Shown here one piece after another: positions 1-64,000 of a DNA stretch of 64,000 nt (its first letter is position 1; each line of letters opens with the position of its first letter). Below the pieces are notes generated by a model. That model ran no database searches and had not been told where the DNA came from. It saw only the letters and a program-made list of their open reading frames with translations. The stretch is from assembly GCA_963576475.1 (NCBI GenBank), contig OY754981.1, positions 248,001 to 312,000 on the forward strand, read 5' to 3'. Made by a program: the position numbers and the translations under genes. This DNA comes from Molanna angustata (lineage: Eukaryota; Arthropoda; Insecta; Trichoptera; Molannidae).

Positions 1-967
1 GTACAATGTACCCACAACTAAGAGCTAAGTGTTCATAACCTTGATAACATTGCAACGACGGCGTGTCATTAAAATTAAACCTATAATTTGATATCAACGA
101 GTCCAATATTTCGTGTCTATGAAAGATTGATTATAAAAAATATAATACCAGTACCGTCAAACAACATGGCACGATTTTTATTAAATATTCGGTTATAACA
201 TACATAGAATGTTGCTATCATGAAAAATTAAGAATTTTGTGTCTTTTCTTCCAATTATTTTGATACTAGGTCAATGGAGGAACACAAATGTAATGTATTT
301 TTAACTCAATATTTATATTAATATCTAGTGACTGAAAATAAAAACCGCCAAATACACTATGAAGTTCCGTGTTTGTAAGAGTAACTATCGCGTGCGTTAA
401 AAATGGTTTATACCTGATTCAAATTATGGAAACCAAAAGTTTATTAATTTTTACATTCTAAAGATAAATCAATAATATTGTTTTTTCTTTATTTTTACAG
501 GTGAGTACCTTTAAATGAAATACACCATCTAACGAAGTACAACATTTTTGGTTAGTGTACCTAGTCTTATTTTTTAATACTACTACGACGTTATCTAGTA
601 GCGTCTAGCCCCAGAGTTTCTTTTCTGCATTCTTAGGTTAGGTTTAAGTTTGTGTATAATAATAATAGCGACTCGCGTGAGCGAGTTGCTTTATAAATTG
701 AATTATAAATTATTATAAGTTAAATATATAATATTTTTTTAATTTTTCGCATTTAATATAAAATTTCACAGCTCATTTGACTTAATACTACGAGATCTCA
801 ACCAATCAGAGAGCCAACCGGAAACAGAATGCAAACGGGTAGATTCAGATTGTAGACTCTAGTCGTTATCCCTCTGACAGTGTTGCCAGATAGAATCGAA
901 TACCACACGCATCTTTTTCAGGCATGGTTTTGACACATTCATCGTTTTTAATATATGTTTCACTATA
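1..967. other. AT-rich stretch without recognised gene
   Basis: I see no coding region, RNA gene or repeat family here. The only local structure is a short hairpin at about 668-689 (arms ACTCGC/GCGAGT with a 4-nt loop). Confidence 0.6.
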
Positions 968-1205
968 ATAGGGTTTTTTATTTTATTTTATTTTATGTAG
1001 CTTCTCGGGCAACTAACAGGTACTATGTCAAATAATTATTTAACACGCACCTAATAACAAATTGCCACATTCTGGAGACTTACGATATTAATCGTCTCAC
1101 AGACCCAGACTGAAAACAATTAAAACTGTGTCTCCACCGGGAATCGAACCCGGGACCCTTGGATCAGCAGTTAGATACCCAACCAACTGAGCCACGAAGG
1201 CCAAT
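968..1205 (-). repeat. SINE-A copy, tRNA-derived
   Basis: On the minus strand this begins with a tRNA-like head: GGCCTTCGTGGCTCAGTTGG with a box A-like part, then a box B-like GGTTCGATTCCC. A body with conserved blocks AGTCTCCAGAATGTGGCAA and GTTAGTTGCCCGAGAAG follows, then an ATAAAAT-type tail. The same unit recurs at 27592, 32185, 44645 and 63878, which identifies it as a dispersed RNA polymerase III SINE rather than a tRNA gene. Confidence 0.85.
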
Positions 1206-1470
1206 TTTAAGGGTATTTAGAGAGATATACTCTTCCAAAGCATATCTGCATCTCATCTCTTAGGCCTGACTTGACAATATACCTACTCTCTTTCATTGAA
1301 AAGAGATTTTTTTCCTTAGAGCTGACTTTTCCACACTGAGCAAACAGTTCAAAATGGCTTTAGCACAAATATATATGCTGTAGAGGTGGGGGCGACAGGT
1401 CTGCCCGCAAAATCTTTATATTCCTACTTTAAGGACCAAGGTCTCCCTAGATATAAAATAAAATAACTGT

Positions 1471-2300
1471 TGGATAGGGTGGTAAAAGCAGCATTATCCG
1501 CGTCCTATTGGATTTGGTTGTGCCGGGGAGTGGAGTATCAGTCGGAGATTGGTGGGTGAGTGGTGAGCGTGACTTGAGTCATAAAGGGGCCCCTTAATCC
1601 CGCATACGTGGTAGCAAGCCCATTTGGCTCGCCTATAATGGCAGGTCATCTGTGCTCGTGGGCCTGGATTCGTGAACCCAGTGAAACCACAATAGCCTTT
1701 GTCTTTTGTGTCTTATTTATGTGTTTCACACTGATTTGTCTTCTTTTACGTCTTCATCGTGTATTAAGGACATTTGAGGGTGATTATGAAGGTGGAATAT
1801 TCTGTGAGAAGGAGGTCCAACTGTTCTGCCATCTCTTCGCAGGTCTTCCTGGTAGTCTTACGTTGTCGGGTATTTCCGTCTTAAAAGTTTGGAAAATTCT
1901 ACTGTCATCCGTGCGTTTAATATGGTCCCTCCAGAAGCGTCTTCTGCCACGTCCCCATCTTTTTATGCCTCCGACACAGCATATACCTGATCGTATAAAC
2001 TCTTTTCTAGATTGCAAACCCCTCCCAACGCTACGTGTTGCGCTTCTTCGGAAGAATAAATTGGACCCAAATCCTAAAAACCCAAAGCTGGTGTCCCCTA
2101 CGTGGACATGTTAAAAAAAAATTGCGTTCCCTGAGGGTTCTTCCTGCAATGGAGCGTAGGGTCCTCATGTTGCTGTCCTTAAGGGTTCTTCCTGCAATGG
2201 AACGTAGAGTCCTCATGTTGCTGTCCCTAAGGGTTCTTCTTGCAATGGAACGTAGGGTCCTCATTTCAGCCACACAGCTTTTTGTTTTTTTGGAGTCTCC
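1471..2300 (-). pseudogene. LINE-B 3' end: reverse transcriptase C-terminal tail plus 3' UTR
   Basis: Read on the minus strand, broken frames encode the tail typical of insect non-LTR retrotransposon polyproteins. An AEMRTLRSIAGRTLRD-like block (about 2273-2120) is followed by RRFWRDHIKRTDDSR and then GRPAKRWQNSWTS (to about 1785). The remaining part down to 1471 is non-coding. It is repeated at 54063-54312, so I read it as the family's 3' UTR. Frames are shifted and no catalytic RT motif remains, so this is a dead 5'-truncated copy. The clade is uncertain. Confidence 0.75.
2126..2268. repeat. Three tandem copies of a 51-bp unit inside LINE-B
   Basis: The block AAGGGTTCTTCCTGCAATGG, followed by a CGTAG(G/A)GTCCTCATG-like segment, occurs three times at a 51-bp period. 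On the minus strand it repeats the LINE peptide MRTLRSIAGRTL in frame. It is a local amplification within a dead retrotransposon. Confidence 0.85.
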
Positions 2301-2625
2301 TCTTACTTTATCCCACGTGTCATAATAGAACGGACACGTGTTTATTTCTCTATACAGTAAGTATTTTGTTACGGTGCGGTTATTTAAAATTTTATTATTT
2401 TACCATAACATTTTGTGACCTACAAGTTTCACTGGATAAGTTTTGCATACCTTTTATGCCATATACAAAAATAACGTTGTAGTACCTATAGAAGGTAAAA
2501 GGTACCTTCAACTATACCTAAAGATAGGTACCTATTGAAGTTATATAGAATGACGGTGGTTAACTGTAACCTTCAGACAAGCTTCTTCTGTAACCGGTCC
2601 ATTTGACTTGTTGACATAATATTAC

Positions 2626-2740
2626 ACACACACACATACATCGCAGTCGGCCTTCGTAACTCAGTTACTTGAACATATGACTCTTGAGTTACAGGTTCGT
2701 TTATCGTCGTAGTCGCAGTTTTTTCAACTTGATTTCAGGT
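2626..2740 (+). repeat. (CA)n tract and degenerate SINE-A head
   Basis: A short ACACACACACAC run is followed by a decayed SINE-A head: GTCGGCCTTCGTAACTCAG, then a weak box B-like CAGGTTCG. The body of the SINE is not recognisable. This is an old truncated copy. Confidence 0.5.
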
Positions 2741-4109
2741 TGAATTTGCGAAAATCATAGTAGGTATACATCGTCTGGCGAATTGAATCTTTTTCAAATA
2801 ATTTAGAACTCGTGTACCAAAAACGTTATATAAGTATTCACATTAGAAAATTCTCCTTGTGACAGTTTATTTCCTCTGTTGAGACGTGGTCATAAAGTCT
2901 ATGGAATAAATAAGTTTTTTGTTTAATTCTAGGTTAAGTTAGGTATTATCGAAAAATATTAATATATAGATAATCTAGTGTTTTTTGTAAGTAGGTAGGT
3001 ACCTATTATAACTTACCTTTGAAAATTTATATTCAATAAGTAGAATTAAGTCTTTCTTCTTCTATTTGGCACATATTTGGGTTCCATTTGGGTTGCCTGA
3101 TATTATAAAATTATATATATCGGCTCATTATTTCGATACTCCGCTAAGACTCAGCTGTATGGATTTGCAAAGTCTTAACTTGAAGTGGAAACTTGTAACT
3201 AGTTTATGTTTTGTCTAATGACACAGTAGCATGTAGCAGTATCATAAATCTAAGAAGAAAAATTAAATACAATTCAAGTATTTTTTATAGGTTGTGTGTG
3301 ATCTTGAAAAAAAGTCAGAAATGAAATCCATTTGTATTTTATCAACTGAACTGTCAGGGTTGACTTAACTTTCTCACACTCGCATTGGTCTATATTTACA
3401 AATATTTATCGATATAAAAAGTATGTAGGTACATTTGTTGTATAAATAATAAATATAGGTTGTTTATTTGTTTTGTTTTGCGCGTCTTTCGTTTCCGCGT
3501 TGTGCTTAAATCTATAATCAATAAATACGAATTGAGTTGATAATAATAAATGTATATTTTTATTAAATATAAATTGTAGATATTTGTGTCTAAGGCCACA
3601 CCTTTAGCCCGAGGTAACGACCTCATATTATATCCGAGAATAAAATAATGCAAAAATAAACAGACATGGCACAGTACACAGCTGTTCAGTGTTACTGAAA
3701 CGATTGATGGGTTCAATTACAAAATATCATGTGGTCGCTGTGAAATGAACGTATCTGTATCTGCAAGATGTTCACTTTTCTTATTTTTATCGGATTTGAA
3801 TTATTTACTAATTGCTTGAATCCACACCAAAGTATGTAGCAGTATTCCTTGATGAATGTTTCCAATGCTGCTTCGGAGGTTGCTTTTTAAGGGGCAGGGT
3901 AAGGCAATGTAGGCAGGTCAAATGCAAACTTTGTTAACTATTGTATGAGAATGAACTTCGTTAGTGTATTTGAATCGAGCGTTACATAAAATACGATGGT
4001 TTATTTGATTTTACAAAAAAGTGAGAACATTGTGTGAAAACGTATCATTTAAAAAAACATTCATGTTTTTAAGCCTTATAAATTTTGAGTTCTTCTTTTC
4101 TTTCCCCTT
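2741..4109. other. AT-rich stretch without recognised gene
   Basis: No supported gene. A minus-strand open frame of about 106 codons at 3396-3716 is low-complexity (Y/I/L/K-rich), matches nothing I know and looks like chance in AT-rich DNA. Short TAGGTACCTA-like strings occur. Confidence 0.5.
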
Positions 4110-4382
4110 AGCGCTTTTGTCCCGTTTCTATCGGGGTACACTTTGACCATGATCCTGGAATTGGCTAGTCTGGTAATTACATAGAAGCGACTGCCATCTG
4201 ACCTTCGTAACCCTTAGAAAGGGAAACCAGACAAATTGGATCATGGCTACACATAGCTAGTGATATAAATCCGCACATAGATTTTTTGAAAATCCAGAGG
4301 TGCGTGCCCCGCCCGGATTCGAACCGTCGACCTCACGCATGTGAGGCGACAAACTTATCGCTAGGCTATCACCGCTCCCTTA
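4110..4382 (-). repeat. SINE-D copy, tRNA-derived
   Basis: On the minus strand a tRNA-like head starts near 4382 (GAGCGGTGATAGCCTAGCG) with a box B-like ACGGTTCGAATCCGG. The body towards 4110 ends in an AAGCGCTAAGGGGAAAG-type segment. The + strand block CTGCCATCTGACCTTCGTAA resembles a body motif I associate with lepidopteran SINEs. This is a separate family from SINE-A. Confidence 0.7.
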
Positions 4383-4907
4383 TAAATTTTGAGTTATGGA
4401 TAAAAAATCTGAGAAAACAGGTATTAAAAAAAAATATTACGAAAAAAGTGCACAAGATGAAAGAAAGTGTATCGGGCCAATGTATAGACAAATAATGAGT
4501 GTTTAATATGTATTTTTGTTGAAGACGTAACTTTTAACAGTACGGCGTAATGAGTATCCAAAGAGTACATTGGAGCCTATCCCGTCACCTTTATAACAAA
4601 AATGGCTTCTTATAGCTGTTGTGCCATTAACTATCCAATATCTGGTTGATTCCTGCATAGACTTAGAAGTGACTTTTAAACTTCTTATTTTTCACTTTTT
4701 CAAAGTTATACATTTTTCATTATCACAGACATGAAGTTAGTGAACTGTTTTCAGGATTGATTTTAATTAAATATTCAAAGATGGTTGGATGATGTGGATA
4801 TCAATCATAATTTACAACCAAAACAATGGTTGAATTATTTCAATTAAGGAATTCAAATATATAATTATTTCTTATTACTCGACTGTTAATTCTTGTAATA
4901 TATTAAG
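4383..4907. other. AT-rich stretch without recognised gene
   Basis: Nothing recognisable; ordinary AT-rich sequence between two SINE insertions. Confidence 0.5.
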
Positions 4908-5070
4908 ATGATCCGATGTCAGAGCGGTTTACGCGCTGGGCTAGTAATCCGGTGCTCGCTAGCTCGAATCCTGCCTCGACCGATTTCGGTCACCTATAGC
5001 ACAAGCATTTATGTTTAATTTAGGGAATGTAGGAAGATGTATATTTACTTGTTTAACGAGGACCTATTCA
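4908..5070 (+). repeat. SINE-B copy, tRNA-derived
   Basis: The tRNA-like head reads GATGTCAGAGCGGTTTACGC, then GGGCTAGTAATCCGGTG and the box B-like AGCTCGAATCCTG. The body contains CACCTATAGCACAAGCATTT and ACTTGTTTAAC. Related copies lie at 12345-12495 (+) and 50555-50705 (-), with a remnant near 6815. It is clearly dispersed, not a tRNA gene. Confidence 0.8.
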
Positions 5071-5084
5071 TTTTTAATTTAAAA

Positions 5085-5395
5085 AAATATAGGATAGTGT
5101 AATAAATTGGGGAGAATGAATGAGGAGCGCCTGACGAAGAAAATATACAGAGCGGAAAGGAATGGAATGAGAGGTCGGGGACGCCCAAGAAAGGGATGGC
5201 ATGACCATGTGAACGAAATTTTGAAAGACGGAAATGTTAGAAGTGTGAGCAATAGAAGAGCATGTATGAGACGATGCATGAATGTGGACGAGGCGAGGGA
5301 TGCGTGCCAGGATAGAAAAATGTGGCGTTCGGTTCTCTCTGCCTACCCCGCAAGGGACATGGCGTGATGGTATGTATGTATGTATGTAATAAATT
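5085..5395 (+). pseudogene. LINE-A 3' end with (ATGT)n tail
   Basis: An 86-codon frame (5107-5367) encodes the C-terminal tail of a non-LTR retrotransposon polyprotein: RMNEERLTKKIY, GRGRPRKGWHDHVNEIL, RRACMRRCM, RKMWRSVLSAYP and a terminal RDMA. The stop overlaps the conserved 3' end GGGACATGGCGTGATGG and is followed by a (TATG)n tail. The copy is 5'-truncated with no RT or endonuclease domain. It belongs to the commonest family of the window (see 14960, 39690, 46110 and 60313). Confidence 0.85.
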
Positions 5396-6449
5396 TAAAT
5401 AATATTGTTAATTAATCATTTTAAATATTGAATATTATCACCTATTTTAAATTTTAAATTTCGTTGAAGTTTAATGTTTTTGGTTTAATTTCTAACGAAA
5501 CGATTTGGAACAATTAATGTCAAAATAATCCAACTATAATTTTTATTCAAGCAAGATAAAGAGGATTCCGTGGCTGCTTCAAGATCATTCCTTTTAAAAT
5601 ATCTAATATTGATTCTTAATACATTAATATTATACAAGTATAATACCTGAAAGATATTTAAATCAACCACAAACAAGTGGATACTGGGAAGAATTCTCGA
5701 ATGCAATTTATTCGGTTGACAAGTAGTTTGAATTCTTTCATTATCAGCAGACTGCCGACGTGACAAGAAAAATACAAGCAAAGAGTGATTAAATTTGTGT
5801 AAGATCTATTGAAGACGATAATTGCCGTAACGAGGATCGGAGAAAATTATCGGAAAGCTACAAAAACACGACATCACGCAGCTTCCAACTGTATTGATTA
5901 CTTCCAACAGTTTCGATCGATACGTTGAGGTAGATGCAATGTGGTCGAATGGCGATAGACGTTAGAGCTGACCATATAAGTGGGTGTTGGATTCTGCACG
6001 ATCCCAAGCATCGTGAGAATGGGCATTACTCGATGACCCACCGAAGGTTCGCAGTATGGTATCTGGTGTGGAATACGCATAGCCACGAGAAAGCGTTTGT
6101 TCTTCTCGCATCACGCCTATGGAATACGTAATGTGCAAGAAAATTAAATCTTTTGTAATAGACCGGTATCAAACTTCTCCGAGGATTCGTCTTGCAATGG
6201 ATTGAAATTGCAGAAGCATATTAAAATTGATTTTTTTTCTCATTCTTAGTCATTTGTTTAACATTGTGCGTGATTTGTATATAATATGTTCATTTTTAGA
6301 TCTAGGTAATACAATATTGATGTAGTAAGGGATACTTCTTGTGTATTCATATCTTGTGTTTTTTTTTTCTTAATTGTTTTTATTATTCGTTAATATGAGA
6401 TTGTCTACCGCATTGTAAAATATGTTTCTTGTATTTATATATTTTAGTT
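5396..6449. other. Stretch without recognised gene
   Basis: Frames of up to 98 codons exist but none resembles a known protein. The part at 5800-6130 is less AT-rich and may be an old repeat that I do not recognise. Confidence 0.45.
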
Positions 6450-6645
6450 TAGTCCACACCGAAGACAAACACTACATACGGACAAAGACACTATCAATAC
6501 TTGGCTCCAAAGATCCTAAATTTAGTAGCAAAAGATATAAAGAACATACATTTAATAGAAAATTCAAGACTTAAACATACAACAAAAACATGGTTATATA
6601 ACAATGGGATCAACTATTGTCAGCAAATTCTCAATTCATAACAAT
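6450..6645 (+). pseudogene. LINE RT C-terminal fragment (CR1/Jockey-like)
   Basis: One plus-strand frame reads TYGQRHYQYLAPKILN, VAKDIKNIHLIENS and KTWLYNNG. The pattern 'YG.+.+QY.AP+I.N......' followed by '+TWL' is the usual C-terminal region of CR1/Jockey-type reverse transcriptases. The copy is short and isolated. Assignment to a clade is inference. Confidence 0.55.
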
Positions 6646-7702
6646 ATACACGACAAAACTACTAACATCGAACTCAATAAGTGGACTATGGGCTACACAA
6701 TTTATTTGTTATGTTGCTTATATAAAATTATGTACATTTTGGTATATATAATAAAAAAATGATTCCTCATACATTCCCTAAACTACATAATGCATTAATG
6801 CTTTTTCTATAATACGAAATCGATCGTGGCAGGTTTCAAAATCGCGACCACTGGATTATAACATAATTCCTAGTGCTGAATAATTTTGTGTAGGTATTGT
6901 CTTGTTCTGTTACTAATCTATACATAAAAAAAACTATCATTTTGACCTTGATTGATTTCATTGTCTGTTTTTATGTGAACAAAAGTACCTACCTATTATA
7001 TCTTAGATATTTGACTATGTGTTCAGCGGTCGAACGTTCTCAGGCAATTATGAAATTACCTCAAATTATCTGGTCATTAATAGTGGCACATAAAAAAATG
7101 TTTTAAGAGTATTGATTTTAATGTTCGACATTTATCTTCTGGAATCGTTCGCCTCTTTATGGCAATAATACAATGTAACGTCTTTAAAAAAATCTAATGT
7201 AATATCATATGTGAGTGTGGGTCCATTTCATGTTCATCGTAATCTCTTTTTTATTTGATGTTATGTAGTGGTGTGCATATCGACCGCTATTCTTGATTTG
7301 TAAACTATAATTAGTCGAAGAAAATTATTTAAAGATATATAGATGCCCATCTATATGTTATCTTATTAATCGCAGTAATTATAATATTGATGTACGGACG
7401 ATTTTTATATTACGAGGTTTTGCGCTAGACCGTTCGTTTGGGTATTTGCTTCACAAAACTGTAATTCAATATTATTTTATTATTATGTATGTACATACGT
7501 CATAATATGTATGTAGTTGGGTCTTGTTTATTATATTATCTTTGAAATTAGTTATAAACGACGCATGAAAACATTGAAAATAAACAAATAAAATCTCTCG
7601 AGGATATTTTGTGGTAGGTACTTAAGGCCCTTGTATGTCCTGGGTATACGGATGTACGCAAAAATGCACACTAAATTACCTTCTAATAAATGAAATACGA
7701 AA
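6646..7702. other. AT-rich stretch; possible SINE-B remnant
   Basis: No gene seen. At about 6815-6865 the string AAAATCGCGACCACTGG resembles the SINE-B head in antisense. The rest is featureless. Confidence 0.4.
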
Positions 7703-7741
7703 AAATATTGTATATCACCTGATATGTGATATACAATATTT
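7703..7741. repeat. Short perfect hairpin
   Basis: AATATTGTATATCAC is followed, after a 7-nt loop, by its exact reverse complement. It is a strong AT-rich stem without an obvious gene upstream, possibly the centre of a decayed inverted-repeat element. Confidence 0.7.
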
Positions 7742-8404
7742 TATCGCGCTAAAAAGGTTAAATTTTGAGTTTTTTTTTTAAATAGCAAGAATAATTTTTA
7801 AAATATTATATTAATAAAAAACTCAACCTTTGGTTTTTATATTCTCTTTGGATTGAAGAAAAAATCTACTTTTATTCCTTGTAGTTAGTTTTAGTTACTT
7901 ACCCGGCATAGAATAATAATAAAACTATAGAATACTCATTCCCATATATGTAATACCACGCTGAAAAAGTGAAGCCGTTTTATTGGCCGGCTCGTGTCAA
8001 TATATGTATGACTCTGCTATAATTTAGCAAGTAATTTTGCTATTTTGCTAACTATTCCGTAAATAATTTTGCAAGCAGTTAAAAAATTCCCTATCTGGAG
8101 AACGTATCACGCAGACGGCCAAATGATTACTGAATTCTCGTAGCAAAATGTTGACCAAATTAGTCAACATAAAGCAGTCTCATTTACTGCAGGCTAAAGA
8201 GTATTCTATACTATTATAATTCTATGTTCCCGGGTTAGTAACTAAAAAACTAGTTTTATTTAACCGGGATCAGGTGTTTAGGGATCGATATTCCTTCTTC
8301 ACTTTTTTCTTCGAATACAAAGTCAGTTTAGATATAATCATAATCATTTTTCTAAAAATCATTCATTATAATATTGTGAAATCATATCGGCAGAATGTTT
8401 CCTT
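7742..8404. other. AT-rich stretch without recognised gene
   Basis: Nothing recognisable on either strand. Confidence 0.5.
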
Positions 8405-8550
8405 TAACAACGTTATTGTGGCTTCCTGGTAATACCTAATAATAATATAGAAGCAGTACTTGCGTGAGAAATAAATTTATTTAAATTTCTCCCCGCTGGG
8501 AATCGAACCCAGGATGCCCGCACAAAACCCGAATGGCTTACCAACTCTGA
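8405..8550 (-). repeat. SINE-C copy, tRNA-derived
   Basis: Minus strand: head GTCAGAGTTGGTAAGCC, box B-like GGGTTCGATTCCCAG at about 8497-8511, then a GAGAAATTTAAATAAATTT body. It differs from SINE-A and SINE-B outside box B. Only one clear copy is in the window. Confidence 0.55.
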
Positions 8551-10561
8551 CACAGTTTTTGTTGCTAATTTTATAATAATTGGCTTATTTCTCCATTTTT
8601 TCAACTTCCTCATCGTTAAATTTATATTTTATCAATACATCATATCATTCATATCTTCTGAACTATGTAAATTATACGTGAACTTTGTTTAACTTCAAAA
8701 GTCGGTTGTTCATTTTTAACAATATGTTGTAACTGCCCACAATATTATGTAAACGCTAACTATATCGGTACAAAAGCAGACAAATTATAATACAACTAAC
8801 TCAAGACAATTTCCCTCCACCTAATTGACTATATTGAAAGTGCTCGCTTTGTCAATTTAAAGATAATCTTTATCCCGAATCAGTACCTTACTATTTGTAT
8901 AAACATTATCATACAAGACTGTTGCAAATCTGTTGTTACTACGGAGTAAGGAAGTATACAGATCTGACATACCTAAGCTACGACTATAGACCAGGGTATC
9001 GGTACCTACAAAAAGTATTTCTTTTTAGAAATTTAAATCCCCTCGTTCACAATATGTACTTTTTCATATTAGTACTGTTTCAATTTTCATTCAGAATCAT
9101 TCAGAAAATATTTAAATACGTCATATTGAGTGCGATCAAAATTTTGCTTATTTAATGTCTATAGATAACTGATTTATAAGAATGATTATTTGCATGTTCA
9201 TAAGGAATCGTTAAAACTCATCTCTCTATATTAAGATATACAACAGACAATTGGGGCAACTGATAATTCATATAATAAAATATAGTACTCAGTCTGATAA
9301 TTATATTTATTGAAATTACGGATTTACATTGTAGTTTTTAAATAATTGTAATATTCAATTTACACGTAATAAGAATGTCGAGGAGAATTCGCGATACGTC
9401 TAGCCACAGCACCTGGAGATATTCCGAATGATTAGAGTAGGAGGGGATCATTGTTTATGCGTTCAGCTTGAGTTGGTAGCAATGACGTGAAGTTAGTGAT
9501 GTGGGGACATAATAGGGATGTTCCGCCACAAGCTCAAAGATTGCATTTAGAAGTATTTTGAAATCAAATTACTAGAATATATTGAACAGTGTGTTTCGAA
9601 ATAAATAAGTATTTTTAAACATATCTTTACTGCATGGTAGTCATACAGTTTTAAAATGAACTAGGCATATATTTCCCTTAAGTATAATTAAAACAACATT
9701 TTTATTTCAATATAAAGTGAAGAATTGGTCTGAAAATACAAAAAATAACAAATTTCGAACAATTTGAATAAAGGTATCAAAACTCCTATCGTGAGCACAC
9801 GATAGTTACCCTTAATAAACATAGAACTTCATGGTGCATTTGGTGATTTAAATATATATTATTTTATGTTATTTGGTGGATTTGGATTTAGCGTTGTTTT
9901 TAGCGTTATGCCCAATGATATAACATGGTACCCATAGCCAGCAATGCACATTGAATGTTCATATCTTCCTGTCTGCTCTAATTGCAGAAATGTAAAGCAC
10001 GTCTTTTGGTTCAATTGAGTTTGGCTTTGATGCTCCGTGACAGTATGGACTGGCATGTCCAGATTACTTTCAAATTGCCGTTTCGCTATTTATCCTTTCA
10101 AACGGTCTCGTTTCTCCTTCAATCGCACGTTTAATGCGTCCGTGTCTTATGGAAAATACCTTTGCACTTTGAACTCCTCGCAATCACCGGCTTCTGACGG
10201 CAGAGGAAAATACCCTTTTGTTTTAACGTTTTGCGTTATTCGTGTTGGAAGGGGAATAATAGCCATACTCTAATTATAAGACGTTAAATAACATATTAGT
10301 ATTAAATATACATATAATGTGACACTCTTCTGTAAATCATTTATTAGTTATGATTTTTATTCATATGGACTCGCTTACTTAACTACACTTGATAAAATAA
10401 TTCATCTTCATAAATCTATTATCAAAATATCACTATCCAAAAAAAAATTTGCAACAATAAAATAATATAAACTCCGTATTTATATTCATTAAAATATTAC
10501 CTATTCTAGAAAAAACAAAATATGACATATTGAAAGAATTTCATTTCACAAAGACACTCGA
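8551..10561. other. AT-rich stretch without recognised gene
   Basis: No supported gene. The segments at 9360-9540 and 9880-10260 are less AT-rich, with open frames of 65-78 codons in both directions, but I recognise no domain, repeat family or splice-consistent exon. Confidence 0.45.
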
Positions 10562-10737
10562 CAAAACATCCCTTCCGTCCCCTCCGTCCCTTCCGACCGT
10601 CCATTCCTTCTGTCCCGTCAGTTTCTTCATTCCCTTCCGTCCCTACAGTCCTTTCAGGCCCTTTAGTACCTCGTGTTCCTTCAGCCTCTCCTACCTCCCT
10701 TCAGTTCCTACCGTCTCTTCCCTCTCCATCCCTTCAG
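10562..10737. repeat. Pyrimidine-rich minisatellite
   Basis: An irregular array built on CCCTTCCGTCC and variants (CCTTCAG, CCGTC), almost entirely C and T on the plus strand. Such purine/pyrimidine asymmetry can form triplex DNA. The open frame across it is a by-product of composition. Confidence 0.75.
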
Positions 10738-10845
10738 GGAAAAATTCAAATTATATTTATGTACGTATTCCTATGTCGACCATTTTCAATAAATTCATTA
10801 TTGAGATATTAATTAAATAAAAAAGGTAAGTTCAGTGTTCGCTTC

Positions 10846-10975
10846 TTGAGAGATCACGTCGCGTCGAACGGACAGAAATATCCATCAACAGAAGACTACC
10901 CGGAACACCTGCGAAGAGATGGAAGGACAGATGGACCTACTTGTACCAGGATAGTCCACTTTCATAGGTCGAATG
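10846..10975 (+). pseudogene. LINE C-terminal tail fragment
   Basis: Spliced across frames, the plus strand reads RRLPGTPAKRWKDRWTYLYQD. This matches the PGRPAKRWQDSWTS tail of LINE-B at 1785. It is very short and broken. Confidence 0.5.
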
Positions 10976-11499
10976 ACCTAATACACGATAAAGAAGCAAT
11001 AAGTCAGAATCCAGAAACCGTTCCGGGAATAAGACAATTCACCAAATTTTCATTGCAATCGGTTTAGTTTAATATAGATATTGTATTTACAAGTGACTAC
11101 CTCTATATTCGTTATACATAAAGTAGGTATTGGTCGTTGTGTTGTCGAACGTGGAAAATAAATGTCTTGATAATTGCAGTGGCACTATGAGTAATCAAGT
11201 CCAATTATTCTGCTTTTGTTATTTGTATTGTTCATGTTGGTACTATGGTTATTTAACATTTGAAAGTTTCCACATTCTATGCCCTTTGAAAACATACGAC
11301 ACCTTATTTAGTAGTTCTTGTAGCCTTTCTGGGTTTCACAAACATTGTCTTTTTTCGTTTCAATTTGATTGCAAAGGAATTGTAAAATAATCAAGTCGTC
11401 TAATTTAGGTTTTTTTTTGAACGCCTTATATTTAGAAAATTTCTCAAACGACATTCAGAAATTTTCAATACTTGATGAATCAATTAATAAAGGCATATT
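10976..11499. other. Stretch without recognised gene
   Basis: Nothing recognisable; an 86-codon frame at 11130-11390 has no identifiable domain. Confidence 0.45.
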
Positions 11500-11830
11500 A
11501 ACCTGATTCCTGGTCTTTTGGGACTAGGTTGGGAGCTAGCAGTAAAGTTGGGGCGGCTGCAGCCCTACCCTAGGATTCTGGGTAAAAGGTCGGTGCCCCC
11601 TTCAATTCTTACCTATGGAAGACCAGGAATTATAATGTCTCGCTCGACGGTGACTCGTCACACGCGGCGAGGATCCAGCCTGCATCATTCGCTGGGCGTG
11701 GAAATAGAAGAACTGAAAGTACTACAGTCGTGGTGAAGATTCCTTGTTAAGTCACGTGTTACCGTGACACTGTTGGGTGAGAAACCCTCGCCATGATCGA
11801 TGGGGCCTTCACGTTTGTGGTTAGACTCTT
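11500..11830. other. Less AT-rich block with inverted repeat, unclassified
   Basis: A block clearly richer in G and C than its surroundings. ATTCCTGGTCTT near 11505 is mirrored by AAGACCAGGAAT near 11620. The following 200 bp contain CACACGCGGCGAGGATCC and CGTGACACTGTTGGG. It may be the 5' UTR of a retrotransposon or an old element end. No second copy is in the window. Confidence 0.4.
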
Positions 11831-12344
11831 AGTTGTATGAAATATGCTTGATCGTAGTTTTTGTTTTGTCCGACGAGCAGCCGCTTCGTGGAGGAAAAGA
11901 ACTATATAGTTCTAAAACTTACCCTATGGAGTGGGGTAGGAGACTGCGAAATACTCTCAATGGTCTTCTGATCTACTCTTGGGCGTCCATCGCTCTACGT
12001 ATCGTATATTTTTTCATTGTTGTGAGGGTTTGGATGATCAACCTTTTTGATGTTTCGTTGTTCCAATGGTATGTATGTTGTGCCGATAATGATGTGAGAT
12101 AATAATGTATATACGATCAGTATAACACGGTATGCCAAACCAAACTCAAAGAAATATGTGGCATTCAAAGACTTCGGCATTCCGCCGTATCAAAGCTAAT
12201 CGCTCTGCTATAATCATACACACACACACACAATATACCTTCATAGTTATGTACATCTTGAAATTCTTCACCTTTGACCTCCATTCTGGGAATTGTTAAC
12301 CTTGGGTACCGTTTATTTTATAACTAAATATTTTTTTAAATTTA
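11831..12344. other. Stretch without recognised gene; (CA)n tract
   Basis: No supported gene. A short (CA)n run lies at about 12220-12233. Confidence 0.45.
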
Positions 12345-12495
12345 TCAAATGAAATGGGTTAGATGGGTGGTGGCACGCTGGGTTAGTTAGTAATCCAGTG
12401 ATCGTGAGTTCGTTTCCATCCACGACCGATTTCATACACAATATATTGACTAAGCTCAAACACTTATGCTTAGTTGTTATAAGAAGTTTACAATA
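12345..12495 (+). repeat. SINE-B copy, tRNA-derived
   Basis: Diverged copy of the 4908 element: GTTAGTAATCCAGTGATCG, GAGTTCGTTTCC at the box B position, CACGACCGATTTCA, then CAAACACTTATGCTTAG. Confidence 0.7.
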
Positions 12496-13555
12496 AATGT
12501 ATCGAGTATTTTCACTCATCACGGTACGATTTTGCTTTATGTCTCTATTCTTGATTCCATCGATGTTCAGGATGAGACATCGTCCACAGTTTCTAAGATA
12601 CATTATATGAAGTTAAGACAGTCGATGTTTTGATTGAACATGTCTGGAGATTGATGATTGATTAGTTCTGCGGTGGTCAGACGAACTGATTGAAAACATC
12701 ATCTTAAAGAATATATATATATTATATATGTCTGTAATTAGGCAATACGTAGATGCATTCCTCGGAGGCGTGTGTTAATTTGTATCTCGTTTTATGGTCC
12801 CTGGCGGTTTACAAGAGTCAATTTAAAGGGATGCTGAGGTCCATGGCATCTTCAACCGGTCTTGAATATTTAACATAATGAGTTTATACCATTATTGTAA
12901 GCATGTTAGGTCTGGCACTAAATACATTTCATCAAGTTACAAATTGACTTAGGTACATAGCAATATTGTTTATGTCTTTATTGCATATCCCTTATTAGCA
13001 TTAATTAGATTATACGACATATTTTACTCAACCTCAAAGGACATTTAGATTGTATAGCTAATATATTATCAAAAATTATATAGTGGTTTTTTGACATTAT
13101 GAAAAAAATGTATGGACAACCAATGCTCGCGTATATTTGATAACATGGCATCAAGGCAAGTCGTTTGATATCTGTGTTAGGGTCCTAGGTACAATTCATG
13201 GCAGGTGAGAAATTATAATAAATATTTCTCACTAAATTAGTTAATGAGTGGAGTTCGGTGTTACAGGAGGGCCAGCTGGAGGAGCCTATTTCCTGAGACA
13301 AACGTTTCTTTTAACTAAAACAAAGATAATATGAAGGAGCAGAATTATTGATTCTCTGGGCTAGACATTGTCATTTGACAATTAATTCGCCACTTGCGCA
13401 GAATGCCAGAAAATATTCATAAATAAATGTCAAATAAAATTAAATAATTTCACAACGTGTGGCATGCCGCCAACAATACTTAATATTAGTATTAAAGTAC
13501 CTAGTAAATTGTAGATAGAGTTTCCTAAGAAAGAGTTTTAAATATGATGGAGAAA
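12496..13555. other. AT-rich stretch without recognised gene
   Basis: Nothing recognisable apart from an imperfect AT palindrome near 12712-12730. Confidence 0.5.
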
Positions 13556-13757
13556 GAGAGAGAGAGTTGCTGACCACTGTCAAGAGACGCAAAGCCGCAC
13601 ATTTTGACCACATACTCCGTGGTGATAAATATGCCCTTCTACAACTTATACTTAGTGCTGGAAAAGATAATATAGGGAAGACGGAGTATGGGTCGTCATT
13701 CATTAGGTTGGATAGTGATGGTCACCAACCTCTGTTAGTAGCGGCATAAGAAGATGA
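13556..13757 (+). pseudogene. LINE C-terminal fragment (CR1/RTE-like)
   Basis: A 60-codon frame reads LLTTVKRRKAAHFDHILRGD, then KYALLQLIL and later a DRE-free degenerate tail. 'VK+RK...HI+R..KY.LLQLI..GK' is a familiar C-terminal pattern of several insect LINE families. The expected GRR-K-SWL block that usually follows is eroded. Confidence 0.6.
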
Positions 13758-14950
13758 AGTAGATTGTCAAATATTTTCTCAATTCTAATACTCATATTAA
13801 AAAATACAACATAAGATATCGTTGAAACACTCGAGAAACAATACTAAAATAAACACAAGACAAACATCATTAAAGTTTATTTCTATGTAATTTTAGTAAA
13901 ATGTGTGCTTGTTGAAACATCTCAAAAAAATACAGAGACAGCAAACATAATATGAAGATTATTATATAGGTACCTACACTTTTACTTGGTCTAACGTTTG
14001 ATATTTTGATGAAGTGTAGGTATATATTACAATATTATCATCTTGTTATTTTTCATAGTCTCGAATGGTTGAATGACCCCAGCATCTGTTTGACGCAGTA
14101 AATACTTAGTTATTTACCTTTACCTGAGGTATGTAGTAGATCTATCTACATTATATTGGGGAGTTAATCTCAGTTCTACAGTTATTCATAAAACCCGTAT
14201 CTCGTTGGAACCTCGTTCCTTATAAATATTCAAAGTATCCAATCACTTTTGAAGGTATTTAAGCTTACATAATAATATTACCCACGGAGCTAGATGTTCG
14301 TAAATTAGTATTTTGTATTGAGGCAAGTGAAGGTCGTAAAAATATGGTTATTATCATATCTGTGGTGCACAAAGTTTTTTATATTTCATTTTGACTCTCC
14401 ACTACTATGAAATAGTGGAGGTTCACGTTTGCACATTTTTATGCATATTTTTTACGTCGATTTGTCAACAAAAATATGCAAAGTATATATTATGAATTTA
14501 CTTATATTTTTTTGTGCGTATGGCGTACCTGTATTAAAATTTGTGTCCTCCGTGCAGCCTAAACTTTTAGTTCGTTCGACTTTTTATGTTTAATTATTCT
14601 GTATGTGTGTATGTCACTGAACTCCTAAATAGCTGGACTGATTTTTATGATTTTTTTTTGTGTGTGTTTGAGCGGGTCCCTGAATGGTTTAGATTCACAA
14701 TTCGAATAAAAAAATTACAAAAGATATAAAAAAAAAACACGTAAAAAAATGTAAAAAGTTGACGAAAGGGACTGAATTATAATTAGAGATTCTGGATAGG
14801 CACTGAAGGAACCGGAGGTACTGAATTTCAGATTACATGAAGATCAACCATTTTTAATTATACACAGACAGTACAAGGGTTGTCGGGTTTCACTAGTTTT
14901 TTAATATATTATTTTGCTGTCGCTGTCCAGAACAAATAATTAATAAGTGG
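13758..14950. other. AT-rich stretch without recognised gene
   Basis: Nothing recognisable on either strand. Confidence 0.5.
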
Positions 14951-14959
14951 AGATTGCAT

Positions 14960-15291
14960 TTACATACAAACATACCATCACGCTATGTCCCTTTCGGGGT
15001 AAGCAGAGAGAACCGAGCGTCATACTTCTCTATTTTTTGCACACATTTCTGACTTCCTTTACATCCATGCATAGTCTCATACATGCTCGTCGATTGTTCA
15101 AACTTTTTATGTTTCCTTCTTTCAAAATATCATTCACATGGTCATGCCATCCCTTTCTGGGGCGGCCCCTGCTCACGCCATCTCTTACACCCATGTGTAT
15201 TTTATTGGTCAGTCGTTCATCGTTCATTCTGTCAATATGTCCAAACCACCTCAAGGCATTCACTCTCATTTTACATATAATATCCTTTTTT
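14960..15291 (-). pseudogene. LINE-A 3' end, 5'-truncated
   Basis: The minus strand carries NALRWFGHIDRMNDERLTNK, SRGRPRKGWHDHVNDILKEG and RRACMRLCMDVKEVRNVCKK. Then comes a frameshifted tail ending in the shared GGGACATAGCGTGATGG and a short (GTTTGTAT)-like tail. Its 5' boundary (about 15291, AAAAAAGGATATTATATG on the minus strand) is the same as that of the copy at 60313. TTGCATT occurs on both sides (about 14953 and 15294) and may be the target duplication. Confidence 0.8.
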
Positions 15292-16258
15292 ATCTTGCAT
15301 TCCTTATGTCCTCATTTTTACAGATTGAGAGTGCATTTAATAGCCGATTATCAATTAGTTCATTAATTCTTTATGATTTAACTGTAAAATCTTTCAAAAT
15401 GCTCTCTCGTTCGGGTAAATTGACCGTAACATTAAATTTTCGTAATGGAGTATCAAGTATAGAAAATTCCTTTGATTCTGTAGATGAAATGATAAATTAC
15501 GCAAATTGAATATTTCACAAGGCTTGTGATGTGTTTTGTTATCAATGTCGACTCAAAATCCCTATTTAAGTTTGTACACCGCTGTATTACATGTACATTT
15601 ATCTAGTCGAGATAAATCTCTGTCCTCAACCGTCCCACTAAATATTAAGATAACATTCATTACTTGGTTAAGCTTCAGTCTCCGTTACGATTGAACTTGA
15701 CTTTTTGATATTTTTTTTTGTATTACATTTAGGATAAATCTGTTTAGCCTTGTAAAGATCTAAAGTTGACTATTGGTACAAACAAAATTTTTATTGAGGT
15801 AGGATTAGCTTATACATAAGTTAACTATTGCTTTTATTGACTCTTACGGTGTACCTATATTATTTTGTAGGCGTGTTTTTTGTGCCCTTGTTTTTTCTTT
15901 TTATTTAAATGATTAAATTGCACACAAATAATAAATGTAAAATATATTTATTAAAAACTATCCCTACCCATTGTCAATTACACTGTGGCAAACTGTTAAA
16001 AAATTCTTGGTAAAATTAAAAGAATAATATCTTAAGTAACATTTGAATGTTTGTTTTATTTTTATTTTAATCGTTACGATTTGTGATTATTTATATTATT
16101 TTTTAAATTTTTATGTATTTTTTGCTTGGGTTGTCATCCTTTTGTGTTCATATCAATGTAAATCTTATATTTGTTCCTTAATATGATACCTAGGTTAAGA
16201 TTTATATAGTTTTTAAGTTTTGTGAAATGTGACTCACTTCAAAACACGAAAAATTCTC
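15292..16258. other. AT-rich stretch without recognised gene
   Basis: No supported gene. A frame at 15138-15509 continues out of LINE-A antisense sequence and is not credible. Confidence 0.5.
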
Positions 16259-16480
16259 TTTTTGAAGTTGAGTTAAACATACATAATATGTAATCGTTGT
16301 ATAGTCTGTAAATATTGAGTCCCTATTTTGAAGTTGAGTTAAACATACATAATATGTAATCGTTGTATAGTCTGTAAATATTGAGTCCCTATTTTGAAGT
16401 TGAGTTAAACATACATAATATGTAATCGTTGTATAGTCTGTAAATATTGAGTCCCTATTTTGAAGTTGAGTTAAACATAC
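16259..16480. repeat. 66-bp satellite, left part (about 3.4 copies)
   Basis: Units of 66 bp (CGTTGTATAGTCTGTAAATA, TTGAGTCCCTATTTTGAAG, TTGAGTTAAACATACATAA) repeat without visible differences. The array is cut mid-unit at AACATAC by the LTR element and resumes at 25115. Confidence 0.95.
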
Positions 16481-17840
16481 TGAGAAGGTGTGTGATAATG
16501 GAACAGATTTTGATATGCTTCAACACTTCCTTCCACCAACAGTCAGCGATAGAGGCAATGAGACTCATGAAAATTTTACTCTCAGGGTCATGTTTTTAAT
16601 CGTGAACCTATATGAAGACAAAATGAATTCAAACAATTGAATTAAATTAAATAAAAATATCAACTGAATATGAGAGATAATGATGTACTGCATTAGGAAG
16701 ACAGAGAGATAACGCACTTTGAGATATTTACATTTTTATTGTAGAAATAAATTATAATACATGACTCTAAAATATCAAACTTTGTTTGTATAGTACCAAC
16801 TATTTCCTATAAGAGGAAAATGAAAATTGAATATAAAAGTGAAATTTTTAAATATTTGTTATAAAAATAATGTTAAAGATTGAAACTTATATATAACATG
16901 AATTTACATCAAAATCAAATTAAACAAAATCTCTTTCATATCATACTCAAAATCATGATTTCAATCTATATTAGGTTCAAACATAATGGATTCACATTCA
17001 TATATTCAGACAATAAAATCATAAAGGTATAACTCATCATACAGCTATGGAGTAAACATTATAAAACAATATCGACTCGCAGCATGAATAAGGAGATCCC
17101 CTCGATGACCAATATCTTCAAATGAATCCGGTTGTAGAAGATGTATTTAGATTTTAAAATTCTCGTGACTATTTGTATCTTGATCCCTCCATGTTACAAT
17201 AAAATCCAAGTGAAGAAATTTGTTTGTGTCCAAGTAAAAATCCAAATGAAGAAATTGTCTCCGACAATTTCCTATATGTGACTCCTTTGTCGTCAGTTAT
17301 AAAATTTTAGGTTAGGCAGAATTAAATGTCGAACATTTCATCGTCGTGTATATGCAAGCATGGTAATTGCAAAATAATATCCAAATAAAATATATTTCCA
17401 ATGGAAAACTAAATGGAATAACATTCGAATAATCCATTTGTAGAATTAAATAAAAATTATTTTCGTCAGAATGGGTGCGCAATATCAGGGTAGGATTGAA
17501 TTTGGGATGACTGACATTTATATCAGCATCTAGATTATAGAAAAGAAAACAGGATTATTGGTTTGAAAAATGATCTCTCGCCAAACTATCTTGACATACG
17601 AACACATAAAACAAACTTACCCCAAATTCAGAAATTCAAATCGACGTCGGCCGCCATTTTCCTACACTGGCCGTACCGCTTCGATAGGTGTATGCAAAAA
17701 GAAAGAATTTGACATAAGCTTTGCTAATCATAAAAAATATTGCCACCTGACAAAAATCAATTTAGTGTGTTCGCACAAAAAAAAACTATAAATTCCCAAT
17801 TATTAATTTTTCCCTATACATAATTTTCTATAACATGACA
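16481..17840 (-). repeat. 3' LTR (element orientation)
   Basis: It is 1,360 bp with TG/CA ends and the same length as the other LTR. The interior edge (17841 onwards) reads GTGGGGTTGCGGGTA on the minus strand just before the LTR. This G-rich stretch is at the position of a polypurine tract, but it is not purely purine. A 73-codon plus-strand frame at 17570-17791 recurs identically in the other LTR and is only an echo of LTR identity. Confidence 0.92.
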
Positions 17841-20379
17841 TACCCGCAACCCCACATAAAAAAAATTTAATAGAAATTTTTTTTAAAAAAAAAACTGAAA
17901 ATTGCAAATTATGAAACCAACCCAGAGATCATAAATCAAACCGAAGGATATGAAAAGAAAAAAAGGAAATCATTTGCATCATAAATCATCATCCTGAAAC
18001 AGTTACACAATAGACATGGTAAAACAACGATATACTTATCTACCATTCAAAAAAATATAACCTGAAACATACAAAATCATGTTAACGGATTAAAAAATAT
18101 TGACCTGTAAAACGAATACTGTTTGAAATATAAAATATTATTCCTTCAGAACATAACCTTCTAATATGTATCCCCAATTCCTAAATACAAATATCTCAAA
18201 AAATTTAACTTTAAAATATTTAAGTACAATTTGACATAACAGAGTTCCGCTTGTAAGAAAAGAAAACTCCTAACAAAAACAAAAAAAATGATCCCAATTA
18301 ATGAAATAACATAACACCCAATTAAATGATAAAATAAAATTAAAACGACTCATTTAGAGTTACTTTATGATCTTTTATTACATCAATTTTTACAAGTATC
18401 ACTTTATAACAAGTGAAACTTACACCCTAAATCCCAAAAATAATTGAAGGCTCACAAGAAGACTACAATTTTTAAATTTAAAACTTTTCCCCTAACAAAT
18501 TTTTAATTATTAGTAGAAAATTTGACTAAAAATACTCTCATATATCGCTCATTTTCATTTTTTTAGCTAAAACGACCGAAAAGGCTTTAGCATAAAGAAT
18601 AATCTCTCAAGTCACAAAGTACTTTCAAGCGAGATATATATATAAAAAAAAAAAAAATGATCTCTTGGGAAATCAGATGTCCTCAAGCGAAATACAAAGA
18701 TTTCTTGGCTCATCGGATACCCTCAAGCGAGATACAAAATGCAAAATCCAATTATAAGCCGGAAAAATGCAGGAGCTATCATATGGGATGGAAAGTCTTA
18801 ATATAAATATTATATAATTCCTAAAAAAAAAATATAACATTTAACACAAAAACTGGTTAAACATTATTTAATACTATTCCTAACATCAATTATAAAAAAT
18901 TAAAAACCCCAAATCTTCAAAATAAATTTTAAAACATTTAATAAATTATGACAAAATGTCAATTATCACATCTATGAGATTCCATAGAATGAAATTCAGT
19001 TCAAGACCAAACAACCACACCTTCATATCTTGTATATAAAAGAAAATAAATAAATAAATTATTAATTAGCAGTGACATCACATACAAGATCCCTTCTCAA
19101 TTAAAACTATTTAAACAAATAAATTCTGGAACCTATATATTTTATGTTTTCACACAGATTACTACAAATTAATATTAAAATTATCCATTTTTAAAAATTA
19201 ATTTTAAACCCTTCTCATGTTTCCTGTGATTTGATGTCTATCACTCAATGATTAAAGAAATTTGTATTTCTTTTACCCACAAAACGATGTAACCCATCAC
19301 AATAAAATCTCAAATTCAATATTAAAATTTAATCTATCAGAATCAAATTCATAAAACTGATTTATACAAAAAAAAATATACAATACCACAGAAATTTAAA
19401 ACATATTCACAATTTGTTTCTACTATTTGATCTCCATTACCAGATTTTTAAATTGTTTTGTATTCAAGCGCTGTACAATGTTGTAATACTCCACAATAAA
19501 ATTTCAAATTCAATATTAAAATTTAATATATATCAGAATCAAATTCTTAAAAACTGATTTATACAAAAAATATACAATACCACAGAAATTTAAAACAAAT
19601 TCACAATCTGTTTCTGCTATTCAATCTCCATTACCAGATTTTTAAATTGTTTTGTATTCAGATTATATTATATTATGGTCGCACAACCATAACACCATAT
19701 AACTAACAATAACGATGTAATGTGCGAATTTACATCATTATCTAAGAAACAAAGTAATTCTGACGACAGATACCTAACAGCATTCACAAATAAAAATTGA
19801 TCAACTATAAATTGTGAAGTAATACAACTAACTGATGACAGTAAAAAAAATCATAATAAAATGTAAAATATTCATTTGTAAATTTTAAATCCCCAGTCTA
19901 CATTATAAAAAAAATAAGATTTGTACCTAAAATAATCTTGTATGTTATGTCGATACCAATACTAACACATCACATCAAAATAAACATTCAAAAATAAAAA
20001 AAAATAAAATGTTTAAAACAAATCTATCTACAATAAATATTTCACCCCCACTCTGACAATCACCATTCATCATAATAAAAGATTCTAAAAATCTCTAAAA
20101 AAAAAATTCTAAAAATCTCTAAATAAAAAAACTATTTACTTTTAATTAAATCTTTAAATTTGAATAAAGTGAAATAATTATCACTAAATACTAGTTGGAT
20201 GATATTGAAATGCAAAATATTATGCTTAAAAATGGTTTGAATCTAAAATAAATAATCAACGTTAACTCTTGTTGAGGTTCACTATGCATTTCTCTCATTA
20301 CTATACTGAATGTAAATAAAAAAAATTCCCTAATCAATATAAATAAGTAAACAAGAATAAAAATTAAATGAATCCATTA
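17841..20379. other. Interior 3' non-coding part of the LTR element
   Basis: About 2.5 kb of A-rich (plus strand) sequence without a credible ORF. It contains short repeats of CTCAAGCGAGATACAAA-type strings at 18600-18740 and a longer duplication at 19298-19661. Confidence 0.7.
19298..19661. repeat. Duplicated segment, about 170 bp, period 194
   Basis: CACAATAAAAT(C/T)TCAAATTC through AATTGTTTTGTATTCA occurs at 19298-19466 and again at 19492-19661 with scattered substitutions. It is an internal tandem duplication older than the LTR insertion age suggested by LTR identity. Confidence 0.85.
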
Positions 20380-20910
20380 TTAATGATTCATCAATACTTT
20401 ACTCAAATAAAATAACATTAGAAATTGAGACAGTCCATCCACCTCAAAGTGAAATTCTGAAAAAAATAAATACTTAATTATATCATAACGAAAAACAACA
20501 AAACGATTAACAATTAACATCCAATCGTTAACCCTGCATAACAATGTCTTTACTATGGAATTTAACACTCTATTCTTAAACAAATTAGAAAGAATATAAA
20601 CCAGAGATGAACTTCTATTTATTATTTTATTTTTTAAATAACTCAGAGACCTTTTATTGGAAAAACAATTCATATTCTTTGATAGAGGAAAATTATTTTC
20701 ATAAAAATAATCCCCTATATTATATTCTTCCTCAATTCCAGCCTTTTCACAATCATTAGTATCATTTAAATATGACTCGAATGTATTATTTTGAACTTTC
20801 ATGAAAGCATCTTTAAAATAAGAAACATGATTCATATAAATGTTGGTGGACGCAACCGAAACTTCATTAAATGAGGAGCAAACAGGATTATATTTATTAT
20901 GGTATTCCAT
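20380..20910 (-). CDS. LTR-element ORF2, 176 aa, unidentified
   Basis: I do not recognise this protein. The ATG at 20910 lies 14 nt upstream of the end of ORF1, in the +1 frame relative to it, so the two ORFs overlap in the string ATGGAATACCATAA. The N-terminal half is polar, with many Asn and Glu (NNTFESYLNDTND). The C-terminal half is basic and then hydrophobic (RSLSYLKNKIINRSSS; FVVFRYDIIKYLFF; FLMLFYLSKVLM). There is no CCHC knuckle, protease DSG or DTG, or RT motif. The overlap could be read by reinitiation or by ribosomal frameshifting. An env-like or Gag-derived origin cannot be decided from sequence alone. The gene sits inside an element with intact LTRs and is uninterrupted, which argues for recent function or recent origin. 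Confidence 0.55.
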   Translation of the reverse strand: MEYHNKYNPVCSSFNEVSVASTNIYMNHVSYFKDAFMKVQNNTFESYLNDTNDCEKAGIEEEYNIGDYFYENNFPLSKNMNCFSNKRSLSYLKNKIINRSSSLVYILSNLFKNRVLNSIVKTLLCRVNDWMLIVNRFVVFRYDIIKYLFFSEFHFEVDGLSQFLMLFYLSKVLMNH

Positions 20911-21703
20911 TTTTATTATGTATTCTTTTTTTAGACAACGTAAAATATGGGATGTATCCAGTTGACATCTTAATTAAAGAATTCATCGCTGAGCGAATAG
21001 GGACAACATGGTTATACTCATCTCGTTGATTATCATCAACCAATGTGGTAAGTGCCGTAATGGATTTTCTATGTTGAACTTCAACAACGTTGGCCTGAGG
21101 TGAATAAAGATACGAACAATATAAATAAGGAGTGTCATTTTTCTTAATTAAGTCCACTGATTCATTCATTGTGTAATTAACTTCGCTATCAGAGATTGAA
21201 TACGTCTGCTCAGTATTTACAGGATCGACTAAAGGATCATGGATATCTGAATTATTATTATCATTGAGCAAATTCGAATCACTAAATTCATTCATTTCCA
21301 CCTCACGTACACACTGTGTAGTTTCGGACTCCGTATTTGACAAAATTATGGAAGTATTATCCGTTAGTTTCAAATTTTCATCATTCGTAATTATTGATAA
21401 GTCTATATCATCGTTACCATTAGACAACTGAGGTGGGGAATCATCCACTAAAATTTCTTTATCCTTATTATCAACATCAATATCAACATATGGTATACCA
21501 TAGAATTTTTTCAAGCTTCTAATTGAATCATCGTCAACCTCTGATTTTTTCAATTCTTCTATCATTTGTCTAATTGCCCCATTACATGCTTCTGCCTGTA
21601 ATCTCAAATCCCTCCATGTGTTTGCTGATGGTAAACCACGCATTTTTAATTGTATTTTTAATTCCTCGATTGATTTAAAAGCATATTTTGGAATTAGATC
21701 CAT
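20897..21703 (-). CDS. LTR-element ORF1, 268 aa, unidentified (Gag-position)
   Basis: I do not recognise a domain. The ATG at 21703 is the first in the frame, about 2 kb downstream of the primer site. Residues 1-70 are charged and helix-like (KSIEELKIQLKMRGLPS; QAEACNGAIRQMIEELKK). Residues about 75-185 are strongly acidic and Asn/Ser/Asp-rich (VDIDVDNKDKEILVDDSP; DSNLLNDNNNSDIHD). The last 70 residues are more basic, ending SKKRIHNKNGIP. By position it replaces gag, but there is no CCHC motif. A structural or regulatory protein is possible. It overlaps ORF2 by 14 nt. Codon use is as A/T-biased as the surroundings. That it is translated is inference from the long uninterrupted frame in sequence of about 75% A+T. 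Confidence 0.6.
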   Translation of the reverse strand: MDLIPKYAFKSIEELKIQLKMRGLPSANTWRDLRLQAEACNGAIRQMIEELKKSEVDDDSIRSLKKFYGIPYVDIDVDNKDKEILVDDSPPQLSNGNDDIDLSIITNDENLKLTDNTSIILSNTESETTQCVREVEMNEFSDSNLLNDNNNSDIHDPLVDPVNTEQTYSISDSEVNYTMNESVDLIKKNDTPYLYCSYLYSPQANVVEVQHRKSITALTTLVDDNQRDEYNHVVPIRSAMNSLIKMSTGYIPYFTLSKKRIHNKNGIP

Positions 21704-23737
21704 AATTATTCGTTTTAAAAAATAAAAAAAAATTGAACTAGATTAAAACTGATAATCAAACAATAAAATACTTCACAAATAATAAAAAAAATGTTGAACT
21801 TTTGACACTTCGGTTCTTATAAAAAAAAAAACTGATTTCGGAATAATAATTTATGGTTTACATAAATGGACTACTCGAAAAGAATATAAATGAATATAAA
21901 AGTCAACGATTACCCAACTATTGTTCAATATTCTTTAGATATTATGATATCTCAAAGATGAAACCAAAACTTTATTTTGAATTTGACAAGATGATTTCTG
22001 CGTCAAACAAGTATATGAAAATTATGATTAACTTTATAGTATGTTGTATTAAACGTTCAAAAACCATAAATAACATAAGACTGACCTTAAAACGATTCTG
22101 AATAACAGTAATTTGATAATATTCATCCTATAATCAACTATATTTAACGTTTAATATCATAGAAAAGAGATGTTTAATATTAACGCATTATACAATGTCA
22201 GAATGACAAATCGTATTTATGTCGGTAAGTAGATTTCTATAATATAAAACAATCAATTGCACGTGATATTCGAAATACAGAAAATATTGAATAGATAACT
22301 GAATCACATAAAAGTATGACCGTTTATTCACAGGTGGCGTTAATTCGTTTCTATAAAATTCATTGAACAGATAATTATTGATTCCCTTTAAAATAACAAA
22401 TAATGACCTCTCTTTAAAAATAAAACACTATATTTAATGATAAACAAAATCACACCTCAATATGGAATATTAATCTTCCTAAAAAATAACTGGAAAAATG
22501 CATAATAAACTCAAAACATATATAAAAAAAAACTGTAGTAGTGAAAAATTCAATAAAATAAATAATACCTTTTTACCTCCACTTATTTGTATTAAATGTG
22601 AGATTTTCCCTTTAAAATCATCTGAATATTATGGTATTAATATAAAAGCTTCTAGAAGTGAATCTCGAATAAAACAAAATCCAAAATCTGAAAATTGTAA
22701 AAAGAATTAATCACACCTGTTAAACAACGATGAAAATTTTTCACACTTCCCCCTTTAACAAATAAATCCCCCTAGAATACTAATTGAAAATTATTTAACA
22801 ATTCCTTTCCACACTATAATGAAGTTAAAAAAAATAAATCTTGATAAAACACCAAAACTGATTTGTTTATATTTAAGAAGAAAAGAAAAAAATTAAAATG
22901 ATTATGTTGAAATATTCTCTCTAAAAAAAATCACTAAGTTATTCTTCCAATTAATAATCAACTCTTTAAACAAGAACTTTCTTTTCAAAAAAAAATAATC
23001 AAAATTGAATTTGTAAATATGACTGTTCACTTCCAAAGTTAGAAAAGATCTCTCTCCCCACAGAATGCAATTACAATCATACAATAATTATAATTTCCCT
23101 CAAAAAAAAAAATACACTCAACAATAATTCTTGTCACTAGGTAATTAATAATTTTTTACTGAAACAATACATTCTGTACAACATTCTGCATATATAAAAA
23201 AATTCAAATTATGTAGGTAATGAAATTTCTTTTGACATTGAAAATTTGTCAAATATAAAAAAAAATCTTCAAATAAATGCTTCTGTATGCTGGAATAAAA
23301 AGAGACATAATAAAATTCAGATTCTTTCAACGATCAGTTATAAAATGATAGAAAAAACACAAAACAATCACTTAACTTTTGACGATGTGAGATATGCTCA
23401 AAGCCAAATTGTATTGATGTTGTACATAACTGAGCATCAGATCTTTCCTGGTCATCCTCCAAGCCATGTTGATCATCTTAGTGTCCTTGTCAGTTTTAAG
23501 GAAGGTTAAAAGGTGGGATTTATATGGAATATAGGAGTTCCTACCCAACGTAAACTTTCTATAGATTCTACCTATTAATCTCTCCCCTCCAAACACAGCA
23601 CAACAAAATAAAGGTATAAAATTTAAAATCTGGGCGCCAGTCCTCACATAAATTCACGATCCATGAACGCCTAATAGTCCACGCCAAAGAATTTTTAAAA
23701 ATTAAGCTCCTCGATGTGACTTTAATGAGAAGGGGTT
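21704..23737. other. Leader region of the LTR element
   Basis: About 2 kb between primer site and ORF1. The 400 bp nearest the primer site (23350-23737) are less AT-rich than the rest. Overlapping minus-strand frames of 81-91 codons exist there without a recognisable domain. A packaging or dimerisation leader, or a decayed gag start, is possible. Confidence 0.5.
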
Positions 23738-23753
23738 CCACGTTGGGCCGCCA
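23738..23753 (-). other. Primer-binding site, tRNA-Lys-like
   Basis: TGGCGGCCCAACGTGG on the minus strand lies one nucleotide inside the 5' LTR. Insect tRNA-Lys ends CCACGTTGGGCG-CCA; the site matches it except for one inserted G. This fixes the element's orientation. Confidence 0.75.
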
Positions 23754-23754
23754 A

Positions 23755-25114
23755 TGAGAAGGTGTGTGATAATGGAACAGATTTTGATATGCTTCAACAC
23801 TTCCTTCCACCAACAGTCAGCGATAGAGGCAATGAGACTCATGAAAATTTTACTCTCAGGGTCATGTTTTTAATCGTGAACCTATATGAAGACAAAATGA
23901 ATTCAAACAATTGAATTAAATTAAATAAAAATATCAACTGAATATGAGAGATAATGATGTACTGCATTAGGAAGACAGAGAGATAACGCACTTTGAGATA
24001 TTTACATTTTTATTGTAGAAATAAATTATAATACATGACTCTAAAATATCAAACTTTGTTTGTATAGTACCAACTATTTCCTATAAGAGGAAAATGAAAA
24101 TTGAATATAAAAGTGAAATTTTTAAATATTTGTTATAAAAATAATGTTAAAGATTGAAACTTATATATAACATGAATTTACATCAAAATCAAATTAAACA
24201 AAATCTCTTTCATATCATACTCAAAATCATGATTTCAATCTATATTAGGTTCAAACATAATGGATTCACATTCATATATTCAGACAATAAAATCATAAAG
24301 GTATAACTCATCATACAGCTATGGAGTAAACATTATAAAACAATATCGACTCGCAGCATGAATAAGGAGATCCCCTCGATGACCAATATCTTCAAATGAA
24401 TCCGGTTGTAGAAGATGTATTTAGATTTTAAAATTCTCGTGACTATTTGTATCTTGATCCCTCCATGTTACAATAAAATCCAAGTGAAGAAATTTGTTTG
24501 TGTCCAAGTAAAAATCCAAATGAAGAAATTGTCTCCGACAATTTCCTATATGTGACTCCTTTGTCGTCAGTTATAAAATTTTAGGTTAGGCAGAATTAAA
24601 TGTCGAACATTTCATCGTCGTGTATATGCAAGCATGGTAATTGCAAAATAATATCCAAATAAAATATATTTCCAATGGAAAACTAAATGGAATAACATTC
24701 GAATAATCCATTTGTAGAATTAAATAAAAATTATTTTCGTCAGAATGGGTGCGCAATATCAGGGTAGGATTGAATTTGGGATGACTGACATTTATATCAG
24801 CATCTAGATTATAGAAAAGAAAACAGGATTATTGGTTTGAAAAATGATCTCTCGCCAAACTATCTTGACATACGAACACATAAAACAAACTTACCCCAAA
24901 TTCAGAAATTCAAATCGACGTCGGCCGCCATTTTCCTACACTGGCCGTACCGCTTCGATAGGTGTATGCAAAAAGAAAGAATTTGACATAAGCTTTGCTA
25001 ATCATAAAAAATATTGCCACCTGACAAAAATCAATTTAGTGTGTTCGCACAAAAAAAAACTATAAATTCCCAATTATTAATTTTTCCCTATACATAATTT
25101 TCTATAACATGACA
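23755..25114 (-). repeat. 5' LTR (element orientation)
   Basis: It is 1,360 bp and the partner of 16481-17840, with the same ends and length and no difference seen in the parts compared. In transcription order (right to left) it precedes the primer site. Confidence 0.92.
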
Positions 25115-26156
25115 ATACATAATATGTAATCGTTGTATAGTCTGTAAATATTGAGTCCCTATTTTGAAGTTGAGTTAAACATACATAATATGTAATCGTT
25201 GTATAGTCTGTAAATATTGAGTCCCTATTTTGAAGTTGAGTTAAACATACATAATATGTAATCGTTGTATAGTCTGTAAATATTGAGTCCCTATTTTGAA
25301 GTTGAGTTAAACATACATAATATGTAATCGTTGTATAGTCTGTAAATATTGAGTCCCTATTTTGAAGTTGAGTTAAACATACATAATATGTAATCGTTGT
25401 ATAGTCTGTAAATATTGAGTCCCTATTTTGAAGTTGAGTTAAACATACATAATATGTAATCGTTGTATAGTCTGTAAATATTGAGTCCCTATTTTGAAGT
25501 TGAGTTAAACATACATAATATGTAATCGTTGTATAGTCTGTAAATATTGAGTCCCTATTTTGAAGTTGAGTTAAACATACATAATATGTAATCGTTGTAT
25601 AGTCTGTAAATATTGAGTCCCTATTTTGAAGTTGAGTTAAACATACATAATATGTAATCGTTGTATAGTCTGTAAATATTGAGTCCCTATTTTGAAGTTG
25701 AGTTAAACATACATAATATGTAATCGTTGTATAGTCTGTAAATATTGAGTCCCTATTTTGAAGTTGAGTTAAACATACATAATATGTAATCGTTGTATAG
25801 TCTGTAAATATTGAGTCCCTATTTTGAAGTTGAGTTAAACATACATAATATGTAATCGTTGTATAGTCTGTAAATATTGAGTCCCTATTTTGAAGTTGAG
25901 TTAAACATACATAATATGTAATCGTTGTATAGTCTGTAAATATTGAGTCCCTATTTTGAAGTTGAGTTAAACATACATAATATGTAATCGTTGTATAGTC
26001 TGTAAATATTGAGTCCCTATTTTGAAGTTGAGTTAAACATACATAATATGTAATCGTTGTATAGTCTGTAAATATTGAGTCCCTATTTTGAAGTTGAGTT
26101 AAACATACATAATATGTAATCGTTGTATAGTCTGTAAATATTGAGTCCCTATTTTG
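25115..26156. repeat. 66-bp satellite, right part (about 15.8 copies)
   Basis: This continues the array at 16259 after the LTR insertion, starting with the duplicated ATAC. Units appear identical throughout. The array ends within a unit at CCCTATTTTG before a T-run. Confidence 0.95.
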
Positions 26157-27591
26157 TATTGTTTTTTTTTAAATAAATAACGTAATTAGATGTGCTGTGA
26201 ATGTGTGAGGGTTAAGATTGAGGATATCAAAAAAGGGGGCCAATGGTTATATATGAAGTATTTATTTATTTTTCTATGGCATTGTGAATTAACAATACAT
26301 TAAAATCAAATTAATAAATATAAAACAAAATATGATCACATATTCAGGTAAAAGTTATCTGAAGTTATCTTGCTAAACTGAATTAGAAAATGTGTTTTTA
26401 TATTGATAAAGCGAGTTATGGAAAATATCTAGTTGTAGGGTACTAGGATGCTTATTGTAAGATCTGAAGATTCTGTTTATTGGTGATTTTAAAATTAATT
26501 ATTTGTATAATAATTAATATGGAAATGTGGTGTGTGTCTCGTTTTAGGTCATAAAGAAACAAAGTCTGGGCAGTCAATATTGTTGTTAAGTATGTCAATA
26601 CTATCAGTCAATACAGGAAGAGCTTTGCCAAATACTCGTACTATATATTCAAGTAGAAATACCGAAAACTAATTGGATGTGAAACTAACATGCGACAATA
26701 CTATTGTTTGTTTCCTTTCGTTGCTGAGATATATGGAAATTTGTTCATTTTCAGGTGATTTCACTTTTACTCTTAACATTGTTCAATGTTCAATTTGATC
26801 ATGAACAACAATAACAAGACAATGTCGTTATCGTTTTCTGAGAGAAGTTAATATTTGGTAACAAACCAATATCCACATCCCACGGTGTTACACATTCTCA
26901 AATATACATAATAATTTATTTTCATCAATTTGGTTTCGATACAATGGACAGTGAAAATAGACTTTCGATGACTTTTCTCGCAATAAAGCTCGCTAATGAC
27001 TACACGACTATTGTTAGAATGCCAAATAATTTGTACATAACTCACCATCATCATATTCTAATTCTTACAATAATAGCAATATCATATTATCTGTTCTCTT
27101 GTAATAAATTTAACCTCTGCCTCGATTATTGGATTTGACTATCTAACAATCAAAATTGATATGACATTGATTTCGTTTCAACACACATAGAAATAGTAAT
27201 GATAAAACCATCCGAAAACCATTTTAGGGGGGCGTTTATTAATATATCGCACCTTTATTTTCATAGTGACAGTATACAAAATTGTAAATATTAAATTTTT
27301 GTTATTATGTTGGTGAGAGTTAATTTTCAAAATAGTTGGTATAGTAACGTTCTTGATATGTGTCCTGCCCATCTCCACTACTGCATGGCTATTCTATCAA
27401 CCACATCGAACAGTTTGGTCTGACTGCGTATCCAGTCATTCCTCTTCCTGTCTTCTAGAACTCATATCAAGAATGACCGACAATAGATGTACGAAAGACT
27501 CGTGGAGTGGAATTTAAAAGTCTCGAACTATATATCTTACAGAAAACATTATATTAAACTTTTTTACGATTTTTTACAAATATGATGTTTG
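26157..27591. other. AT-rich stretch without recognised gene
   Basis: Frames of 64-68 codons occur on both strands, but none resembles a known protein. Confidence 0.5.
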
Positions 27592-27805
27592 TCGGCCTTC
27601 GTGGCTCAGTTGGTAAGGTATCTGGCTGCTGATTCAAAGGTCCCGTGTTCGATTCTCGGTGGAGGCACAGTTTTCAATTGTGTTTTCAGTCTGAATCTGT
27701 GAGACAATTAATATAGTCTCCAGAAAGTCTCCAGAATGTGGCAACTTATTGGTTATTGGGTGCGTGTTAGTTGACCGAGAAGTAATTTAAAATAAAATAA
27801 AAATA
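27592..27805 (+). repeat. SINE-A copy, tRNA-derived
   Basis: Head GGCCTTCGTGGCTCAGTTGG, box B-like GTGTTCGATTCTCGG, the body blocks seen at 968, and an AAAATAAAATAAAAATA tail. GTCTCCAGAA is duplicated in the body (27716-27738). Confidence 0.88.
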
Positions 27806-27822
27806 TAAACTATTGTAACTTG

Positions 27823-27944
27823 TTTTCGCAAATTGAAATTTGGTACAAATATATTTTTTGTTTTAACCACTGTGAATTACACTGTGTATATTCACAGTGG
27901 TTAAAACAAAAAATATATTTGTACCAAATTTCAATTTGCGAAAA
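27823..27944. repeat. Near-perfect 122-bp palindrome
   Basis: Arms of 55 bp (TTTTCGCAAATTGAAATTTG through ACCACTGTGAAT) are exact reverse complements around a 12-nt centre that is itself partly symmetric. It starts 18 bp after the SINE-A tail. It would form a cruciform or a long RNA hairpin. Confidence 0.93.
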
Positions 27945-28195
27945 TATTTAAAATGTGCCACAAAGTTATAGCAACGTTTAAAGATATTGTAACTTGATTG
28001 AGTTTCCTCAGTATATTGTAGTCTTTTTTTCTCATTCTATTGTTTTTTTAGTTTAGGTTAAGTTTCAATTATTTTATTAACTGTATATTCTTTATTCATT
28101 TTTTTATGATATTAATTATGTTTGGAGCTAATAATGTCTTTACCCGAATGTCGTGTTTGTCTTTGCAATCATGATGTTATATTGTACTTCATGAT

Positions 28196-28272
28196 ATTTA
28201 TTTATTTATATAACACTTTTTTGTACATACATAAAATTACATAGTACAAATGGCGGACTTATTGCCTGGAGG
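28196..28272. repeat. Edge of dispersed repeat bordering the 90-bp array
   Basis: TTTATATAACACTTTTTTG and AAATGGCGGACTTATTGCC, then a small hairpin ATTGCC-TGGA-GGCAAT. From memory this resembles an interspersed repeat end common in lepidopteran genomes. The 90-bp array is an expansion inside that repeat. Confidence 0.5.
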
Positions 28273-30345
28273 CAATTTCTTCCAGTCAACCATCTGAGAT
28301 TAAAAGTACATAACATAGTTTCGGCATATACATAATAACACAACCAGTATAAGACAACAAAACAATTTCTTCCAGTCAACCATCTGAGATTAAAAGTACA
28401 TAACATAGTTTCGGCATATACATAATAACACAACCAGTATAAGACAACAAAACAATTTCTTCCAGTCAACCATCTGAGATTAAAAGTACATAACATAGTT
28501 TCGGCATATACATTATAACACAACCAGTATAAGACAACAAAACAATTTCTTCCAGTCAACCATCTGAGATTAAAAGTACATAACATAGTTTCGGCATATA
28601 CATAATAACACAACCAGTATAAGACAACAAAACAATTTCTTCCAGTCAACCATCTGAGATTAAAAGTACATAACATAGTTTCGGCATATACATAATAACA
28701 CAACCAGTATAAGACAACAAAACAATTTCTTCCAGTCAACCATCTGAGATTAAAAGTACATAACATAGTTTCGGCATATACATTATAACACAACCAGTAT
28801 AAGACAACAAAACAATTTCTTCCAGTCAACCATCTGAGATTAAAAGTACATAACATAGTTTCGGCATATACATAATAACACAACCAGTATAAGACAACAA
28901 AACAATTTCTTCCAGTCAACCATCTGAGATTAAAAGTACATAACATAGTTTCGGCATATACATTATAACACAACCAGTATAAGACAACAAAACAATTTCT
29001 TCCAGTCAACCATCTGAGATTAAAAGTACATTACATAGTTTCGGCATATACATAATAACACAACCAGTATAAGACAACAAAACAATTTCTTCCAGTCAAC
29101 CATCTGAGATTAAAAGTACATAACATAGTTTCGGCATATACATTATAACACAACCAGTATAAGACAACAAAACAATTTCTTCCAGTCAACCATCTGAGAT
29201 TAAAAGTACATAACATAGTTTCGGCATATACATAATAACACAACCAGTATAAGACAACAAAACAATTTCTTCCAGTCAACCATCTGAGATTAAAAGTACA
29301 TAACATAGTTTCGGCATATACATTATAACACAACCAGTATAAGACAACAAAACAATTTCTTCCAGTCAACCATCTGAGATTAAAAGTACATAACATAGTT
29401 TCGGCATATACATAATAACACAACCAGTATAAGACAACAAAACAATTTCTTCCAGTCAACCATCTGAGATTAAAAGTACATAACATAGTTTCGGCATATA
29501 CATAATAACACAACCAGTATAAGACAACAAAACAATTTCTTCCAGTCAACCATCTGAGATTAAAAGTACATAACATAGTTTCGGCATATACATTATAACA
29601 CAACCAGTATAAGACAACAAAACAATTTCTTCCAGTCAACCATCTGAGATTAAAAGTACATAACATAGTTTCGGCATATACATAATAACACAACCAGTAT
29701 AAGACAACAAAACAATTTCTTCCAGTCAACCATCTGAGATTAAAAGTACATAACATAGTTTCGGCATATACATAATAACACAACCAGTATAAGACAACAA
29801 AACAATTTCTTCCAGTCAACCATCTGAGATTAAAAGTACATAACATAGTTTCGGCATATACATTATAACACAACCAGTATAAGACAACAAAACAATTTCT
29901 TCCAGTCAACCATCTGAGATTAAAAGTACATAACATAGTTTCGGCATATACATAATAACACAACCAGTATAAGACAACAAAACAATTTCTTCCAGTCAAC
30001 CATCTGAGATTAAAAGTACATAACATAGTTTCGGCATATACATAATAACACAACCAGTATAAGACAACAAAACAATTTCTTCCAGTCAACCATCTGAGAT
30101 TAAAAGTACATAACATAGTTTCGGCATATACATAATAACACAACCAGTATAAGACAACAAAACAATTTCTTCCAGTCAACCATCTGAGATTAAAAGTACA
30201 TAACATAGTTTCGGCATATACATAATAACACAACCAGTATAAGACAACAAAACAATTTCTTCCAGTCAACCATCTGAGATTAAAAGTACATAACATAGTT
30301 TCGGCATATACATAATAACACAACCAGTATAAGACAACAAAACAA
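28273..30345. repeat. 90-bp tandem array, 23 copies
   Basis: The unit contains AATTTCTTCCAGTCAACCAT, CTGAGATTAAAAGTACATAA and CATAGTTTCGGCATATACA, and repeats exactly every 90 bp. Apart from one A/T site (CATAATAAC or CATTATAAC) and one single change at about 29032, the copies look identical. Because 90 is a multiple of three, one minus-strand frame stays open as a 30-residue repeat (for example NCFVVLYWLCYYVYAETMLC). The frame is broken only by the 29032 substitution, giving frames at 28206-29009 and 29031-30323. I read it as satellite DNA rather than a gene. Confidence 0.95.
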
Positions 30346-31129
30346 AAAGTGAGAAATTACACAAATTCAGAAAGGAGAGGAAAATCAGAAAGGGAAGGGA
30401 GAGGATGAGGAGCGATCAAAAGGGATGGAAAGTGAAATTGGGATATATGTTCGTTATGGAATTGATAGGAAGAGTGAGCATTTAAGACGAGATTTGAAAA
30501 TTGGAAGTTAATATTAAATTATTTCTAATATTAAATGCTAAATTGTTCCACAGCCGGGCAGCATGTGGCCCTTTCTAGATATATTTGTACATATTTGATG
30601 AATATTACTTTGCTAAATAATAATATTGCACGTTTGGTTTTAGAATTTAGTTGATCTCTCGTTGTGTTGCGTCGATACAAAATCATTACTTATTCGTGAA
30701 TCGTTAATAACATTTAATATTTTTTTGTGAATTTCACTTTCAATGTTTTAATTATGCTTCCATTTGTTTCTACTTCACTGAATATAATTATTTGGTATTT
30801 TCTCTTAAACTGAGACTAAATTAAACAAATTCCCACAGCGCTGTGTCATGGTCATGATCTTTGGTAAAAATGTTATGTTTTCGGATTTGGTTACTTACAT
30901 ATTACACAATTTTCGTGTCTATTATTATGTCGACTACATTTGATCGTCTGTAATCTTAGTCTAGATTTCAAAATAACAGCATCCATTGTCAAACTACTGA
31001 AGTTTACAGTTTCAGAAGAAACCCAAGATCTTTATGTCTTGGAAATTTAGATCAATGTAGTCACAAATGGAACGACTCTTATCATTGATCAATTTTAGCG
31101 ATCTACGTTCACTTAGCTCTCTTCTCTCT
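30346..31129. other. Stretch beyond the array, repeat-like, no gene
   Basis: A purine-rich piece (AGGAGAGGAAAATCAG, GGGAAGGGAGAGGATGAGG) at 30370-30430 and GTTCCACAGCCGGGCAGCATG at about 30545 look like the continuation of the dispersed repeat. No coding capacity is seen. Confidence 0.45.
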
Positions 31130-31330
31130 ACTGCTGGATATTGACATCTTCAAAACTCTTATACACTTTCCTATCTCTATAGCAACACTTACCCACTGCT
31201 TTCCCATCATTTGGACAATATTGTCAGCCCATCTCCTCTGGGGTCTTCCCACACTTCTTTTGTCCCTCCACAGCCTCCATTCAATAACCCTAGAAGTTCC
31301 ATCCTCTCGCCTCGCTATATTGCCACTTCA
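31130..31330 (-). pseudogene. LINE C-terminal tail
   Basis: Minus-strand reading REDGTSRVIEWRLWRDKRSV followed by GRPQRRWADNIVQMMGKQW is the classic 'GRP..RW.DDI....G..W' tail of Jockey/RTE/CR1-type elements. Only the tail is present. Confidence 0.7.
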
Positions 31331-31554
31331 GCTTGGAGACTTTATCAACAGTGTCGACGTTTCTTGTATTTTGTCTGATGATTACATTTATTTATTTTGT
31401 CTCTTAAGCGAAGTTATGCCAACGTTCATATTGATTATTAATTATTTAAACATTGTACCTTCAATTATTGCCAAACGACCATTTCTATCACAAACCAGAG
31501 TTGATGTTAAATATAAACAATTAGGTAAAAATATCAATGTAAACAATGTAAAAA

Positions 31555-31710
31555 AGACACATTGCCATAACGTACCATCACGCCGTTTCCCTATTTGGGA
31601 TAAGCAGAGAAAAACGAACGCCAGACTCTTCATACTCTTCAGACATACGTCGCGTCATATATGCTCTCATATAATTTTGACTTCACATGTTTCCATCTTT
31701 CACAAACAAA
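31555..31710 (-). pseudogene. LINE-A 3' end, decayed
   Basis: Plus strand CATAACGTACCATCACGCCG, TTTCCCTATTTGGGATAAGC and AGACATACGTCGCGTCATA follow the LINE-A 3' consensus in antisense with many changes. Confidence 0.65.
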
Positions 31711-32184
31711 GATAACAAGAAGAAAAGATAAATGTGAATGAATGTAAGAACAAAAATCATACATAGAAAAGAATGAGGCTTTTTCTGGATATTGTTGTTA
31801 ATATGTATATTATTTTTGAAACAAATCTTTATTTTTTTTGCAGTTGGGAGCGGGTGTATTGAACGCCTTTAGCTAAAGCTATTTTGATTTTATCATAAGA
31901 CATGAAGTAGCCAAATGTTGGTACAATAAATAACTTGAAAAACATGTTGTGGTCCCATAAATTGTTTTAATCGTTTCATACAACAAATGTAAATGGACAA
32001 TATTCGATTACTTATCAACAGTTTATCTTATAAATTTTTAATATAATTATCCAATAAATATTATCTATACCTATAGTCGACGTGGTACAAAAAATAACAT
32101 GATCATGTTGTAGAAGGCAGTAAAAGAATATTGAACAGATTATGCGATGAAGCGTGGTGAACCATTTTTATGCTACTAATACAG
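31711..32184. other. AT-rich stretch without recognised gene
   Basis: Nothing recognisable. Confidence 0.5.
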
Positions 32185-32375
32185 TCAGCCAACGTGGCTC
32201 ATTTGTCTAGATATCTGACACCTGAACCAGATGGTCCGGATTCTATCCCTGTTAAGACACAGTTTTTTTTTTCAGTCTGGATCTGTGAGACGATTAGCAT
32301 CATAAGTCTTGGGTGCCTGTCAAATAAATATACGACATGATACTACTAGTAAGTTGCCCGAGAAACAATACTTGT
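32185..32375 (+). repeat. SINE-A copy, diverged
   Basis: CAGCCAACGTGGCTCA, a weak box B (CCGGATTCTATCCC), TTTTTTCAGTCTGGATCTG and AGTTGCCCGAGAAAC follow SINE-A with many substitutions. Confidence 0.7.
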
Positions 32376-33151
<776 letters not shown>

Positions 33152-33246
33152 ACTAGAAAGGTTTTCACGGGTATTTGAAAATATGAAATTATTATTATCT
33201 TTGGGGTTATCCCGCGTCAAAATCAGATCCTTGGAAGGATCTTTCG

Positions 33247-33297
33247 TCAACCGACGTTTCGCCTGGATCACACCAGGCATCTTCAGGGCCTTGTTGA
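33247..33297 (-). ncRNA. Hammerhead ribozyme motif, PLE1 downstream pseudo-LTR
   Basis: Minus strand: helix I pairs UCAA and CC with GG and UUGA. The core is CUGAAGA, helix II is GCCUGG/CCAGGC with a 6-nt loop, then GAA, the palindrome ACGU at helix III, and C17. Predicted cleavage follows C17 at 33253. With no loop on helix III it should act as a dimer. Confidence 0.78.
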
Positions 33298-33380
33298 TAG
33301 ATTCTCGCTTCGTGTGTCAGTGCAAGCACGTCCGTTCGAGCCGAGAACCTAGCACCAAGTGAAGATTGGAAAGTTAAAGT

Positions 33381-36065
33381 TTAAACTGTTGGGGTAGATG
33401 GGTTTTCCCCGCTTTTGTTCGCCTTAATGGCTTTTGACTGGCTTCTGGTGATTCGCCTCACGCTTAATGATGTATCTATTGTATTAATTTTATTTGTTTG
33501 GCGTTTAACATTTAATGGGTTTACTGTAATGGGATTTTTATTGCTGTCAATTTCTGAGGTATTTAATGAATGTTTTATAATGTTATTTTTATTTTTATTG
33601 TCGATTCTATTTTTATGTAAGATATTTTTCCAGGCCAGCGGGAGACGTACACCATCGTCTCGATTATTCACGACATTCTTCCTTTTGTAAATTTCGATTG
33701 CCTCTCTATAAATTCTTACTGTTTCTGTGTTAATACTTGCAACTACGCGTGCATTATCGAAATCGATTTGATGTCCTTCGTTCAGAGTATGTTGGACTAG
33801 TGAAGACGTTAATTTTTTATTGTTTGAATCCACTCTATGCTCCGCGACCCTGGCTGATATTTTTCTGTTACTTTTTCCCACGTATGTCTTGTCGCATGAT
33901 TTACATGGTATTTCGTATATGCCATGAGACTCTAGAGGGATTTTGTCTTTTACATTTCGCAGAAGGGTTGATATTTTATTTTCTGTTCTGAAGACTGTTC
34001 TAATATTATGTTGATTTAGAAGGCGACTGATTTTATCTGTGGTTCCTTTTATGTATGGTAAAAAAGCTGTAGCTAACGGTTTTTCAGAAATAGTTTTATC
34101 ATTTTTTATGACGTTTTTATTAGTTTGACGTTTGACTGCTTTATTTATAACAAAATTGGAGAAGCCATTACATTGCAGGGTTTTTTTGAGGTTATTTAAT
34201 TCATTTTGTTGGTGGTCGGAGTCGGTTATTTTTATAGCTCTGGAAACTAATGTATTAGCTACCGATGCAATTTGTGCCGGGTGATGGTTAGAGGATGCAT
34301 GTAGATATCTATCTGTATGTGTGGCTTTCCGGTAAACCGTATGACCAAGGCTACCGTCATCCTTCTTAATAACTAGGACGTCTAAAAATGGTATTTGATT
34401 ATTATTTTCTAATTCCATTGTAAATTTTATATCGCTGTGGAGCCCGTTTAAATAAATTAGAAATTTGTTTAGTTCCTCCAATCCGTGGGGCCATATTATG
34501 AACGTATCATCCACGTATCTAATCCAGAGTTTCGGTTTCAAATGTGATTTTTCTAAGGCGTCTATTTCAAATTTTGTCATAAAAAGATTTGCAACCGGCG
34601 GTGAAAGAGGCGAACCCATTGGTGCTCCTTTAATCTGTTTGTATATTTTATCGTCATAAATGAAAAATGTATTATTTAAGCAGTGTTCTATCAATTCAGT
34701 TATGTCTTTTGATGGTTCACAAATTTCTTTTACTGCGGAAAGTGCCTCATCGGTAGGTATGTTGGTAAACAGTGACACAATATCAAAACTAACAAGAATA
34801 TCTGTTTTCTCTAACTTTTGGTCTTCTATTATTTTAACGAAGTGTTCCGAGTTTTTAACGTAAGAGTTTGCTAGTTCTACATCCGGTTGCAAATATTTCG
34901 ATAGGTATTTTGAAAGCGATTGGAGGGGCGATCCTACTGAACTCACTATGGGCCTAAGTGGAACATTGTCTTTATGGATTTTTGGTAAACCATACAATTT
35001 GGGGAAGCGGGATGATTTTTCGCGCGGTATCAATGATTTCTTTAAGTCTTCGTTTAGTTTTGATGCTATTATTTTAGATTTTGTTGTTTTTTCTAGGTAT
35101 GTAATTGGATTTTTGTTATGAAGTTTGTATGCCGGATCATTTAATATATTAGTCATTTTAGAGTGATATTCTTCGCTTTTCATAATCACTGTGGCATTGC
35201 CTTTATCCGCTGGAAGTATAATTATATCTGTATTTGAACGTAATTCTTTGAGAGCTCGGGCTTCGTTTCTTGTAATATTACTTTTAGGTGGAAGTGACTT
35301 TCTAAGAATGTGGCATGTTTCTTGGCGAATAGTTTCAGCCATATTTTCGTTTAATTTATGTAACGCGGATTCTATTCCTGTAATGATCTCTTCATTAGGT
35401 ATTTTGGGTGGTACTACGCCGAAATTAAATCCTTTAGACAAAACCGAAGTCATGTCGTCATCTAGTTGGAAATCAGTTAAATTATGAATCAGTTTACTCG
35501 AATCTAGTGTCGGTTGGGGTTTCTGTATTTTATTTTGAAAACGATTGAATTTATTAATTTGCCGGTCGGTATTTATTTGCGTATTATTTTGAATTCGGAG
35601 CACAATGACATTATCTAACATGTCCCATAACAATGGGTGTAAAGTATTAGCAAGTTTTAAATGAATTTTAAATATTTCTTTACCTATATAATCTAGTTTA
35701 AAACGAATATTTTTAATTTCATCTCTGATTAACGCAAAACTAGTATTATTAAGGATTTGACTCACCGAATGTCTGCTTACTTGTCGGCTTACTCGAAAAC
35801 TAACAGGCACTACTTTTTTATCACGACACCGACTGAGAAACGCGAGATCACACAGAAGCTTTGCATGTTTACACTTTAACTTTTCAAACTTCTTTGTATC
35901 ACGAAAAAATTCCTCCCCGTAGAGGTTAATAATGTTACTAGAAAGGTTTTCACGGGTATTTGAAAATATGAAATTATTATTATCTTTGGGGTTATCCCGC
36001 GTCAAAATCAGATCCTTGGAAGGATCTTTCGTCAACCGACGTTTCGCCTGGATCACACCAGGCAT
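33381..36065 (-). CDS. PLE1 polyprotein: reverse transcriptase plus GIY-YIG endonuclease, 894 aa
   Basis: Single uninterrupted ORF of a Penelope-like retroelement; the enzyme copies element RNA into DNA at a nicked target. Residues 60-160 form the family's N-terminal region (LLCDLAFLSRCRDKKVVP). The RT spans about 270-620: FPKLYGLPKIHK at 354-365, motif A SFDIVSLF with Asp428, motif B GAPMGSPLSPP at 480-490, and motif C YVDD at 517-520. The GIY-YIG nuclease spans about 710-800: GIY 715-717, the CxxC pair Cys721/Cys724 typical of the family, YVG 728-730, Arg739 and probable catalytic Glu788. The tail is basic and Asn-rich. All catalytic residues are present and there are no frameshifts. The ATG at 36065 is the only Met before residue 149, but it lies inside the hammerhead motif, so the true start or use of this ATG is uncertain. 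Confidence 0.95.
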   Translation of the reverse strand: MPGVIQAKRRLTKDPSKDLILTRDNPKDNNNFIFSNTRENLSSNIINLYGEEFFRDTKKFEKLKCKHAKLLCDLAFLSRCRDKKVVPVSFRVSRQVSRHSVSQILNNTSFALIRDEIKNIRFKLDYIGKEIFKIHLKLANTLHPLLWDMLDNVIVLRIQNNTQINTDRQINKFNRFQNKIQKPQPTLDSSKLIHNLTDFQLDDDMTSVLSKGFNFGVVPPKIPNEEIITGIESALHKLNENMAETIRQETCHILRKSLPPKSNITRNEARALKELRSNTDIIILPADKGNATVIMKSEEYHSKMTNILNDPAYKLHNKNPITYLEKTTKSKIIASKLNEDLKKSLIPREKSSRFPKLYGLPKIHKDNVPLRPIVSSVGSPLQSLSKYLSKYLQPDVELANSYVKNSEHFVKIIEDQKLEKTDILVSFDIVSLFTNIPTDEALSAVKEICEPSKDITELIEHCLNNTFFIYDDKIYKQIKGAPMGSPLSPPVANLFMTKFEIDALEKSHLKPKLWIRYVDDTFIIWPHGLEELNKFLIYLNGLHSDIKFTMELENNNQIPFLDVLVIKKDDGSLGHTVYRKATHTDRYLHASSNHHPAQIASVANTLVSRAIKITDSDHQQNELNNLKKTLQCNGFSNFVINKAVKRQTNKNVIKNDKTISEKPLATAFLPYIKGTTDKISRLLNQHNIRTVFRTENKISTLLRNVKDKIPLESHGIYEIPCKSCDKTYVGKSNRKISARVAEHRVDSNNKKLTSSLVQHTLNEGHQIDFDNARVVASINTETVRIYREAIEIYKRKNVVNNRDDGVRLPLAWKNILHKNRIDNKNKNNIIKHSLNTSEIDSNKNPITVNPLNVKRQTNKINTIDTSLSVRRITRSQSKAIKANKSGENPSTPTV

Positions 36066-36165
36066 CTTCAGGGCCTTGTTGATAGATTCTCGCTTCGTGT
36101 GTCAGTGCAAGCACGTCCGTTCGAGCCGAGAACCTAGCACCAAGTGAAGATTGGAAAGTTAAAGT
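35934..36165 (-). promoter_or_regulatory. PLE1 internal pseudo-LTR
   Basis: It is repeated as 33149-33380 and, in part, inverted at 37495-37680 and in the 48.5-49.1 kb mini-copy. It lies between the end of the upstream truncated ORF and the full ORF, overlapping the first codons of the latter. In Penelope-like elements this region is the place for promoter and 5' leader. Here it contains a hammerhead motif; I see no clear promoter consensus. Confidence 0.7.
36032..36082 (-). ncRNA. Hammerhead ribozyme motif overlapping the PLE1 start codon
   Basis: Same sequence as 33247-33297. The AUG of the 894-codon ORF follows the core directly (CUGAAG-AUG) and the predicted cut after C17 (36038) is 28 nt downstream of its A, within codon 10. 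Confidence 0.78.
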
Positions 36166-37496
36166 TTAAACTGTTGGGGTAGATGGGTTTTCCCCGCTTT
36201 TGTTCGCCTTAATGGCTTTTGACTGGCTTCTGGTGATTCGCCTCACGCTTAATGATGTATCTATTGTATTAATTTTATTTGTTTGGCGTTTAACATTTAA
36301 TGGGTTTACTGTAATGGGATTTTTATTGCTGTCAATTTCTGAGGTATTTAATGAATGTTTTATAATGTTATTTTTATTTTTATTGTCGATTCTATTTTTA
36401 TGTAAGATATTTTTCCAGGCCAGCGGGAGACGTACACCATCGTCTCGATTATTCACGACATTCTTCCTTTTGTAAATTTCGATTGCCTCTCTATAAATTC
36501 TTACTGTTTCTGTGTTAATACTTGCAACTACGCGTGCATTATCGAAATCGATTTGATGTCCTTCGTTCAGAGTATGTTGGACTAGTGAAGACGTTAATTT
36601 TTTATTGTTTGAATCCACTCTATGCTCCGCGACCCTGGCTGATATTTTTCTGTTACTTTTTCCCACGTATGTCTTGTCGCATGATTTACATGGTATTTCG
36701 TATATGCCATGAGACTCTAGAGGGATTTTGTCTTTTACATTTCGCAGAAGGGTTGATATTTTATTTTCTGTTCTGAAGACTGTTCTAATATTATGTTGAT
36801 TTAGAAGGCGACTGATTTTATCTGTGGTTCCTTTTATGTATGGTAAAAAAGCTGTAGCTAACGGTTTTTCAGAAATAGTTTTATCATTTTTTATGACGTT
36901 TTTATTAGTTTGACGTTTGACTGCTTTATTTATAACAAAATTGGAGAAGCCATTACATTGCAGGGTTTTTTTGAGGTTATTTAATTCATTTTGTTGGTGG
37001 TCGGAGTCGGTTATTTTTATAGCTCTGGAAACTAATGTATTAGCTACCGATGCAATTTGTGCCGGGTGATGGTTAGAGGATGCATGTAGATATCTATCTG
37101 TATGTGTGGCTTTCCGGTAAACCGTATGACCAAGGCTACCGTCATCCTTCTTAATAACTAGGACGTCTAAAAATGGTATTTGATTATTATTTTCTAATTC
37201 CATTGTAAATTTTATATCGCTGTGGAGCCCGTTTAAATAAATTAGAAATTTGTTTAGTTCCTCCAATCCGTGGGGCCATATTATGAACGTATCATCCACG
37301 TATCTAATCCAGAGTTTCGGTTTCAAATGTGATTTTTCTAAGGCGTCTATTTCAAATTTTGTCATAAAAAGATTTGCAACCGGCGGTGAAAGAGGCGAAC
37401 CCATTGGTGCTCCTTTAATCTGTTTGTATATTTTATCGTCATAAATGAAAAATGTATTATTTAAGCAGTGTTCTATCAATTCAGTTATGTCTTTCC
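36166..37496 (-). pseudogene. PLE1 partial copy: C-terminal half of RT plus GIY-YIG
   Basis: The frame is open for about 440 codons and identical to residues from about 453 of the full ORF to its end. It keeps motif B, YVDD and the whole endonuclease, but lacks motif A with the first catalytic Asp, so it cannot be an active RT. Its 5' end is joined at 37494 to an inverted pseudo-LTR fragment through CTTTCCAATC. Position upstream of the full unit is the usual tandem arrangement. The endonuclease alone could still be made if translation started internally; no good start codon is seen. Confidence 0.9.
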
Positions 37497-37566
37497 AATC
37501 TTCACTTGGTGCTAGGTTCTCGGCTCGAACGGACGTGCTTGCACTGACACACGAAGCGAGAATCTA

Positions 37567-37617
37567 TCAACAAGGCCCTGAAGATGCCTGGTGTGATCCA
37601 GGCGAAACGTCGGTTGA
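37567..37617 (+). ncRNA. Hammerhead ribozyme motif in the inverted PLE1 end
   Basis: Plus-strand copy of the PLE1 motif: CUGAAGA core, GCCUGG/CCAGGC helix II, ACGU and C17 at 37611. It is opposite in orientation to the two motifs at 36032 and 33247. Confidence 0.75.
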
Positions 37618-37674
37618 CGAAAGATCCTTCCAAGGATCTGATTTTGACGCGGGATAACCCCAAAGATAATAATA

Positions 37675-37853
<179 letters not shown>

Positions 37854-37979
37854 ATTGAATTGACATTTACCGTGTAGGTTTGTATGTTGTGGATGTATTT
37901 TCATTCGCCAAGTAAAATAAAACCTATTTTTTATGTATTTAAATTTAAAGATATAACTTTGTATTAACCACGTTTTTTG

Positions 37980-38038
37980 GTTGAAACGATGCGACCGATT
38001 TCGGAACTAACCGTTCCCTCATCAGGCTAACTTTCAAC
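37980..38038 (-). ncRNA. Hammerhead ribozyme motif, PLE2 left arm
   Basis: Minus strand: helix I pairs GUUGAAA with UUUCAAC and GC with GC across internal loops. The core is CUGAUGA, helix II is GGAAC/GUUCC, then GAA. Helix III strand AUCGGU (one G-U pair in a dimer) is followed by C17. The right arm has ACCGGU instead. Confidence 0.82.
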
Positions 38039-38172
38039 TGAAACAGAATGTGACGACGTGCTTACAAGAAATCTATGGGGGCGGAGGTAGAGGTAGGGTG
38101 GGGGTACTTAGGGTTGGGTCTTGTGCAGGGTGGGTCCGATTAGCTGAAGGATTAGAAGTAAAAGGAAACATA

Positions 38173-38598
38173 TTATAATGGACTGAAAGATAAATTTAAC
38201 TGATTGTTTATTATGTTCTGTTTTGAATTAATACACTTTTTAATTTCTAGCGACTCTAAATTATCAAGACGGAGACCTACTTTGTTGACGTGTAAAATTT
38301 TTGTTCCCGATTGCATATTAAATTGATGATCATTAAGTACTAAGTGTTCTGCGAATTCCGAAAAATTATCATTGTTTATACATCTTATATGTTCTTTTAC
38401 TCTAGTCTCAAATTTCCGTCCTGTTTTTCCTATGTAGACTGCAGAGCAGTCTCCACATGTCAGTTGGTATACGCCGGAGTTTTCCATTTTATTATCTTTA
38501 TCTTTGGAATTCATTAAACTTTTTCCAATATTATTGTCAGTGTAAAATGCCGGTCTTATGTCTTTTGGTAAGAAATTTGAGACTAATAGAAATATCAA
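38173..38598 (-). pseudogene. PLE2 GIY-YIG endonuclease domain, truncated ORF
   Basis: A 141-codon frame. LPKDIRPAFYTDNNIGK is the linker found before the nuclease in this group. It is followed by GVYQLTCGDCSAVYIGKTGR (GIY-YIG with CxxC), FETRVKEH, FAEHL and LDNLESLEIKKCINS, ending SFSPL. The RT half is missing, so this is the 3' end of a 5'-truncated element. The frame is intact. It is the same subfamily as PLE4 at 61.4 kb and different from PLE1 (CGDC against CKSC). Confidence 0.88.
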
Positions 38599-38783
38599 AA
38601 CAGAACATAATAAACAATCAGTTAAATTTATCTTTCAGTTCATTATTAAATATATTTCCTTTTACTTCTAATCATTGACCAATCGGACCCACCCTGCACA
38701 AGACCCAACCCTAAGTACCCCCACCCTACCTCTACCTCCGCCCCCATAGATTTCTTGTAACCACGTCGTCACATTCTGTTTCA

Positions 38784-38842
38784 GTTGAAAGTTAGCCTGA
38801 TGAGGGAACGGTTAGTTCCGAAACCGGTCGCATCGTTTCAAC
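38784..38842 (+). ncRNA. Hammerhead ribozyme motif, PLE2 right arm
   Basis: Plus strand: GUUGAAA...UUUCAAC and GC/GC helix I, CUGAUGA, GGAAC/GUUCC helix II, GAA, palindromic ACCGGU, C17 at 38829. All consensus core positions are present. Confidence 0.88.
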
Positions 38843-38881
38843 CAAAAAACGTGGTTAATACAAAGTTATATCTTTAAATTT

Positions 38882-39689
38882 AATTTGTTAAATATGAACC
38901 ACAAAGTTAACATTCAAACATTTGAAAATATTTTTTATGTGACTAAATTTTTAAACAAAATACATATGTAGATATTTTTTAATGAATCTTGATACTAGTA
39001 ATGTGAATAATAAATTAAATTTAAAATTCAGAAGTATCTATTGATATACAAATTTGACAGTTAGCTCTGTATGCTCCAATAATTGACTACACTCATTGTT
39101 AGTTAACATAACGTAAGCGTTAAAAGTACAGTTTTTTTCATATACTATATAACGTCTATTTGCACGCATGTTATAATTAATACGAGTATCTACTACTATA
39201 ATATGCATTTTTTTTTCTTTCACAATTTAACGCACAACTGCCCGTCAGAACTGATTTTCAAATTATGCAAGTGTCGCATTGAATTAAAAAGCTTTATTGT
39301 GAATCCTACACCAATATTTAACAGAAATATGACAATTTTATTTATAACTAAATTTATTATTAAAAAAAAAATATAACAATAGGCGCAAAATTAAACAATA
39401 GTTATTTATTTTGTTACCATATATTATTATTAGGTATACAATTCAACAAGTTCAGACTTATGTATACTGAACTCTCCTTTACATAATTTTGTCTACATCT
39501 TTAAATACCTAAAATCAATATGGAATATATTCATTTAAGTTTGGGATGTACATATATTATGACACAATCGTTTCAAATTTTTATAATTTTTAAATGCATT
39601 TTTGTGGAGCCAATTTCTATTGTAAACATTCTTGTTGCAAAAATAAAAAAAAAAACTATGAATAAGGGGAACATTAATAATTGTAAAAA
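38882..39689. other. AT-rich stretch without recognised gene
   Basis: Nothing recognisable on either strand. Confidence 0.5.
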
Positions 39690-40095
39690 TTAAGAAGAAT
39701 TCGTATTAGAACGATGTATGACAGGGTAAGAAATGAGGACACAAGAAAAGAATGTAAGGTGAAGAAAAATGTAATTAATAGGATGATAGTTAACACATTG
39801 AGATAATGTGGCCACTTGGGAAGAACGACTAACGAAGAAAATATACAAAGCTGACAGAAACGGAATAAGAGATCGGTGACGCTCAAGAAAACGATGACAC
39901 GACTCAAAGAACGATATTCTGAAAGACGGAAATGTAAGAAACATGAACAACAGACGAACATGTATCAGACGATTCATGAATGTTTACGAGGCGATCAATG
40001 TGTGTCGAGATAGAGAAATGTGGCGTTCGGTTCTATCTATCCTTATTGAGCCTACCCCTTGAGGGACATGGCGTGATGGTATGTATGTAAAATAA
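39690..40095 (+). pseudogene. LINE-A 3' end, longest copy, frameshifted
   Basis: It begins with the RT-tail block RVRNEDTRKECKVKKNV, then follows LINE-A through GRTT-NEENIQS, MNN-RRTCIRRFM and MWRSVLS with several frame changes and stops. It ends GGGACATGGCGTGATGG-(TATG)n. There is an insertion (TATCCTTATTGAG) near the tail. Confidence 0.75.
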
Positions 40096-41187
40096 TTTTA
40101 ACTGTATTATTAAAAGCAACTTACATTAATTTCAGTCATTTTGTTCTCTTAATTGTTCAATATTTAAATGGTAGATATCTCAACGGTGTTAATTATTCCA
40201 TTAGACAGACGTTTGTTTAAATATAATAATAATTATATGTTAGAATAAATCTGTTGGTAAAAGTTGTGTGATTGATATCGCCTTTTATATTTAACACTTC
40301 TTGACACGAATCATCCTTTGTTTATTTTACTATCCACTACTATGTATTGACGGAGAGATACCATTTACAATTATTTATTTATAATTTATTAAAATTATTT
40401 TTGCAAACTTTGTGATATTCCATATTAACTAGTTGCATGTAACACATGAGATCCAACTGTCGATAGCGATAGTATGTATAGTTGAAGAATATGTACCAAA
40501 CTATAAACCCATAAATACAAATTATTGAATATTTTCAGATATTTTGTTTTCTATACAACATATGTAGGTATGTATGTCAAGATAGGATAGTATGGAGGAA
40601 GATCCTTTTTCCTACCCAGAATATGCAAATAGCATGATGGTATGTATGTATGTTTGGAGATGAAGTATCAAACTATTAAGTCTTATTACATATTGTGTAT
40701 AGGCGACTGCCATACAAAATGTATGAAGCGATGTCGTCACTAAATTCAATTTTTAAAAAAATTGTTAAAAAAAAATTGAGATCTTCTACTACAATGTTAA
40801 TATTTTTTATAGAAAATTAATTTATCTAGTTGGGGTGTTTCGGCTTTTTTCGATAATTGTAAAAGTTTTGGAAATATAGGCAGTTAAACTCATAAATTTA
40901 TCATAAAAAAAATATTTTTCTTAATAAAAAATGTTTGAGAAACCCTGGAATTTTTTTGTAAAAACTGATTTGAGATTTTGTATTTGTCTATGTTTGTACC
41001 AATTTTCAGAGTTTCGTTTATGGTTTCTGAGATATATGGAAAAATAAAATAAAAATTCAAAAGTTGATAACCCCTGACTGAAACAAAAATTCAAAATTCC
41101 GAGTATAAAAGTTTTGTAGGCCTGTAACTGTTTATATATTCTGAAATTTTAGGCTCTGTAAATTGAGCGGATCAAAAGTTATAAGGG
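40096..41187. other. AT-rich stretch; LINE-A tail remnant at 40590-40655
   Basis: The remnant reads CCTACCCAGAATATGCAAAT, then AGCATGATGG-(TATG)n, matching the LINE-A extreme 3' end. No gene is seen elsewhere. Confidence 0.5.
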
Positions 41188-41250
41188 GGGGGGACACACA
41201 GACACACACACAGACACACAGACACACAGACACACACACAGACACACGAA
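41188..41250. repeat. G-run and (ACACAG)n microsatellite
   Basis: Nine G residues are followed by an irregular ACACACAGACACACAG array. Confidence 0.9.
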
Positions 41251-41989
41251 ATGTTCTACTCCGAATTCTGAGTAAATCCGTGTATGGAACATATATGCTG
41301 CGAAGCCTCTAAGTTGGTGTTTTTTGACTTCAAAGTTGGAAAAGCCGTGAAAAAAGTAGACCTCTCCATACAATTCTCGCGTATTCTGGCTTGATACATT
41401 GTCGATATGTTAAGAGAACAAAGTTCTCCTGAACAAATCGACAGTTGGATAACAAAATATTTTTGTATTTTTATACTAAAAATGAACTGTATAAAGCGTT
41501 GTATTTATTTTTTTAAATAAATGTGAAGTGGAACATACAAAGTTTTTTACCGTTCATTTTTAGTTAGTAAATACTAAAATATTTTGCTATTTACTTCTAT
41601 CAAATTTCCAAAATTCTAATGCAAGGTATATATTGTATGTTTCGTTCTTTCGATTTTGTGCGTAGGTATATCGTAATTATATGATGTGTTATATCGTAAT
41701 TTTATTTTCAATTAATTATTATAGTTAAACATTTTTTTTAACATTTCACGAGTGGCGTGTTTTTTGCCAAAAAGCAAGAAAAGAAACGAGAATTGTTGCC
41801 TTATAAAAATGGAATATTGGGAATTAAACCCAGGCATCAGAATATAAGTCAAATAACTAAATATTTGACATCGTATGACAGAAATATAATTGAAGTATAC
41901 GGACAGAAATTACTACACGACAAAGGAATTGTGAACGATATTCTGACTATGGAAATTGTAAGAAACATAAATAATGAGTGATGACAAAA
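41251..41989. other. AT-rich stretch without recognised gene
   Basis: A 74-codon frame at 41757-41981 (lysine-rich, LPYKNGILGIKPRHQNIS) lies directly upstream of LINE-A remains but does not match the family tail. It is unidentified. Confidence 0.4.
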
Positions 41990-42250
41990 AATAATATAAG
42001 GCTGATAAAAGTAGAGCTCTGTAAAGGAAAAGTTGACACGATCACATAAATGGAATTATGTAGGATCAAGATGTTAGAAGTAAGAATAATAGAAAACCGT
42101 AATGACGTATTGGTATGGTAAAAAGCATAATAATAATAATCTATCATAAGGCCATGTATGAATACGTACTATAATGTCATTATTAATTAATTGTGGTGGT
42201 TGGTTCTTTCTGCAAACCCCACAAGAGACATTGTGTGATTGTAATGTGTA
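41990..42250 (+). pseudogene. LINE-A 3' end, strongly decayed
   Basis: AAGTTGACACGATCACATAA corresponds to the WHDHVNEI codons, and GGTTCTTTCTGCAAACCCC plus AGAGACATTGTGTGATTG to the 3' end. Frames are lost. Confidence 0.6.
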
Positions 42251-42829
42251 CATTCTGTTTTTTTTATCAGTCAGTAATTTAACATTGTTGTGTTTTGTTT
42301 CAGGTAATTGGATGGATCCAAGTCTTGATTTATATTTCATCATAGGTAAGTCCTATTCACTTTATTTTATTCACGACAATCTCTTGTACCTATTTGATTG
42401 ATAGGTGTTTGGTGTTAAAGTTAAACAAGGTATTCATGATATGACACCTTTATTCAATCATATAAAACCGTGATTTTATTTTACCACGGATTGTTTTTAC
42501 CAATTTCTTACACAACGTAACACGTATTTTCACTTTTCCTTGAAATATATATGTATTATACATAGATTCTACGTTTGTTACTTCTGCCACTAACTTATTT
42601 GTAGGTTGCCACTAACTTATAATTTATATAGCGCAGTTTTATGACACTAAGATCATTTCTAAGGCGCTCTTCCTGAATTGTTGACACAGCGGAGTCAAAC
42701 AAATAACTGAAAACCTCAAGTCGCAATTAGGGATTGCATTTGCTAGATCCCGCATCCAGCAATCCAGCTGGATCCAACACTGCGAATCCGCAATTAATAA
42801 ATTTTCCAAATTATGGTGTTAAAGTCTTA
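42251..42829. other. Stretch without recognised gene
   Basis: Nothing recognisable. GATCCAGCAATTTTCTAG near 43285 and CCGCATCCAGCAATCCAGC near 42750 suggest an old split repeat. Confidence 0.4.
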
Positions 42830-42985
42830 CTTACTCAGCCTCTTGAGTCCAGTATTGGACAAAGGTCTCCCGCTTGGACTTCCACTGGTCTCTATCCTGT
42901 GCCATTATGGAACTGCCACTTTTTTATGTCATCGGACCATCTGGTCTGGTCTGTTAAAAGTCTACGTTGTTTTAATAATATATTA
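42830..42985 (-). pseudogene. LINE C-terminal tail
   Basis: Minus-strand frames give TRWSDDIKKW, then DRDQWKSKRETFVQYWTQEA with frame changes. This is the usual 'RW.DDI..........QDR..W....E.FVQ.WT' ending of insect LINEs. It resembles the tail at 57800 but is shorter. Confidence 0.7.
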
Positions 42986-43149
42986 AGATTCTATGTAGAA
43001 TTGTAAAAACTCTTACAATGAATTTTTATAATTTTGTAAATAAGTTTATAGTACGAGGATGTATTATTTTCCAAGTAAGAGAAAAAGAAGAAATGGTAAA
43101 AAACATTTACTAAGTATATTATTTTAATTCTTAGAGATTTATACACTTC

Positions 43150-43270
43150 ACTACATTTCGTCACGCCATGTCCCTCGCGAGATAACCGAGCGCCATATTT
43201 TTCTATCTAGATAGCCATCCATCACTTCACCGACAGTCATACATCGTCTCATACATGGTTGTCTGTTATA
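43150..43270 (-). pseudogene. LINE-A 3' end, short
   Basis: Plus strand TTCGTCACGCCATGTCCCTC, GAGCGCCATATTTTTCTATC and CATACATCGTCTCATACATG match LINE-A in antisense. Confidence 0.7.
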
Positions 43271-44644
43271 AAATCATAAATTGTTGGATCCAGCAATTTT
43301 CTAGAAAATCCACAAAAATCTTGCTGAATTAAAAACCCTGCTAGATGACAATCCCTAGTCGCAATAGTTAATTTCGGTATAAATAAATAAATTTAGACAT
43401 TTTTTTCTGTTTCAATTTATTGTTGAAAAAATATATTACACTTATTCCACACATTCTTATTATTCAAAATCAAAACCTGTTCATACATATTTATTCATTA
43501 ATTAAAAAAAAACATTGCAATATTTTTTTATTATTATATTTATGAAGCAGTGCAAAATAATAATATGACTGGCTGAAATAAATTGGATTTAACAATAATT
43601 TGAAATTATTGATTGAAAACGCTTTCTAGATAAATATTATTAAATTTAAGGTTTCGTTTCGTAACACCGCACGCGTTGAAATCATTTAGTATCGCAAGTT
43701 TTTAGACCACATAATAACAAATTATGTTATTCGTTCTTCCATTCAACACTGTATTAAATAAAATATGTATGTTGCGTTTGCCGAGCGTATTTTTAAGTAG
43801 ATGACCGTTGGTCCAACGCTGAGTTAACTTTGGTAGTGTATTGTAACTATGGTAGTTGTCCATTCAATGAGATGATGCAAAAACTGGTAGTGCCGCATTG
43901 CACGGGCCCCAAAAAGGGTACCATAACACCATCAAGTAATACCAGTCTCAATTGTTCGACTTTCAAGTTTTTGGGAATTGTTTTGATCGTCAATATAGGT
44001 CAGCTATTTGACTTTATGACATCATTCCAATTGTGAACTGTTAAATCGTTTACACAAAACTGTAAACTGACGGCGTCAGTTTAATTACGAAGCCTATATT
44101 TATTGAATCGACGGTTGATATGATCAATTATTGATGTTTAAGACATTACATTTGATTGATCATTTCGGTTTTGTTGTTAACTGAACAAACATATCATCAC
44201 GGCGTATCCCACAAGCGACAAGTATGCATTAACTTAAAAAGGAAGCACAACACATGCGTGTATGTCCACACATCTTGTTATAAACTGAATAAAAAAAAAC
44301 CGAACACAGTATTTTTCCCCAGATTAAATGTATTAAATGTATTATTGAACGTTGAGGATCTTGTCAAATTTTAGTTTCATTTAGACCTTGATAATGCCGA
44401 GACACCTACACGAAAACGTTAGGTCCTAATAAACCGAATATATAAAAAAGTACTGTGTTCTATTTTATTTCTTAATTTTAAAATGAATTTTTCTATGTGT
44501 TAACACAAAAGTATATATTATGCTTCAATGTGACAACGATTTGTTGTGTGTTGTTCTCCCTTTTATAAGGCAATGCACACCCGCACACCTTTCGCTGGTT
44601 ACCCCACATTGTGGGATATTTTTATCTTTTATTTATATATTATT
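43271..44644. other. Stretch without recognised gene
   Basis: Frames of 68-72 codons at 43830-44036 and 44156-44374 are unidentified. ATCATCACGGCGTATCCCAC at about 44190 is a scrap of LINE-A tail in antisense. Confidence 0.45.
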
Positions 44645-44850
44645 TTTCGGGCAACTAACAGGTACTATGTCAAATATTAATTTAACACGCACCCAATAAC
44701 AAGTTGCCACATTCTGGAGACTTACGATATTAATCGTCTCACAGATCCAGACTGAAAACACAATTAAAAACTGTGTCTCCACCGGGAATCGAACCCGGGA
44801 CCTTTGGATCAGTAGTCAGATACCCAACCAACTGAGCCACGAAGGCCGAC
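44645..44850 (-). repeat. SINE-A copy, well conserved
   Basis: Minus strand from 44850: GGCCTTCGTGGCTCAGTTGG, CCCGGGTTCGATTCCCGG and the body to GTTAGTTGCCCGAAAA. It is the best-preserved full copy and useful as a reference. Confidence 0.9.
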
Positions 44851-44854
44851 AAAA

Positions 44855-44895
44855 AGGCCGAAGGAATATGCCGTGATGGTATGAATGAATGAATG
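44855..44895 (+). repeat. LINE-A extreme 3' end scrap
   Basis: GGAATATGCCGTGATGGTATG followed by an (AATG)n tail; only the last nucleotides of LINE-A remain beside the SINE. Confidence 0.55.
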
Positions 44896-46109
44896 TGACA
44901 ACAAATCGTTTGAAAATAAGCTTGGGAACATTACCGCCATCTATCGAAGATAATGAAAAACTTATTTCTAACGCTATCTTTTGAGAAATTGATATGGTAA
45001 ACTATGAAACTCATGATCCTTATTACAGTGAATTTGTCATAAAATAGATATGGACCTTCGAATCTTGACATCTTCAGTAAATTACAATCGGGGCTTTTTT
45101 TGTGTCAACGATCGACAACAACGGACGAGTAATTACATTTTATCTTTATTTCGTTGTTCTGCAAATATGCGATTTTCAACATTCACTAGAATACATAAAA
45201 CAATTTGATATGTCATGATTTCATTCAATACTTAAAGCAAAATCAAAGTTAAGATTAGTTCTATCGTACGATTTAGATGAACTGTGTGAGAAAAAAATAC
45301 TGCGCAAGATTCGATTCATAATAGAAATTATTTATTAATAACCGTACACATTTTTGTTAAACAATCATACAATTAATGTCTTGACCAACGTCAGTAACAG
45401 AGGTCCCTTGACAGAACCGTGGGAATCTGCACAGAAGTTACAATGGGAATATTAACACACTTACATCACATAAATATATACCTATAACTTATGTTCAATT
45501 ACAGATATAGCATTTTATTATTACATGTTAAAAACAATACATTCATCGTATTATTTAAATTTTACCTACACCTATTTGAAAAATCCATGACGTAATACGT
45601 CATTACGTAAAGTTATCTACAGTTGAATTTGTAGTAAATAAAATATTTTTATTTCTAACTAGAACAAAAATGTGAAACATACAAATAGGTATTAAAGTAA
45701 TTTAGATGCAAAGACTCTTGGGCTTAGGACTCTTGCATGAGTTCTGGATCACCCAAGTTTTTTTGCTTTAAAAAATATTACGCATTTTGAAGACTTGATA
45801 AATGGAATAATTGATAAATACATCATTGAAAATAATCCAAAACTCATTTTTTATTTTACATTCCTCTTATCATGCATCCATCTTACGCTTCTTAGAAAAA
45901 AAAGTCTTATCGAGAACCTTAAAAACAGTATTGAGGAAAAATACTGTGTTTGTAAATAAAAAGCATCATGTTTGATTACTTTGAGCTCTTTGTTGGTATT
46001 TTTTTATGTAAACACGTTGTAAATGTAAATTAATATAAATTTCTTTGGTTAATATTTGAGGATATAAGCCGAGAATTTATGATTGAAAGAGATATCTAAG
46101 TTAGATGAT
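44896..46109. other. AT-rich stretch without recognised gene
   Basis: Nothing recognisable. A small inverted pair GACGTAATACGTCATTACGT lies near 45589. Confidence 0.5.
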
Positions 46110-46300
46110 GATAATAAATGCCCTCAGGTGGTTTGGCCACATAGAAGGAACGGCTGATAAAAGAGGAACGAAGAGTCTATAGAGGTCGGCCAAGGAAAAT
46201 TTGGCACGATTACATAAATGAAATTTTGATAAACGGAGAGAGGAGTATCTCTGCCTACCTCACTAGGGATATGGCGTGATGGTATGGTATGGTTACACTG
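46110..46300 (+). pseudogene. LINE-A 3' end, decayed
   Basis: NALRWFGHIEGTADKR is readable, then AGAGGTCGGCCAAGG (GRPR codons) and ACGATTACATAAATGAAATT. It ends in TAGGGATATGGCGTGATGG and a (TATGG)n tail. About 80 nt of the usual middle is missing. Confidence 0.72.
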
Positions 46301-47755
46301 TTATAATTTAGAAATTATTAACCAAAACAAATTATTTGTTTCTATTTAATTTTTATTATTATCATTATTTTTGTTAAGATATTTGCCACGAATTTGCAAA
46401 ACATTTATCTAGCAAATACTGGAGTTAAAAGAAATTTTGTTTAAATTCGTTTTGTGAGGATTTTATATCCAATATCTTAAATTGCATAATTATGAATCAA
46501 CTGTATAGTGTGATAATTCCTATAACATATTTTAGCTCAATTTTCACGAGACAAATTGTACGATAATATTGTTATAGTACCTAAGTAGTACCGACACTTG
46601 AATGGCACAGTTTCGTACGGTACCTTTTATCTATCAACATCAGTTCGCGGTTACTAAATACTCCGTGTGCCGAATTAAAATGCCCACAATTGCCCGGGGA
46701 CGTCATGGAATTCATTTGCAGACCAATAAATACTCTAAAGAATGTGTTACGTGCATTCAAAACGGCTTCGGTTATGTTTGGGACAGAGTCGTAATAATAA
46801 TTATCATCGTCAAAAACTGCTGCTGGATCGTTCTTTTTTTATCTCTTCACACTTTGGGGGGCTCCATAATCAATTTGAACAGTTTGAAATAAATGTTTAT
46901 ATACAATATTGTATTGTGGATCTGTTGTAAAACGGTCCATTTAACAGTCATTCATTGAGTATTGATAATTGTGTTGCGTAAATTGATTTTGAGATGTTTA
47001 CAGTTAGATTATTGGAAATGCGACAACGATCACTAAGTCATACGTATTATTTGGCTTTAGTTGATACTTTATGCAATATTGTATTCAATTCATTCGATAT
47101 TGTCTGTAGGTAGTAATCTCTCGCTGCTTGCAGAATTGTCACCAGTGTTCTTTGTTCTTAGCCACATATTTAAATATACCACTCCAGGGTCAGATGTTTC
47201 ATTGCTGCGTAATTTCCTCGGACACCTTGAGTAATCATAAAGCATAACTTAAACGTTTTCTGTTCTTAAATATGTAGGTATGTCTGTCATATAAAACACG
47301 TAATCTGCAATACTTATCTTCAAATCTTTTGATATTAACATACCTGAATCTCCAAACGAGAAAATGGAAAAATTCCATCTTTTTACTACTACATATATTT
47401 ATGAGAACATGACAAAATCATTCTGCCTCTTCAACAGTTACTTTTAATTCATTTTTATGTATAGTATGCCGTAGTAAAAATAGACGTAGTGTAGGGTTTT
47501 TTTTGAGTAGTTCAACATATGATCTTGAATTTATCAGTTGTTTTGTATATTTAGAGGATTTCGCAGGCACATTTTCCACTCCATTGGGAAGATTTAAGCT
47601 ATTTTCTACCACGGAGCGGCTGCTCTAGGGACGACACCAGGAACTATTTATACAACTACCCCTAAGAGGTCATCCTCAATCGTGCAATGTTTCTTATGTT
47701 ACAATAATAATGATGTAAATATGTACTTTGCTAAATACCACTTATTGAGTATAAT
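46301..47755. other. Stretch without recognised gene
   Basis: Minus-strand frame 47418-47612 (64 codons, SRSYVELLKKNPTLRLFLL) is the most protein-like but unidentified. Plus-strand frames at 46602-46930 overlap each other and are not credible. Confidence 0.4.
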
Positions 47756-47805
47756 TAAACACTACTAGTTTCGGGAGAGCACTCCTCCCATCGACGGGTG
47801 TATTA
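47756..47805 (-). ncRNA. Variant hammerhead motif, PLE3
   Basis: Minus strand: helix I pairs UAAUACAC with GUGUUUA (one bulged U). The 5' core is CCGUCGA instead of CUGANGA. Helix II is GGGAG/CUCCC, then GAA, palindromic ACUAGU, and A17 at 47763. Two core positions deviate, so activity is doubtful. Confidence 0.58.
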
Positions 47806-47841
47806 TAACTAAATAATATTATTTACATACTACTGTGTCTA

Positions 47842-48424
47842 CTATGTGTGTTGTGTTGATTGGTGGGGTGTAGGTGGGGTATTCGTTATTGTGATTGGTT
47901 GGAGAGAAGAATGAGGTACGGATAACGGGAAAATTGTCAATAATGGCGAAGAATTGGGGAATTTGGTGTTATTGATAAGTGGTTTACCTAAATTGATGTT
48001 TCTGTGAATTTCTATTGTTTCTAAACTATTCATCAAATGACCTTTGTGTGTGACTTGGTGTAAGAGTTTAACTGTGTGGCTATGGAATGAGTGGTTGGTA
48101 TCTATTATATGATTTGCGAATTCCGAGAAGTTGCTATTCATAATACATCGTCTATGTTCTTTAATCCTCGTATTAATGTTTCTAGAGGTTTGGCCAATGT
48201 ACAATGAATCGCAGTCTCCACATGATATTTCATAAATTCCGCTTTTTTCTTTAAAATCTATTTTTGTTTTAGAATTGCAAAGTAATTTACCGAGGTTATT
48301 ATTTGTATAAAAGGCTGGTTTAATTGTTGTAGGCATATGTTTCGTTATTTTTATGGATAATTTATCTATGTACAGAATTTTTCTCCATTTTTGATTTTCA
48401 TTATTGTTTATTGGTGGATAAATA
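47842..48424 (-). pseudogene. PLE3 GIY-YIG endonuclease end
   Basis: The frame is open from about 48424 (after a stop) to 47842. WRKILYIDKLSIKITKH is followed by MPTTIKPAFYTNNNLGK (family linker) and GIYEISCGDCDSLYIGQTSR with the GIY-YIG and CxxC signature. Then come NTRIKEHRRC, FANHIIDTNHSF and LETIEIHRNIN. The tail is Pro/Ser/Thr-rich (PTPHQSTQHT). A start at 48336 is possible, but the protein would lack RT; it is the 3' remnant of a larger ORF. Confidence 0.85.
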
Positions 48425-48511
48425 TCTTATGTTATTTAGGTATATTATAAATTGTTCTTTCGACTCGATATGACACGTGGTACTCAATCATATTTATCCA
48501 TTATACCTATG

Positions 48512-48542
<31 letters not shown>
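48512..48542. repeat. (AT)n run next to PLE1 mini-copy
   Basis: A GTATGTATAT-(AT)n run that joins the PLE1 terminus GTTACTAGAAAGG at 48543. Confidence 0.9.
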
Positions 48543-48640
48543 GTTACTAGAAAGGTTTTCACGGGTATTTGAAAATATGAAATTATTATTATCTTTGGGG
48601 TTATCCCGCGTCAAAATCAGATCCTTGGAAGGATCTTTCG

Positions 48641-48691
48641 TCAACCGACGTTTCGCCTGGATCACACCAGGCATCTTCAGGGCCTTGTTGA
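48641..48691 (-). ncRNA. Hammerhead ribozyme motif, mini-copy direct part
   Basis: Identical in all core and pairing positions to the PLE1 motif at 36032; C17 at 48647. Confidence 0.75.
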
Positions 48692-48993
48692 TAGATTCTC
48701 GCTTCGTGTGTCAGTGCAAGCACGTCCGTTCGAGCCGAGAACCTAGCACCAAGTGAAGATTGGAAAGTTAAAGTTTAAACTGTTGGGGTAGATGGGTTTT
48801 CCCCGCTTTTGTTCGCCTTAATGGCTTTAGACTGGCTTCTGGTGATTCGCCTCACGCTTAATGATGTATCTATTGTATTAATTTTATTTGTTTGGCGTTT
48901 AACATTTAATGGGTTTGCTGTAATGGGATTTTTATTGCTGTCAATTTCTGAGATATTTATGAGGCTTGCACTGACACACGAAGCGAGAATCTA

Positions 48994-49044
48994 TCAACAA
49001 GGCCCTGAAGATGCCTGGTGTGATCCAGGCGAAACGTCGGTTGA
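48994..49044 (+). ncRNA. Hammerhead ribozyme motif, mini-copy inverted part
   Basis: Plus-strand copy of the PLE1 motif, facing the one at 48641 at a distance of about 300 bp. Confidence 0.75.
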
Positions 49045-49101
49045 CGAAAGATCCTTCCAAGGATCTGATTTTGACGCGGGATAACCCCAAAGATAATAAT
49101 A

Positions 49102-50554
<1,453 letters not shown>

Positions 50555-50705
50555 TATTTTCTTGTTAAACAAGTACTTATACATTCCTTAAATTAAGCAT
50601 AAATGTTTGTGCTATAGGTGAACGAAAACGGTCGAGGCAAGATTCGAACTCGCGACCACTGGAATACTAGCCCAGCACGCTAACCGTTGTGCTATCGAAC
50701 CATAT
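50555..50705 (-). repeat. SINE-B copy, tRNA-derived
   Basis: Minus strand: GGTTCGATAGCACAACGG, TGGGCTAGTATTCCAGTGG and the box B-like CGAGTTCGAATCTTG. The body (CACCTATAGCACAAACATTT, ACTTGTTTAACAAG) ends in a T/A tail. It is the best-preserved SINE-B copy. Confidence 0.85.
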
Positions 50706-52189
50706 ACTTGTTGCAAACAAGAAAATATTCATTCTTAAAAAAATATATGATTGAACTGGATTTAAATAAATATTATTACTTCTTAATATAATACTTATCA
50801 ACCATTTGTTGGTCGAGTAGTATTTTTGATGGATATATCTCTCGTACATTGACTGCCACTTGACATTCTTCGAGTCCTAATATTAATTCGTTTGTCTATG
50901 TTTGTTTTTCTATTGATTTCTATTGAAAGTCTAATAACTTAATTATTATTTTAATCAATGTTCGTGCAGATAATTTCTTCTGAGTGCATCCGTTCTATAT
51001 TGACATAGATAGATAGATAGATATTGATTATCAGTATGGCTAAGTATAGTCATCTTGTGTCTGACAACTGAATGTTATGAATGATCTTTGTCAGCCAGCT
51101 CATCTCACGTCAATCAACGGTCTGTCTTGTATTTTTATTAGGCTACACCACAACTAGGTCATATTTTCATTTGGTTATTTTGCTGATGGACATTTTGATC
51201 GAAGGTGGGTCATACTTAAAAACAACATTTTGTTGTCATGTACCTAAGCTTGTTTTTTTATTAACACAAAAATTGTATTTTAAAGGAAATGATTGCTTTT
51301 ATAATGAATTAAGAAATTAATTATTATTTAAAATTATTGATTACTATGAGTGTGTCCATTGCAAAAGCAAATGTTCATCTTTCAATTGATACAAATTAAA
51401 GAGGTTGAAATTGACTGTCTGACAAATGAAAGATATACTGAATATATATTGATTGTCTGTGAATGTGGAATTACTTACTGAATATATAGGTATTTTATTG
51501 AAGTATAACAATTTCACTTTATAAATATTTTACGTACAATAATTTAGTAATTAAACTAGGAGTTGTTTTGGAAATATCGATTGGGTTGAGAGGCGGAAAT
51601 CACACGAATGATTTGGCTATTTTGTTGCGCGATGATCCACGAACGTAAATCTTCTATTCACATTTGTCGATTGTTTCTTTTACACTGTGCCGAGGTCGCT
51701 TATCTAGAGGGCTCCATATGCTTCTTTCGTGCTATGCACATTCTGTCATTCACTTCTGGTTTTGGAAGGACCCGATTACAGTCTCCATATTTTGAGCTGG
51801 TGGTGGTGGCAGTAGCGAATATACGGAAATGGAAACATTTATGATGCTTTCAAAACTGGTATTTGGGAAACATTGACTTGTCACAACCAAATGGAGATGT
51901 TTTTCTAAATTGGCACTTTGCTGGCCATAGTTTGTGGTTTGTATCAGACCGACTATAGTTAATTGCAAATTACAACAAGTGTCAGACGTATCAGTTGCAA
52001 GACAAACATAAAAAAGTGACCGCTCGCAGAAAATTAACTTTCCTAATTCAATAATAATAATCACATTGCCTCGAAGGTTTCAAATTATTGAGTATTCATT
52101 CACTTATTATTGATTGATAACTATAATCCAGGTTAAGAACGAAGATTAGAGAAAGTTTCAGATGGATCTTTTAAATAAATAAATAATTA
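50706..52189. other. Stretch without recognised gene; (GATA)n at 51006-51022
   Basis: No supported gene. Frames of 78-104 codons at 51081-52064 show no domain. A short GATAGATAGATAGATA run is present. Confidence 0.45.
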
Positions 52190-52612
52190 ATCTACTTCTT
52201 CGCCATGCCCATTTCTTTTCACTATGTGAGGTCGGTCTTCCTTGTCTCTTCTGATGGTGTAGTGCCACGTTGCCAGCGGCCTGCACATGGATGTCCATCG
52301 CTCTTCGTGTCATGTTTTCCTCTGGTCACTTTATGACGTATCCATTCCATCTTAATCTAATCGGTGATCAGCAGCTTATCGGTGATTGAGGCCACGCCCC
52401 TCGCCCATTGCAGCTGTGTTGAATGCTCTATTGGTGGCTCTTCTTCAGAGCCCAGAACCCGGCGGCATTAGTCATGGCAGGTCTGATGACGGTTTTATAT
52501 ACCTGACCTTTTATGGGCATTATTCGATCACAAGAGTACGGGAGAACTCCACCTCATCCAACCCGTGTTGATGCGATGGGCGACGTCATCCTTGACATCT
52601 CCTTGGTTTTAC
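52190..52612 (-). pseudogene. RTE-like LINE: end of RT domain
   Basis: Minus-strand frames give DDVAHRINTGWMRW, then KGQVYKTVIRPAMTNAAGFW and ALKKSH, then a frameshifted tail. 'V.HRI..GW.+W......KGK.Y+T.IRPA....G.E.WA.KK.H' is characteristic of RTE-clade reverse transcriptases after the YADD motif, which is not present here. Stops and frame changes mark it as dead. Confidence 0.78.
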
Positions 52613-52922
52613 AATTATTCTCTTCTTTTTCTTGCCCCTCTATCCCTGTTTATCCAGGGTTGGGCCTTAGTTGTCACAACGGGAACCCTCTGAGCCGCCA
52701 GCTCTTTCTCAATACTGGACCACCATGTTGCTGTGGGCCTGCCTCTAACCCTAGATCTAGTTAAGACCTTGAGCGCTTTCTTTACCGAATAATCTTCATC
52801 TCTGCGCATCACGAGACCATACCACCTCATCCTTGGTTTGACAAATATGAACCCAAATATTTGATGTTGTCGGATTTTGGTCTTTTCTGTAGGTGGCGTT
52901 CGGACTTCTGCCGACCTCAAAT
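52613..52922 (-). pseudogene. LINE C-terminal tail, 101-codon frame
   Basis: RMRWYGLVMRRDEDYSVKKA and GRPTATWWSSIEKELAA follow the usual LINE tail 'RLRWYGHVMRR.....' plus 'GRP..TW...I..DL'. It abuts the RTE piece on the same strand but probably belongs to a different element, because the order of domains is wrong for a single copy. Confidence 0.7.
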
Positions 52923-53082
52923 ATTTTATAATGTCTCTAGGTATGGTTATCGTGAAACAAATTGAACTCTTGGCCGTGGTTTCTCGGTTTCGGTCTTCGG
53001 ATAAGGGTGGAAGAGGATTTTTCCTGCAATTGCAAAAAAAAATGTGTCGAAATATGCCCGTGAGGTGTGATGCAGACCTGGG

Positions 53083-53257
53083 GGCAAGTCTGGTCCGACC
53101 GGCGAAATCAAAACCCTAGTGAGTACCCATATCATGGATATAATTATTATATGGAGTTCTACAATATCTTTAGATGTCATAGAACTCCATATAATAATTA
53201 TATCCATGATATGGGTAGTCACTAGGATTTTGATTTCGCCGGTCGGACCAGACTTGC
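53083..53257. mobile_element. Palindromic inverted repeat, about 78-bp arms
   Basis: GGCAAGTCTGGTCCGACCGG through ATATGGAGTTCT is mirrored almost exactly by AGAACTCCATATAATAATTA through GACTTGCC around a 17-bp centre. There is one small difference (GAGTACCC against GGGTAGTC region) and CCC/CC near CTAG. This is the form of a fold-back MITE or hairpin element. I see no clear target duplication. Confidence 0.8.
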
Positions 53258-54062
53258 CTTGATGATGGCCAATGACAATGCCGTTGCGCCTGCTGTATTC
53301 TGAAGTAGGGTGGCTTAGAGGGGAAGTGCTCGGATCCATAAAGTAATTAATTACTTGAACCCGTCATGCGGGTGCGCAGATCGCAAATTTGTGTCTTTTT
53401 TCTTGGTTGGTAGATGTGCAAACCCTTCTCCCTCCACGGCGAAAAGGCTCAAGAAGTTTGGTGGGATCTATACCTATTTCCAAATTGAAATTAATTAAAA
53501 AAAAATTTCCTAGTCACGATGAAACGCTCATGTTTTTTACGCAAAACAACTTTCAATTTAATAACTGACCCTACTGTATGTATGTATCAAGCTATTGAAC
53601 CAGTTATCAACTAAAAATGTCGCTAATTTGCGTCAAAACTGTATCAAGGGCGCGGTTCAAGTGAAAATTAGAAATTAAATACCTTACGATGGATTAATAA
53701 ACCAGATTTTCTACCATGACCGTTCTTACGACGGTTCATGTATTATTTTATTATCCAAATTATTTATTGAATAACTTCAATCTATTCTCCTCGTGGGATT
53801 AGCGAAGTATTTGAGCGTTTATTAAATAGGTAATGTGAAAAACTTTATAACACAATGGACATAAATGTCATACACCTCTTTTTCTGTATTTTTTTTCTAT
53901 ATTATTCTTTTTAAATTTAAATTAAAAAAAAATAATAAGTGTCTTACGGATTATCAATATCTAACCAAACTCCTAGCACTTGGCAATTTTTCAGAAGTTG
54001 GGTTATGAAGGGTTAAAACAAAACATACATATGACATAATGAACTTAAACCTATATTTTATT
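53258..54062. other. Stretch without recognised gene
   Basis: Nothing recognisable. Confidence 0.45.
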
Positions 54063-54312
54063 TGGATAGGGTGGTACAAGAAGCATTATCCGCATCCTAT
54101 TGGATTTGGTTGTGCAGGGGAGTGGAGTATCAGTCGGAGATTGGTGGGTGAGTGGTGATCGTGACTTAAGTCATAAAGGGGCCATTTAATCCCGCATACA
54201 TGGTCGCAAGCCCATGTGGCTCGCCTGTTCTAGCTGGTACTCTGGTCGCCTGTGCTCGTGGGCCTGGATTCATGAATCCAGTGAAACCACGATTGCGTTT
54301 CTCTTTTGTCTT
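54063..54312 (-). repeat. LINE-B 3' UTR copy
   Basis: About 90% similar to 1471-1700 (TTGGATAGGGTGGTA, GGAGTGGAGTATCAGTCGG, CTCGTGGGCCTGGATTC). It has an extra GCTGGTACTCTGGTCGCCTG-like insert and no coding part, so it is a more severely truncated copy. Confidence 0.85.
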
Positions 54313-57295
54313 AAATATACCTACTAAAATGCAGCCAAAAGAAGAAAATATGATTTTTCCTGGATTGACTATAAAGAATTGAATCCAAATGTTTTTTTTT
54401 CAAAATTTTGTGAAATAAATAAAAGAGATTGAAGCTTCTTCTAATGTTATTTGATCCATTCTCGTTCGCTCTGTACAAATAATACAAAATTCTATTTCGT
54501 ATATATAGACATGGAGTCATATTTATATTATTCGACACCTTAAAGGTTGGTGTAAGGTCCATTAATTACATATATTGTGAATAGCTAATCGTTTCTAGTA
54601 TGCCAATGATATTCGTCTCCATAGTCTGACTGTCCATACTCTTTTTTCCACCAGCAAGACCCGCTGCGCCGTCAATCATTACCGTCTAATCCCAACACAC
54701 GTCACTTTCCATTTTTCACGGCTTTAGTTACTTATTTCAAAGTGACCCGGCGACTATCGATTGATGGTATAATACCTACAGACCGTGTCGCATACATTAT
54801 TGAGTATTCATAATTGTTTCCAAAACGTGAAGGTCCGAAAAGAGATTTCCATATAAAAGCGAATTAAAATCAAAGTACGCTTATTGGATTCAGGAATCAG
54901 AATCTTTGGACGTCCAGCGGGTTAATTATTTTTTATCTATTTCAATGATATTTCAATATTAGTTTCATTACCAAGCACCACACTTCTTAAAAAAACTCAC
55001 TTTCAATTCGCAACGAGTATGAAATTTAAGGAAAGTATTAATTATTATTTTAATAAATAATTTATTAATTTGATAATTTATAATTATGAACTTCCACTGT
55101 GTTCACTAAAAACAATTAAATTATTAAAAAAAAATAGTGAGCCCGGACAGACGTTGTTCTGCCACAGACCGGCTTCTACACAATATGTAATCTCGAAGTA
55201 CAATTTTAAAGCCTTCAAGAAAATATGTCATAGTTATGGTGCCTTACCTATTGGTTGATTACCATTAAGTTTATTTTTTTACAGAAATCTTTGTCACATC
55301 TTTGATGGCTTACATTTCGAAAGGTCTGAAGTCAATGACAGTCCACGAGTGTGAATCTTCTATTCACATTCGTCAATTGTTCTTTTTGCATAGTGCAATG
55401 AGCTACTTTTCGTGCTATTTATTTTTTTTTGTCAACCTTTAAGATGCGCATCAACCTTCCGTACAACCACATCTCAAATGTTTAATAAACATTCATAATA
55501 TAATCTTCTTGTTTATCTTTGAGTCCGTTTGGTTAATGCATACGAGTATATTCGTTTGTATATTTTTTACAGTTTTGTCATTTTCTTGTTTTATTTTAGA
55601 ACGGTGCTTTCACGCTTACTCATAACGTCAGATCTATAAATAAATCGTAGACAATTTATTGTTACTTTTCAAATGATTATGATTGACGTTTTGTTTTGAG
55701 AAATGAGATATTTCAATTAGCAGCTCACGTCAGAATGTGGAAATAATGTATGTTGCCAAAATACGAGTTGTCATATAATAATAATATATCGATAGTTTTT
55801 AATTCGCAATTAGCCATTCGCTAAATTGGTAGGTAAACTTTCTTTCATTCCAATAATGCTTATCCCACCTGTGTGTTCTATTGTAATTATTTTTGGCAAC
55901 GTTAGAAGCATTATGTGGTTTTCTTCAATTATTAATTATTATCATTTTGCATTCGTTTATTTAAACTGTTGCATATAATTTATAATTTCTGATACAATTA
56001 TAACTGTTGCATATTATAATAATAGTTGTTCGGGATTTATACAACTGCAGGCTGAAGTAGAAGAAAATTCTTGGAGTCAACGACATTTTTTTAGATAATT
56101 TTCGAACGTTTGGACGTTTCTTTGAAACTGTCGTAATTACTTCATTCAATCTATAGTTATATTTCACAGCAGTAGAATAAGCGATGAAAAGACATGGGGA
56201 TATGTTACAAATAGTCCAGGAATATCTTATCTTTCCTTCGAGGTTAGTGGTTCCGTCATTAAAATGTGTTTTACTAAACTAGGTGAGAACTTGTGAAGAT
56301 ATCTGAAAACCGTCAAAAACCATACAGCAGAAAACGCATTTTAAGAGTACCATTGCTCATTTATCAATGATATTTTCAATAATTCGAACGTTTGTTATCA
56401 GTTTCACAAAAGTCTGTTTTTATTTACCTTTTGTTAGATTTTTCACCTGCATGAATTCGATCGAGATAATTCGATTAGCACCAGTCTATCACAATTCTAG
56501 TTATGTAATTTTCTGGTATTTATCAAGATTGACTGTTGTTGTGATCTATTGTTTAATTGTAATAAGCAATTGAAAATAAAATAATTGAACGCTTGCATAA
56601 AACGTGTTTGATATAACAAGTCTTAGTTGCTGTAGCTACATTGATGTGGATGATTGCATTTTTATCTAAAGATATACAAAACCTTTCACTTAGTCGAGTT
56701 TATTTCCTGCCTTTTTATAAGTGGAATTCTCGAAGTATGTCAGATCTAAATTAGGAAGTGGAACTAAAATGGCTACATTTGCTGTTGCTCGTTATTTTTC
56801 TGCGTTTGTGACATATTTTGATATTAAAGCAGTCGGTTGTTCGTTTGGTATGTTCTGGTACAGAGGTGAAAGTGAATTGATAAAAACACCTTCAATTACT
56901 TAACATATCAAAAGTTGATTAATCAATTTTCACTGTCTTCAATCTGTATTAAGGGTAATCGTTATCGATTACTTGTCCAAGACGAAATGAAAGCTGTTTG
57001 AATGGATACCTTATTATTATTTTAGAAATACTTTGATTAGTTGATGACATTTGAAATCGATCTATATACAAAACACTTAATGGATTTTTATTTATTAGGT
57101 ACATTCAACCTGTAATTGTTTGTCAATATTATTGACAAGCGTTGTTTTAATTATCTCATTGGATATTGAAACTGATGTATTCATTAAATGATACACAAAA
57201 TATTATGTTATTTATAATACAAGCAGTCTTCTTTTTACGTATTTGATTGATTACTTATATCTTAGTGACTGGGTTCTACTAAGAGATTAAATAAG
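54313..57295. other. Long AT-rich stretch without recognised gene
   Basis: No supported gene in 3 kb; all frames are under 85 codons. The segments at 54590-54790 and 55135-55260 are slightly richer in G+C, without identifiable coding or repeat content. Confidence 0.45.
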
Positions 57296-57740
57296 ATAGA
57301 GACGAAGTTGGAATATTTACTGTAGGAGAACCGGGATCTCAAGGCACCTACAGGGCTTACGGCCGGTCTTCGGCTGGTTTACGTGATCACTTTATGCGCT
57401 TACGCAACGTTCACCAATTATGCCTTTTTAATGAGATCCCTATCAATTCAATTTTTGAAAGTTCTATATATTGCAATACTGAAATTCTTTTCGCTTGAAA
57501 ATAAGGATTTTTACTACAGCCATCTATGTGTGAAATTATGAACAACATTCTTATTTTTATTTATTTTTGTTGTAACGCCATCTATTGAGAGAATTGGTTT
57601 TTTTGTAAATAATGTAAGCAGCAATTCTTATACCTGAGGTGACAATGCATTTTTCGCATAGAAGTCACCCCTGAATCCAACTTCGTCTCTATTGAGATAA
57701 TTAAAAATCTGATAAAAAATATCTTTGACTCCCGACAGGG
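57296..57740. mobile_element. Non-autonomous DNA transposon (copy 1, left end truncated)
   Basis: GAGACGAAGTTGGAATAT, GGTTTACGTGATCACTTTAT, GCGCTTACGCAACGTT and GCCATCTATTGAGAGAATTGG match the copy at 61908 in the same order. The right end, ATTGAGATAATTAAAA to GACTCCCGACAGGGAAAAA, is the inverse of the left end of copy 2. This reveals inverted termini of roughly 60-70 bp ending CCCTGTCG. No transposase is encoded. Confidence 0.72.
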
Positions 57741-57799
57741 AAAAAATCGAATGTTTGCGCATATGTAATAGTAAAAATATTCGATTAAATAAGAAATTA

Positions 57800-58090
57800 G
57801 ACGACGAGATAAACATCAAAAGTAAATGTGGCGACTCTGAAATGAAAATGGACGGTACACGAAGCCAGTAGCCATACTCTCGGACGATAAGTGGACAAAG
57901 AGAGTGCTGACCTCGAGACGTCGTACGACAAAAAGAGGTGTGAGGCAACCGCAGCTGAGGTGGAGGGATGATATAAAACGATATTCTGGTGCGTCCTGGA
58001 TGCAAACTGCACCGCACAGAAAAATTTGGAATTTGGAATGGAGGAGACCTTCGTTCAGTAGACGGAAATAGACTGAATAAGAAGAAGATT
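57800..58090 (+). pseudogene. LINE C-terminal tail with 3' end
   Basis: Plus-strand frames give KWAGHVARSQ-like, RRGVRQPQLRWRDDIKRYSG and ASWMQTAPHRKIW, then a TEIDX-like ending and AAGAAGAAG. This is the standard 'LRWRDDI...G..WMQ.AQDR..W' ending of insect LINEs. It begins 60 bp after the DNA transposon end. Confidence 0.78.
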
Positions 58091-60149
58091 GATTTGTATT
58101 AAATAATGTACAGGGGTTCATATCTTGAAAGGTTTAAGTTGTTTTATTTGATTGATAATTACTCCATGTGGTGATTTTAGTTGGAAAAATTCCCGTAAAT
58201 TTCCGTTAATTTTGTAAACTTTTGTTTTTTGACAACTAACTTGCGTCTAAGTTACATCACTCTTCGTCATAATGTTTTTATCAGTTTCTAACCATACGTA
58301 ATAAACAATATTTTTAATAGTTTATACTATTAATTATCTTTCTTGTGACATCAACTTGCGGGCAAGTCGCCCTCTAATTCCAAGCCATAAACTTAACCTA
58401 CTATAAAATTATGAATATTGTTATTTAATCCAGTTGTCTCTTTTCAATTTGCTATCATGTAATATTTCTATCATCTTGTTCTATTTTCTTCTTTAACTGT
58501 TTATATTTCGTCGACAATTAGTTCAAACAACTCGTCTGCATCTTGTCACGCTCCATCACCTGATGTGTCCATCCGTGAACCAAATTAAACGTTGAGACGA
58601 CAAATCAAAGAAATTATAGCCCTCCCCCAATTCATACAATTCTTACTTTCATTGACTCGAAGCTTTCTTGCATACGACGTAGAATAAAAACATTGTTTAC
58701 AAGCAAATGAAATTGAATTAAAAAGGTCAAAAAATGTTTTACTCATTATTTGTTTATCAGTGTCGATAACTTTTTCGTTCGATGGAGACTTTATTAAGAC
58801 TATAGCTGTGAATTGTACTAGGTTTACGTTGTGATAAATTTACTGAAATGGAGCTCACAAGGTTTTTGATTGGTCAATATCGACTATACAAATGCGGAGA
58901 CTCAGTATATAAATAGAACATTAATTAAAGCTGATTAGTTTTCCATAGACAATGTTTAATTTTCTAAATTAAATTATGTCAAGATTAAAAGTAAACTTAG
59001 TTTTTTCACAATTTTTGTTTAAATTATGCATACAATGGGACTATAATAACCTTTCTTAGAATGCATTATATCGATTATTTATTTATATATTTGTCGATTG
59101 ACAAACTAAACACAATAAAAAATTAACAATCCTATGCAGTGGAGTTTCGCTATAAATTAAAGATACTATCATTTTTGTTTTACACAATAAATTATTTTCA
59201 TACATTTATAATTTGTCAACATTGACGCACTTTCACTGTTTGCATTAATTGATTCGAAATGTGAAATCTTCTGTATAAATACAGGCACAGCCGCTGCCGA
59301 TCGTAAAATGTATGAAAACTATCTATTATTTAGAATTAAAGAAACAGCCACGTTGACAGAAGGAAAAATTTATTGTTTCTGCGTTAATGACCTCTTTGAT
59401 TTCACTTTTGTCCGTGAACTTGGCAGCCAAAATATACACCGCACACATGTGTGTATATTATAGAAGATCTTCCGCAAACCTGATATGTTAATGTGACCGG
59501 GTCATATACACCTGACGCTGAGATCATCTTTAATATTGTAATTTATTGTCTTTCTATTTTTGAAAAGCAGACAACAGATGCAATCAAACTTTCAATCGCC
59601 ACAGCACGTCCTTATTCCATAATAGATTTGACATGGGGTCGTTACATTGTCCAATTTGCAATCGGAACTTACAATTTCATTGTCTAATTCACGATTTTAA
59701 CAATACTTATCTGTTTTGTTTTCATTACTCATTATTATAAAACGTCTACACGTAAAACTATAATCATTGTTTTTTGGATGACTTGAAAATAAGACGCAAT
59801 CATTTTAACAATAGTGTATATTATTTGAAGAAATTTCAATACATCCAAATGTAAATCATATTACTAATGGCTTTCGTTGGTCAATAGGAGCGGGAATTTA
59901 TATCAACTCTTAATTATCATGTATCCTGCGCACAAGCATGTTCAATGACCTTCGTTAAAGATGAAAAGCTCGATGAATTCAGGATGTACAATAATTCATT
60001 AACCATGAGAGTATTTTTTTATAATATAATTTTTTATAGGGTATATATCATATAGTATTTTTTTCTAATTCTAATTGCTAAGAGTGACAAAAATATGGTG
60101 TCTGTCAAATTCATCAATCTTTTTTGTTTTGCGAATCGGATAAAATTAA
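58091..60149. other. AT-rich stretch without recognised gene
   Basis: Nothing recognisable in about 2 kb. A small hairpin CACACATGTGTG lies near 59444. Confidence 0.45.
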
Positions 60150-60312
60150 ATCTCTTGTTCAAACATTCTTGTTTTCCTTTACATTCATTCATCGTCTCGC
60201 ATATGCTCGTCAATTATTTTTTTTTATATAGGTATCTCTTTTTTTTTCAAAATATCATTCACATGGTTGTGCCATCGCATTCTAAAACGAGCCCTGCTAC
60301 TGCATATCTTAC
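60150..60312 (-). pseudogene. Older LINE-A copy, downstream half (split by insertion)
   Basis: Plus strand TTTCCTTTACATTCATTCAT, CGTCTCGCATATGCTCGTC and TTCAAAATATCATTCACATG follow LINE-A in antisense. It is interrupted at 60299-60312, where a younger LINE-A copy begins. Its other half is at 60637-60735. Confidence 0.82.
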
Positions 60313-60636
60313 ATACATACATACCATCACGCCATGTCCCTTACGGGGTAAGCAGAGAGAACCGAGCGCCATACTTCTCTATTTTTGCACACATTTCTGG
60401 CTTCCTTTACATCCATGCATCGTCTCATACATGCTCGTCGATTGTTCAAACTTTTTATGTTTCCTTCTTTCAAAATATCATTCACATGTTCATGCCATGC
60501 CTTTCTGGGGCGACCTCTGCTATTCACTCCATCTCTTGCACCCATGTATATTTTTTTGGTCAGTCGTTCATTCTTTCTATATGTCCAAACCACCTTAAAG
60601 CATTCACTTTCATTTTACATATAATATCCTTTTTTA
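60313..60636 (-). mobile_element. Younger LINE-A insertion with target duplication
   Basis: An 88-codon frame (60593-60327) is intact: NERLTKKIYMGARDG, SRGRPRKAWHEHVNDILKEG, RRACMRRCMDVKEARNVC, VWRSVLSAYP and RDMA. The 3' end GGGACATGGCGTGATGG is followed by a (TATG)n tail. It is flanked by ACTGCATATCTTAC at 60299-60312 and 60637-60650, a 14-bp target duplication. The 5' boundary AAAAAAGGATATTATATG equals that of the 14960-15291 copy. Confidence 0.92.
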
Positions 60637-60735
60637 ACTGCATATCTTACCTACACTTTCAGCCGTTCCTCGTCTATTCATTCAATATGTCCAAACCACT
60701 TCAGAGCATTCACTTTCATCAGTCTTTGCGAAATA
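60637..60735 (-). pseudogene. Older LINE-A copy, upstream half
   Basis: TATGTCCAAACCACTTCAG and GCATTCACTTTCAT match the NALRWFGHI region of LINE-A in antisense; it is the continuation of 60150-60312. Confidence 0.8.
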
Positions 60736-61344
60736 ATGAACAATATTTTATTTCTTTAGATACGTATGCTCGATTCCATGATGATCATGATCACTGTTCA
60801 TTCCATGATGATCACTGATTTTCATGGTTGTGAACTGTTTACTAAGAAAAATTTTCTATTTTCTTCAGAAGTTCTTTATATTATGCGATGATATATTTCA
60901 TAACTTGTTATTGTGGTTTTCTCACACAGTTTTTGTTACTGGGACATTTCCCGTTACCTGCAGTACCTACATAATAATAACGAGCTTGGTCCGATCCGAG
61001 TTCTCATGGGCAGTGGATATTTTGGTGAATAATACGACTAAATTGGGGCCCCCATAATCAAATGGCAGACCTCTGCCCAACACACACACAGGGTTGCCAA
61101 CTTACCAACTATTATTTTATAAGTATCGTAACGGTACCGTCATCAATTCAATTTTTTCAACCATCTTAGTAAAACGATGACTCGATCTGCCAAGAAGTTT
61201 TCTGGTAAAATTATCATAAGTTTTATTTAGATAGAAAAAAAAATAAGAACATAGCGTATACATGATGAAACCAACATACTTTGAAGCATTTTTTAAAATA
61301 TCAAATATCGTATTTTTAACTTTGTGGTACATTTTAACAAAAAT
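60736..61344. other. Stretch without recognised gene
   Basis: Nothing recognisable. Imperfect ATGATCATGATCA repeats lie at 60776-60820. Confidence 0.45.
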
Positions 61345-61382
61345 GAACTAAATTTTTTAACTTTGTTTACACCACGTGAGAA

Positions 61383-61437
61383 TTGAATTAGCGACCGGTT
61401 TCGGAACTAACCGTTACCTCCACAGGCAGAATTTCAA
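61383..61437 (-). ncRNA. Decayed hammerhead motif, PLE4 inverted end
   Basis: Minus strand: UUGAA/UUCAA and GC/GC helix I are kept, as are GAA and ACCGGU-C. The core is CUGUGGA (A6 lost) and helix II has a mismatch. Probably inactive. Confidence 0.5.
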
Positions 61438-61442
61438 AAATT

Positions 61443-61658
61443 TTACACATTAATAAAGTAGGTTTACGCTTAGATAATTTAGAGTCACTTGAAATAAAAA
61501 AAGCAATTAATTCAAACAGAAATATAATAAATAATCAAGTAAAATTTACTTACAGCCCGCTTTTAAACATGTTTCCCCTTTCCATCAATAGTACCAATCA
61601 AAGCCATTCTACACAAGACCCGCCCCTAATGACCTCCCACCAATATCCAAATACATAG
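61443..61658 (+). pseudogene. PLE4 ORF, last 71 codons
   Basis: The frame reads INKVGLRLDNLESLEIKKAI, then NSNRNIINNQVKF and SPLLNMFPLS, to a stop at 61656-61658. It closely matches the end of the PLE2 GIY-YIG ORF (VGLRLDNLESLEIKKCINS). The catalytic GIY-YIG part itself is missing, cut off by the inverted junction at 61440. Confidence 0.82.
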
Positions 61659-61696
61659 TTTTCTTTTAAGCACACAGTCACATTCTGCGTTTAGTT

Positions 61697-61751
61697 GAAA
61701 TTCTGCCTGAGGAGGGAACGGTTAGTTCCGAAACCGGTCGCTAATTCAATT
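61697..61751 (+). ncRNA. Hammerhead ribozyme motif, PLE4 3' end
   Basis: UUGAA/UUCAA and GC/GC helix I, core CUGAGGA (N7 is G, allowed), GGAAC/GUUCC helix II, GAA, palindromic ACCGGU, C17 at 61741. Confidence 0.82.
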
Positions 61752-61907
61752 CTCACGTGGTGTAAACAAAGTTAAAAAATTTAGTTCATTTTTTAAAAGT
61801 TTACAATTAAATTAACCCACACATTATTACTTTAATACAAATAAAATACCTACTTTATTTTTATCGAATATATTTTTTTAATTGCATATACGCTAACATT
61901 GGATTTT

Positions 61908-62345
61908 TTCCCTGTCGTAAGTCAAATGTTATTTTTTTGACAAACTTTTCAACATCTCAATAGACACGAAGTTGGAATATTATAGAGGAACCAGGAAGTC
62001 AAGGCACCCACAGGGCTTGACGACCTGTCTACGGTTGGTTTACGTGATCACTTTATGCGCTTGCGCAACGTTTACCATTTATGTCTTTTTATAGAGTCCC
62101 CTTATCAATGTTAGCCCTAGAACAGGTGTACCTAGTTGGGCAGCAGTTATCTATTTTTAATGACGATTATTTAAATGGTGTGAAAAAAAATAAATAAAAA
62201 AAAATGTAATTTTCGAAAGTTCTATATATTTGAATAATGAGTAACTACCACCTGAAAATAAGTCATTATTACTATTGCCATCTTTGAAGTAACGAAGAAA
62301 CCCTTTTGTCGTTTTTTTTGTCATCTATTGAGAGATTGGTTTATT
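61908..62345. mobile_element. Non-autonomous DNA transposon (copy 2, right end truncated)
   Basis: It begins TTTTTCCCTGTCGTAAGTCA with the complete left terminus, then AGACACGAAGTTGGAATAT, GGTTTACGTGATCACTTTAT and TCATCTATTGAGAGATTGG. The internal stretch at 62100-62210 is not in copy 1. The inverted right end is absent. Confidence 0.7.
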
Positions 62346-63008
62346 AATTTATTTATTATAAAAAAACTTTGTAGTTGTATAGATTTGATAAATAAATATT
62401 TGTAACAATTAAATATATAATTTACTTTTTTTCTATATTCATTTTTATTTTAATAACTTACCTTTATGTAATTGGCTTTTGTCAATTTTGTATAACTGTT
62501 GACAATTCGACTACTACGACTTATTTTTTTATTTGTTATGTACTCAAAACTAAGACTATGTCATTTTGGCAAAATTATTTCTTTAATGTTCCATATTATT
62601 ACACCCTTTCTTTATTAACTTCTTGTCTGTCTGTACTGGAATTTTGCCATCTATTTTTAACTAACTTCCCGACAAATTCGAGCTCTACAGCTTTCAGGAT
62701 TTGTGTATTCCCGATGACAATGCACGTTCAACCTGTTTCCACCTTGATTGATTCATTTGATATTTTGATAAAATTGAACACTTTTGTATTATATACAGAG
62801 TAAACAAAGCTTTGTGTTTTCCGGCTGATACAAAGTCTAGTTTTCAATTCTCGTTAGAATGCTTTTTCGTGCATAGTTTTTAGTTGTTCTGGCAAATTAT
62901 TGTATTCACAGTTCTTAGTTCAGGTTTTTCAATGGAAAAACAGTTTAAATCATAATAAGGGTGGGTGCCATCATTTTTTTTTTATTTTCTTGTTAAATGT
63001 TTCGTTCT
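62346..63008. other. AT-rich stretch without recognised gene
   Basis: Nothing recognisable; an 81-codon plus-strand frame at 62558-62803 is unidentified. Confidence 0.45.
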
Positions 63009-63484
63009 TCAATTTACGTCTATTACATTATTATCGCTACAATTCATGGCTTGATCTTCAATTTCAACTAAAATATTTAGAGTGCATCTGGTACAACATA
63101 CTTCGTTGACATTATGAATGGGCTGAATAATAATTCTGATAATATTTGGACAAGGGGGAAAGTTTTCATTACATAATATCTCTCCCTCAATCCAAAATTT
63201 GTACAGACCCTTGTGAAGACCATGTGCTCTGTGCTCACGTACCGTGATAGTCGTCAAGCTTCACCGCATACATCACACAACACTGCCCCGGTCAGATGTA
63301 ACAATATCATCATACGATATGTTTGATGTTTATTGTTGGTGTTTTGATGACGTCGTTTCTCACCAAGGTCTCCTGCTGGTACAAATTTTGACGTCTCACA
63401 GAGATAGTCTGCATCATACACACAGGTGTAATGATTATCACAACATTTATAAACAGCATGAGGCAAAACAATCGTTGCAGTCAT
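63009..63484 (-). pseudogene. Cysteine-rich open region, two frames, unidentified
   Basis: I do not recognise this. Two consecutive minus-strand frames, 63484-63254 (76 codons) and 63257-63009 (82 codons), overlap at their ends by 4 nt. The first has KCCDNHYTCVYDADYLCE and later LCDVCGE. The second has GEILCNENFPPCPNII and NEVCCTRCTLNI. The CxxC-like spacings and the less AT-rich composition differ from the neighbourhood and suggest former coding sequence, either frameshifted or part of an element or exon. It could also be chance. A plus-strand frame (63244-63570) covers the same DNA but is less convincing. Confidence 0.35.
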
Positions 63485-63771
63485 ACCTGCACGTCTTCAT
63501 TTTAAGACATTTAGATCATTTTGCTGATTTTCGCTATTTTCTTGGCTGTTTTTTGAAAACCAGCCCCTAAAGTTTTGTTCTAAAATTGTTTTGCCTATTA
63601 ATCATATTTACCCATAGTTTTATATTCATTACAATTAATTTTCTTTATACTACAACGAAGTTTATACCAATTTTTTTTAATCAATAGCATTGCATAAAGT
63701 ATCTTTGGATTATATTTAAGTTATAGAAAAGAATAAAACACTAGTTTAAGTTACTTTGTTTATTTATTACA

Positions 63772-63820
63772 GACACTAACCGGTATCTGCTTAACGAAGG
63801 ACATCATCAGTTGGATTCTT
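63772..63820 (-). ncRNA. Degenerate hammerhead-like motif
   Basis: Minus strand CAACUGAUGAUGUCCUUCG has a full CUGAUGA core; AGCAGAUACCGGUUAG follows with palindromic ACCGGU, but GAU replaces GAA and helix II is weak. It is likely a scrap of another Penelope-like pseudo-LTR; no ORF piece is attached. Confidence 0.35.
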
Positions 63821-63877
63821 ACAATCCTTTTCTATCAGTGGCTGTGGCTATTGTTATGTAAATTTAATGTGTATTGC

Positions 63878-64000
63878 TTCTTTGGCAACTACCAGGTACT
63901 ATGTCAAATATTGACTTAACATGCACCCAATAACAAGTTGCCACATTCTGGAGACTTATTATATTAATCGTCTCGCAGATCCTGATTGAAAACACAATTA
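63878..64000 (-). repeat. SINE-A copy, cut by window edge
   Basis: TTTGGCAACTACCAGGTACT, GCACCCAATAACAAGTTGCC and TGGAGACTTATTATATTAAT match the SINE-A body in antisense. The tRNA-like head lies beyond position 64000. Confidence 0.85.

Follow-up and report, generated by a model that had tools for sequence, protein, structure and literature searches.

The hammerhead ribozymes of Penelope-like elements (PLEs) are described in reviews, including the relevant passages of PMC7761336, as minimal motifs that lack helix III and probably cut as dimers. In PAc, a Poseidon element of Anolis carolinensis, the ORF starts at stem II of the hammerhead and the cut lies 26 bp past the start codon, according to the section of PMC11167929 on this element. 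A start codon inside a hammerhead is thus not new. The same section reports that the PAc hammerhead requires protein for cutting in vitro, that mutations of its core leave insertion in vitro unaffected, and that no RNA-seq reads start or end at the presumed cut, which may mean that cleavage seldom happens in vivo. It further places the RT start 111–118 bp into the ORF and shows that the first 172 nt of the ORF are required, and that a template beginning at +20 retains activity. A translation switch is not discussed in that section. Among the matches listed, no other paper dealt with start codon and hammerhead together in a PLE (the hammerhead papers of 2014 and 2017, cited below, lie outside the scope of this statement), and the relevant passages of PMC10085705, PMC6515669, PMC6431247 and PMC11722881 hold nothing on the subject. 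The part of the review PMC11722881 that treats PLE pLTRs notes that they hold spliceosomal introns.

Results

The minus strand of the window (the whole 64-kb stretch of DNA that was analysed) carries a tandem PLE, PLE1, with a unit of 2785 nt. According to the ORF list and Pfam, its 894-aa ORF is unbroken (33381–36065, minus strand; ATG at 36065–36063). Upstream lies a 5′-truncated tandem copy (36166–37490, minus strand). A 100-nt leader without ATG (36066–36165, minus strand) leads from the ORF stop of that copy to the AUG, with 12 codons between an in-frame TGA and the AUG. The two arms of a direct repeat, 33147–34709 and 35932–37494, are 1563 nt long and show 0 differences. PLE1 is probably a young element.

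Pfam detected RVT_1 at residues 365–536 with 51.8 bits, above the cut-off, and a GIY-YIG endonuclease-like region at residues 714–751 with 17.1 bits, below the cut-off of 22.6. Residues G715, Y717, C721, C724, Y728 and G730 are invariant in an alignment of 20 sequences, comprising the window protein and 19 hand-picked from the 120 listed homologs. The protein search scored 7995 candidates and yielded 1493 homologs at E ≤ 0.001; PF00078, PF28514 and PF26215 were found in most of the best 120 of these 1493. The closest of the best 120, P0001, is 75% identical to the 894-aa protein. The contig encoding P0001 measures 2786 nt, one base more than the PLE1 unit, and many further homolog contigs are about 2.4–2.9 kb long; such contigs of about unit length possibly reflect assembly of tandem DNA at unit length, or circular molecules.

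PLE1 has its RT domain within a single ORF and homologs of PLE type, and it shows tandem pLTRs, an adjoining inverted pLTR, an optional tail and an AT-rich target, all as in PLEs. It resembles the Penelope/Poseidon type. The comparison with relatives is one of protein sequences only. With the PLE sequence as query, none of 14 candidates in viral contigs was a DNA relative. Two weak partial matches (37–38%) to bacterial MAGs, among 42 candidates in genome contigs, were not used.

The start codon of PLE1 lies inside a predicted minimal type I hammerhead core (36038–36071, minus strand). Residues C3 to C17 were assigned to positions 36071–36038 on the basis of the hammerhead numbering and core consensus. 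On this assignment, C3 to A9 (CUGAAGA) correspond to 36071–36065 of the minus strand. Stem II pairs GCCUGG (36063–36058) with CCAGGC (36051–36046), giving 6 bp and the 6-nt loop UGUGAU. G12-A13-A14 are at 36045–36043, A15.1-C15.2-G16.2-U16.1 at 36042–36039, and C17 is at 36038. The conserved core CUGANGA / GAAA / UH and a paired stem II are present, and one additional U separates A9 from stem II. De la Peña and Flores reportedly described, in 2001, a viroid hammerhead core that carries an extra nucleotide. C3 and G8 are also named as hammerhead core residues in the PAc section of PMC11167929.

The AUG occupies 36063–36065 (minus strand). The original prediction placed it correctly at 36065 and had it directly follow the ribozyme core; it overlaps the core instead, its A being A9, its U (36064) the unpaired extra base and its G the first base of stem II. 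The cut is predicted after ORF nt 28, the first base of codon 10 (CGG), and the earlier placement of cleavage after 36038, within codon 10, matches the core mapping to the base. As in PAc, the AUG thus sits at the border of A9 and stem II, and the start codon precedes the cut by about 26 nt.

The 135 nt upstream of the AUG contain no ATG; once past the stop codon of the upstream copy, AUG 36065 is therefore the earliest AUG. Its context has core residue A6 at −3 and C at +4. The −3 position matters for start-codon context, where a purine counts, and the hammerhead itself provides this purine. In the ORF, Met is found at residues 1, 149 and 205 onward, in line with the prediction that none other precedes residue 149. 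A cut at 36038 would remove the sole AUG of the first 148 codons; only uncut (or rejoined) RNA can therefore use this AUG, and the claim that cleaved linear RNA cannot use the annotated start holds. The conserved N-terminal region had been placed from about residue 60, and its block in fact begins near residue 38 (RENL at 38, LYGE at 48). Near-cognate codons between the cut and this block include TTG 11, ACG 12, CTG 19, TTG 21 and ACG 22, among others; a non-AUG start on cleaved RNA is possible but unsupported. For the alternative in which a spliced leader provides the start, the introns of PLE pLTRs noted in PMC11722881 are relevant.

The pattern of core, AUG, fixed gap and GAAACGUC occurs five times in the window with 0 mismatches, compared with 0 occurrences in 100 dinucleotide shuffles. 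It is more than chance, and the five occurrences are non-independent copies of one family.

Three results count against a strong ribozyme. The Rfam hammerhead models gave no match at gathering score in the whole window and none at E ≤ 10 in 33100–37900. Stem III is limited to AC/GU without a loop, so that a stable stem III was not found, and its ACGU is palindromic. When 51, 61 and 93 nt were folded, stem II formed and the cut site was paired elsewhere; in the 61- and 93-nt folds it was taken up by a CGUC/GACG hairpin. The stability of these folds was ordinary (z of −1.6, −1.7 and −1.5, equal or greater stability being reached by 14, 10 and 16 of 200 shuffles, for 51, 61 and 93 nt, respectively).

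PLE1-family cDNAs are present at two insertions. Both lie in (TA)n and consist of paired back-to-back cDNAs with their 3′ ends facing outward. In insertion 1, cDNA 1 (33147–37490, minus strand) comprises 4344 nt, or 1.56 units, with a unit overlap identical at 1563/1563 positions. It contains two intact hammerheads, the second copy being at 33253–33286 (minus strand) in the downstream pLTR. Its partner, cDNA 2, is an inverted pLTR fragment (37491–37683, plus strand) with a hammerhead at 37578–37611 and a 3′ end at ORF nt 100 beside (TA)n. In insertion 2, cDNA 1 consists of the ORF end and a pLTR (48541–48962, minus strand; hammerhead at 48647–48680), with its 3′ end at ORF nt 134 beside (TA)n. 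The inverted pLTR fragment that forms cDNA 2 (48964–49110, plus strand; hammerhead at 49005–49038) has its 3′ end at ORF nt 100, again beside (TA)n. Insertion 2 differs from insertion 1 by 3 mismatches and 1 gap over 423 nt.

At both insertions, the ORF match before (TA)n is 134 nt long in the minus-strand cDNA and 100 nt long in the plus-strand cDNA, the last few bases of the 3′ ends being ambiguous because of the AT sequence. The same pair of tails, one long and one short and flanked on either side by (TA)n, is seen at 33147 and 37683 and at 48541 and 49110. This fits priming on both DNA strands, which is reported for PAc. The corresponding template region, ORF nt 100–134 (35932–35966, minus strand), would hold the RT start sites, or PLE ‘tail’, and the gap of 34 nt between the two 3′ ends fits the published PLE tail of 30–40 bp, and the presence of two such ends fits the two RT start sites of PAc. 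The start region would thus pack three signals into 134 nt: the AUG (1–3), the predicted cut (after 28) and the RT starts (100 and 134).

None of the eight ends of the four PLE1-family cDNAs at the two insertions in the 64-kb window falls at the predicted cut. The 3′ ends at ORF nt 100 and 134 lie 72 and 106 nt past it, the inner ends of the plus-strand cDNAs lie 121 and 75 nt upstream of it, and those of the minus-strand cDNAs are inside the ORF, around residues 450 and 834. All five hammerheads crossed by the four cDNAs are intact and contiguous, one cDNA crossing two. Since the cDNAs run contiguously through them, the templates there were uncut, or cut and rejoined. The two insertions therefore suggest that new copies come from RNA that is uncut, or rejoined, at the predicted cut. 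None of the four cDNAs extends to the next hammerhead upstream, which leaves RNA cut solely at its 5′ hammerhead as a possible template.

The window contains further repeats. A second PLE-type family (37930–38892 and 61316–61741) differs in its hammerhead core and lacks an AUG at A9. Its core, CTGATGAGGGAACGGTTAGTTCCGAAA..., occurs at +38797 and −38025; a related core with CTGAGGA at +61707 is 75–76% similar to the cores at 38025 and 38797, and stem III is longer (ACC/GGU) at +38797 and +61707. Near 37930–38892, similarity appears to stop about 54–63 nt past the predicted cut of this family on both sides. Between the cores at 38025 and 38797 lies a GIY-YIG-type remnant (38200–38562; 33% to the PLE1 ORF), and because of this PLE endonuclease remnant, an interpretation of the CTGATGAGGG cores as retrozymes was dropped. 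Another PLE-type GIY-YIG remnant (47842–48366) adjoins insertion 2; it scored 25.3 bits in Pfam, above the cut-off, and is 34% like the PLE1 ORF. A 90-nt tandem satellite array of about 23 registers at 28183–30462 keeps long minus-strand frames open, and its likeness is 71–93% at the edges and 99–100% elsewhere. Four matches to the tRNA model (1129–1201, 27595–27667, 44774–44846 and 50629–50701, with 30.3, 30.5, 37.1 and 38.7 bits; cut-off 29) are possibly SINE heads.

We scanned 123 proteins, the window's and 122 fetched ones, comparing Met in the first 80 residues with later Met. A hammerhead-compatible signature was defined as ETS, [SPTA]KR or RNV at most 16 residues after Met; the 80-residue limit was chosen post hoc, and a 60-residue limit misses P0030. 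The signature accompanied 13 of 197 early Met and, among Met further on, 8 of 1102. When a minimum of 4 possible stem II pairs was also required, 8 early Met and 1 later Met were left (Fisher p 2e-6, which is not a true probability because the scanned sequences are related). The passing proteins are the window's, P0001, P0011, P0017 (Anolis carolinensis), P0028, P0030 (Henosepilachna), P0032 and P0121; independent cases are fewer than eight, since P0121 was recovered with P0032 as the query and P0001 is close to the window protein. Two N-terminal protein searches had given 3 matches and 1 match, of which two (P0121 and P0122) were new.

In all eight, the insert is 18 nt (KR frame) or 19 nt (ETS frame), which puts the cut after ORF nt 28 or 29. 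Peptide shuffles gave 0.014 to 0.108 for the individual passing proteins, values that are weak singly, and 0.264 for the later Met, in P0003. The residues preceding Met, where shown, agree with CTG-ANG-ATG, being L-K-M in P0001 and P0030 and M-M in P0028. In P0001, the replacements of Pro by Ser and of Ala by Thr, if they arose by single-base changes, would amount to a compensating stem II pair, as judged at the protein level. Together with the spacing of 18–19 nt in two frames, this pair of changes would point to selection acting on the RNA.

In 19 proteins, at least 25 residues precede a true LYGE or LHGE block, and 8 of these proteins, including the window's, pass. Among the other 11, P0025 has signature and spacing with a stem mismatch, and 10 fail. 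By uninspected pattern match, 23 proteins begin at most 25 residues from the block, and 65 of the 123 have no block in their first 150 residues. For 7 of the 122 homologous proteins, then, a Met appears to fit an equally sized hammerhead, with two reading frames represented; judged from protein sequences, the start-in-hammerhead layout is recurrent and not universal. The hammerhead and AUG pattern was also found at 53 loci in viral contigs. Of these, 19 allow 4 stem II pairs, with 17 of the 19 being versions of one sequence, and the loci were taken as chance.

Discussion

With the order AUG, cut, RT start, cleavage would strip the AUG from the downstream copy and the RT start from the upstream copy. 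This order makes a choice between protein and processed element RNA less credible and speaks for a brake or circularisation. On balance, we lean toward a brake, with uncut multimeric RNA as message and template. The ribozyme would be weak by default because it has almost no stem III, leaving most RNA uncut, and this uncut RNA, multimeric at least sometimes, would serve both purposes. Cutting at a hammerhead would then cost the downstream copy its AUG and the upstream copy its RT start. For an RNA of the form pLTR-ORF-pLTR, cleavage at the 5′ hammerhead would ruin the message, and cleavage at the 3′ hammerhead would ruin the template. Cleavage would act as a brake except where the ends are joined again by a ligase, as in a circle, restoring AUG and RT start. 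The trigger could possibly be binding of the element's protein to the start region; such protein-triggered feedback is plausible given that the PAc hammerhead cuts only with protein.

We infer the brake from the geometry, which, like the copies and the cDNA ends, can be read directly from the DNA. The unbroken ORF, the contiguity of 4/4 cDNAs, the ends common to two insertions, the layout in 7/122 proteins and the PAc results in vitro make this reading somewhat the more probable one. Against it stand the lack of RNA-seq ends at the PAc cut, the restriction of the layout to 8/19 N-terminally long proteins, the fact that 5′-cut RNA is still a possible template (the PAc template beginning at +20 stayed active), and the identity of the tandem units, which a circular template would fit as well. 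We hold a more specific version as tentative and rather doubtful: the protein would bind at the first ORF nucleotides and thereby gate a self-destructive cut between AUG and RT start, so that AUG, core and RT start would co-evolve as one control unit in some PLEs. The cut would stop one copy from being translated and its neighbour from serving as template, with ligation, for example into a circle, as the sole way back.

We regard circularisation as unlikely. Dimeric or protein-assisted hammerheads would cut out units, tRNA ligase would close them, and the circle, in which AUG, hammerhead and RT start are whole again, would be message and/or rolling template; tandem insertions would arise from more than one trip round it. 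The 4344-nt cDNA of 1.56 units, with 0 differences in its 1563-nt overlap vs 3 mismatches and 1 gap in 423 nt between insertions, is compatible with such a template, so the identity of the tandem units would also fit a circle. The units of a young genomic array would, however, be identical too. Stem III, with its palindromic ACGU, would lend itself to a double hammerhead, and for type I hammerhead retrozymes, published passages on ligation assays point to tRNA ligases; the PAc ribozyme mutants nevertheless insert in vitro (PAc section of PMC11167929).

We give still less credit to a mere overlap, in which the hammerhead is a relic or has its function elsewhere, for example in terminating read-through RNA from upstream. 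The AUG would be there because CUGANGA followed by UG gives the first AUG, with A at −3. The weakness of the predicted monomer and the absence of an Rfam match agree with this, as do the failure of 11/19 N-terminally long proteins in the layout test and the PAc RNA-seq data without ends at the cut, as given in the PAc section of PMC11167929. Against it are the spacing held at 18–19 nt in two reading frames and the Pro-to-Ser and Ala-to-Thr pair in P0001, which would preserve the pairing of stem II if these are single-base changes; both point to the RNA as a target of selection.

The original prediction of a switch, with uncut RNA making protein and cut RNA being processed element RNA for transposition, now seems very improbable: its translation arm stands, since the cut parts AUG from ORF, and an RNA cut at the 5′ hammerhead and uncut at the next would be untranslatable from AUG 36065 and keep its RT start, but its processed-RNA arm conflicts with five crossed hammerheads that are intact, with 0/8 cDNA ends at the cut and with the normal in vitro insertion of PAc core mutants (PAc section of PMC11167929).

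The order AUG, cut, RT start predicts that cleavage lowers protein output and does not feed insertion. Each cDNA that crosses a hammerhead records the state of its template there, so insertion scars allow a large-scale test.

Comparison with known systems

Where LINE-type elements carry a 5′ ribozyme, its cut lies upstream of the ORF and is not known to fall within it. Like the PLE1 hammerhead, HDV-like and other ribozymes of this kind lie at the 5′ end, and the passages of PMC7761336 on them propose roles in RNA processing and in promoting translation start; they differ in belonging to other ribozyme classes. In Pen2 of Adineta vaga, the pLTR takes in the first 12 aa of the ORF and adjoins an inverted pLTR, and a 31-bp tail on one inverted pLTR compares with the end spacing of 34 nt in PLE1; the relevant passages of PMC3846280 on Pen2 make no mention of a hammerhead. 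The minimal type I hammerheads of PLE pLTRs, as reviews describe them after Cervera and De la Peña (2014) and Lünse et al. (2017), share with PLE1 the location in the pLTR, the absence or near absence of stem III, the tandem arrangement and the expected action as dimers.

PAc differs from PLE1 in its RT start, 111–118 bp into the ORF vs cDNA ends at nt 100 and 134, and the Anolis carolinensis protein P0017, which is maybe not PAc itself, fits a hammerhead in the ETS frame vs the KR frame in PLE1. As far as the section of PMC11167929 on PAc describes it, the two elements are otherwise alike: C3 and G8 precede the start codon, the cut falls in the first codons (26 bp vs 25 here), two RT start sites lie within the ORF, targets are AT-rich, and the pLTRs stand in tandem.
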